Source of the DNA: Armatimonadota bacterium
GTDB lineage: Bacteria; Armatimonadota; UBA5829
Direction: 5' to 3'
NCBI GenBank assembly: GCA_029907315.1
Contig: JARYME010000021.1
Span: forward strand, 1-37,494
Length of the DNA stretch: 37,494 nucleotides
Part shown: positions 1-37,494 of the stretch, one piece after another
How the letters are laid out: the number at the start of each line of letters is the position of its first letter
How positions within the stretch are numbered: position 1 is the first letter of the stretch
Notes under the pieces: generated by a model
What the model was told of the DNA's origin: nothing
Databases searched by the model: none
Seen by the model: the letters and a program-made list of their open reading frames with translations, nothing else
Position numbers and translations under genes: made by a program

Positions 1-1
1 C

Positions 2-1336
2 CTATCGTTTCCCATCGTCAGGCTTCCTCTAGAGATGACTGAGGAGTCGTTGGCGCGAGAGTTCTTCGCATCAAAAGTAATGTGGTCGGGATTTGCCGTT
101 GCTGCGGCGATAAACATCCTGAATGGCCTTCACGAGTATTTTCCCAACCTGCCTCACCTACAGACGAGGCACACTTGGATAGTTTTCAGAATGCCTCCGT
201 GGAGCGCAATACGAGGGTTCTGCACCACCTTTTACCCTTTCGCGATAGGGCTTGCCTTTTTAGTTCCGCTGGATGTGTCTTTTTCATGCTGGTTTTTCTA
301 TCTGTTCGCGAAGGCGCAGGCTGTAGTCGGCTACCAGCTGGGCTACGGAAACGTGCCTGATTTCCCATTCGTTACAGAACAGAGCATAGGCGCATGGCTT
401 GCATTTGGGGTTTCGTTGGTGTACCTGAGCAGAAGGCATCTACTGAGAGCAATCAGGACGGCTCTAAGCCCGCCCGACGGAAGCGATGCTGGTGAACCCA
501 TGTCCTATCGAACTGCGTTTTGGGGTTTCTTGGCGGGCGCGCTGATTTTCTTCTGGTTTTGGTACGCAGCGGGCATGAGCCTGATTTGGGCCGCCGTCAC
601 GACGGGTGTATACTTGCTTCTTTCAATGTGCATAACGCGCGTCAGAGCGGAGGCTGGCGGTCAACACACCGTTTGGGATTTGGAGCCGATGAATTTGATG
701 CGGTTGTTCGATTCCCGCTTGGTGGGAAGCGCAAATCTGGCGGTAGCCGCGCTCAGCCACTGGTATTGGCGGCTGAATCGGAGCCATGTTATGCCCAGCC
801 AACTCGAGGCGTTCAAAATGGCTCAGGAGCACGGTTTAGAGCTGAGGCGCCTGGTACCTCCGATGCTCGGAGCGTTTGCGTTGGCAACGGTATGCGGGAT
901 GTGGAGCTGTTTGGACGTGTTGTACCGCGAGGGTGCGCCGGCGTGTCTCGGCTATGCAACGTGGACTGGTGTGGAAAGCTTCAATTGGTTGGGCAATGCT
1001 GTGAGTCAGGGCTTCAAAGCGGAGGCGTCGCGTTGGTCAGCCGTGTGCGCCGGTGGGTGCTTCGTGTTCCTGCTGGCCTGGCTTAGGTCGCGCTTTGTAT
1101 GGTTCCCTTTTCATCCTTTGGGCTACTGTATCGGACCCGCCCTCATATGGTTGTGGTTGCCGTTTCTCATCGCGTGGGCGATCAAACTGGTGATACTGCG
1201 TTACGGAGGTCTGAAACTGTACCGCCGGTCACTACCGTTCTTTCTCGGTTTGGTGCTCGGAGATTACGTGACGGGTGCGCTCTGGTCTCTCATAGGGGTA
1301 GTCTGGAACGTTCCCGTTTACCAGATATTCCATTAG
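2..1336 (+). CDS. DUF6785/DUF6784 family polytopic membrane protein, 5'-truncated by the window edge
   Basis: The reading frame is open from base 2, so the start codon lies outside the window. The first in-window ATG (35) is internal: it sits in the stretch FPIVRLPLEM, which is typical of the middle of these proteins. About 444 residues are visible, with many hydrophobic segments. The conserved pattern RAEAGGQHTVWDLEPMN is followed by HWYWRLNRSHVMPSQLEAFK. The C-terminal block has WFPFHPLGY, then ILRYGGLKLYRR and PFFLGLVLGDY, which I recognise as the DUF6784 end of DUF6785 proteins. These are large OPT-like membrane proteins common in Armatimonadota and Planctomycetes, and no substrate is established. 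The family and partial status are well supported; any transport role is inference. Confidence 0.82.
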   Translation, partial: LSFPIVRLPLEMTEESLAREFFASKVMWSGFAVAAAINILNGLHEYFPNLPHLQTRHTWIVFRMPPWSAIRGFCTTFYPFAIGLAFLVPLDVSFSCWFFYLFAKAQAVVGYQLGYGNVPDFPFVTEQSIGAWLAFGVSLVYLSRRHLLRAIRTALSPPDGSDAGEPMSYRTAFWGFLAGALIFFWFWYAAGMSLIWAAVTTGVYLLLSMCITRVRAEAGGQHTVWDLEPMNLMRLFDSRLVGSANLAVAALSHWYWRLNRSHVMPSQLEAFKMAQEHGLELRRLVPPMLGAFALATVCGMWSCLDVLYREGAPACLGYATWTGVESFNWLGNAVSQGFKAEASRWSAVCAGGCFVFLLAWLRSRFVWFPFHPLGYCIGPALIWLWLPFLIAWAIKLVILRYGGLKLYRRSLPFFLGLVLGDYVTGALWSLIGVVWNVPVYQIFH

Positions 1337-1371
1337 GGTAAGATGGTGACGGTAGCCGCGTCGAGGCGCGG

Positions 1372-1421
1372 TGGGATGCGCAATGGTTCGGTTTTAAAGT
1401 ACCCGTCGCAACTGCATCCCA
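1372..1421. repeat. 8-bp inverted repeat downstream of the DUF6785 gene
   Basis: TGGGATGC (1372-1379) is perfectly complementary to GCATCCCA (1414-1421) across a 34-nt loop. No U-tract follows directly, so it is a poor intrinsic terminator. It may be a 3'-end stem of the upstream transcript or an operator ahead of the next promoter. Confidence 0.4.
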
Positions 1422-1450
1422 AAATAATTGCCAGTTTTTTGGTCAACCTC

Positions 1451-1479
1451 TTGACAAGACGAAAAAGGGAAGTGATAAT
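1451..1479 (+). promoter_or_regulatory. Sigma-70 type promoter for the PEP-CTERM-like gene
   Basis: A perfect -35 TTGACA (1451-1456) is separated by 17 nt from GATAAT (1474-1479), one mismatch from TATAAT. Transcription would start near 1486, giving a structured leader of about 120 nt before the GTG at 1609. Confidence 0.65.
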
Positions 1480-1481
1480 GC

Positions 1482-1590
1482 CAGTGAGGGTAGTGGCGGC
1501 GTGAGCCGCCGGTTTTTCACTGCCTGGGGGATGGCTGGCGAACCCCCAGCCAGTCATGTTTGTCATAACGAAAAAGGTGCCTGTGCACCA
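1482..1590 (+). promoter_or_regulatory. Structured 5' leader with a terminator-like hairpin (candidate cis-regulatory RNA)
   Basis: The predicted leader holds several nested hairpins. GGCGGC-GTGA-GCCGCC (1495-1510) is a GC stem capped by a GNRA tetraloop, followed by GGTTTTT, which looks like an intrinsic terminator. An outer pair CAGTGA (1482-1487) / TCACTG (1516-1521) encloses it. A second stem pairs TGGCTGG with CCAGCCA (about 1532-1553). GGTGC-CTGT-GCACC (1576-1589) lies just before the Shine-Dalgarno. It does not match a riboswitch class I can recognise by eye. If the promoter at 1451 is right, the terminator lies within the leader and could act as an attenuator. Confidence 0.4.
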
Positions 1591-1608
1591 ACTTAAGGGA
1601 GGAGCAAA

Positions 1609-2322
1609 GTGAAGAGAACGGGGGTAGTGATAGCAGTGTTGTGCCTTGCCGCACTGGCTACAGCGGCAACGGCTGATATCGTACAGCAGACCGGGGAAGC
1701 ACGCACCCCGCCGCTGCGGCCCAACATACCGTGGGTTCAGGAGATAGCTGTAGATAAGTTCGACCCAGCATTGGGGGAGCTTCTAGCTGTCCGAGTGTGG
1801 GCTTCGGCTGAGATATACGGCTGGGCTGACGTACGGGAAGACTCGGGTCCTAGATTGCTTGGGTTCCCGGATGTTGTGGTTACAGCCGCGGTTCAGGTAT
1901 CGGCTCCTCCCGGTGCGGGGTCGGATCTGAGCATAGTTGTAAACAGTCAGGATGCAGCAAGCGGACCTTCCATATTGGGAGAACCTTCGGGGTCGGGCAG
2001 ACTTATATCTCGGTTGATCTTTCATGAGTATCGGCGCACGCCAGAGATTTGTATTGATCCTACGTTCTTCGCAAGCTACATAGCAGCAGGACCGGGTGAC
2101 AAAATAGTGCTGCCGACAACGTCAATAGCGATCAACTCGTTCATCGCCGACGCGGCGCGCCAACTCTATTTCGTTACCACCATAGCCAACGCGCAGCTGC
2201 ATGTAGACTATGAGTATCAGCCGCGTATGTCGACTGTGATGATTCCTGAAGCCGGGTCCGCTAGTCTTGCCTGCTTGGGTCTCATAGCTGGGCTGCCGTT
2301 CTTCAGAAGGTTTTTAAGGTAA
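1609..2322 (+). CDS. Secreted protein with a PEP-CTERM-like C-terminal sorting tail
   Basis: A 237-residue protein starting at GTG 1609 behind a strong AAGGGAGGAG Shine-Dalgarno (1595-1604). Residues 1-22 form a Sec signal peptide (MKRTG, then a hydrophobic run to ATADI). The last 26 residues have the layout of a PEP-CTERM anchor: IPEAGSASL, a short hydrophobic helix, then the basic end RRFLR. The motif is PEA rather than PEP. The middle is a beta-rich region that I do not recognise. In known systems such tails are processed by an exosortase and the protein is exported to the surface or matrix; no exosortase is in this window. A structured leader precedes it and a strong terminator follows, so it is probably monocistronic. 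Function unknown. Confidence 0.8.
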   Translation: MKRTGVVIAVLCLAALATAATADIVQQTGEARTPPLRPNIPWVQEIAVDKFDPALGELLAVRVWASAEIYGWADVREDSGPRLLGFPDVVVTAAVQVSAPPGAGSDLSIVVNSQDAASGPSILGEPSGSGRLISRLIFHEYRRTPEICIDPTFFASYIAAGPGDKIVLPTTSIAINSFIADAARQLYFVTTIANAQLHVDYEYQPRMSTVMIPEAGSASLACLGLIAGLPFFRRFLR

Positions 2323-2352
2323 GAAATCGCTCCGCCGTTGTCTCCTTCCTGG

Positions 2353-2384
2353 GCCCTCGCGATTCAATCGCGAGGGCTTTGTTG
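2353..2384 (+). terminator. Rho-independent terminator after the PEP-CTERM-like gene
   Basis: GCCCTCGCGA (2353-2362), a 5-nt loop, then TCGCGAGGGC (2368-2377) gives a perfect 10-bp stem followed by TTTGTTGT. Confidence 0.85.
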
Positions 2385-2449
2385 TGCTTCGACCGAACGA
2401 TGCGTTAGAGTACTTGACGGTTTGCTAATCGTTTTTAGGGTGGTGTCTG

Positions 2450-3613
2450 ATGAGCTATCTCTTGTTGGAGCCCGTGGACTTTGAGGCGCATAACGAAGAA
2501 GTGAAAAGGGTCTGGGAGGCTTACAATGCGGGCAAACCCATCAGGGTGCCTATGATGCTTGGGGTGAACCCCAGGGTAATCCTCCTGAACCCGGAGCTCA
2601 ACAGCGAAGGGATAACCTTCGCCGATTATATGAGTGATCCAGACATTATGGCTGCTGTTCAGCTCAGGACACAGAGTTATGTGAGGCATAACCTGATGCA
2701 GGATGCAGAAATGGGTCCTCCAAGTACCGGTTGGAGCATCAGTATCGACACGCAGAACACATTTGAGGCTGCATGGTTCGGTGCGATGATTGTCTATAGG
2801 GATCGGCAGGTTCCGGTAACTGAGCCTATGCTCGGCGACGACGACAAACACAAACTGTTCGACCGCGGCATTCCGGATCCTTTCGAGGGAGGAATGGCCG
2901 CCTGGAACTGGCGGTTTTACGAGCATATGCTGGCAAATAAGAGCCACTATGTGCAGGACGGCCAGCCGGTGGTTTCCGTTACTCCAGCGGGTCTTGGAAC
3001 TGACGGGCCTATGACTGTAGCTGCGAATTTGCGGGGTACGACCCAGATATGCGAGGACATCTATGAGGACCCCGACTACGTGCACCAACTGCTCGATTAC
3101 ATAACAAGCGCCACAATAGACCGAATTAAAGCCTACAGAAAAGCCCTTGGTCTGGAATTGAAGCCGCAGTGCTGGTGGTTTGCAGACGACAGCATAGAAT
3201 TGCTGTCTCCGGAAACATACCGGGAGTTTGTGCTACCGTACCACAAAACGCTGCTGAACGAGCTTGCCGGCGAGGGACCGCACAGTGTGCATCTCTGTGG
3301 ATCGGTTGATCATTTGATGTGCATTCTGAAGGAAGAGCTCAACGTTCAGGCGTGGGACGCGGGTTATCCTGTCGACTATGGAGCAATGCGTGCGAAGCTG
3401 GGCCCTGAGTTCCAAATAGCGACCGGTCCCACAGTCAGCACTCTCCTCTACGGATCACCGGAAAGCGTTTGGGATGAAACAAAACGGATACTCTCGAGCG
3501 GGATAATGCAGGGCAAGTTCATCCTGCGCGAGGCGAATAATCTGAGCCCGTGCACACCGGTAGAGAATGTGGCTGCGATGTACGAGTGTGTGCGGCAGTA
3601 CGGTAAGTACTAA
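2450..3613 (+). CDS. URO-D / MtaA-like methyltransferase-family protein
   Basis: A 387-residue cytoplasmic protein of the uroporphyrinogen decarboxylase superfamily. It has no signal peptide. The ADDSIELLSPETYREF block (about 245-260) and the C-terminal barrel half ending in GKFILREANNLSPCTP are typical of URO-D-like proteins. It carries H281-x-C283 (HLCG) and a later C368 (SPCTP). That matches the H-x-C-x(n)-C zinc motif of corrinoid:CoM methyltransferases such as MtaA and CmuA, and true haem-pathway HemE lacks it. A methyl-group or corrinoid-linked role is therefore more likely than haem synthesis, although no corrinoid protein is adjacent. The gene appears monocistronic, between a strong terminator and the sigma-factor operon. 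The exact substrate cannot be deduced. Confidence 0.85.
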   Translation: MSYLLLEPVDFEAHNEEVKRVWEAYNAGKPIRVPMMLGVNPRVILLNPELNSEGITFADYMSDPDIMAAVQLRTQSYVRHNLMQDAEMGPPSTGWSISIDTQNTFEAAWFGAMIVYRDRQVPVTEPMLGDDDKHKLFDRGIPDPFEGGMAAWNWRFYEHMLANKSHYVQDGQPVVSVTPAGLGTDGPMTVAANLRGTTQICEDIYEDPDYVHQLLDYITSATIDRIKAYRKALGLELKPQCWWFADDSIELLSPETYREFVLPYHKTLLNELAGEGPHSVHLCGSVDHLMCILKEELNVQAWDAGYPVDYGAMRAKLGPEFQIATGPTVSTLLYGSPESVWDETKRILSSGIMQGKFILREANNLSPCTPVENVAAMYECVRQYGKY

Positions 3614-3682
3614 GTGTATGCCCTTGAAACCGAGGTCGGCAGGGGTCGTCTAACCTATTAGACTGCCGAATGGGAGCTACCT

Positions 3683-4351
3683 TTGGGCAGATCGGAAGAT
3701 TACGATTTTTCAGCATCGAACGAGATGCTCCTGGAGCTCTGCAAGCTGCAGGACCAGGAGGCTCTGCGCGTACTTTTTAGGAGGCACGAGAAACCCGTAT
3801 ACAACTTGTTGTATCGAATGCTTTCGAACCACGAAGACGCGGAGGAAGCACTGGCCGATGTCTTCGTGAAGGTCTGGCGTGGTGCGGGCTCGTTCAAGGG
3901 TGAATCGAAGTTTACCACCTGGTTGTTCAAAATAGCGGCGAATACAGCCCGTGATTTTCTCCGTGCCAGGATGGTGCGGCGAGAGGTATCCTTGGAGGAT
4001 GGGTCAGTTAGCGAAGGGGAAGTGGCGCGAAGCGCAGCTGCTAAGAGTATAGACCCGGAAGACTGCACTGTGAGAGAAGACGAGCTGAATCGAATTACCG
4101 CTGCGCTTGACGGTCTGAGCGAAGATGACAGATTGCTGGTTACCCTTTACCACTTTCAGGGGTTGGACTATCAGGATATTTCCGAGATTACGGGAATCTC
4201 TGCTAATAACTTGAAGGTTAAGCTTTTCCGTGCACGACAGCGCCTCAAGAAGCTGTGCGAGGAGCTAGATGGAGGCTGTGTGGAAAATGAACTGCGAAGA
4301 AGTACAACCGATTCTTCTGGATTACGGCAAGGGGCGTGTGAGTGGTCCTGA
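3683..4351 (+). CDS. ECF-type RNA polymerase sigma factor (module 1)
   Basis: A 222-residue sigma-70-family protein of ECF architecture. Region 2 spans about 15-95 (EALRVLFRRHEKPVYNL, DAEEALADVFVKVWR, FTTWLFKIAANTARDFLR). An acidic linker follows, then region 4 at about 133-195 (LDGLSEDDRLLVTLYHFQG, YQDISEITGIS, VKLFRARQRLKK). The start is a TTG with GGGAG six bases upstream (3672-3676); no in-frame ATG or GTG fits better. The reading frame runs about 25 residues past region 4 and overlaps the downstream anti-sigma gene by 65 nt, which suggests translational coupling. It probably directs RNA polymerase to envelope-stress or metal-responsive promoters, including possibly its own, under control of the next gene. 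Confidence 0.92.
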   Translation: MGRSEDYDFSASNEMLLELCKLQDQEALRVLFRRHEKPVYNLLYRMLSNHEDAEEALADVFVKVWRGAGSFKGESKFTTWLFKIAANTARDFLRARMVRREVSLEDGSVSEGEVARSAAAKSIDPEDCTVREDELNRITAALDGLSEDDRLLVTLYHFQGLDYQDISEITGISANNLKVKLFRARQRLKKLCEELDGGCVENELRRSTTDSSGLRQGACEWS

Positions 4352-4754
4352 AGCTCGCAAAGTCAAGAATCATCTAGAGAGCTGCAAAACGTGCAAAGCT
4401 TTCCTTGAAGATGAATTGGCGTTCGACATGCGCCTGTCTGCGGTGCCCCCAGTGGAGCCGGTGAACGACGTGTGGGCGCTTGTGAGGGCTAGGACAAAAC
4501 CCAGGAGGCTCAGCCCGGCGGTTTGGTTGGTTAAGATTCGCTCCGCGAGCGCGGCTGCGAAGAGGGCTGCAGCTGCAGTTGCAGTTGTGGGTGTTGCGGC
4601 GGTTATGTTCTACAGCCTCAACTTGAATGAGCCGAATGTTGCTCCCGGTCCGGCTACGACATCGGGTGCCGACAATGTGATAGCGGTAAAGTGGTCTGAT
4701 GATCCTCTCGGAAGTCACCGAGAAGCCCTGGTCGAGTGCTTAGACAAAATGTGA
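4287..4754 (+). CDS. Zinc-binding anti-sigma factor with one membrane helix (module 1)
   Basis: A 155-residue protein counting from ATG 4287, which has GGAGG at 4271-4275 and gives the canonical N-terminus MNCEEVQPILLDY. An in-frame ATG at 4269 is the alternative start. It shows the ZAS zinc-finger pattern C3, H29, C33, C36 (NHLESCKTCK), which in this family clamps an ECF sigma factor in the cytoplasm. An alanine/valine-rich helix at about 95-115 (AAAAVAVVGVAAVMFYSL) spans the inner membrane, leaving about 35 residues in the periplasm. It overlaps the sigma gene and lies 39 nt before the Spy/CnrX-like gene, so the three form a sigma, anti-sigma, periplasmic-sensor unit. Confidence 0.88.
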   Translation: MNCEEVQPILLDYGKGRVSGPEARKVKNHLESCKTCKAFLEDELAFDMRLSAVPPVEPVNDVWALVRARTKPRRLSPAVWLVKIRSASAAAKRAAAAVAVVGVAAVMFYSLNLNEPNVAPGPATTSGADNVIAVKWSDDPLGSHREALVECLDKM

Positions 4755-4793
4755 AATAGATCCAGCTGTGTCGGTTGGCGAGCGGGTTTCGAT

Positions 4794-5573
4794 ATGCGAG
4801 GAATCATCAACAGCAGAGTGTTGATAGTGACGGTATCGCTGATCCTGGCAGTCTTTTCAGCAGTGCTTGCTGAGCCGGGATCCGTAACCGCGAGTCAGCG
4901 GGAGCAGCTGAAATCGCTGGCTGCGGAAATGAGAGACAAGACCCGCCGCGTCAGAGATGAATTGATGCGGGGACGGATGGATCTGTTTGCCGCATATCAG
5001 TCTTGGGATTTGAATGAACAGAGGGTTCGACAAGCAATTTCCAGAATCAGTAGGGCGCAGTCAGCATTATTGAATCTGCACTTGGAGAACCAGCTTGCTC
5101 TGCGCCGCATTCTCAATTCGGAGCAGTTCGCTGAGCTCTCGCGCCAGGTTGTGAGACACTGGGGACACGGTCACAAAGGCCGGTTTGGTCCCTTTGAAGA
5201 AAGCCCTCTAGACAGACTGCCCGATAAGGCGATGTTGGATGCGGCAGGGGTGTCGCCTGAACAGGCCCGAAAGATACTCCAGTTTTCTGATTCACCTCGT
5301 CGACAGGCGATAATCGACAGGTTGCAGCGCTACTCTAAGCAGCTCATAGATCTTTTCTCCTCCTACGATCTGGACACTGCCACAGCACGGCGGCTGATAG
5401 ACAAAATCCACGACTGCCAGTCGGAGCTGTTGGAACTCAACCTCGAGAAGCAGCAGGTCTTAAGGTCGGTGTTGACGCGCGAACAATTCGAGAAGCTGCG
5501 CATCGAGATGTCAAAGCGCTTTCGAATGCCGGCAGGCGGACCTCGTCCCGGGCGTCCTGTTGGCCGCAGGTAA
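4794..5573 (+). CDS. Periplasmic Spy/CnrX-like protein with a tandemly duplicated LTxxQ-type domain
   Basis: A 259-residue protein with a signal peptide (1-26, ending AVLAEP). Two homologous all-helical units follow. Unit 1 (about 41-123) ends in LNSEQFAEL; unit 2 (about 165-243) ends in LTREQFEKL. Both carry a mid-unit pattern of the type QSALLNLHLENQLALRR versus QSELLELNLEKQQVLRS. LTxxQ marks the Spy/CpxP/CnrX family of periplasmic chaperone or metal-sensing helical hairpins, which normally have one unit (about 120-150 residues) acting as a dimer. Here both halves may sit in one chain. The linker has HWGHGH (122-127), a plausible metal site. It follows an ECF sigma/anti-sigma pair, as CnrX does in cnrYXH. 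Metal sensing is inference; the duplication is visible. Confidence 0.78.
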   Translation: MRGIINSRVLIVTVSLILAVFSAVLAEPGSVTASQREQLKSLAAEMRDKTRRVRDELMRGRMDLFAAYQSWDLNEQRVRQAISRISRAQSALLNLHLENQLALRRILNSEQFAELSRQVVRHWGHGHKGRFGPFEESPLDRLPDKAMLDAAGVSPEQARKILQFSDSPRRQAIIDRLQRYSKQLIDLFSSYDLDTATARRLIDKIHDCQSELLELNLEKQQVLRSVLTREQFEKLRIEMSKRFRMPAGGPRPGRPVGRR

Positions 5574-5842
5574 GACTTTTCTGGGCGAAGCGGACTGAAC
5601 CCTTTCGAACACAAGTTTCTTCCTAACCCAGCACCTGGGATTAGTTGTCATTTTCCGGTTGTTGGTTTTCCGCGGGCGGCACTTGTACAGGAGCCCCAAG
5701 CGCTTTGGTGTGCCGACGGGGTTCGAGGCCTCAGTCCACTCGTTGGCAGAAGGCAGTTGAAGCATTAGTGTTCTATGGGGGTCTAATATTTTGATGCCGT
5801 CATTGGGAGGCATTCCAGAAAGCTTCGGACCGGTTCAGCGAG
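5574..5842. other. Intergenic region between the two ECF modules
   Basis: 269 nt with no convincing gene. Open frames here on either strand lack start signals or family features. It should contain the promoter for the second module. The best local match is an extended -10 TGTTACAAT at 5855-5863, but it falls within the start region of the annotated sigma gene and has no matching -35. Confidence 0.4.
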
Positions 5843-6490
5843 TTGGTTGGAGCATGTTACAATTGGGCCGGGGGTGACACCATAACAGCTGCCGGCAAGG
5901 ATCTTCTGGGCGCGAAGCTTCAGGAGAAACCAGATGCCACACTAGTGGCGCGGACAAAAGAAGGGGACGTCGAGGCTTTTGCGGAGCTGGTTGCGCGTCA
6001 CCAAGCCTCTGTCTACAGCGTCGTCTCGCGAATGATCTCGAGCCGTGATGACACGGAAGACATTGTCCAGGAGATCTTCGTCCGTGCATTCAAGTCGATT
6101 GGATGCTTCAAGCAAGATTCGTCGTTCGGCACGTGGATCTACCGGATCGCCGTTAATACCGCTATCAAGCACATGAGGGGATCAAAAATCCGCTCTGCCG
6201 CTTCTATCGATGATCCGGACAGTGGGCTTTCAGATACGCTCACGGACGGCGAATCTGACCGCCCGGGCGATGCGGCGGAAAAAGCGGAGCGCAGTGAAGC
6301 AGTCAGGCGGGCGGTCCAGATGCTGCCGGAGCATCATAGAGCTGTCGTCGTGCTTCACTACTTTGAGAACCTGAGCTGTGCTGAAATTGCGGAGATTATG
6401 GACTGTTCGGTGGGAACCGTTTGGTCGAGGCTTCACTATGCTTGCAAGAAGTTGAAGGGCGAGCTTTCATGGCTGAATTCGGAGTGCTGA
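5843..6490 (+). CDS. ECF-type RNA polymerase sigma factor (module 2)
   Basis: An ECF sigma factor of about 215 residues in the RpoE/SigW style. Region 2 begins at DATLVARTKEGDVEAF (about 31-46) and includes DDTEDIVQEIFVRAFKSI and FGTWIYRIAVNTAIKH. Region 4 includes MLPEHHRAVVVLHYFENLS and CAEIAEIMDCSVGTVWSRLHYACKKL. The start is uncertain. TTG 5843 is the most upstream start codon in frame (a stop lies at 5792) but has a weak Shine-Dalgarno. Later options are CTG 5906, or GTG 5945, which would cut into the conserved N-terminal helix. It lies 18 nt before its anti-sigma gene, so the two are co-transcribed. It is not a close copy of the first sigma factor. Confidence 0.9.
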   Translation: MVGACYNWAGGDTITAAGKDLLGAKLQEKPDATLVARTKEGDVEAFAELVARHQASVYSVVSRMISSRDDTEDIVQEIFVRAFKSIGCFKQDSSFGTWIYRIAVNTAIKHMRGSKIRSAASIDDPDSGLSDTLTDGESDRPGDAAEKAERSEAVRRAVQMLPEHHRAVVVLHYFENLSCAEIAEIMDCSVGTVWSRLHYACKKLKGELSWLNSEC

Positions 6491-6508
6491 CAAGAAGCGG
6501 GTGGTAAT

Positions 6509-7456
6509 ATGCTGTGCAGAACGTGCAGGCGTTTGCTGGTGGGATATGCCGAAGAAGAGCTGGACGAGCGCACGCGATTGAAGGTCGAGGCACACTTGGC
6601 TCGCTGTGGCGCGTGTTCATCGGAGTTTGAGACGGTTCGTAAGGTTGGGTGCGCTCTCAGAAAAGCAGATATTCCGGCTGCGACGCCGGCACCTGATTCC
6701 GCGTTGGGAATAATTGCACGCGTTAGCGCGGAGGTTGGTCGACAGCGTCGATACCCGCGGCTGCGGCTGACTCAGATAGCTTGTGCTTGGGCGGCTGCAC
6801 TGTTTGTCGGAGTGGTGGGTTATGGACTGCTTGCGCCGGGTACATTCCAGCGACCGGAGCCAACCATAACTCGCCCGCTGGCTATCGAATCTCATGTGAG
6901 CCGCGATTCGGGTAGTGCTCCGGCGAACGCCGGCGGGAGTGCAGCTGACCAGGTAGGGGTGGGCAAACCTTTGTCCAGTTCCGGTTCGTTGGGTGCGCCT
7001 GTCAAGACGGTACGCGTAGAGACTTCGACGCCGCGCCACAAGAGGTTCCATATCGGCCAAGTGCGCGTAGCGGCTGCGAGAGATTTGTCGGACAAGGGCG
7101 CAGCAAGAATGGCGGTTGCGCAATCGGGTGTCGTTGGTGCGAAATCGGAGGTGGAAGCTTTGGCTGACATCAAGTCAGGTGCAGACGGTGGGGCCGGTAG
7201 CAGCAGAGGCGAAAATCTGTCGGCCATACCGAAGCCTGTGGACACGGAATCACGTCGCCCAATTCTCTATGGCGACTACAGCCGGCCGGAAACGTCAGCA
7301 TCTGCCTTAGCTGGGCTATCGACGCCCGCCTCCGGGTTCGAAGTGCAGATGGCAGCGGCGGAACCGGCCGGTGCTGGATCGAACTCCGAGTCGATAGTGG
7401 ATGCCCTTACTGAAAGTGAAGGCGTGTGGCAGGTAGCCTTGTTCAGTTATCCGTAG
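6509..7456 (+). CDS. Zinc-finger anti-sigma factor with a long periplasmic domain (module 2)
   Basis: A 315-residue protein. The cytoplasmic N-terminus has C3, C6, H29, C33 and C36 (AHLARCGACSSEF), with spacing identical to the ZAS finger of module 1. A transmembrane helix lies at about 88-109 (ACAWAAALFVGVVGYGLLA). About 200 residues follow on the periplasmic side, rich in Ala, Gly, Ser and Val with low complexity, and no recognised domain. It likely sequesters the sigma factor encoded just upstream and releases it on an envelope signal, perhaps by regulated proteolysis as for RsiW/RseA (family knowledge). The gap to the downstream TPR gene is only 22 nt, so all three are probably one operon. 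Confidence 0.85.
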   Translation: MLCRTCRRLLVGYAEEELDERTRLKVEAHLARCGACSSEFETVRKVGCALRKADIPAATPAPDSALGIIARVSAEVGRQRRYPRLRLTQIACAWAAALFVGVVGYGLLAPGTFQRPEPTITRPLAIESHVSRDSGSAPANAGGSAADQVGVGKPLSSSGSLGAPVKTVRVETSTPRHKRFHIGQVRVAAARDLSDKGAARMAVAQSGVVGAKSEVEALADIKSGADGGAGSSRGENLSAIPKPVDTESRRPILYGDYSRPETSASALAGLSTPASGFEVQMAAAEPAGAGSNSESIVDALTESEGVWQVALFSYP

Positions 7457-7478
7457 TTGTATTATCGAGCAATGTGAG

Positions 7479-9200
7479 ATGGATCGAATACGCTTAGTAT
7501 TATCTTCGAGTGCAGCCTTTGTAATCCTGCTGGTGGGACATGCGGCCTGCTCGGCGTCTTCGCCGGACGCATTTGCCGAAGGGTTGGCTCTGTTCAACAG
7601 GGGCGAGTTGGCGCACGCAGCGTCACGGCTTGCGGCGGCTGCTGCAGAACGGCCTCACGATGCTGCGGTAAGGCTAACCGCGGGCGTTGCTCTCGCGAAC
7701 CTCAAGCTCTACCAAGAAGCCGCGGAACACTTCGAGGCGGTCGTTCGTGCGAACTCGGAAGTGTCCATAGCCGGTTTTCTCTTGGAAGCGTTATATGTGG
7801 AAATGGGACAGCGAGTCAAGACAGGTGGCACAGCGTCCGGAGGCGCCGATACAGCTGCTTCTCGCGAACTGCTCGCGCGGGCTTTGCTCAAGTATCCGCA
7901 AAACGCCATAGCGCACGTTCTCTTGGGCGATCTCTATCAGCTCGAAGGAAAGTTCGATTCGGCAAAGCGGGAGTATGAGCTGGCTCGTAATCTCGCTCCC
8001 AAGTGGCCTAAGCCGGTCTTCAATCTTGGCTTGGCACATTTGCGGACCGATCCAGTCCTTGCTGAATGGGATTTCCGCACGGCGATTGCGATGGATCCGT
8101 CGAGCAGGCGGGCATACCTTTGGCTGGGTGACGCACTGGCGGCGCAGAACAGGTTCGAAGATGCTTTTCAGGCTTACCGCACCGCCGCGTCAGACGACTC
8201 CCTCTTCGCAGAGGCGCAGACGCGAATAGGGAACATCTACCTTCGCCTTGGCAACCTGAGGTTGGCTGAGGAAGCTTTTGCTCTTGCCGCTGCGAAGTCT
8301 TCAGATGCGCGTCCGATTGCGGGCCAAGCTCAGGTGTTTCAATCGCAAGGTTTACTGCGGCACGCTGAGAGAAAGTATGCCGAAGCGAGTGATATTTTGG
8401 CTCTGAATAAGGCTCCGGCTCCTGCTCGGGCTGTGGTGCAGAGGCAACTGGGTGTCGTTCAGCTTGAGCAAGGAAAGCTGACAGAAGCCTTGACCAATCT
8501 CCAGCGCAGCTATGAGCTGCATCCGACTCTCGATAACGCAAGCGCTGTGGCAGCTGCACAGATGGAGGCGGGCAAGCTGTCGGAGGCGGTGGCTCAAGCT
8601 GAGGAGCGTCTCGCCCGGGAGCCCAAGAGTACTGCAGTAATGGTCTATCTGCTGGCTGCATACCGGGTCTCTGGAGACCATTCACAACGCATTCGGATTG
8701 CCAAGCTCCTGGAAAAGGTGGATCCTGCGGGTTCGGTTGTGTGGTCTACGGAGATCGGCGAAGCGCAGGCGGCTCTGGGGGCAATTCAAGAATCGCTCGA
8801 CGCATACGCCGAAGCACTGGAAGCGGGGGACGTCTCCAGCTGGGCTGTTGTTGCGCGCTCAGCAAGATCGGCAGGTGTGCTCAGACAACTTTCCGAGCGG
8901 TTCGAAAATATGATGCGAACCTCACCTTCAGAAAAAACCGCCCTAATCCTTTATGAGCTGAGAGCTGCCGGTCAGGATACCGAAGGGCTAGTTTCGGTCG
9001 CAGAAAGGCTTGTCAGTCTTTACCCCGACCGCACGACGAATTGGTTGCGCTTGGGGCAAGCGTACGAGCAGGCAGGAAGGAAGGACCAGGCGGTTGGCGC
9101 ATATCTGAGGGCCGCTGCCGGGTCGGATCCGGATGTAGCTGCTGCAGCTAGGGCGCGCGTAGAGAGCTTGCGCAAAGCCGATGACGCTCAGAACCCGTGA
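7479..9200 (+). CDS. Exported tetratricopeptide-repeat protein
   Basis: A 573-residue protein with an N-terminal signal sequence (about 1-27, a hydrophobic run then HAACSASS). A Cys at 24 gives a poor lipobox (HAAC), so lipidation is uncertain. The rest is a near-continuous array of TPR helical hairpins, for example AHVLLGDLYQLEGKFDSAKREY, AYLWLGDALAAQNRFEDAFQAY, RIGNIYLRLGNLRLAEEAF and WLRLGQAYEQAGRKDQAVGAY. TPR arrays act as protein-protein scaffolds. Placement behind an ECF sigma/anti-sigma pair suggests an envelope assembly or quality-control role regulated by that module, which is inference. The array has no enzymatic domain. Confidence 0.85.
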   Translation: MDRIRLVLSSSAAFVILLVGHAACSASSPDAFAEGLALFNRGELAHAASRLAAAAAERPHDAAVRLTAGVALANLKLYQEAAEHFEAVVRANSEVSIAGFLLEALYVEMGQRVKTGGTASGGADTAASRELLARALLKYPQNAIAHVLLGDLYQLEGKFDSAKREYELARNLAPKWPKPVFNLGLAHLRTDPVLAEWDFRTAIAMDPSSRRAYLWLGDALAAQNRFEDAFQAYRTAASDDSLFAEAQTRIGNIYLRLGNLRLAEEAFALAAAKSSDARPIAGQAQVFQSQGLLRHAERKYAEASDILALNKAPAPARAVVQRQLGVVQLEQGKLTEALTNLQRSYELHPTLDNASAVAAAQMEAGKLSEAVAQAEERLAREPKSTAVMVYLLAAYRVSGDHSQRIRIAKLLEKVDPAGSVVWSTEIGEAQAALGAIQESLDAYAEALEAGDVSSWAVVARSARSAGVLRQLSERFENMMRTSPSEKTALILYELRAAGQDTEGLVSVAERLVSLYPDRTTNWLRLGQAYEQAGRKDQAVGAYLRAAAGSDPDVAAAARARVESLRKADDAQNP

Positions 9201-9323
9201 TTTGAAACCACGCTTTGGTTGTTGTGCTGGCTCTCGTGTCTCAACTCTTCGTGCAATCATCCTCCTGCAGCTCAGACCATTTGGAATCCTACCTAATTTG
9301 AACCTCGGGCAAATCCAAATATT

Positions 9324-9352
9324 TTGAGAATCCACGGTTGCTTTGGTAGAAT
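9324..9352 (+). promoter_or_regulatory. Sigma-70 type promoter for the small membrane protein gene
   Basis: TTGAGA (9324-9329), a 17-nt spacer, then TAGAAT (9347-9352): one mismatch in each hexamer. It is placed about 40 nt before the ATG at 9394. Confidence 0.7.
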
Positions 9353-9393
9353 GAAAACACATCGCATTTTGCAGCGCATTTTGGTGACGAGGC

Positions 9394-9711
9394 ATGAAAA
9401 AGGCCGACCTAGCGGGCCGAATAACTGGGATGGCGGTTTTTATGGCGGGCATAGGGCTGCTGGCTTTCGTCTTCTTGATCGCCTACCATTGGTTCAAGAC
9501 CCCTTCGGCAGCCATTGTCGCTTCGCCAAATCCCAACACTGGCGCAAGTACCTTCTCGCAGTTGGGGAAATCGGTGCTTGTTATACTCGAAAAAATGGCT
9601 TTGCTCGTGGTGATGACGATCGCCGCGTCGCTGGTTGCAAGCAGAGGTGTGCAGCTGTACTTCGCGTCTGGGAGCGTAAAACCGCCGTCCATTGCTCCGA
9701 AGGACGAGTAG
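9394..9711 (+). CDS. Small membrane protein with two helices, function unknown
   Basis: 105 residues: a short basic N-terminus (MKKADLAGR), TM1 at about 11-32 (GMAVFMAGIGLLAFVFLIAYHWF), a polar loop of about 30 residues with Pro, Asn and Ser, TM2 at about 62-82 (VLVILEKMALLVVMTIAASLVA), and a short charged tail. Gene identity is supported by a good promoter at 9324-9352, a GAGG-like Shine-Dalgarno, and a stop only 4 nt from the convergent polB stop. I recognise no family. Confidence 0.7.
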   Translation: MKKADLAGRITGMAVFMAGIGLLAFVFLIAYHWFKTPSAAIVASPNPNTGASTFSQLGKSVLVILEKMALLVVMTIAASLVASRGVQLYFASGSVKPPSIAPKDE

Positions 9712-9715
9712 CGCT

Positions 9716-11857
9716 TCAATCGAACAACTTCTGTTGTCCTGCTGCTTCGATGCGCATCGTGGTGGACGGCTTGGGGAACAGTTCGTCAAATTCGTCCCCG
9801 AACGCTTGTCTCAATCGGCAGGCGAACTTGTAAAGCTTATCCAGCAGGTAGTCTCGATCTTCGTCGTGGTTGTATTCGGACGCGAGAGCAACTGTGCCGT
9901 CGTTACGGTTGTAAACAGTCACGTAATCGCCGATTTCCGAGTAACGCACCGCCTGGGCTACGCGTTTCTTGGACGCGGCAGAAAATGTTTTCTCGGTTAC
10001 GCGCTCGCGTCGGCAGATTAGATCTATCGTCATTTCGCCGGCATTAATCTTTTGCACGAACGAGTCGTAGAGTTCTCGCACCTTGTCCTTTCGTCCTTGG
10101 AGAAGATACTCTGCTGCTTTGGAAATGAAGATCTGGCCAAACCGCTCGTCTGCGCGAGAACGCAGGGACGACCCCTTGAACGTCATCTGTCCTTCGTAGT
10201 CTACTAGGACATAGTTCTTCATTTTGAGCGAGATCATTGCTCGATAGCGGCCGTCGTGTGCCAGACGTATGCCCGGAGGCAGGACTGAACCGATGTTTTG
10301 GATGTAGTTGATTTCTGCTTGTTCGCCCTCGATTCCCGGTGGAGGTTTGAAATACACACCGTCGGTATCGACTTCCACCACTTGACTGCCGGTTCTCTCC
10401 AGCTCCTCAACGATTCGTTTGACTATACTGCGCCCCGTAGTCGTGACTTGCGCTGCCGCTTCATAGTCGTTGAAGTTGAATGGTCCCGCCAGATAGCCAT
10501 AGAACGAGTTGATGAGGATCTTGAATGCGCTCTGCAATCCCTCCCAGTAGGCACGTTCGCGGCCTGATGTCTCGCGCGACTTTCTCTTTGCTTCTATGCG
10601 CCGCTTGGTGAGTTCTTCCAGTGCCGGCAAGAACACGTCCAGCGTGTCGGACTTGGGCTTAATCCGGTTGGTGAGCATAATGCTTGGGTAGAGGCTTTCT
10701 ACGTCGCACTTTACTATAGTCTCGATTACGCCCGTCGTGCGGACTTCCGTGTAGCCGCCGGGCAGCGGTTTCGGTGGCTTCTGTTTGGGCACTGCCCGTC
10801 CGCAGCGGAGGTACTCGCGGATCAGAATCGCATTGATCTTTTCACCTGTGCCGGTCGACGCGGCGTGCTGGTACGTGTCTGGCACCATTTGCGTAAGATA
10901 GAACTCAGGGGGTGAAACTATCTCCGCCAGCGACCTGGTTTCGCGCACGTCTTGGAGGGCGTACTTTCTGACTCGACTCGGGTTTGACTTGTATTCCGAA
11001 GCTATCTTGTCGTGCGGTATGATTTCGCGGTCGGGTTCGGATATGCCCAGTGTGTGCGCCAGAGCTTTGAGGGAGTGGCTGGTGAAAATCCCTTTTCCTA
11101 CGTCGAATCTCTGCGAAAGCAGCATTGTGTCGATGACGTGTCGGCCATGAATGTGGGCGGGCACGAAAGGCCTGGTGTAATAACCGATTGCGCACTGCTG
11201 TTTGGCGCCGAAGGTGACTTCCGATCCGTCGCGCCCCAGCGCAAGCGCTATGCCGTGCATACGGGCACGAGCCGCTAAGTAGGGAAGATCGAACTCGTGA
11301 ATGTTATGGCCCTCGATAACGTCGGGGTCGAGTTCACGGATGATCTCGACGGTCTGCCTCAGGATGTCGCGCTCATCGCCTTCGACAAGTGTTTCGAATC
11401 CTCTATTGTCGCTGATTGCAGCCAAGAGGATTTCGCTCTTCGGGTTTTCCGGCGAGAGCCCTGCCGTTTCGATGTCTAGCTGCACTCGAACGATTTCGTC
11501 GAACGACATCCCTTTGAAGAGGGTGACACCTGATCTCGCGAGAAACTGCTTGGCGGAGCTCTGAAGCACTATGTGTTCAGCGTGTGCATCTCGGAGCCAG
11601 TAGCGCGCACTTTCGAAGGCGTCGCGGTTTTCGAATTCGGCGAGCCAGTTGAAGCCTTCTCCGTCGAGCTCAGTCCAAACGGCGCCTGCCAATTCGTAGT
11701 TTTGGGTGGTCAGAATCCACCACCGGAACGGTCGTTTCTCAACAACTACACCGCTTCCGATCCGCCGGTACAGCTTTACACCGTCGGAACCCGGCTCTAC
11801 TGACACCACCCGTTCCGTCGGATCACTGCCGAATAGAATCTGGTCAGCTCGTGACAT
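9716..11857 (-). CDS. polB: B-family DNA polymerase with proofreading exonuclease
   Basis: A 713-residue family-B polymerase with every core motif intact. Exo I is D128-I-E130, Exo II is N185 to D190 (GHNIHEFDLPYL), and Exo III is Y299-x3-D303. Pol motif A is D385-VESLYPS, motif B is K446-x3-NSFYG, motif C is D497-T-D499-G, and K-M-K-N-Y lies at 545-549. It should therefore polymerise DNA with 3'-5' proofreading. It is shorter than E. coli Pol II (783). It ends in QQKLFD, whose QQKLF (708-712) resembles the beta-clamp-binding pentapeptide at the extreme C-terminus of Pol II. A role in lesion bypass or replication restart is inferred from Pol II. The ATG has no Shine-Dalgarno and lies 9 nt from a perfect -10, so it may be leaderless. 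Confidence 0.93.
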   Translation of the reverse strand: MSRADQILFGSDPTERVVSVEPGSDGVKLYRRIGSGVVVEKRPFRWWILTTQNYELAGAVWTELDGEGFNWLAEFENRDAFESARYWLRDAHAEHIVLQSSAKQFLARSGVTLFKGMSFDEIVRVQLDIETAGLSPENPKSEILLAAISDNRGFETLVEGDERDILRQTVEIIRELDPDVIEGHNIHEFDLPYLAARARMHGIALALGRDGSEVTFGAKQQCAIGYYTRPFVPAHIHGRHVIDTMLLSQRFDVGKGIFTSHSLKALAHTLGISEPDREIIPHDKIASEYKSNPSRVRKYALQDVRETRSLAEIVSPPEFYLTQMVPDTYQHAASTGTGEKINAILIREYLRCGRAVPKQKPPKPLPGGYTEVRTTGVIETIVKCDVESLYPSIMLTNRIKPKSDTLDVFLPALEELTKRRIEAKRKSRETSGRERAYWEGLQSAFKILINSFYGYLAGPFNFNDYEAAAQVTTTGRSIVKRIVEELERTGSQVVEVDTDGVYFKPPPGIEGEQAEINYIQNIGSVLPPGIRLAHDGRYRAMISLKMKNYVLVDYEGQMTFKGSSLRSRADERFGQIFISKAAEYLLQGRKDKVRELYDSFVQKINAGEMTIDLICRRERVTEKTFSAASKKRVAQAVRYSEIGDYVTVYNRNDGTVALASEYNHDEDRDYLLDKLYKFACRLRQAFGDEFDELFPKPSTTMRIEAAGQQKLFD

Positions 11858-11866
11858 CCCAAGGCT

Positions 11867-11875
11867 ATTATATCA
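11867..11875 (-). promoter_or_regulatory. Extended -10 promoter element of polB
   Basis: On the minus strand this reads TGATATAAT: a perfect TATAAT (11867-11872) with the upstream TG of extended -10 promoters. Only 9 nt separate it from the polB ATG, implying a leaderless or near-leaderless mRNA. The -35 is poor, as is usual with extended -10 sites. Confidence 0.6.
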
Positions 11876-11887
11876 CTCGCCGTTACA

Positions 11888-11923
11888 TGAAAAAGGACCC
11901 AGGCTTACCATACCCGGGTCCTT
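11888..11923 (-). terminator. Rho-independent terminator of the MFS gene
   Basis: On the minus strand AAGGACCC (11923-11916) pairs with GGGTCCTT (11900-11893), followed by TTTTTCATG. It lies about 50 nt beyond the MFS stop and just upstream of the polB promoter, insulating the two genes. Confidence 0.8.
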
Positions 11924-11972
11924 GCGGTTTGTGTTATAGTTTGCCTACTGCGGGCTCAACAGTTTCTTGTGT

Positions 11973-13304
11973 CTACCTCGTTGTAGCTGCTTCCTCTTCT
12001 GGGGTCAATTTGACAGGCTTGTAGCCACCGCGCAGGTAGTCCCTTAACCACAGAATGCCAAATATGACGATCAGAATCCCTGGCAGTAGCGCCACCGAGC
12101 GGAACGAGAGCGATGCAGCCTTGGTGAGCACCTGAGGATTGGAGAATGTTGTTCCAAGCTGCTTAGCGATCTGTACCTTGTAGTGGTCGTAGATGGCGCC
12201 GAGTGCCGGCATTGTGATAAAAATGGACAAATTTCCCGCGGTGCCCATCAAACCCATCAGGAATGCGCCGCCTCTAGGGAATTGCTCAGACGCTACCGCA
12301 AGCATCGTGGGCCACATGTAGCAGATGCCTATGCCGAACACCGTGGCTGCAAGTATTCCCATTGCAGGTGTGGTGGCTACGCTCAGAATTAGGAGGCCAA
12401 TGCCTGCCAGCAGTGAAGAGAACCACATCAGACCTACGGGAGATAACCGGTGGGCTAGTCCGCCCGCAAAGTGTCTCATCACGAACATTAAACCACTCCA
12501 GTAGACCAGGAGCAGCGTGCCTTTCATACCAACTGTGCTCCGCAAGAACGCATCTATCCACTGGCCTGTAGTGAGCTCCGTAGTGGCAGTGAACCACATG
12601 CATATCCACCACACGATAAAGAGCGGTTTGAGTGCCTCCTTGAACATTGCTTTGTCGCTGACTCCCGCAGCCACTCTTTCCGTAGGCGGAAACTTGGTGC
12701 TGAGTGCCATTATCCCGTACAGGAGCGCAGGAAGGATTATGACCGCCTGTTTTACTTGCCAACTTACGCCCAGCTTGCCCAAGCCGACCGCCACTAGACC
12801 GCCTATGATAAGCCCGCCTGGCCACCACGCGTGGAGCACATTCAGTTTGTGGGTTTTGTCATCCGGGTACAACGTGGCGATCAATGGGTTGATGGTTGCT
12901 TCAATAAAGCCATGAGCCAAACCGACGGACAACATTCCGATCCAAAGCGTCCAGAAAAGCGGAATATATTGGCTTATCGGTTTGGTGAAGATAATAATGA
13001 CCGCGCCGCCGATATGGAGCAAGCTCGCGAGCACAAGCAGCCACTTCATTCCGACCCAATCGCACATCGGTCCGCCAATGAAGTTCGCGATAGCGAGACC
13101 GAGGAACGCTGCTCCAACGGCCGCTCCTACAAGAGTTGCCGATTGCGCCGCTTGGGCACCAGTGAAGAACTCTTGCAGGTTTCGCAGAATGTCTGTCCGA
13201 ATGCTGAACACCATCCCGCCAGTTGCCAGCGCGATTACGCTGACTACAAACAAACGTGTCTTGCTTACTTGTGTTACGGATACGTTTTCGCTGCCCAATG
13301 TCAT
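11973..13304 (-). CDS. Major facilitator superfamily transporter
   Basis: A 443-residue inner-membrane protein with about 12 hydrophobic segments in two halves. The loop 2-3 signature GGPMCDWVGMKWLL is a variant of MFS motif A (G-x-x-x-D-x-x-G). The start is ATG 13304, behind GGGGAGAG. The C-terminus is short and charged (LTPEEEAATTR). Substrate is not evident. The broad resemblance is to sugar or organic-anion permeases, and the carbohydrate genes at 18-26 kb would fit a sugar, but that link is only by neighbourhood. It is a single-gene transcript closed by its own terminator. Confidence 0.88.
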   Translation of the reverse strand: MTLGSENVSVTQVSKTRLFVVSVIALATGGMVFSIRTDILRNLQEFFTGAQAAQSATLVGAAVGAAFLGLAIANFIGGPMCDWVGMKWLLVLASLLHIGGAVIIIFTKPISQYIPLFWTLWIGMLSVGLAHGFIEATINPLIATLYPDDKTHKLNVLHAWWPGGLIIGGLVAVGLGKLGVSWQVKQAVIILPALLYGIMALSTKFPPTERVAAGVSDKAMFKEALKPLFIVWWICMWFTATTELTTGQWIDAFLRSTVGMKGTLLLVYWSGLMFVMRHFAGGLAHRLSPVGLMWFSSLLAGIGLLILSVATTPAMGILAATVFGIGICYMWPTMLAVASEQFPRGGAFLMGLMGTAGNLSIFITMPALGAIYDHYKVQIAKQLGTTFSNPQVLTKAASLSFRSVALLPGILIVIFGILWLRDYLRGGYKPVKLTPEEEAATTR

Positions 13305-13451
13305 CTCTCCCCACTTTGGATTATTCTTGTTTCGGTGAGGGCAAAGTCTTGCCCACCAGCTAAGCTATTTTGCTTATTGGATTACTTTTTCCTTCTACCG
13401 AAAAGATTAGGAAAAAGATATGCGCCAGGCTGGGCTATATGTCGATAAGCA

Positions 13452-14438
13452 CTAACGAGGCGTTGAGGATGGGGCTCTTTGAGAGGGAGGCTTGTGAGCA
13501 TGTGTCGGTCTGATAACGGACCACACCAGCGGCAGAGATGCCAGGAGCACCAGTCCTACGACAGCGGTTGAGATGATTTCCTGCCGGCTCAGCTTGAAGT
13601 GCTTCCAGTTCGCCGCCAGAACGCACACAGCCAGAACAATCAGCGCAGGTAGCGCAGGCAGGAATCCGAATAACACGGCAAGCATGCCGACGGTCATGCC
13701 AATGAACACGTACCAGAAATTGCGGCTGCCGTCCAGTTCCAGCCTATGAGCTGCCGCAAAGACCAGCGCCATGAACAAGAAGTCTCCCGGGCCAATCAGC
13801 ACCTGCGGTGCGAACACCTTTGTCCCGGCAGCGGGGATAGGTGCGGCGACTGCCATTGCCACCTCCGGCGCCTTCTTAAGCATTGTGGAGACAGGACCCT
13901 GGGTGACAGTCCAGAAGTCGATGTATGCTGCGAACATTACAACAGGCACGAGCAAGTTTCTGTCTCGCACAAGCAGACTTACGGCATATCCCAAACTGCA
14001 CGCCGCTGACATTATTGCGAGCTGCATCGGCACGCGCAGAATACTCGAGTATGCGCCCACAATGTACAGAGTTTCTCTTAACGTTGGGCTCCGGCCTATC
14101 TTTGCGCATATACCCGATTGCTTAACGATCAGAAGTCCGAACAGTGACGCTGCGGCAAGGCTGCCGACCAACAAGGCGGTCGCACCTCGCCAGTTGAGCC
14201 TCAGCCGGCTGAAGCAGTATACCATCGCAATTTGCACGGCCATGAAAGCCACCGTAGGTGCGGCCATCAGAATCATTCCTGCGATGGTAAGGATCACCGC
14301 CGCATACGGGGGTGCGAAGTGAATTAGCCCATCTATGAGGCTTATGAGTACAGGCAGGAAGGTCGCCCTAGGCACCAAAATCCAAAGGGCGGCGTAGGCG
14401 ACTGCTACTACGGCCAAGCAGGCTCCAGTAGATCTCAT
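13452..14438 (-). CDS. Presenilin / signal peptide peptidase-like intramembrane aspartyl protease (candidate)
   Basis: A polytopic protein of 328 residues from ATG 14438; a TTG at 14537 in the same frame would add 33 polar residues. It has about 9 hydrophobic helices. Residue numbers here count from the TTG. Y205-I-D207-FW in one helix is followed by GPVSTMLKKAPE, which parallels the presenilin motif after its YD (CPKGPLRMLVETAQE). G249-P-G-D252-FLF matches GxGD, and PALP (294-297) matches the PAL motif of the last core helix. The two aspartates are 45 residues apart, as in human SPP (46 by my recollection). These signatures define the A22 GxGD proteases that cut substrates inside the membrane. 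Oddities are a one-residue offset in the first motif (YxD rather than YD) and an extra C-terminal helix. Prepilin peptidases also have GxGD but lack PALP. Gene certain; function well motivated but unproven. Confidence 0.75.
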   Translation of the reverse strand: MRSTGACLAVVAVAYAALWILVPRATFLPVLISLIDGLIHFAPPYAAVILTIAGMILMAAPTVAFMAVQIAMVYCFSRLRLNWRGATALLVGSLAAASLFGLLIVKQSGICAKIGRSPTLRETLYIVGAYSSILRVPMQLAIMSAACSLGYAVSLLVRDRNLLVPVVMFAAYIDFWTVTQGPVSTMLKKAPEVAMAVAAPIPAAGTKVFAPQVLIGPGDFLFMALVFAAAHRLELDGSRNFWYVFIGMTVGMLAVLFGFLPALPALIVLAVCVLAANWKHFKLSRQEIISTAVVGLVLLASLPLVWSVIRPTHAHKPPSQRAPSSTPR

Positions 14439-14832
14439 TCGCAACGGATCATCACCTACAGGTGGGCAGTTGCACGCAGAATCCAAGTCCGATGAACAGC
14501 GGTTTTGCGTCGAGTCTTTGCGTGTAAGGCCAAACAAACGAGCTCGATGGTGAAAAGTGCCGTTAACACAAGACGCCGCAAATCACGCCTTGGTTCCCTT
14601 TCAATTCAGTCAGCAGCGGCTTCGCCCTTTTGACAGTGATTATACCACGGGGTACAATGTTCCAAAGAGTTGGTTTGTGAAAGATGAGTCATAGCTGGGT
14701 GTCACGGGGGTTGAGCTCGACCCAGAATCTACCAGATACTTGTTCAGATTCGGCACAAGGCACATCTTGCGTACGGGATTGTTTCCAGCTAGTAATCGCT
14801 GTGCCGGAGTCGTTATTGGGATCGGGGAGGAA
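14439..14832. other. Divergent intergenic region between the presenilin-like gene and the ANTAR regulator
   Basis: No other gene is convincing here. The left part (14439-14537) may be the N-terminal extension of the presenilin-like protein if its TTG start is used. The rest holds the regulator promoter at 14630-14658 and a leader of about 168 nt. I found no clear minus-strand promoter for the presenilin-like gene. Confidence 0.4.
14630..14658 (+). promoter_or_regulatory. Near-consensus sigma-70 promoter for the ANTAR regulator and kinase
   Basis: TTGACA (14630-14635), a 17-nt spacer, then TACAAT (14653-14658). The implied start near 14665 leaves about 168 nt of 5' leader before the ATG at 14833, longer than needed for translation. 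Confidence 0.75.
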
Positions 14833-15408
14833 ATGAGCAAAATTCGAGTGGTGATCGCAGACGACGAAGCCATTATTCGTATGGACCTCAAGACCATATT
14901 GGAAGAGATGGGTCATGAGGTTGTCGGTGAGGCAGCAGATGGTGCGAAAGCGGTCGAGATAACCAGGGTCGTCAGACCGGACGTCGTAATCATGGACATA
15001 AAAATGCCCGTTCTCGACGGTCTTGACGCAGCCAAGATAATCTCGGAAGAGAAAATAGCTCCTGTTGTGCTGCTTACTGCGTATTCGGATAAGGAGTTGG
15101 TCGAAAGAGCCAAGGATGCCGGAGTCTTCGGCTACTTGGTGAAACCTTTCCAGGAATCGGATCTTCTTCCCGCTATAGAAATAGCAATCTCGCGCTATCT
15201 CGAAATGCAGGAGCTTGAATCTACGGTTAGCAACTTGGAGGAAAAGCTGGAGACGCGCAAGCTGGTCGATCGCGCGAAAGGCATATTGATGGACAAATAC
15301 AAAATATCTGAGGCTGAGGCTTTCCGTCGTATTCAGCAGCAGAGCATGAACCAGCGGCGTCCCATGAAAGAGATAGCGCAGGCGATAATCATTGCTAACG
15401 AGGTTTAG
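14833..15408 (+). CDS. Response regulator with receiver and ANTAR RNA-binding domains
   Basis: 191 residues from ATG 14833, which has an ideal GGGGAGG Shine-Dalgarno; the frame stays open upstream but without comparable signals. The receiver domain (1-120) has the acidic pair D10-D11, phospho-acceptor D55 (VIMDIKMP), T82 and K104. A coiled linker (about 122-140) leads to an ANTAR domain (about 134-187: DRAKGILMDKYKISEAEAF, QQQSMNQRRPMKEIAQAI). ANTAR proteins of the AmiR/NasT and PdtaR type bind two-hairpin motifs in nascent RNA and prevent termination. The next gene encodes a HisKA_2-type kinase of the kind that partners PdtaR, so the two are a likely cognate pair. Confidence 0.93.
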   Translation: MSKIRVVIADDEAIIRMDLKTILEEMGHEVVGEAADGAKAVEITRVVRPDVVIMDIKMPVLDGLDAAKIISEEKIAPVVLLTAYSDKELVERAKDAGVFGYLVKPFQESDLLPAIEIAISRYLEMQELESTVSNLEEKLETRKLVDRAKGILMDKYKISEAEAFRRIQQQSMNQRRPMKEIAQAIIIANEV

Positions 15409-15463
15409 GCAAAAGCCTGCGGTTTTTGAGTCGGAAGTGCAAAGCTTTTGAGGAACACAAACC

Positions 15464-17191
15464 GTGAGCCCCTGGAGAGCACGCAGCGCAAGTGAACAAG
15501 AAGCAACCGCAGCGACGCTTAGGGAGCTTCCGCCAGAGCAGGAGCTGGAAGCCTTGCGTGTGCGCGTGGCCGACCTGGAGAAGCGAATTGCAGAAGCAAC
15601 CCTGGAAGCCGATGCACTTCGAGAAATTGGTCAGGCAATCGGTTCTATGCTCAACATCGATGAAATGCTTCGCCAGGTGGCGGAGATTGTCGTAAAGGTC
15701 ACCGGAACCGATTTGTGCCTGATCTATCTTCTCGACGAAACGGGCAAGGAGCTCGTCCTGCGCGGCGCAAGCGGAGACACCAAGAATGTGGTCGGTAAAA
15801 TCAGGCTGAAGGTGGGCGAGGGGATTACCGGCTGGGTTGCCCAACAGGGTACCCACGTTGTGCTACCTAGGGAAGCCTGGCGCGACTCAAGGTTCAAACG
15901 CGTTCCTCTGTCTCAGGACAGCTATCACTCTATGCTTTCCGTTCCCCTGCGCGGACAGAACGGCCTTGTGGGTGTGATTAACGTGCGCACGGATCCACCT
16001 CACGAATACACAAGGGTTCAGATAAGCTTGTTGGATTCGATAGCTCGCCAAGTGGGTGGAGCTGTCGAAAACTATAATACCTACCGCAGAGTCGAGCAGA
16101 GAGCATCGCGCTTGTCGACCCTTTCGGAGATCAGCCGCAGGATAACTTCTGATATGTACCTAGAGGAGATACTGCAGCTGATCGTTGCCATGACCGCTGA
16201 GACCATGAACTTCAAAATATGCTCGATTATGCTGCTCGACGAATCGAAGCAGGAACTGGTGATCAAGGCGACACAGTCGAAAAGCCGCGCCTACACCAAG
16301 AAACCGAATGTTAAGTTGACGGAGTCGGTTGCCGGCAGAGCCGTGTTGGAGCGCCGGCCGATAACGATTCGCGACGTTCGCAAGACACCCGGCTATCAGT
16401 ACCCGGACGTGGCTCGCAGGGAAGGATTGTGTTCTCTTATTTCGCTGCCGTTGATGGTGAAAAACGAGATAATCGGCGTGCTTAACTGCTATACAGGTAC
16501 GCCGCACGAGTTCACAGACGAGGAGATCAACCTGTGCACGGCGGTGGCAAACCAGGCTGCCATATCCATCCAGAACGCACGTCTGTTGGTGCAGACTGCC
16601 GTGCTCCAAGAGATGCACCACCGGGTTAAGAACAGCCTTCAGACGATCGCAAGTCTTTTGCGCCTGCAGCTGAAAGTCGGCAAAGTCGATTCACTCGAAA
16701 AAGCTCTGACTCAGAGTATCAATCGCATTCAGTCTATTGCCTCGGTCCACGAGTTGCTTTCAAGTGAAAACCTGGACGATGTACCCATAAGACGACTTGC
16801 TGAGACGATTTTGTCCGGGACCGTCCGCAGTCTGTTGCCCGAAGACAGCAGTGTGAGGCTTTCAGTTGAGGGTGAAGATTTCCTTCTCCCGAGCGGTCAG
16901 GCTACCTACGTGGCGCTCATTCTGAATGAGCTGCTGCAGAACGCCGTCGAGCACGGACTCAAAGGCTCGGTCGGGTCTGAGCTCAGTATAAGGATCTCTC
17001 GGGACGAGGACAACGTCGTGATCGAGGTCATCAACGACGGTGACCCCCTTCCACCGGATTTCGACGTCCGCAGCCACCGCAAGTTGGGGTTGCGCATCGT
17101 TGAGAGTTTGGTCCGCGACAACCTGCTTGGGGATTTCACCGTCAAGACCGAGAACGGGTGCACCAGAGCAGCAGTTGTATTTCCCAGATAG
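15464..17191 (+). CDS. GAF-GAF-HisKA_2 sensor histidine kinase
   Basis: 575 residues, GTG start with an AGGA element upstream. There are no transmembrane segments, so it should be cytoplasmic. An N-terminal coiled coil (about 24-55) precedes GAF 1 (about 60-200) and GAF 2 (about 225-370), which usually bind small ligands or sense redox or light. The HisKA_2 dimerisation domain has the H-box EMHHRVKNSLQTIASLL with probable phospho-His H386. The HATPase domain has an N-box (ILNELLQNAVEHG, N488/N493) and G-box residues (KLGLRIVESLV). This layout matches PdtaS-type kinases, which phosphorylate ANTAR regulators. It follows the regulator gene by 55 nt and is likely co-transcribed. Confidence 0.93.
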   Translation: MSPWRARSASEQEATAATLRELPPEQELEALRVRVADLEKRIAEATLEADALREIGQAIGSMLNIDEMLRQVAEIVVKVTGTDLCLIYLLDETGKELVLRGASGDTKNVVGKIRLKVGEGITGWVAQQGTHVVLPREAWRDSRFKRVPLSQDSYHSMLSVPLRGQNGLVGVINVRTDPPHEYTRVQISLLDSIARQVGGAVENYNTYRRVEQRASRLSTLSEISRRITSDMYLEEILQLIVAMTAETMNFKICSIMLLDESKQELVIKATQSKSRAYTKKPNVKLTESVAGRAVLERRPITIRDVRKTPGYQYPDVARREGLCSLISLPLMVKNEIIGVLNCYTGTPHEFTDEEINLCTAVANQAAISIQNARLLVQTAVLQEMHHRVKNSLQTIASLLRLQLKVGKVDSLEKALTQSINRIQSIASVHELLSSENLDDVPIRRLAETILSGTVRSLLPEDSSVRLSVEGEDFLLPSGQATYVALILNELLQNAVEHGLKGSVGSELSIRISRDEDNVVIEVINDGDPLPPDFDVRSHRKLGLRIVESLVRDNLLGDFTVKTENGCTRAAVVFPR

Positions 17192-17241
17192 GCCGCATTT
17201 TCTGCACTGTGCACCCGTTGGAGGCGTGGAGATTTCCTATC

Positions 17242-17838
17242 TCACTTCTTAGCGGCGGCGAATCTGGCGGCAACATTGCTCCAGTTTACCAGGTTCCACC
17301 AAGCTTCGATCCAGTCTGCTCTCCTATTTTGGTACTTGAGATAATAGGCGTGTTCCCATACGTCAATGACCAGTAGGGGCACCAACCCCATTACCGTCTG
17401 TTTCTGATGGTTCTCGATGTTGGTTATGTAGAGCTTCTTGAATTGCTCACTCCAGCCAAGCACGGTCCAACCGCTTCCCTCAACAGCGGCAGCGGCTGCG
17501 CTGAACTGTTTCTTGAAGTTATCAAAGCTGCCGAAGTCTTTTTCTATCTGAGCGGCTAGTTCGCCGGAGGGTTCGCCTCCCGCATTGGGAGCCATGTTTT
17601 CCCAAAATACGGTGTGAAGTTCGTTGCCGGAGGCGTGAAACGCAAGCTGCCTTTCCCAATGTTGAATGAGCCCGAAATCGCCCGACTGACGCGCCGCAGC
17701 AAGCATTTCCTCAGCCTTATTCTGCCCTGCCACATAGGCAGCGTGATGCTTGTCGTGGTGCAGCTTCACGGTTGCTTCATCATAGTAAGGTTCGAGTGCG
17801 TTATAGTCGTAGGGTAAGGGTGGTAGTTCGTGTGCCAT
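17242..17838 (-). CDS. sodA: Iron/manganese superoxide dismutase
   Basis: 198 residues from ATG 17838, set by a perfect AGGAGG on the minus strand; an upstream in-frame start at 17895 lacks this. Conserved metal ligands are H27 (KLHHDKHHAAYV), H75 (ELHTVFWENM), D159 and H163 (DVWEHAYYLKY). No signal peptide is present, so it acts in the cytoplasm, converting superoxide to oxygen and peroxide. Gly at 71, four residues before H75, is the Mn-type rather than the Fe-type (Gln) choice, but metal use cannot be settled by eye; the symbol sodA is tentative. It is convergent with the sensor kinase gene. The presence of SOD implies at least transient exposure to oxygen. Confidence 0.94.
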   Translation of the reverse strand: MAHELPPLPYDYNALEPYYDEATVKLHHDKHHAAYVAGQNKAEEMLAAARQSGDFGLIQHWERQLAFHASGNELHTVFWENMAPNAGGEPSGELAAQIEKDFGSFDNFKKQFSAAAAAVEGSGWTVLGWSEQFKKLYITNIENHQKQTVMGLVPLLVIDVWEHAYYLKYQNRRADWIEAWWNLVNWSNVAARFAAAKK

Positions 17839-18009
17839 CAGTCTCCTCCTTTGTCGTATTGTGTATATTGATTCTGTGATACCCAATACTTGCACGAATC
17901 AATCCTTGTGGAGATTACGGGTTCTGCGATCGAGTGAAGGGAACAATGTGGGCGACAGATAAGTTGGCAAGAGGTAAACAATTAAGCCAAAAGGAGAGGG
18001 TCGGCAAAG

Positions 18010-20031
18010 ATGAAAAAACTTAGTGTTCTTCTCATCGCCCTGTCAGTGCTGGTGTCGACAGCTTGCGGAGCAGTCACACTGACCTATGTTGATCTCGTCA
18101 AGAGACTGACGGATTTGGAAGGTTTGTCGGTGCTGCCTCTGCCAGGCGAGTATTGTAAGCAGTGGTCGAGCTACGACCGAGCCAGCAAGTATGATGAGAC
18201 AACCGGCAAGTATGTGGCGTGGGACGCCAACGGCGACGGACACGGCATCATCCGTCGGGAGGACAACCTGCAGGTATTCGCGGAGATAGAAGGTCCAGGC
18301 TGCATATGGCGCATATGGTCGGCAGATCCAGAAAACGGTCGAGTTATCATTTACCTCGACGGATCAGACAAGCCGGCCGTAGATCTGCCGTTCAAGGCGT
18401 ATTTCGATCGCAAACACCGGCCATTTGTGTATCCTGCGTTGGTTCACTACGCCTCGTCGGGCGCCAATTGTTATGTGCCGATTCCTTTTCAGAAGTCTTG
18501 TAAGATCGTTGCGGAAAATGGCTGGGGGGCTTATTACCACTTCACATATTCGGTCTTTCCCAAAGACACCGTCGTGCCTACGTTCACCAGGTCGCTTCCA
18601 GGCGAAGCGCTGGTGGCATTGGAGGAAGCGAACCGCAAACTGACTGAGGGTCTCGGCACGGATCCGGCAGGGGTGCGTCCGGGTTCGATAACTATCGGCA
18701 AACAGCTTTCCGTATCCCCAGGAAAAACCGCTGTTGCTGCACAGATAAGGGGTCCGCGAGCAATTACCGCGATTAAGGTGAAGGTGGACAAAAGCATCGC
18801 GGACGCTGCGTGGTCCAGGCTGCGAGAGCTGGTTCTGAAGATTACCTGGGACGATGACAAGAAACCCAGCGTTTGGTGCCCACTTGGCGATTTCTTCGGT
18901 ACTGCTCCTGGGATCAACTACTACAAGTCTCTACCTCTGGGAATGACCGAGGACGGCTTCTACTGCTACTGGTATATGCCGTTCGCGAAGAAGGCACGGG
19001 TCGAATTGATCAATGAAGGCAAGGACACGGCAAATCTGGAAATCAGTATCACACATGCTCCTCTCACCAAGCCTATCGAGCAGCTGGGCAGATTCCATGC
19101 TAAGTGGCACCGGGACGCATTCTTGCCGAAGGAACCGGAACGATGGATCGATTGGACAATGTTGAAGACCACCGGCTTGGGCCGCTACTGCGGTGTTATG
19201 CTCCACGTGTGGAACCCGAGGGGCGGATGGTGGGGCGAAGGCGATGAGAAGTTCTTCGTCGACGGCGAGAAGTTCCCGTCCACTATCGGCACCGGCTCTG
19301 AGGATTATTTCGGCTACGCTTGGTGCAACCCACAGCTTTTCCAGAACGCCTATCACAATCAGACATTCAACCAGAACTCAAACGCTGGCAACGTCTCCGT
19401 GAACCGCTGGCATATTACAGACAATGTCCCGTTCCACAGTTCAATCGAGGCATGCATAGAGAAATACTATCCCAACGACCGTCCAACGCTCTATGCTGCC
19501 GTAGCCTACTGGTACCAGGCTGCTGGTCAGGAGGACCCTTACGAGGAAGTGCCAGTGAGCGAGCGGGTCGGATACTTCGAATTCGTGCCGTATGTTGTGC
19601 AGGGTGCAATCGAGGGAGAAAAGATGCGCGTGCTGTCCTGTTCGGCCGGACAAACCTCTGTCCAGGAGACGGGAGGTTTCGAAGGAGGAGAGTGGAGTGG
19701 TTACGCACACCTGTGGTGGACAGGTGCCTCCCCCGGAGCCAAACTGGACTTAGCACTTAGAGTGAGGCAGGCTGGCACCTATGCACTGAAAGCTCGGCTC
19801 ACCAAGGCACCGGATTACGGTATCGTCCAGTTCTACTTGGACGGTCAGAAGTTGGGTGAAACTATAGACCTTTACGCTGAGAAAGTTATACCTACGGACG
19901 AAATAACACTCGGAACCATGCAGCTCGCTGCCGGAGAGCACAAGCTCACGGTTGAAATAGTGGGGGCAAACGAGAAAGCCGCTAAGGCATATATGTTCGG
20001 CTTGGACTACATCAAGCTCGACAAGCAGTAG
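18010..20031 (+). CDS. Secreted GH172 (DUF2961) glycoside hydrolase with C-terminal beta-sandwich
   Basis: 673 residues, start at 18010 behind AAAGGAGAG. The signal sequence (1-20) ends STACG; lipidation is possible but the lipobox is weak. The DUF2961 core spans about 35-500 (GEYCKQWSSYDRASKY, WRIWSADPENG, CYVPIPFQKSCKI). E410 (WWGEGDE) and E431 (GTGSEDYFGYAW) lie 21 residues apart. That equals the spacing I recall for the two catalytic glutamates of the founding GH172 alpha-fructofuranosidase. A C-terminal sandwich (about 545-673) looks like a carbohydrate-binding module. The family forms jelly-roll trimers acting on furanosides, but specificity varies. It is convergent with the carbohydrate operon, so it may take part in the same glycan use. 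Confidence 0.88.
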   Translation: MKKLSVLLIALSVLVSTACGAVTLTYVDLVKRLTDLEGLSVLPLPGEYCKQWSSYDRASKYDETTGKYVAWDANGDGHGIIRREDNLQVFAEIEGPGCIWRIWSADPENGRVIIYLDGSDKPAVDLPFKAYFDRKHRPFVYPALVHYASSGANCYVPIPFQKSCKIVAENGWGAYYHFTYSVFPKDTVVPTFTRSLPGEALVALEEANRKLTEGLGTDPAGVRPGSITIGKQLSVSPGKTAVAAQIRGPRAITAIKVKVDKSIADAAWSRLRELVLKITWDDDKKPSVWCPLGDFFGTAPGINYYKSLPLGMTEDGFYCYWYMPFAKKARVELINEGKDTANLEISITHAPLTKPIEQLGRFHAKWHRDAFLPKEPERWIDWTMLKTTGLGRYCGVMLHVWNPRGGWWGEGDEKFFVDGEKFPSTIGTGSEDYFGYAWCNPQLFQNAYHNQTFNQNSNAGNVSVNRWHITDNVPFHSSIEACIEKYYPNDRPTLYAAVAYWYQAAGQEDPYEEVPVSERVGYFEFVPYVVQGAIEGEKMRVLSCSAGQTSVQETGGFEGGEWSGYAHLWWTGASPGAKLDLALRVRQAGTYALKARLTKAPDYGIVQFYLDGQKLGETIDLYAEKVIPTDEITLGTMQLAAGEHKLTVEIVGANEKAAKAYMFGLDYIKLDKQ

Positions 20032-20059
20032 TTCCGCGATTCCAAAACTGGGCTAAGGA

Positions 20060-20101
20060 AGAGCACCTGGTCAGGCGCTGAGCCATTCATCCAGGTGCTC
20101 T
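20060..20101. terminator. Inverted repeat between convergent genes, probable shared terminator
   Basis: AGAGCACCTGG (20060-20070) pairs perfectly with CCAGGTGCTCT (20091-20101) across a 20-nt loop. The right arm is inside the last codons of the minus-strand lyase gene. Only short T-runs flank it, so termination strength is uncertain. Confidence 0.5.
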
Positions 20102-21183
20102 TTCACAAATGTGTCGTCGTTCAGTTGCGGATAAGCCTTGTATACCCGGTCGATTTCCTCGCTTTGGCCTGGGCTGAGCGTCTCGTTAGGATTCAGGCAC
20201 CATATTCCTTCGAGCAGGCCCTGTCGCCGCAGTACTTCGTGCACGCCCGCGATGCAACCCGCGAAGTCGTTCGCCGCGTCGAAAAAGGCAGCGTTGCAGT
20301 CTGTAATTTGCGCAGCCAGAGTAAGCATTTCCTTCGGTATGCTGTTACCTTGCGCTGTGATCACGTGGCACTGGTCGAGTAGCTCGACGGCTTTCTTGGT
20401 CCAAACGGACCAGTGACCCAGCAGCCCGCCGACTATTCTGCGTTCCACGAGCTTGCCGTTGACCGAAAACCGAAAGGTGGTCAGAAGATCCAACACAATG
20501 TTGTCGTCGTTTCCTGTGTAGAGGGCTACATCGTCTCTGCCGGATTCTGCAGCGGCACGTACGACATCGAGCGTCTGGTAGCGGTTGAACGGCGCAATTT
20601 TGATCGCTACGACGTTTTCAATATCTAGAAATCTTCTCCAGAACGTATATGACAGTTTCGGTCCGCCGACAGCTTTCTGCAGATAGAAGCCCACCAGTGG
20701 AATGACTTCTGCTACCGCCTTGCAGTGATCGATGAGTTCGTCTTCCGATGCATCGCTCATTGCGGCGAGGCTCAGAAGGCCCGCGTGATAGCCCAACTCG
20801 CACAGCTTCTGAGCTTCCTTGAGGGCTTGGGGAGTTCGGCCGCAGATGCCTCCTATTCGAATCAAAGGTGCGCTCGTATCCGACGAACCACTGTTAACGC
20901 CTCTTGCACGCAGTGCGTCCAGTCTGTCCATTTCATCCTTACCAAGCTCCAGTAGCGGTTCGAATAGACCGATTTTGGGGTCTCGAATCGCGAACTGCGT
21001 GGTGTGAACGCCGATGGCTATTCCGCCTGCGCCGGCTGCGGCGTAGTATCGCCAAAGAGCTCGCTGACGTCGTTCGTTCAGATTTCGGCTAGCCGTAAGC
21101 GCGAGAGGGCTGGCGGGAATCACAGTGCCTCTGCGCAGCACTTCCCAAGGAGTCATTCTGACTGTGCTTACAGACTGCTCCAT
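20071..21183 (-). CDS. Dihydrodipicolinate synthase-family (class I aldolase/lyase) protein
   Basis: 370 residues, cytoplasmic. It has the DapA/NanA-type barrel with Schiff-base lysine K195 in VVAIKIAPFNRYQ and a tyrosine at 167 (VGFYLQ). It is longer than DapA (about 290), mainly at the N-terminus (to about residue 25) and in loops. Its family members include 2-keto-3-deoxy sugar-acid aldolases and N-acetylneuraminate lyase. Position as the last gene of an operon with a heparinase-like lyase and an SDR epimerase favours breakdown of a keto-deoxy sugar acid rather than lysine synthesis, which is inference. The ATG comes 1 nt after the stop of the upstream gene (TGAAATG), so translation is coupled. 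Confidence 0.86.
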   Translation of the reverse strand: MEQSVSTVRMTPWEVLRRGTVIPASPLALTASRNLNERRQRALWRYYAAAGAGGIAIGVHTTQFAIRDPKIGLFEPLLELGKDEMDRLDALRARGVNSGSSDTSAPLIRIGGICGRTPQALKEAQKLCELGYHAGLLSLAAMSDASEDELIDHCKAVAEVIPLVGFYLQKAVGGPKLSYTFWRRFLDIENVVAIKIAPFNRYQTLDVVRAAAESGRDDVALYTGNDDNIVLDLLTTFRFSVNGKLVERRIVGGLLGHWSVWTKKAVELLDQCHVITAQGNSIPKEMLTLAAQITDCNAAFFDAANDFAGCIAGVHEVLRRQGLLEGIWCLNPNETLSPGQSEEIDRVYKAYPQLNDDTFVKEHLDEWLSA

Positions 21184-21184
21184 T

Positions 21185-22210
21185 TCAAAACTTACCGTCC
21201 CTCGTTTCGAAATGAGTGGGTTTGCCCAGTGTTTCCCCGCCCGACATAATCCATGCGGCTATCCACTCGATAAGTCTTCGAACCGGCACGCGGGGATAAC
21301 CGAACAGCTTATGCCCCAACTGACCGTTCGAGAGCAGAGCGTCTGGAGCTTCTGCGCCAGTAAAGATAGGTCGACGGCCCATGAGTTCGCCGAAAAGCTC
21401 TGCTGTTCGCCTCACGCTTATTATCTCTGGTCCAGCAATGTTAACCACGAAAGGCGGGCTTGAAGCCTTAGCGAGTGTCTGGAGCGCCATGGCGTTGGCA
21501 TCTGCCTGCCAAATCACATTCGCGGTTCCCATAGTTACATCAACTGGTTCACCCGCCCACACCTTCTGGGCGATGTCCACCAGCACGCCGTATCGCAGCT
21601 CATTCGAATAGTTCAGGCGCACTATGCTAACCGGGGTGCCGCACGACCGACTGAAGTGTTCGAAAACACGCTCTCGAGCAAGTGCGCTCCAGGCGTATTC
21701 ACCTTCAGGTTTTGGCTCGTCGGTTTCGACGGATCCGCCAGACCACACAGGCACTAATCCGTAGACGTTGCCCGTTGAGAAGGCTGTTATTCGGCTGTTG
21801 CTGAACTTGCGGCAAACTTGTCCAGGCAGGTAAGCATTCAACGCCCAGGTGAGAGCCTGGTTTTCGCTGGAACCGAACTTCATTCCCACCATATAAACAA
21901 CATTGGGGGCATCCGGCAATGAATTCAGCTGCGTTTCGTCGAGCAAATCGCACTTGATTGTCTCGACTCCGACTTGCTCGAGCTTGTTCGACTGTTCCGG
22001 CGATGGAAACAGGTCAACACCGATGACCCGACGGTTTTTCCCGGCTTCTTCGAAAGCTCGCTTCGCCATACGAGCCAGGCTGGGACCCATCTTGCCTCCG
22101 CAGCCGAGCACAATCAGGTCACCGTCTAGTGCAGCAAGGGTTTCAACTACACCCGGAGTCGGTCGACTGATCATTTCCTCCAGTTGTTCCACAGACGTTA
22201 TCTCATCCAT
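21185..22210 (-). CDS. NAD-dependent epimerase/dehydratase-family (extended SDR) protein
   Basis: 341 residues. The N-terminal Rossmann loop GCGGKMGPSLARMAKRA (about 36-52) binds NAD(P); D65 of VIGVDLF would contact the ribose. STGNVYG marks the active-site strand, and EYAWSALARERVFE is the helix where the classic YxxxK catalytic pair sits. Here the lysine is Ala (Y-A-W-S-A), so chemistry may differ from ordinary epimerases or the activity may be reduced. The Shine-Dalgarno is AGAGGAG. It lies 36 nt after the lyase gene and 1 nt before the DHDPS-family gene. A role in converting uronate-derived sugars is plausible from context only. Confidence 0.85.
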   Translation of the reverse strand: MDEITSVEQLEEMISRPTPGVVETLAALDGDLIVLGCGGKMGPSLARMAKRAFEEAGKNRRVIGVDLFPSPEQSNKLEQVGVETIKCDLLDETQLNSLPDAPNVVYMVGMKFGSSENQALTWALNAYLPGQVCRKFSNSRITAFSTGNVYGLVPVWSGGSVETDEPKPEGEYAWSALARERVFEHFSRSCGTPVSIVRLNYSNELRYGVLVDIAQKVWAGEPVDVTMGTANVIWQADANAMALQTLAKASSPPFVVNIAGPEIISVRRTAELFGELMGRRPIFTGAEAPDALLSNGQLGHKLFGYPRVPVRRLIEWIAAWIMSGGETLGKPTHFETRDGKF

Positions 22211-22246
22211 ACTTCCAATACTCCTCTGAGAGATTTTCGGCGAGGA

Positions 22247-24457
22247 CTAGAACTTGTGTGTCAGTTTCGTTCGAGAGAGGTCTTGTGCGGTGAGCCTGTC
22301 CGCAGGCAGCGGAGTACCATTCCTGCTCAGCGTACCGCCGTCCACCAAAGCGGCGGCTTCAACGGCCCGACCGTTCGTGCGCACGTACACTGCCAGAGCA
22401 TCCGCCTCGAAGTCCGAAAACCGGAACCTGCCTCGCTTAGATGCTTGCAGGAAGTAATCTCTTCTGCCGTCGGCAAACTGGATTTCAAGGCCTGTGGCAA
22501 AGGAGCCGTCCTCCGATGTCACCGATGCCGCACGGATCTGCTTGATCGGACAAGAAGTTCCTTTCGGCGTTGGATACAGAACGTATGCCATATAGGTGGT
22601 TCCGACTGCTCGCTTCGAGAATACCGCCGTGGGTATAGGTCTGCACTTGTAAACGGTCGTCTGTCCTGCGGGCATCCATCCTTGCACAACAGGTTGTTCT
22701 TGACCCGAGACTATTATTGTGCTGAGCCCGTCGCTTGGCACCGGGATTATCGACAAGTTGGCGGCGTCTTTATTGGTTGTAGTGACGCCCTGACTCGACG
22801 GGTCCACAGCCGCTCCGTCCGCATCCAGGTGAAACAAGCTTTCGTAGAGGTGTTCTGTGTCATCCGCCGGCGACAGGAAATCGGTAATTATCCAGTATTC
22901 AGGTTTCACGAAGAATATATGCCGGGTGTGCGTCACCGCTGTCTCGTTTTCTGGGCCATAGCGCTTGTCATAGGTGCCGGCGGCGTAGTCGAATCGCGGG
23001 TTCGACGCCCACTTGTTCGGCAATGGTTTCGAAACTACGTAACCGTCGCGCGACTTATTTGCTCGGTGTTGTTCTTTTCCGTCTACCATGACGGTGTTGT
23101 GTGCCCGGGTAGAAAGCACATATTTGCGCCATTGAGAGTTATCGTAAGCATAATTGCCCGGGTCGACCACGTGGTACTTGCCGTGCGCATGCAGGACGAT
23201 GGACAACGCGTCCTCGTGCTGATGGCCATAGCCATACGGTCCCGCATCCATCATCAAATAAAGTGCATCCTTGTCCCAACCGGAGCGCATTACGAGCTGT
23301 CCCGCAAATGGTAGTGCGACCGATGTGAAACTCGGAGGCGCTCCTTCTCTGCCATCGGTCGATATCCACTGGAAGTCCTTGCGTTTAGGAAACAGCTCGA
23401 ATGCGCGGGTTAGGGACGCCTTGACGTTGATGCGTCCTCCGTCATTGATATCTGGAAGTGTGCGATCAGGCATGCACACTTTCAGGTTGTAGTCGTACAT
23501 CTTCTCCAATTTGGCTATGTAGTCGTATGGCATATCGATGTCGTTTAAACGGGCTATTTCGTAAGCGCGCAGAAAGTTCAGAAGGCTTACCTGGTGGTAT
23601 CCAGTTGTGAGTTCTATCTGTGCTCCGTCAGGGTAGACTTGCCTATCAAGCTCTGCATACAAGCGCTCTGTGGCGGTTCTGCGCCAATCGGAAGCCTCTT
23701 TGAATTCCGGGAACAACACGCCCACGTGCATCAATCCATTGGACTCCATTGTAAGCCAGTTTCCGCCAGTGTGCCACTTCATAAGTTGCCGAGCGTGTTC
23801 TACGAAGGACTTCACCATAGTAACCACGGCGTCGTCATTGAAAGACGGCGACGTAAGGAACAGGAAAAACGCTTCGGGCCAAGACGTGCTGCAGCGGATT
23901 CCTTGCTCTATAGTCCGCCAGGTATAGGTTTCGTTGCCGGAGGTTTCGGTCGGAACGGGGTTCTTTCTCACCCAGTCCGTCATCTGGTAAACGAACTCTT
24001 GAGCATATTTCTCCTCGCCGGTCGCCCAGTACGCTCTACCTAGCGTTACCCAGAACGGATGACGATTGAGCTGCCAAGGCCACTCTTTGTAGTTAATAGG
24101 ATTGAGATTCCAATCGATTTCGCCTTCGAACTTGTGGTATACGCCCACACTCGGCAGTTCGCGGTTGAGGATTCTGTCTGCCTCGGAAGTATCAACGTTT
24201 TCCGGACGCTTCTCGTGCTTGGGTCGAGAGTGTGGGTCGAAATACCAAACCGGTTTGGTACGCCTTCTCAAGTATTCAGCGAATTCGTGTCTCGCCGCCG
24301 CGTAATCACCTGCCTTGACCGCTTTCTCTACTTTTTCCAGCCCAGGGTACCCGGGGATCAACATGGAAAAGAACTCTTCGTCAGTGAGCCGCGGCCCGAA
24401 GTCGGCGGCGGCTGAGGTCGTAAGTCCGATTAGCGCGAGCATGAGCATAGGTCCCAT
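22247..24457 (-). CDS. Heparinase II/III-like polysaccharide lyase, secreted
   Basis: 736 residues from ATG 24457, which has AGGGGA upstream and gives a clean signal peptide (1-18, GPMLMLALIGLTTSAAA). An N-terminal alpha/alpha-toroid follows (LNRHPFWVTLGRAYWATG, WRTIEQGIRCSTSWPEAFF, MKWHTGGNWLTMESNG), then the Hepar_II_III beta-sandwich with GYGHQHEDALSIVLHAHG (H412 and H414) and VVDPGNYAYD. Such enzymes cleave uronate-containing polysaccharides (heparan-type, alginate and related) by beta-elimination. The exact substrate is not readable from sequence. Its first 28 nt overlap the end of the upstream propeller gene, so it is translationally coupled in the operon. Confidence 0.9.
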   Translation of the reverse strand: MGPMLMLALIGLTTSAAADFGPRLTDEEFFSMLIPGYPGLEKVEKAVKAGDYAAARHEFAEYLRRRTKPVWYFDPHSRPKHEKRPENVDTSEADRILNRELPSVGVYHKFEGEIDWNLNPINYKEWPWQLNRHPFWVTLGRAYWATGEEKYAQEFVYQMTDWVRKNPVPTETSGNETYTWRTIEQGIRCSTSWPEAFFLFLTSPSFNDDAVVTMVKSFVEHARQLMKWHTGGNWLTMESNGLMHVGVLFPEFKEASDWRRTATERLYAELDRQVYPDGAQIELTTGYHQVSLLNFLRAYEIARLNDIDMPYDYIAKLEKMYDYNLKVCMPDRTLPDINDGGRINVKASLTRAFELFPKRKDFQWISTDGREGAPPSFTSVALPFAGQLVMRSGWDKDALYLMMDAGPYGYGHQHEDALSIVLHAHGKYHVVDPGNYAYDNSQWRKYVLSTRAHNTVMVDGKEQHRANKSRDGYVVSKPLPNKWASNPRFDYAAGTYDKRYGPENETAVTHTRHIFFVKPEYWIITDFLSPADDTEHLYESLFHLDADGAAVDPSSQGVTTTNKDAANLSIIPVPSDGLSTIIVSGQEQPVVQGWMPAGQTTVYKCRPIPTAVFSKRAVGTTYMAYVLYPTPKGTSCPIKQIRAASVTSEDGSFATGLEIQFADGRRDYFLQASKRGRFRFSDFEADALAVYVRTNGRAVEAAALVDGGTLSRNGTPLPADRLTAQDLSRTKLTHKF

Positions 24458-26373
24458 TGCATAGTCCCCTTTATTGCATAGATATCTACTCCGCACGAGA
24501 AATAGACTGTGCCGCTCGGTCCCACGGCGACATTCGCTACTTTGCCGGGTGCTTGTGCCAGCGTCCTGCATCTGCCCGTGCGCATATTCAGTGCCACGAC
24601 CGACCTGTCGCTTCCGTAGTAAAGGTATCCATCTCCGGGAAACGACACAGATGCACAGCTCAGATTGGGTACATCCACCGGCAGGCTCTGAAGAAACTTC
24701 CTGGTGCGAGTATTGAAAAACCTGATCTTCCCGTTCACGGACACAGCGACCCGCTTGGTGACAGGATCATAGCACAGTGGTCGGACGTTGACGGCTCCCT
24801 CGATTTCTTCTTGAAACACTGTCCTCTTGGTCGCCGGATCCACTATACCGAAGCGCGCGTATTCGCCCTGCTTGTTCGGTAGTCCGTTAGCCGCAAGCGA
24901 ACTACCCACATACAAAACCGACTCGCCCACCACTACACCGCTCACGGCCTGCTCGCCAAGGGGATTTTCGATGAGCTCGGTCTCGCCGGTAGAGGGCTCA
25001 GTAATGGCCACCGCACCCCCATAGGTTCCGTATTTAGCCATCCACCCAGAGTAAAGCCTGCCGTCAGGACCCACCTGCACGCCCGCTATCGGCCTAATAT
25101 AACCTTTGGCTCCAAGGGACGCTATCACTCGTGGGTTCACATGGTCGATTTGGTTCCACGGCTTGGCGGGATCGTAGCAGATAATGTCGCCGCCTGCGTA
25201 GGCAACGCAGTAGACTCTGCCGTTTAGGAACGCGACGTCGTATACTTCGCCTCCGGCGTCGCAGACTGTGCTTGTATTTTCGAACCGCCCGGTTGCCGGA
25301 TCCAACCAGAAAAGCGTTTGTCCAAAATGCGGGCCTCCCCACAGGATGCCACTTGGGTCGGCTCTCAAGAACAGCGTCGGTCTGGGTCCGGATTCTGCAG
25401 GTATGCGTCTCAATTCGGCTTTCTTGGTGCCCGGCTTGACCACTATGTAGTCTTGCCCCCGAACTCCCAGCAGCCAGCCATCTTTTGTGCAGAGGGAGAC
25501 GCCTTGGAACCGGGGTTCGACTTCACCGACAAATTCAAGAGCGCTGCCGCCCTTTCTGAACCTGTAGAATCTGTTCGCCTGACGAATGAAAAGCGTGTCT
25601 CGAGTGGTCATCTCGGGTACTACGGACCAGGCGCCTTTGTCGTCGGCAGGAATTGGAAACGGGGGATTGACAGGTCGGAGGTCGCGGTCAAACACCTGAG
25701 AACCTACAATGAAGCACTCATCCCACGTCACGCCACTCACCGCGTTCGCAAGGTGGTCTGGCGGGGAGCTGTAGGTTTTGCTCGAGGGGTCGTATATCAG
25801 TGAAACTGGTTTTTCCTGGATATAATGGCAGAATATCCGGCCGTCAGGCAGCGCGGACACGTTCCGACAGTAAAGATTCGGTGGCGCACCGGCACCGCAG
25901 TCCTCGACTTCACAGGTGCTCAAGTTGAGTGCGCCGAGCTTTCCGCCGGGATATGTGCCGCCGTATACGCGGCCGTCACCGCCCAACGCCAGGTTCCAAA
26001 TGTAGCCCTCACCAGGGAACTTGGTGACATTTGTGAACTCCATCTTTTTGAGATCGAAGATCATGAAAGCACCATCGTAGAATGTTCCAACTACCAATCG
26101 ATCGCCCGGGACTTCCATCAGCGCCCAAGACCCCGAGCCCGCAGGTGCGCGAAATACCTCAGCCGTATCCTTTTCGAAGTCGACGAAGATGAGCTCGCAC
26201 CCCGTGTCTTCGTTCATGTTGGTCAGTACTAGCCTTTCTCTGCCGTCGCGTCTGTCCACCACAGGGCACTTGGCGAGTACGTTCTTTGCCCTGCACGGTT
26301 GACCGAGATGTATCAAGTCGGCCTGTGCTTCTCCTGCCGTGAGTACTGCGGCGCAAGCAAGGAAAGTGAGCAT
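24430..26373 (-). CDS. Secreted beta-propeller-like repeat protein
   Basis: 647 residues, ATG 26373 with a perfect AGGAGG. Signal peptide 1-19 (LTFLACAAVLTAGEAQADL). The mature chain is a series of repeats with Asp/Gly turns, such as LALGGDGRVYGGTYPGGKLGALN, VQVGPDGRLYSGWMAKYGTYGG, VSFPGDGYLYYGSDRSVVALN and VAVGPSGTVYFSCGVDIYAIKG. This is the style of PQQ/SMP-30/WD-like beta-propellers. It may bind or hydrolyse a sugar derivative, but no catalytic set is identifiable. It is the first gene of the four-gene carbohydrate operon and is divergent from the MBL-fold hydrolase gene. Confidence 0.82.
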   Translation of the reverse strand: MLTFLACAAVLTAGEAQADLIHLGQPCRAKNVLAKCPVVDRRDGRERLVLTNMNEDTGCELIFVDFEKDTAEVFRAPAGSGSWALMEVPGDRLVVGTFYDGAFMIFDLKKMEFTNVTKFPGEGYIWNLALGGDGRVYGGTYPGGKLGALNLSTCEVEDCGAGAPPNLYCRNVSALPDGRIFCHYIQEKPVSLIYDPSSKTYSSPPDHLANAVSGVTWDECFIVGSQVFDRDLRPVNPPFPIPADDKGAWSVVPEMTTRDTLFIRQANRFYRFRKGGSALEFVGEVEPRFQGVSLCTKDGWLLGVRGQDYIVVKPGTKKAELRRIPAESGPRPTLFLRADPSGILWGGPHFGQTLFWLDPATGRFENTSTVCDAGGEVYDVAFLNGRVYCVAYAGGDIICYDPAKPWNQIDHVNPRVIASLGAKGYIRPIAGVQVGPDGRLYSGWMAKYGTYGGAVAITEPSTGETELIENPLGEQAVSGVVVGESVLYVGSSLAANGLPNKQGEYARFGIVDPATKRTVFQEEIEGAVNVRPLCYDPVTKRVAVSVNGKIRFFNTRTRKFLQSLPVDVPNLSCASVSFPGDGYLYYGSDRSVVALNMRTGRCRTLAQAPGKVANVAVGPSGTVYFSCGVDIYAIKGTMQWDLCSCSR

Positions 26374-26499
26374 AGTGTCCTCCTGTCAGCTTTACCCAAT
26401 TCTAGGTTGGCGTCTTCAGCGGGTCAACCCTTGTTGTCGTGGTGGCTTGTGTGCTAGCATTTGTCGGCAAACAAAAAATTGGGGCGAGGCCGGTATACG

Positions 26500-27228
26500 A
26501 TGAAATATCATGTGCGAGCTCTCAAATGTGGCGAATGTATGGTGCGCAACTATATCACTTACGCTGATGTATGGGACGAGACCCCGAGTAAATTCTACTT
26601 GTATGTCTGGCTCATCGAAGGCGGCGAGCATCCTATTGTCGTGGACACAGGTCCCAAGGATTTGGAGGAGTTCAATAAGGCAACCGCAGCCTACGTGCCC
26701 GGCGGGGTAGTTCAGGCTCCTGGTGAAAGGACTCCCGAACTTCTGGCTTCGGTGGGAGTCGACCCGAAGGACGTTTCGCACGTCTTTCTCACCCACATGC
26801 ACATAGACCACATTGGCTTCTACGATCTGTTTTCCAACGCGCAGCTTGTGGTGAACAAGCGAGGCTTTCTATCGGCGCTGCCGGGCGGCGTGCCAAAGGA
26901 TATGATGGTGGCGCTTGCGGACCGCTGGCCCCATAGTCTGCGGTTGGTTGAAGACGAGGAAGTCCTGCCCGGAATCCGTACGTTTCATCTTGGGTGTCAT
27001 TCGGAGTGCAGTCAAGGGATAGCAATTGAAACTGAGAAGGGCACCGTAGTTTTGGCAGGGGACGTTGCATATACGTTCCGAAACTTAGAAGAGAACATTC
27101 CAATCCGTGGAGCAGACTTGGACGCATGCCGCGCAGCGCTCGAACGCCTCAAGAAAGAGGGTGACATTGTTATACCGGGGCACGACCCGGCCGTTATGGA
27201 ACGTTTTCCGGGCGGGATAATCGCGTGA
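26500..27228 (+). CDS. Metallo-beta-lactamase-fold hydrolase (lactonase-like)
   Basis: 242 residues from ATG 26500; an in-frame TTG at 26461 has no good Shine-Dalgarno. The zinc motif is THMHIDHIGF (HxHxDH), with further ligands in LGCHSECSQ (His), LAGDVAY (Asp) and IPGHDP (His). This layout is that of the MBL-fold family that includes N-acyl-homoserine lactonases, but also many hydrolases of other lactones and esters. It has no signal peptide, so it is cytoplasmic. Divergence from the glycan operon hints at a sugar-lactone substrate, which is inference. Confidence 0.85.
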   Translation: MKYHVRALKCGECMVRNYITYADVWDETPSKFYLYVWLIEGGEHPIVVDTGPKDLEEFNKATAAYVPGGVVQAPGERTPELLASVGVDPKDVSHVFLTHMHIDHIGFYDLFSNAQLVVNKRGFLSALPGGVPKDMMVALADRWPHSLRLVEDEEVLPGIRTFHLGCHSECSQGIAIETEKGTVVLAGDVAYTFRNLEENIPIRGADLDACRAALERLKKEGDIVIPGHDPAVMERFPGGIIA

Positions 27229-27258
27229 ACTACAGAGCAATAGATCGACCCAGTTTAG

Positions 27259-27434
27259 CTAGTGGGCTAGGGCGGACTTCACCCTTGCCACAAGTCCGGA
27301 TCGCGCCTTGTTGCTTCAAGTGCGGCTAAGCCGTCTTCGTAGTGGTCGACCTCATATCCGTGGGATTCCAGTGTGTGTTGAATCAGTTTTGCAATGTCGA
27401 TTTCATCTTCCACTAAAGCGATTCTAGCACCCAA
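27259..27434 (-). pseudogene. Remnant of a response regulator with the middle of the receiver domain deleted
   Basis: A 51-codon frame (27434-27279) from a possible TTG reads MGARIALVEDEIDIAK, then LIQHTLESHGYEVDHY and EDGLAALEATRRDPDL. This is the first 45 or so residues of a receiver domain with its acidic E-D-E patch. It then stops just before the strand that should carry the phospho-acceptor Asp. Shifting frame at the break gives GLVARVKSALAH, which resembles the C-terminal receiver helix of OmpR-type regulators (LxARVKALL). So the gene appears to have lost the central part of its receiver plus any output domain. A free-standing miniprotein is possible but unlikely. It sits just upstream of the pst operon and could be a relic of a PhoB-like regulator. 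Confidence 0.6.
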
Positions 27435-27739
27435 AGCCGATCACCAACCCTTTCCTGCCAGAGTTTTGTTCAATCGCATTAGATTGTAACTGAGATTTGT
27501 TAGGAGATTGTTTGGGTAGCGTGCGGCTATCGTTAATTTGGCGTTTTTGCCAAGAACCTGAGCTCCAGCACGAGTCTCGTGTTAATCTGTGGGCATTACA
27601 CATGTTAGCTGCGTGTAAGAATCGCCGGGTAAGCTTATTGGCGGTAACAGAACTTTTCGTCTGTCGACCTCACTGGCTTCCAGCGACAAGCGGCAGCGAA
27701 ACAGTTCAAAAACTCAAAAACGCCAAGGAGGTAAAAGCT
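27435..27739. other. Upstream region of the porin-pst operon
   Basis: 305 nt without a recognisable gene. The porin frame is open from 27497, but residues before the TTG at 27740 look non-coding. It should contain the phosphate-responsive promoter. I see a small palindrome TTGGC-GTTTTT-GCCAA (27538-27553) and two TGTTA pentamers (27580, 27603) 23 nt apart. Neither makes a convincing Pho box. Confidence 0.35.
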
Positions 27740-29230
27740 TTGAAGACAATCCTGACAATTCTTCTCGGGATAACATGTGCGGCTGTTGCGCAGACCCAGA
27801 CGCCCAATGATGTTCCACCTGGGCACTGGGCGTACGACGCAGTAAGGAGCTTGATCGAGAGGGGGTATCTAGAGGGTTATCAGGACGGCAGTTTCCTGGG
27901 TAAGCGGCCGATGACGCGTTATGAAATGGCGGTTCTCATAAAGAGAATTATCGATGATATTTCCTCTCAAATTGAGGATGTGCGGAACCAACTCCAGCAG
28001 TCTACGGCGGCCTCACAGAAGTCCATTGGGGAACCCGAACCCGAGCATCGATCGGCGGTGGATAGTGCGGACCTTGCCAAGTTGCAGAAACTAATAGAGG
28101 AATTCAAGCCTGAACTGGCTGTAATAGGCGCGCGCTTGGATCAGATAGGAGCCGCTATGGAGCAGCTAGACCTAAGGTTGAGCAACGTGGAAGGTATAGT
28201 TGCCGACCCAGAAGGCGCGTTTGAGGCGGTCAAGACCGACGTGTCCAAGCTTAAGAAAGTGACTGTGGGTGGTTACGTTCAAGCACGATTCAACCTCTTC
28301 AGGAATGATCCGGACAAGTCAGATGCCGGCACTGAGCCGACCGACAACTTCAGCATCCGGCGCGCCAGGTTGAAGATCACCGCTAAGCCTACTAACAGCA
28401 GTTCCGTGGTACTCCAGGTCGACGCGGGGCAGGGGGCAAAAGGCGATTCCGGCCCATCGGTTTCGATTAAGGATGCATACCTGGAGTACGCTTTTGCTGG
28501 CGATCCTGCACTCGGTCTGATGATCTCTATGGGCCAGATGAAGTGGCCCTTCGGCTACTCGGTGGTCGAATCATCCGGTGTGCGCGAGTGCCCGGAGAGA
28601 CCACTGATCGTGCAGCGGTTATTCCCTGGTGAAAGAGACCGCGGATTTTTGGTGAGTCATCCTTTGATGCCGAAGGGAATGCTGGTGTTCAAACTTGGTG
28701 TGTTCAACGGCGTTGAAACGAAGTTCAAGTGCCCGAACAACAACAAGGCTTTGGTTGGTGGTCTGCGTGCTGCCATAGGAGAATGGGAGTTCGGTTTTTC
28801 CGGATTCCTGGGCAAGGGCATTATCGACGACAAGGGTGCGCTTTACCAACAAAACGAAGATCGTAAGACTCGCTGGGGCGTCGACTTCCAATACTACGGG
28901 ATAAACAACCTGGCCCTGAAAGCTGAGTGGATAACCGGTAGAGGCACAGACGGGATAGCCAATGCCGCAGCGCTTCGAGATCGTATATCGGGTGGATGGG
29001 CTCAGCTGGCTTACAACTTACGGCGAGACACTACTTTCGTAGCACGGTGGGAGACAATGTCAGAAGACCCCAAATACGTAAAGTACGGCAGGCGCACCGC
29101 TTGGAATATAGGGTTGGTACGCTATCTTGACGACAAGACTCGTTTAAAGGTCTTCTATCAAATCAACGATGAGGAGAAAGAAGAATTCAAAAACAACAAT
29201 CTAGTCTGCGAGTGGATAGCTAGTTACTAA
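27740..29230 (+). CDS. SLH-domain porin, probably phosphate-selective
   Basis: 496 residues from TTG 27740, fixed by AAGGAGG 8 nt upstream and by the signal peptide that begins there (KTILTILLGITCAAVAQ). One S-layer homology domain lies at about 23-70 (PPGHWAYDAVRSLIERGY, GSFLGKRPMTRYEMAVLIKR). A coiled-coil stretch (about 70-165) precedes a C-terminal beta-barrel (about 170-496) with KVTVGGYVQARFNL and RRARLKITAKP, similar to OprO/OprP-type porins. SLH-porins tether the outer membrane to the cell wall in diderms such as Negativicutes and Deinococcus relatives. Only 44 nt separate it from pstS, so a phosphate channel co-expressed with PstSCAB is the natural reading. Confidence 0.85.
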   Translation: MKTILTILLGITCAAVAQTQTPNDVPPGHWAYDAVRSLIERGYLEGYQDGSFLGKRPMTRYEMAVLIKRIIDDISSQIEDVRNQLQQSTAASQKSIGEPEPEHRSAVDSADLAKLQKLIEEFKPELAVIGARLDQIGAAMEQLDLRLSNVEGIVADPEGAFEAVKTDVSKLKKVTVGGYVQARFNLFRNDPDKSDAGTEPTDNFSIRRARLKITAKPTNSSSVVLQVDAGQGAKGDSGPSVSIKDAYLEYAFAGDPALGLMISMGQMKWPFGYSVVESSGVRECPERPLIVQRLFPGERDRGFLVSHPLMPKGMLVFKLGVFNGVETKFKCPNNNKALVGGLRAAIGEWEFGFSGFLGKGIIDDKGALYQQNEDRKTRWGVDFQYYGINNLALKAEWITGRGTDGIANAAALRDRISGGWAQLAYNLRRDTTFVARWETMSEDPKYVKYGRRTAWNIGLVRYLDDKTRLKVFYQINDEEKEEFKNNNLVCEWIASY

Positions 29231-29274
29231 TGGGATTCTGATGGGGGAATGATTCGAGGAGGTATGAAAATAAA

Positions 29275-30129
29275 ATGAGGACGGCAAAAAGATGGTTTGT
29301 TCTAGGTCTGATAGGAACAACGTTCTTGACGGCCGGCGCTGCCCCGAGGGGAAACCTCAAAATAGCGGGTTCTACGACTGTTCTACCGCTCTCTCAGATG
29401 TGGGCCGAAGCATATATGGCAAAGAACCCGCAGGTTTCGATCTCGGTTACCGGCGGCGGCACAGGCGTAGGGTTAAGCGGTCTGTTGAATGGCACCTGCG
29501 ACATTGCGAATGCGTCGCGCGAAGCGAAGGCTAAAGAATTCGCAGCTGCACGACAAAGGAACATCAAGCTGACGGCTTTTAGGTGTGCAAAGGATGGCTT
29601 GGCAATCGTTGTGCATCCATCGAACAACATCAAGAACTTGACCCTGGTACAGCTCAAGGACATATATTCCGGAAAGGTCAAAACGTGGGACCAAGTAGGT
29701 GGAGAAACCAGGTCTGAGATTGTAGTGGTGGGTCGTGATTCGGCTTCCGGAACCTACGGTTTCTTTCAAGAAGCGGTGCTCGGCGGTGGTGCTTATCGAA
29801 CCGATATGCTTAGCCAGGCTACCAACGCTGCTGTGGCACAAACCGTGGCGCAGTCCAAAAGCGCTATAGGTTACATCGGAATGGCTTACGCTTGGGACAT
29901 GTCCAAGAAGGGCAAGCTGAAAGTTGTCTCCATCTCTAGGAACAAGGGTGAACCTGGCGTTTTGCCCACCGACGAAAACGTCGCCAATGGCTCGTACCCG
30001 CTGTTCAGATATTTGTATATGTACACAGCTGGCAAACCAAGCGGCGCGGCAAAGGATTTCATAAATTTCTGTCTGAGCAGCGAAGGGCAGGCACTGGTAG
30101 TAAAGTCAGGCTACATGCCGATCAAGTAG
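29275..30129 (+). CDS. pstS: Phosphate ABC transporter substrate-binding protein
   Basis: 284 residues with a Sec signal peptide (about 1-22, RWFVLGLIGTTFLTAGAA). Phosphate-binding loops are IAGSTTVLPLSQ, GGGTGVGLSGLLNGTCDIANAS and GRDSASGTYGFFQE. It captures inorganic phosphate in the periplasm and delivers it to PstCA. A good GAGGAGG lies upstream (about 29260). A four-codon ATG frame (29262-29276) between that site and the real start overlaps the pstS ATG. There is no lipobox, so it should be soluble. A strong terminator follows, which would favour excess PstS over membrane components. Confidence 0.95.
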   Translation: MRTAKRWFVLGLIGTTFLTAGAAPRGNLKIAGSTTVLPLSQMWAEAYMAKNPQVSISVTGGGTGVGLSGLLNGTCDIANASREAKAKEFAAARQRNIKLTAFRCAKDGLAIVVHPSNNIKNLTLVQLKDIYSGKVKTWDQVGGETRSEIVVVGRDSASGTYGFFQEAVLGGGAYRTDMLSQATNAAVAQTVAQSKSAIGYIGMAYAWDMSKKGKLKVVSISRNKGEPGVLPTDENVANGSYPLFRYLYMYTAGKPSGAAKDFINFCLSSEGQALVVKSGYMPIK

Positions 30130-30149
30130 GCTCGTAGGTGCCTGTAGAG

Positions 30150-30178
30150 GCGGCTGGTGAAACGCCAGCCGCTTTTTT
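30150..30178 (+). terminator. Intrinsic terminator between pstS and pstC
   Basis: GCGGCTGG (30150-30157), a 7-nt loop, CCAGCCGC (30165-30172), then six T residues. It probably lets only part of transcription continue into pstCAB. Confidence 0.85.
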
Positions 30179-30268
30179 CTTGGTGCAATCTTCGTGTCGG
30201 CTTCCTGTAATCTGCAGAGCCTATCATTTACTGTGGAGTCTTTCAAGAGCAATACTGGGGGATCAATA

Positions 30269-31225
30269 TTGGCGTCGACACCGACTACAAATACACAAGG
30301 AATCGTCTTCAAGAACCTTAGTCGCTACGAAAAGCGGAGCAGAGTGAAAGATATCGTGGCGTCAATAGTCGTGCACACCAGCGGTATTGCTGCCATAGTC
30401 GTACTTTTCTTCATTTTCGTGTTTCTGGCGAAAGACGCGCTTCCTACTTTTACTAAAGTCGGCATCTTAAAGTTTCTAATCGGCACTTCTTGGCAGCCTG
30501 AGTTCGAAAAATTCGGAATCCTGCCGCTTCTGGTTGGATCTTTGTTTGTAACATTTGGAGCTCTCGTTGTGGCTGTTCCCATAGGCATAGCTTGCGCGGT
30601 TTACATTGCCGAAGTTTCCCCGCCGTCTTTCCGAAGCTTGTTGAAGGTAATTGTTGAACTGCTCGCGGGAATACCCTCTGTAGTTTTTGGCTTTATCGGT
30701 TTGATGATACTTGCTCCCCTCGTGCAGAAGGTGTTTGAACTCCCGACTGGACTCACTGCGCTGACCGGTGCGGTAACGCTTGCGTTTATGTCCATGCCCA
30801 CGATAATCTCCGTATCTGAGGATGCCATTACTGCTGTCCCGAAGTCGTATTCAGACGGTTCGCTTGCGTTGGGAGCCACCAAATGGGAGACCATCCGACA
30901 CGTTGTTATTCCGTCTGCCAAAAGTGGAATCGTAGCGGCGTGTCTTCTAGGGATGGGCAGAGCAATTGGAGAAACGATGGCCGTGCTGATGGTTACTGGC
31001 AACGCGTCAATCCTGCCAAAGGGATTAGTCGGTTTACCGAACTTTTTCCTGGGACCTGTCAGGACTATGACAGCAACTATCGCTTCCGATATGGGGGAAA
31101 CCGTGCAAGGTTCAACCCACTATAACGCCCTGTTCGCTATAGGTCTCACGCTTTTTGCGATCAGCTTCGCCGTCAACATGGCTGCGGACTTAATATTGAG
31201 AAGAGGGGGACTGGGCAAAGAGTGA
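30269..31225 (+). CDS. pstC: Phosphate ABC transporter permease PstC
   Basis: 318 residues from TTG 30269 with GGGGGA 7 nt upstream. An upstream GTG at 30194 begins just after the terminator and lacks a ribosome site. Six transmembrane helices, with conserved blocks FLIGTSWQPEFEKFGILPLLVGS, VELLAGIPSVVFGFIGL and the EAA-type coupling loop [19 protein letters not shown]. It forms the inner-membrane channel with PstA. It overlaps pstA by 4 nt (GTGA), a typical coupled junction. Confidence 0.93.
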   Translation: MASTPTTNTQGIVFKNLSRYEKRSRVKDIVASIVVHTSGIAAIVVLFFIFVFLAKDALPTFTKVGILKFLIGTSWQPEFEKFGILPLLVGSLFVTFGALVVAVPIGIACAVYIAEVSPPSFRSLLKVIVELLAGIPSVVFGFIGLMILAPLVQKVFELPTGLTALTGAVTLAFMSMPTIISVSEDAITAVPKSYSDGSLALGATKWETIRHVVIPSAKSGIVAACLLGMGRAIGETMAVLMVTGNASILPKGLVGLPNFFLGPVRTMTATIASDMGETVQGSTHYNALFAIGLTLFAISFAVNMAADLILRRGGLGKE

Positions 31226-32070
31226 TCTCCAGAAATCAGACCGAAAAACTTGCTTTCGCTACTGTGGCTTTGGCCTCACTCGTGGTTGTCTTACCTGCGC
31301 TTGTAATAATAGGGTTCTTGGCGGCAAAGGGAGCATTCGCTATAAGTTGGTCTTTCCTGACTCAAATGCCGAAGAACGGCATGCGCGAAGGCGGCATAAT
31401 GCCCGCAATCGTTGGCACGCTTTACCTTGTGGCAGGTACGCTGGTGTTCGCAGTGCCTTTAGGTGTATTTGCGGCGATATACCTCGCAGAATATGCCCCG
31501 CAAAGCACCTTGAGACGTATAGTCAGACTTTCGATAGTGAATTTAGCAGGGGTCCCTTCTGTGGTTTATGGGCTTTTCGGTTATGGACTTTTTGTGGTCA
31601 CGTTGCACTTCGGTAAGAGTATCCTTGCGGGCTCGCTTACTCTGGCGTTTCTTATCTTGCCTGTAGTTATTGCTGCATCTGAAGAAGCCGTGCGAAGCGT
31701 GCCGAAATCATTCCGTGAGGGCAGTTTGGCACTTGGTGCAACCAGGTGGCAGACGATCTGGCGAGTTGTGCTGCCAAATGCGGCCGGCGGTATAATCACC
31801 GGCGTTGTAATCGGGGTCGGGCGTGCCGCTGGCGAAACTGCTCCTATTATGTTTACAGCGGCAGCATTCTTCTTGCCAAAACTACCAAGCTCACCGCTTA
31901 GTGACTGCATGGCTCTGCCCTATCACCTATATGTGGTTGCCTCAGAGATGTTTGACGCACCGCTGAGCATGCAGTGGGGAACAGCTTTGACGCTGCTCAT
32001 GTTGGTTACGGCTATGAACCTTGTGGCAGCCTTGATACGTGCAAGATTTAGGAGGGCGAAATGTTGGTAA
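31222..32070 (+). CDS. pstA: Phosphate ABC transporter permease PstA
   Basis: 282 residues from GTG 31222, overlapping the pstC stop. Six hydrophobic helices, [37 protein letters not shown], and the coupling loop [19 protein letters not shown], all typical of PstA. It pairs with PstC to form the phosphate channel. Its end overlaps the start of pstB by 10 nt. Confidence 0.93.
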
Positions 32071-32891
32071 GTGTGCCGGTTTCGATTTCTGAAGCTCAGT
32101 CGCCTCAACCACGGTGGAACGCAGCAAGCGAATGTGTTTGCGGCAAGGTTGAGGTTGAGGATCTTAGCCTCTTCTACGGTACGTTCCAAGCTTTGCGAAA
32201 TGTAAGTATTTCCATTCCCGAATGTGCCGTTTTAGCTTTGATAGGACCGTCGGGATGCGGCAAATCCTCATTCCTGAGGTGCATAAACAGGTTAAATGAC
32301 CTTATACCCGGCGCGCGCACGACAGGCCGCGTGTTGCTTGACGGCAAGAACGTTTATGATCCGGATGTTGACGCATTTCTGCTTCGGAAACGCGTCGGTA
32401 TGGTTTTCCAACAACCCAATCCATTCCCGAAGTCTATATTCGAAAACGTGGCGTACGGGCCGCGCATTCACGGCGTAAAAAACAAATCTGAGCTGGCAGA
32501 CATTGTGGAGCGGAGTCTGAGACGTGCTGCACTTTGGGACGAGGTAAAAGACGACGTTTACAAACCCGCTCTGGCGCTTTCCGGCGGTCAGCAGCAGAGG
32601 CTGTGCATAGCAAGGGCTCTGGCGGTCGAGCCTGAGATACTTCTTATGGACGAACCTTGCTCGGCGCTAGATCCGATATCGACTGGTCGGATAGAAGAAT
32701 TGATATGCTCGCTGAAGGAAGACTATACAATAGTGATTGTCACCCACAATATGCAGCAGGCGTCGAGAATATCGGACTACACCGGATTCTTTCTGATGGG
32801 TGAACTCATTGAGTTTGGTGAATCAGCCCAGATATTCACACGCCCCAAGGATAAGCGCACTGAAGACTACGTCACCGGTCGGTTCGGGTAG
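32061..32891 (+). CDS. pstB: Phosphate ABC transporter ATPase PstB
   Basis: 276 residues, ATG 32061 with AGGAGGGCG. Walker [10 protein letters not shown] (62-70), Q-loop [12 protein letters not shown], signature LSGGQQQR (173-180), Walker B ILLMDEP (193-199) and the switch histidine in IVTHNMQQA. It energises the PstCA channel. About 25 extra N-terminal residues with two cysteines (ECVCGK) precede the ABC core. The usual downstream phoU is missing: the next gene is the convergent cytochrome gene 8 nt away. Confidence 0.95.
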
Positions 32892-32899
32892 TGTCGTTT

Positions 32900-33862
32900 T
32901 TACTTGCTGCTTGCTTTCTTGAATGCATGAGAGTTGCCTTCCATATGGCAAGAGGCGCAAGTGGCATCGGGGGCAGCGTCAGGCGCGTGTGATTTCAAGT
33001 CCTTTATTGCCTCTGTGTCGCCGAGTTTCATCGTGTGACAGCCGAGGCACAAGTCGTTCACAGGAGATCGCAGTTGCTTGGGTCCCTTGACGTTAACGCC
33101 GTGGGCCTCGTGACACGATGTGCACTTTTGTCCGCCTGCCTCGTGCTTGCTTCCCAAAAACGTGTTGTATTGGGAGTTCGCGGCTCCTACTGCCGGATCT
33201 TTCAGCTTGAAATGCTTGGTCAGATCATCGCCGGGTACGAAGGTAGGAGAATAGGCGTATTTACCGGAGAGATCCGTTCCGACCGCGTGACACTGGCCGC
33301 ATACCATATTCAGGTGTTTCTGGTCGAGGTTCTTTAGACTGACGATATCTTTCGGATCCTGGCTGTCGGCATGGGCGGCTCCGGGGCCGTGGCATGCCTC
33401 GCAGCCGACTCCCATCTCAGTCCACTTTTTAGACTCGGGGTCGAGATTGGTAACGTGGCAACCAACACACTGGGTCAATCCGTCGACTGCTTGCTGTTTC
33501 ACCCACTTTTTCTCTTTGACCAGCCACTTGGCAGGCAGAACTCGGAAATTCTTGTCCAAATAATTCTGATACACTTTACCCGAACCGAGGACATACTTGA
33601 TGTCCGCTTTCTTTATCGGAGCATCAGGACCGAACACCGCGACAATCGATTTGGGATTCTTTGCGGCGTCGAACATCGCTCGGCTGTGCAAAGTGTTCGC
33701 ATGTGACTTGATGATTTCGGGGTGAGTGTCTTCGTGGCATACAGCGCAGTCTTCGCTTCCTACGTATTTAGCGGCCCTTTTTGCCGATACGCCCGCCGTT
33801 CCCACCCATACTATCGTCAATAGAAGTCCTATGAACGCGATAACCCTGACTCTGCTGACCAA
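32900..33862 (-). CDS. Periplasmic heptaheme cytochrome c
   Basis: 320 residues from TTG 33862 with AGGAG 7 nt upstream. Signal peptide 1-27 (VIAFIGLLLTIVWVGTAGVSA). Seven CxxCH haem sites: CAVCH (39), CVGCH (132), CEACH (154), CGQCH (188), CTSCH (247), CLGCH (272) and CASCH (302). Extra histidines (HSRA, HADS, HAFK) could be the distal ligands. The pattern resembles cytochrome c554-like and doubled-CXXCH proteins that carry electrons in the periplasm in anaerobic or nitrogen/metal respiration. No oxidoreductase partner is adjacent. It lies about 100 nt downstream of hrcA on the same strand, probably independently transcribed. Confidence 0.9.
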   Translation of the reverse strand: MVSRVRVIAFIGLLLTIVWVGTAGVSAKRAAKYVGSEDCAVCHEDTHPEIIKSHANTLHSRAMFDAAKNPKSIVAVFGPDAPIKKADIKYVLGSGKVYQNYLDKNFRVLPAKWLVKEKKWVKQQAVDGLTQCVGCHVTNLDPESKKWTEMGVGCEACHGPGAAHADSQDPKDIVSLKNLDQKHLNMVCGQCHAVGTDLSGKYAYSPTFVPGDDLTKHFKLKDPAVGAANSQYNTFLGSKHEAGGQKCTSCHEAHGVNVKGPKQLRSPVNDLCLGCHTMKLGDTEAIKDLKSHAPDAAPDATCASCHMEGNSHAFKKASSK

Positions 33863-33964
33863 GACCTTTCTCCTAGTCTGAAAATGTACCGACCGCCTGC
33901 CTTTTACTTAGTAGATTATAGACGCAGGACCTTGCGACCTCTTTTTGCTTCGCTTTCTAGCTTT

Positions 33965-35011
33965 CTAAAGCGCACTCAATCCGTTCAAAAGCCGCTCCAG
34001 GTTACGGGCGACCGATTCGACCGCACTTATTGCTCGGCGATAATCCATCCGTGTTGGTCCCATCACGCCCACTGTGCCTGCGATCTTGCCGCCGACGCGA
34101 TACTTGGCACCTACGAAGCTGCATTCAACCATTTCTTCGACGGGATTCTCGCGTCCAATAAGCACAGTGACCTCTGGGCCCATAACCGACGAAAACAACT
34201 TATACAGGGCTCGCCGCTGGTCGAGGATGGAAAGCACAGCTTCCAAGCGTTCGGGGTTCTTGAACTCAGGCTGCTGCATCATATAGCTCGTACCGCTGAA
34301 ATGGATGTCAACTTCCTCTTCAGCCTCAGCCTGGTTTACAATGAGCTGCACGATTTGTTTCGCCAAGTCGGTGACATTGCGCGGTGCTTCTGGATCCCCT
34401 TCGATCGGTGCCGCTGACAGAGAAGACACCTCGAAACCACTGAGCTTCGCCGTCAGGTAGTTCGTCGCCTTGATGGGGTCGAAAACACAGGTTTCTTGTG
34501 CCATATCCAGAATCTCGTGGATCACGCGCCCGTTATCCAAGACTATAACCGCCAGTACTTTCTTGCGCCCAACCTTTACTACGCTCACGTGCTGGACCGC
34601 AGCTTCCTTGACCTTTGGCTGACTGGCAACTGACGTGTAGCGGGCCAGGTCCGCGAGTATTCGGCACGTGTGTTCGAGAAGCAGTTCGACTTCTGCGGTG
34701 CGAAGAGCGAGCAGCCTTCGTGCACGCTGCGCTTCGGCATAGGGTAGCACTGCAGCGTCCATCAACCGGTCGACATAGAACCTGTATCCGAGATCGGAGG
34801 GTATTCGTCCGGCGGATGTATGTGGTTGGCGCAGATAGCCCATTTCGGAGAGCTCAGCCATCTCGTTCCTAATGGTGGCCGACCTCACTCCCAATTGGTG
34901 GCGCCCTGCAATCAAATGTGATCCCACAGGCTCCGCCGTCGAAACATACTCGTCAACGACGGCCTTCAGAATCTGTTGCTTTCGTTGGTCAAGCGGATGC
35001 AGATGCAGCAT
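33965..35011 (-). CDS. hrcA: Heat-inducible transcription repressor HrcA
   Basis: 348 residues from ATG 35011. A promoter at 35071-35099 leaves about 50 nt of leader and argues against a TTG at 35056. The winged-helix DNA-binding N-terminus (LDQRKQQILKAVVDEYVST, VRSATIRNEMAELSEMGYL, HTSAGRIPSDLGYRFYVD) is followed by the GAF-like HrcA core. HrcA normally represses dnaK and groE through CIRCE operators, aided by GroEL. Unusually, no grpE-dnaK-dnaJ genes follow it and I see no CIRCE inverted repeat at its promoter, so its targets are elsewhere. Confidence 0.93.
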   Translation of the reverse strand: MLHLHPLDQRKQQILKAVVDEYVSTAEPVGSHLIAGRHQLGVRSATIRNEMAELSEMGYLRQPHTSAGRIPSDLGYRFYVDRLMDAAVLPYAEAQRARRLLALRTAEVELLLEHTCRILADLARYTSVASQPKVKEAAVQHVSVVKVGRKKVLAVIVLDNGRVIHEILDMAQETCVFDPIKATNYLTAKLSGFEVSSLSAAPIEGDPEAPRNVTDLAKQIVQLIVNQAEAEEEVDIHFSGTSYMMQQPEFKNPERLEAVLSILDQRRALYKLFSSVMGPEVTVLIGRENPVEEMVECSFVGAKYRVGGKIAGTVGVMGPTRMDYRRAISAVESVARNLERLLNGLSAL

Positions 35012-35070
35012 GCTCGTTACAACGTATCTCCTGTCGGATGGTGTACAGCGAGGCAAACTGCTCCAATTTC

Positions 35071-35099
35071 ATCGTACCATCCACCCTACTGCGTGTCAA
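35071..35099 (-). promoter_or_regulatory. Sigma-70 type promoter of hrcA
   Basis: On the minus strand TTGACA (35099-35094), a 17-nt spacer, then TACGAT (35076-35071). It predicts a start near 35064. Confidence 0.7.
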
Positions 35100-35173
35100 G
35101 AAGGGCTGCTCGGTCTGGGTGTCTTCGCCTGACAGGAGCCGTGCGGTGTTGAATGTTTGTAATATTATGATGA

Positions 35174-35203
35174 TTGCTACTGCGTTCGACACTGCGATAT
35201 ACT
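35174..35203 (+). promoter_or_regulatory. Promoter of the FecCD permease gene, implying a leaderless mRNA
   Basis: TTGCTA (35174-35179), 18-nt spacer, TATACT (35198-35203). Only 10 nt separate the -10 from the ATG at 35214, and no Shine-Dalgarno fits in them. Confidence 0.5.
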
Positions 35204-35213
35204 TGTCGACGCG

Positions 35214-36281
35214 ATGAGCTTGTTGGTAGCCGACAACGCTGGAATACCTAGGCGCCTTTTGGCGGCGTGCGCTGTGCTGCTGCCGGTATTGGTTATCTCA
35301 CTTGTTTCAGATGTCGCCTACGGGGAAAGAAGTATACCTTTCTCGAGTGTTGCCAAAGTAGCTTTGGCCTCGTTGCCCTTAGTTCCAGACTCGATTGCTG
35401 CTCGCGCCTCGGAGTTGGACCGCACTATCATTTGGGATATCAGAGCGCCTCGCGCACTACTGGCGGTGCTGGTGGGCTGCATGCTGGCTGTTGCCGGCGC
35501 AGCGCTGCAGGGCCTGTTGTTGAATCCGCTGGCTGATCCCTACACAGTCGGGGTGTCGTCCGGCGCAGCTTTGGGAGCGGGCGTGGCTACTTTGATGGGC
35601 TTACAGGCTTTTGCAGGCGGATATGGGGTGCCCATTGTTTCCTTCGCATTTGCAATGGGGGCTATGCTGCTTGTCTACGCACTCGCCAGATCATCGGGCA
35701 GGGTGTCGATACATTCTTTTCTCTTGGCAGGCATAGTTGTTGGCTCTTTCCTCTGGGCGCTGCTCAGTTTCGTTCTGGCGATTGCAGCAGGTGACCCCGC
35801 GGAGGCGCAGTCAAAAATCATCGCTTGGCTTCTGGGTTCGTTCGATGCTCCTGATCCTTGGGGCTATGTGAGGGTCGCGTCGCCATTTGCAGTGTTCGGG
35901 GTTCTGTCGCTGTATAGTTTTGCCCGTGACCTGAACCTATTTTCCACGGGCGAAGAATCTGCGCAGCACCTGGGCGTGGAGCCTGAGAACCTCAAGGCAA
36001 TAATCGTCTCAATATGTTCGCTTGTGACGGCGGCTGCAGTGTCCGCCAGCGGGATCATCGGGTTCGTCGGCTTGGTTGTCCCGCACATCTGCCGGAGGCT
36101 TTTCGGGGCTGATCACAGGGTCCTGATACCGTCTGCGGCCCTCGCAGGCGGTGCGCTTACTGTACTTGCCGATCTTGCATCACGCGCGCTGCTGCCTCCC
36201 AGCGGATTGCCGGTAGGAGTAGTGACGGCTATGTTGGGAGCGCCGTTTTTCCTGTACTTGCTGAGAACGTCCAGACCGTAG
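35214..36281 (+). CDS. FecCD/BtuC-family ABC transporter permease (iron-siderophore or cobalamin)
   Basis: 355 residues, about 10 transmembrane helices. Family signatures are RAPRALLAVLVGCMLAVAGAALQGLLLNPLADP, in which the RxPR start and the GxxLQ turn are typical, plus GIIGFVGLVVPHICRRLFGADHR, the loop that touches the ATPase, and LLPPSGLPVGVVTAMLGAPFFLYLL at the C-terminus. It forms an inner-membrane channel for iron chelates, haem or cobalamin. Neither a binding protein nor an ATPase gene is adjacent, so substrate cannot be inferred; it must recruit partners encoded elsewhere. Confidence 0.92.
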   Translation: MSLLVADNAGIPRRLLAACAVLLPVLVISLVSDVAYGERSIPFSSVAKVALASLPLVPDSIAARASELDRTIIWDIRAPRALLAVLVGCMLAVAGAALQGLLLNPLADPYTVGVSSGAALGAGVATLMGLQAFAGGYGVPIVSFAFAMGAMLLVYALARSSGRVSIHSFLLAGIVVGSFLWALLSFVLAIAAGDPAEAQSKIIAWLLGSFDAPDPWGYVRVASPFAVFGVLSLYSFARDLNLFSTGEESAQHLGVEPENLKAIIVSICSLVTAAAVSASGIIGFVGLVVPHICRRLFGADHRVLIPSAALAGGALTVLADLASRALLPPSGLPVGVVTAMLGAPFFLYLLRTSRP

Positions 36282-36340
36282 CGAGGCATCTTTGGGTTCA
36301 CCAATGACGCAAATCCTTACAACCGTGCAGGGGCTGATAT

Positions 36341-37381
36341 TTACTTCACGCGCCTCACGGTTCCTGGCTTTCCTAACTGGCCGGTGACCTCAAAGCGGAC
36401 ATCCAAGAAACGTTCGACCACTGAGATGTTGGTTACCAGGTGCTGTGTGACTTCGCACGTAGTGAACTGAGACAGACCATCCGCAAGGGCCATGGGGATA
36501 ATCAGCTGGTCGGACAGATGCTTGTCGAGTGCCGCCAGCGATTCGTGGTAGGCTTTGAACTCTTCGCAGGCGTCTTTTGCTACGTCTTCTGCTCTCTTTT
36601 TCAGTTCACCCAGAGATTGGAATCCGCCGATGGCTCCGTCGCTTTTCGCGTCTATGAAAAATAATGTCCCCTTGCCGCGGGATGGATAATTGAGAAGCTC
36701 CGTACGATTCGGAACCACGCCGAGACTACGTAGGTGCGCGAGACCGGCATTGAGCTGGCGTTCGGCGATAGACGGATGCAGGTTTGAAATTGCCGAAACC
36801 AACTCCACGTTCCACCGAGAAGTGGGACCAAGCAGTGAAACGGCTTGTAGGGATTCAATCGGCTGAATCTCTGCAACCACTTCGCCGCCGCCGGCTGGAT
36901 AGTAACCGGCGCGCTGCATCTGATACCGGCACTGGAGTCCCATCCGGCTTACGGCAGGCAGAAACGTTCGGCTGATGTAGTCTGAGCTGGGCGAAAAAGG
37001 GACATGAGTGCCTCCCTTCAAGACTATTTTGCTGCGTTTGCCTGCAAAGACCAGCGGCCAGAGTATCGTTTGGAATATAAGATTTACCGACCCGGCTGAG
37101 GCTCGGTTTTCGGATACGTCAAACTCGTAGTAACCCGGCTTGATTTTGCCTGGTCGGAAGACTATTCGAGTGGAACCTACCTCTGCACCTTCCAGCGCGC
37201 CGCTGCAAATCTCGGCAGTAGCCAGTGCGCTTGTTAGGTGTTGGGGGCGAAGTCCAGGCTTATCGCGTCGGGCCCTGATGTTCTCTATCGTGATGGAGGT
37301 ACCTGTCAGGGCTGCGAGCGACAGACTTGTTCTTAGTATTTGCCCACCGCCTTCTCCGAAGCTTCCGTCAATGACCAGCAT
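36341..37381 (-). CDS. rtcA: RNA 3'-terminal phosphate cyclase
   Basis: 346 residues matching the full length of RtcA. N-terminal signature DGSFGEGGGQILRTSLSLAALTG, then RPGLRPQH-type loop (RRDKPGLRPQHLTS), GGTHVPFSPSSDYI, and the C-terminal H-L-S-D-Q-L segment (DKHLSDQLIIPMALADG) that carries the catalytic histidine to which AMP is attached. The enzyme converts RNA 3'-phosphate ends to 2',3'-cyclic phosphates with ATP. In E. coli it sits with rtcB and regulator rtcR; neither is seen here. The start follows the upstream gene by 23 nt, so the two may be co-transcribed. Confidence 0.94.
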   Translation of the reverse strand: MLVIDGSFGEGGGQILRTSLSLAALTGTSITIENIRARRDKPGLRPQHLTSALATAEICSGALEGAEVGSTRIVFRPGKIKPGYYEFDVSENRASAGSVNLIFQTILWPLVFAGKRSKIVLKGGTHVPFSPSSDYISRTFLPAVSRMGLQCRYQMQRAGYYPAGGGEVVAEIQPIESLQAVSLLGPTSRWNVELVSAISNLHPSIAERQLNAGLAHLRSLGVVPNRTELLNYPSRGKGTLFFIDAKSDGAIGGFQSLGELKKRAEDVAKDACEEFKAYHESLAALDKHLSDQLIIPMALADGLSQFTTCEVTQHLVTNISVVERFLDVRFEVTGQLGKPGTVRRVK

Positions 37382-37404
37382 CTTGCAGCGTGTAACGCTC
37401 CTTG

Positions 37405-37494
37405 TTACAGATCAGGGTTCTGCTGAGAAACTGTGCCGGGTGTCTTGAGCTCCCCGGATTCAAGACGGATGACCGGCGTGGGCTTCCGGACATA
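37405..37494 (-). CDS. C-terminal end of an unidentified protein, cut by the window edge
   Basis: An open minus-strand frame from the window edge to a TAA at 37407-37405 encodes 29 residues, including YVRKPTPVIRLESGELKTPG. Composition and spacing (23 nt before the rtcA ATG, with AAGGAG in between) suggest a real gene end. No family can be named from this fragment. Confidence 0.45.
   Translation of the reverse strand, partial: YVRKPTPVIRLESGELKTPGTVSQQNPDL

Follow-up and report, generated by a model that had tools for sequence, protein, structure and literature searches.

A conserved ECF sigma/anti-sigma operon of Armatimonadota with two fused Spy-like units in its sensor

How Spy/CpxP-type proteins came to act as both chaperones and sensors is an open question. 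It is raised again by a locus of an Armatimonadota bacterium in which an ECF sigma factor and a membrane anti-sigma factor are encoded next to a secreted protein with two such units in one chain: what does this third protein sense, if it is a sensor at all? We analysed the locus in its surrounding stretch of DNA (the window, 37,494 nucleotides) and in its relatives across the phylum. The three-gene unit is a real, conserved, fused-dimer version of the known ECF/anti-sigma/Spy-like sensor switch.

Gene content of the operon

Sigma factor, anti-sigma factor and sensor are encoded by three genes on the same strand in the window's list of open reading frames, with the following features:

3625-3652, + strand: ECF-type operon promoter TGAAACC-N15-CGTCTA, from aligned upstream regions of relatives
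3683-4351, + strand: ECF sigma factor gene (Sigma70_r2, Sigma70_r4_2, TIGR02937)
4287-4351, + strand: frame overlap of sigma and anti-sigma genes, 65 nt
4287-4754, + strand: membrane anti-sigma factor with ZAS domain (zf-HC2, H29-x3-C33-x2-C36)
4689-4751, + strand: acidic C-terminal motif KWSDDPLG...LDKM of the anti-sigma periplasmic tail, from conservation; proposed docking peptide
4794-5573, + strand: two-unit Spy/CpxP-like sensor, secreted, 259 aa (Metal_resist, model)
4794-4871, + strand: sensor signal sequence, AVLA before residue 27 (sequence; low-confidence helix 4-26 in the model)
4890-5159, + strand: sensor N-unit, helices 33-68, 75-106 and 109-122 (profiles, model)
5160-5225, + strand: sensor linker, unconserved and of low model confidence (alignment, model)
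5226-5519, + strand: sensor C-unit, helices 145-150, 155-165, 168-188, 195-226 and 229-242 (profiles, model)

The original prediction was made for 4287-5573, which holds the anti-sigma and sensor genes; the sigma gene begins upstream at 3683. Its TTG start there is unproven and an ATG at 3725 is possible, and the anti-sigma start was placed at the methionine preceding the conserved cysteine (4287), the longest ORF beginning at 4269. Of 11 two-unit loci, 9 have an overlap of 65 nt between the two genes; in the other two it is 59 and 74 nt. The conserved C terminus of the sigma factor (STTDSSGLRQGACEWS-like) may just reflect the anti-sigma N terminus conserved in the other frame. An Rfam search of the window gave 0 matches, and PADLOC had no match for the sigma, anti-sigma or sensor protein.

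The product of 3683-4351 contains both Sigma-70 region 2 (Sigma70_r2, 64 bits, cut-off 24) and region 4 (Sigma70_r4_2, 53.5 bits, cut-off 25.7) of an ECF sigma factor and matches TIGR02937 at 115 bits; the ECF superfamily model is the only one over its cut-off among the NCBIfam rows listed for the operon proteins. The anti-sigma factor matches zf-HC2 (27.7 bits against a cut-off of 22.2); its sequence reads as hydrophobic from about residue 94 to 111, and a 44-residue tail follows. Its Hx3Cx2C motif is kept in all 26 anti-sigma factors examined, the window's included, and by this N-terminal zinc motif followed by a predicted membrane stretch it is assigned to class I (ZAS). The Pfam matches and the hydrophobic stretch bear out the original description of an ECF sigma factor, a ZAS anti-sigma factor with a membrane segment and a Spy/CnrX-like periplasmic protein.

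The anti-sigma tail consists of a variable stretch and then a conserved acidic tip. DDP occurs in this tip in 11 of 12 anti-sigma factors of two-unit loci and in 5 of the 10 single-unit ones compared (out of 18). In the two-unit set the last 24 anti-sigma residues carry a net charge of -1 to -6 and the sensors are strongly basic, with +12 to +22. The structure model of the anti-sigma factor was unusable (pLDDT 50.7, tail helix at very low confidence).

The operon is preceded by a gene for a URO-D-family protein (2450-3613), a similar one being present in the nearest relative (L014, 2169-3506). Directly 3' of it lie a second ECF sigma factor (5843-6490, 215 aa) and a second ZAS protein (6509-7456, 315 aa), a pair not seen beside the system in L014, and then a TPR protein (7479-9200).

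Two Spy-like units in one chain

By profile, the sensor belongs to the Spy/CpxP-like family. Metal_resist matches over two stretches (37.3 bits, cut-off 29.2), LTXXQ falls under its cut-off (20.8 against 24.3 bits), and the score with the Spy equivalog model PRK10455 of NCBIfam is 30.2 bits against a cut-off of 174. Sequence profiles reach Spy (E 1.1e-7 for the sensor profile), ZraP, CpxP and VirG-like chains.

The two halves of the chain are copies of one unit. Plain BLASTP between them found no match, so Smith-Waterman alignment with shuffles and a profile comparison were used instead. The halves align with a score of 112, against 29.7±5.1 for shuffled sequences (0 of 2,000 as high), and profiles of the N- and C-units from 13 full-length two-unit proteins, the window's included, match over 91 columns with a probability of 99.5 and E 1.3e-22. 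The predicted duplication is confirmed by these values; the identity of N- and C-unit inside single proteins is 19-34%. An AlphaFold2 model built from two sequences only (pLDDT 75, pTM 0.72) predicts, in each half, the same long-helix pair plus a short helix. Spy itself, as described in an excerpt of PMC3910116, is a homodimer whose chains hold one unit each. A Spy-type dimer fused in one chain is the natural reading that the sequences suggest, because the same cluster outside the order carries a single-unit form.

Residues Q100, R104 and F112 (window numbering) are nearly invariant across the sensor units in both halves. Among 35 other Spy-like proteins of the family that passed a length filter, Q100 and F112 are mostly missing and R104 is common (25/35). 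Of 13 N-units, 10 have H96 and 12 have Q100, with Q at the equivalent place in 13 of 13 C-units, and H206 occurs in 9 of 13 two-unit proteins, being absent in families f2 and f3. The window's sensor has no histidine at residues 30-93 and 140-205. In the profile alignment, N-unit H96 and Q100 fall on the H and Q of AHMETQ in E. coli Spy, which we take to be Spy H96 and Q100; an H96L Spy chain agrees with this numbering. In Spy these two residues adjoin hydrophobic patches on the concave face, where clients bind, according to the same excerpt (PMC3910116).

Linkage, promoters and likely targets

Sensor matches at 1e-6 were found in 32 of the 291 genomes of the phylum. By a profile search, the order has the two-unit form in 13 of its 19 genomes, and the rest of the class (9 genomes) yielded none. 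Outside the order 19 genomes match, each with a single unit (proteins read as single-unit in 16 of them, ORFs of 175-188 codons in the other three). Sigma, ZAS anti-sigma and sensor genes are adjacent in all 11 two-unit loci clear of contig ends, so the three-gene linkage that had been predicted is indeed conserved. Of the 13 two-unit loci 11 have the full cluster, as do 18 of the 19 single-unit loci, and all three exceptions, two of them two-unit, are cut by contig ends. Within the family, the sensor is present in 9 of 15 genomes and a sigma ortholog (E<1e-48) in eight of the same nine; in the ninth the sigma locus is cut by a contig end. The remaining six genomes have neither.

In a tree of 45 units, the C-units of family f1 form one set (98/94) and those of f2 and f3 another (99/91). 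The N-units do not form a single set, and the tree is compatible with one or several fusions. A second cluster type is seen in L022 (5356-7658), where an ECF sigma factor and a ZAS protein accompany two separate, neighbouring Spy-like genes, the first product apparently membrane-anchored and the second secreted; similar Spy-like pairs occur in L104, L111 and L118. Such pairs are possibly the unfused counterpart of the two-unit sensor.

Before the sigma gene, the relatives have a common pattern of TGAAACC (f1) or TGTAACC (f2 and f3), about 15 bases and CGTCTA, with single deviations in L017 (TGAAACT) and L045 (CGTCTG). This conserved promoter marks the operon as one that its own ECF sigma factor would autoregulate. 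The window's site at 3625-3652 is the sole perfect TGAAAC-N16-CGTCTA in its genome. With at most one mismatch the pattern has 10 matches there versus 19 for the reversed control, which is no excess, so in that genome the search gives no evidence of targets other than the operon; imperfect CGTAAC sites are found at two of its Spy-like genes (contigs C121 and C129).

Across the order the promoter leads further. The perfect pattern TGWAACC-N15-CGTCTA occurs at 17 sites in the 19 genomes, versus 3 for the reversed pattern, and every genome with a perfect site carries the system (11 of the 13 system-bearing genomes). Nine of these sites are the operon promoter. Half of the other eight precede secreted Spy-like genes (two in genome G005, one each in G010 and G242), with a chance of about 1e-12 under a crude uniform model, and half do not lie at Spy-like genes. 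We also compared loci fetched by their Pfam matches, leaving out ORFs with less than 150 bases upstream, two-unit sensors and motif-fetched loci. Sites of at least 11/12 precede 8 of 53 Spy-like genes versus 0 of 107 neighbouring ORFs (Fisher 1e-4), and reversed and permuted control motifs at this threshold give 0; at 10/12 the counts are 9 of 53 and 5 of 107.

The variant TGTAAC-N16-CGTCTR has 19 sites versus 16 in the control, barely above it. Two of the 19 are operon promoters and eight lie before Spy-like genes; of these eight, one, in G242, also counts among the perfect sites, and another lies in genome G003, which lacks this sigma factor. Other ECF factors probably share these promoter sites. 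As judged from the sites, such promoters favour Spy-like genes as targets. Among the sites examined, none was seen to precede a metal transporter.

Several further genes carry related sites. L161 (1527-2204), L083 (1559-2194), L100 (1578-2195) and L221 encode secreted Spy-like proteins in which LTXXQ-like stretches occur more than once and the middle is of the EEKQSKI type; the ECF-type promoter repeatedly precedes their genes. In G005, contig C101 (L096, 1548-3026), a perfect TGAAACC-N15-CGTCTA precedes a PSCyt2/PSD1 (DUF1549/DUF1553) protein, and TGTAAC-type sites in two genomes (L233 and L245) lie before genes of secreted proteins that, on visual inspection, resemble STN/secretin proteins.

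What the switch may sense

Our preferred reading, with a probability of roughly 0.52, is that the operon encodes an autoregulated switch for envelope stress: the two fused Spy-like units, as a pseudo-dimer, would hold the anti-sigma tail and be titrated by unfolded clients, and the output would be Spy-like chaperones. This reading brings together the observed gene content, repeat, linkage, conserved promoter, tail motif and co-occurrence of sigma factor and sensor. What the switch monitors is probably damage to proteins of the cell envelope, not metals.

In the resting state, the membrane anti-sigma factor would keep the ECF sigma factor in the cytoplasm through its ZAS domain, and on the periplasmic side the secreted two-unit sensor would bind the anti-sigma tail at its acidic tip. 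This docking is proposed because the conserved tip is acidic and the sensor strongly basic. Under folding stress, the presumed signal, unfolded clients would compete for the sensor's cradle; the tail would then be exposed, probably to a site-1 protease, and the sigma factor released. The model for the cleavage step is RseA, which is attacked once RseB lets go, as an excerpt of PMC8103513 describes. The freed sigma factor would transcribe its own operon and, in several relatives, genes for separate Spy-like periplasmic proteins; in the window's genome any target beyond the operon would be putative. In a bolder version, which we hold to be less likely than not, a single molecule serves as the chaperone-titration switch, an asymmetric covalent Spy pseudo-dimer whose cradle releases the acidic tail tip on client binding, so that its occupancy is the signal and Spy-like proteins are the output.

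The known systems share parts of this design. Like RpoE-RseA-RseB as described in PMC8103513, the system combines an ECF sigma factor, a membrane anti-sigma factor and an operon-encoded periplasmic protein as proposed tail guard; the guard here would be Spy-like and not RseB-like. Like CnrYXH, it links an ECF sigma factor to a membrane anti-sigma factor and a periplasmic, all-helical sensor. CnrX senses Co/Ni as a dimer and requires Met123 (excerpt of PMC7689651), and CnrY is a class II anti-sigma factor (excerpt of PMC7406223), whereas the anti-sigma factor here is of the zinc-motif class I. Moreover, the sensor has two units per chain, unlike the single-unit CnrX, and the likely extra targets are Spy-like proteins rather than an RND efflux pump. 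Sequence profiles, including a wider one, did not reach CnrX at E up to 10. Because of the anti-sigma class, the two-unit sensor and this missing sequence match, we have not filed the system as CnrYXH. With Spy, CpxP and ZraP the sensor shares unit length, modelled helices, LTxxQ-type ends and the H96/Q100 positions. Spy is under Cpx/Bae control, and it differs in that the units here are fused and genetically tied to an ECF/anti-sigma pair.

A CnrX-like metal sensor, in which metal bound at the helical units (for example around H96/Q100 and H206) and not in the linker alters the pseudo-dimer and signals to the anti-sigma factor, is in our judgement rather unlikely. Metal_resist does score above its cut-off, H96 and H206 are frequent, and the H-x3-Q spacing of the sensor equals that of the CnrX ligands H119 and M123. 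In the model, the predicted N-unit and signal helix are superposable on CnrX over its full length, and VIA-align 2 aligns CnrX entries over 106-111 residues with Z 7.2-7.7 (NccX, 6.5). These values are, however, tied with those of unrelated helical bundles, and Foldseek against the PDB found nothing at E<=1e-3 for the sensor model; Spy itself is absent from the VIA-align 2 fold matches listed, though the sequence profile and modelled helices fit it. CnrX has no sequence match, H96 is found in Spy too, H206 is missing in f2 and f3, the window's chain lacks histidines over long stretches of both units, and the promoter sites examined lead to no metal transporter.

We regard it as unlikely that the third protein is not the sensor but a chaperone made as output, in one transcript with its regulator, proteases reading the anti-sigma tail by itself. 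An operon product can simply be the response, and similar promoters repeatedly have Spy-like genes as their likely targets. The strict three-gene linkage across the phylum and the joint absence of sensor and sigma factor suggest, however, a regulatory role; Q100 and F112 are kept in the sensor units and rare in other Spy-like proteins, and the conserved tip of the anti-sigma tail needs a partner.

That the fused dimer is a distinct metal sensor binding its metal at the HWGHGH linker, as originally proposed, is highly improbable and is not supported, because this motif, with its three histidines at residues 122-127 (beginning at the last residue of the N-unit), is found only in the window, reduced to HAGH in the nearest relative and without anything comparable in the other 11 two-unit proteins, and the linker (123-137) is modelled with low confidence. 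The broader idea of a fused CnrX-type dimer sensing metal or folding stress is partly supported: the duplicated unit and its genetic tie to an ECF sigma and a ZAS anti-sigma factor hold, a fused dimer is the natural reading, and folding stress is the better half of that proposal. Its metal sensing is weakened because CnrX is unreached by sequence, the anti-sigma factor is class I, the extra promoter sites lead to Spy-like genes and no metal transporter was seen.

Among the papers listed by our searches of open-licence PMC, none was seen to report a Spy/CnrX-like sensor of two fused units. One phylum holds single-unit and fused forms in the same three-gene cluster, which bears on how such proteins became chaperones and sensors. 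The halves of the fused pseudo-dimer can be mutated separately, unlike those of the homodimers Spy or CnrX; the conserved anti-sigma tip is a ready test peptide, and the promoter motif leads to Spy-like genes.
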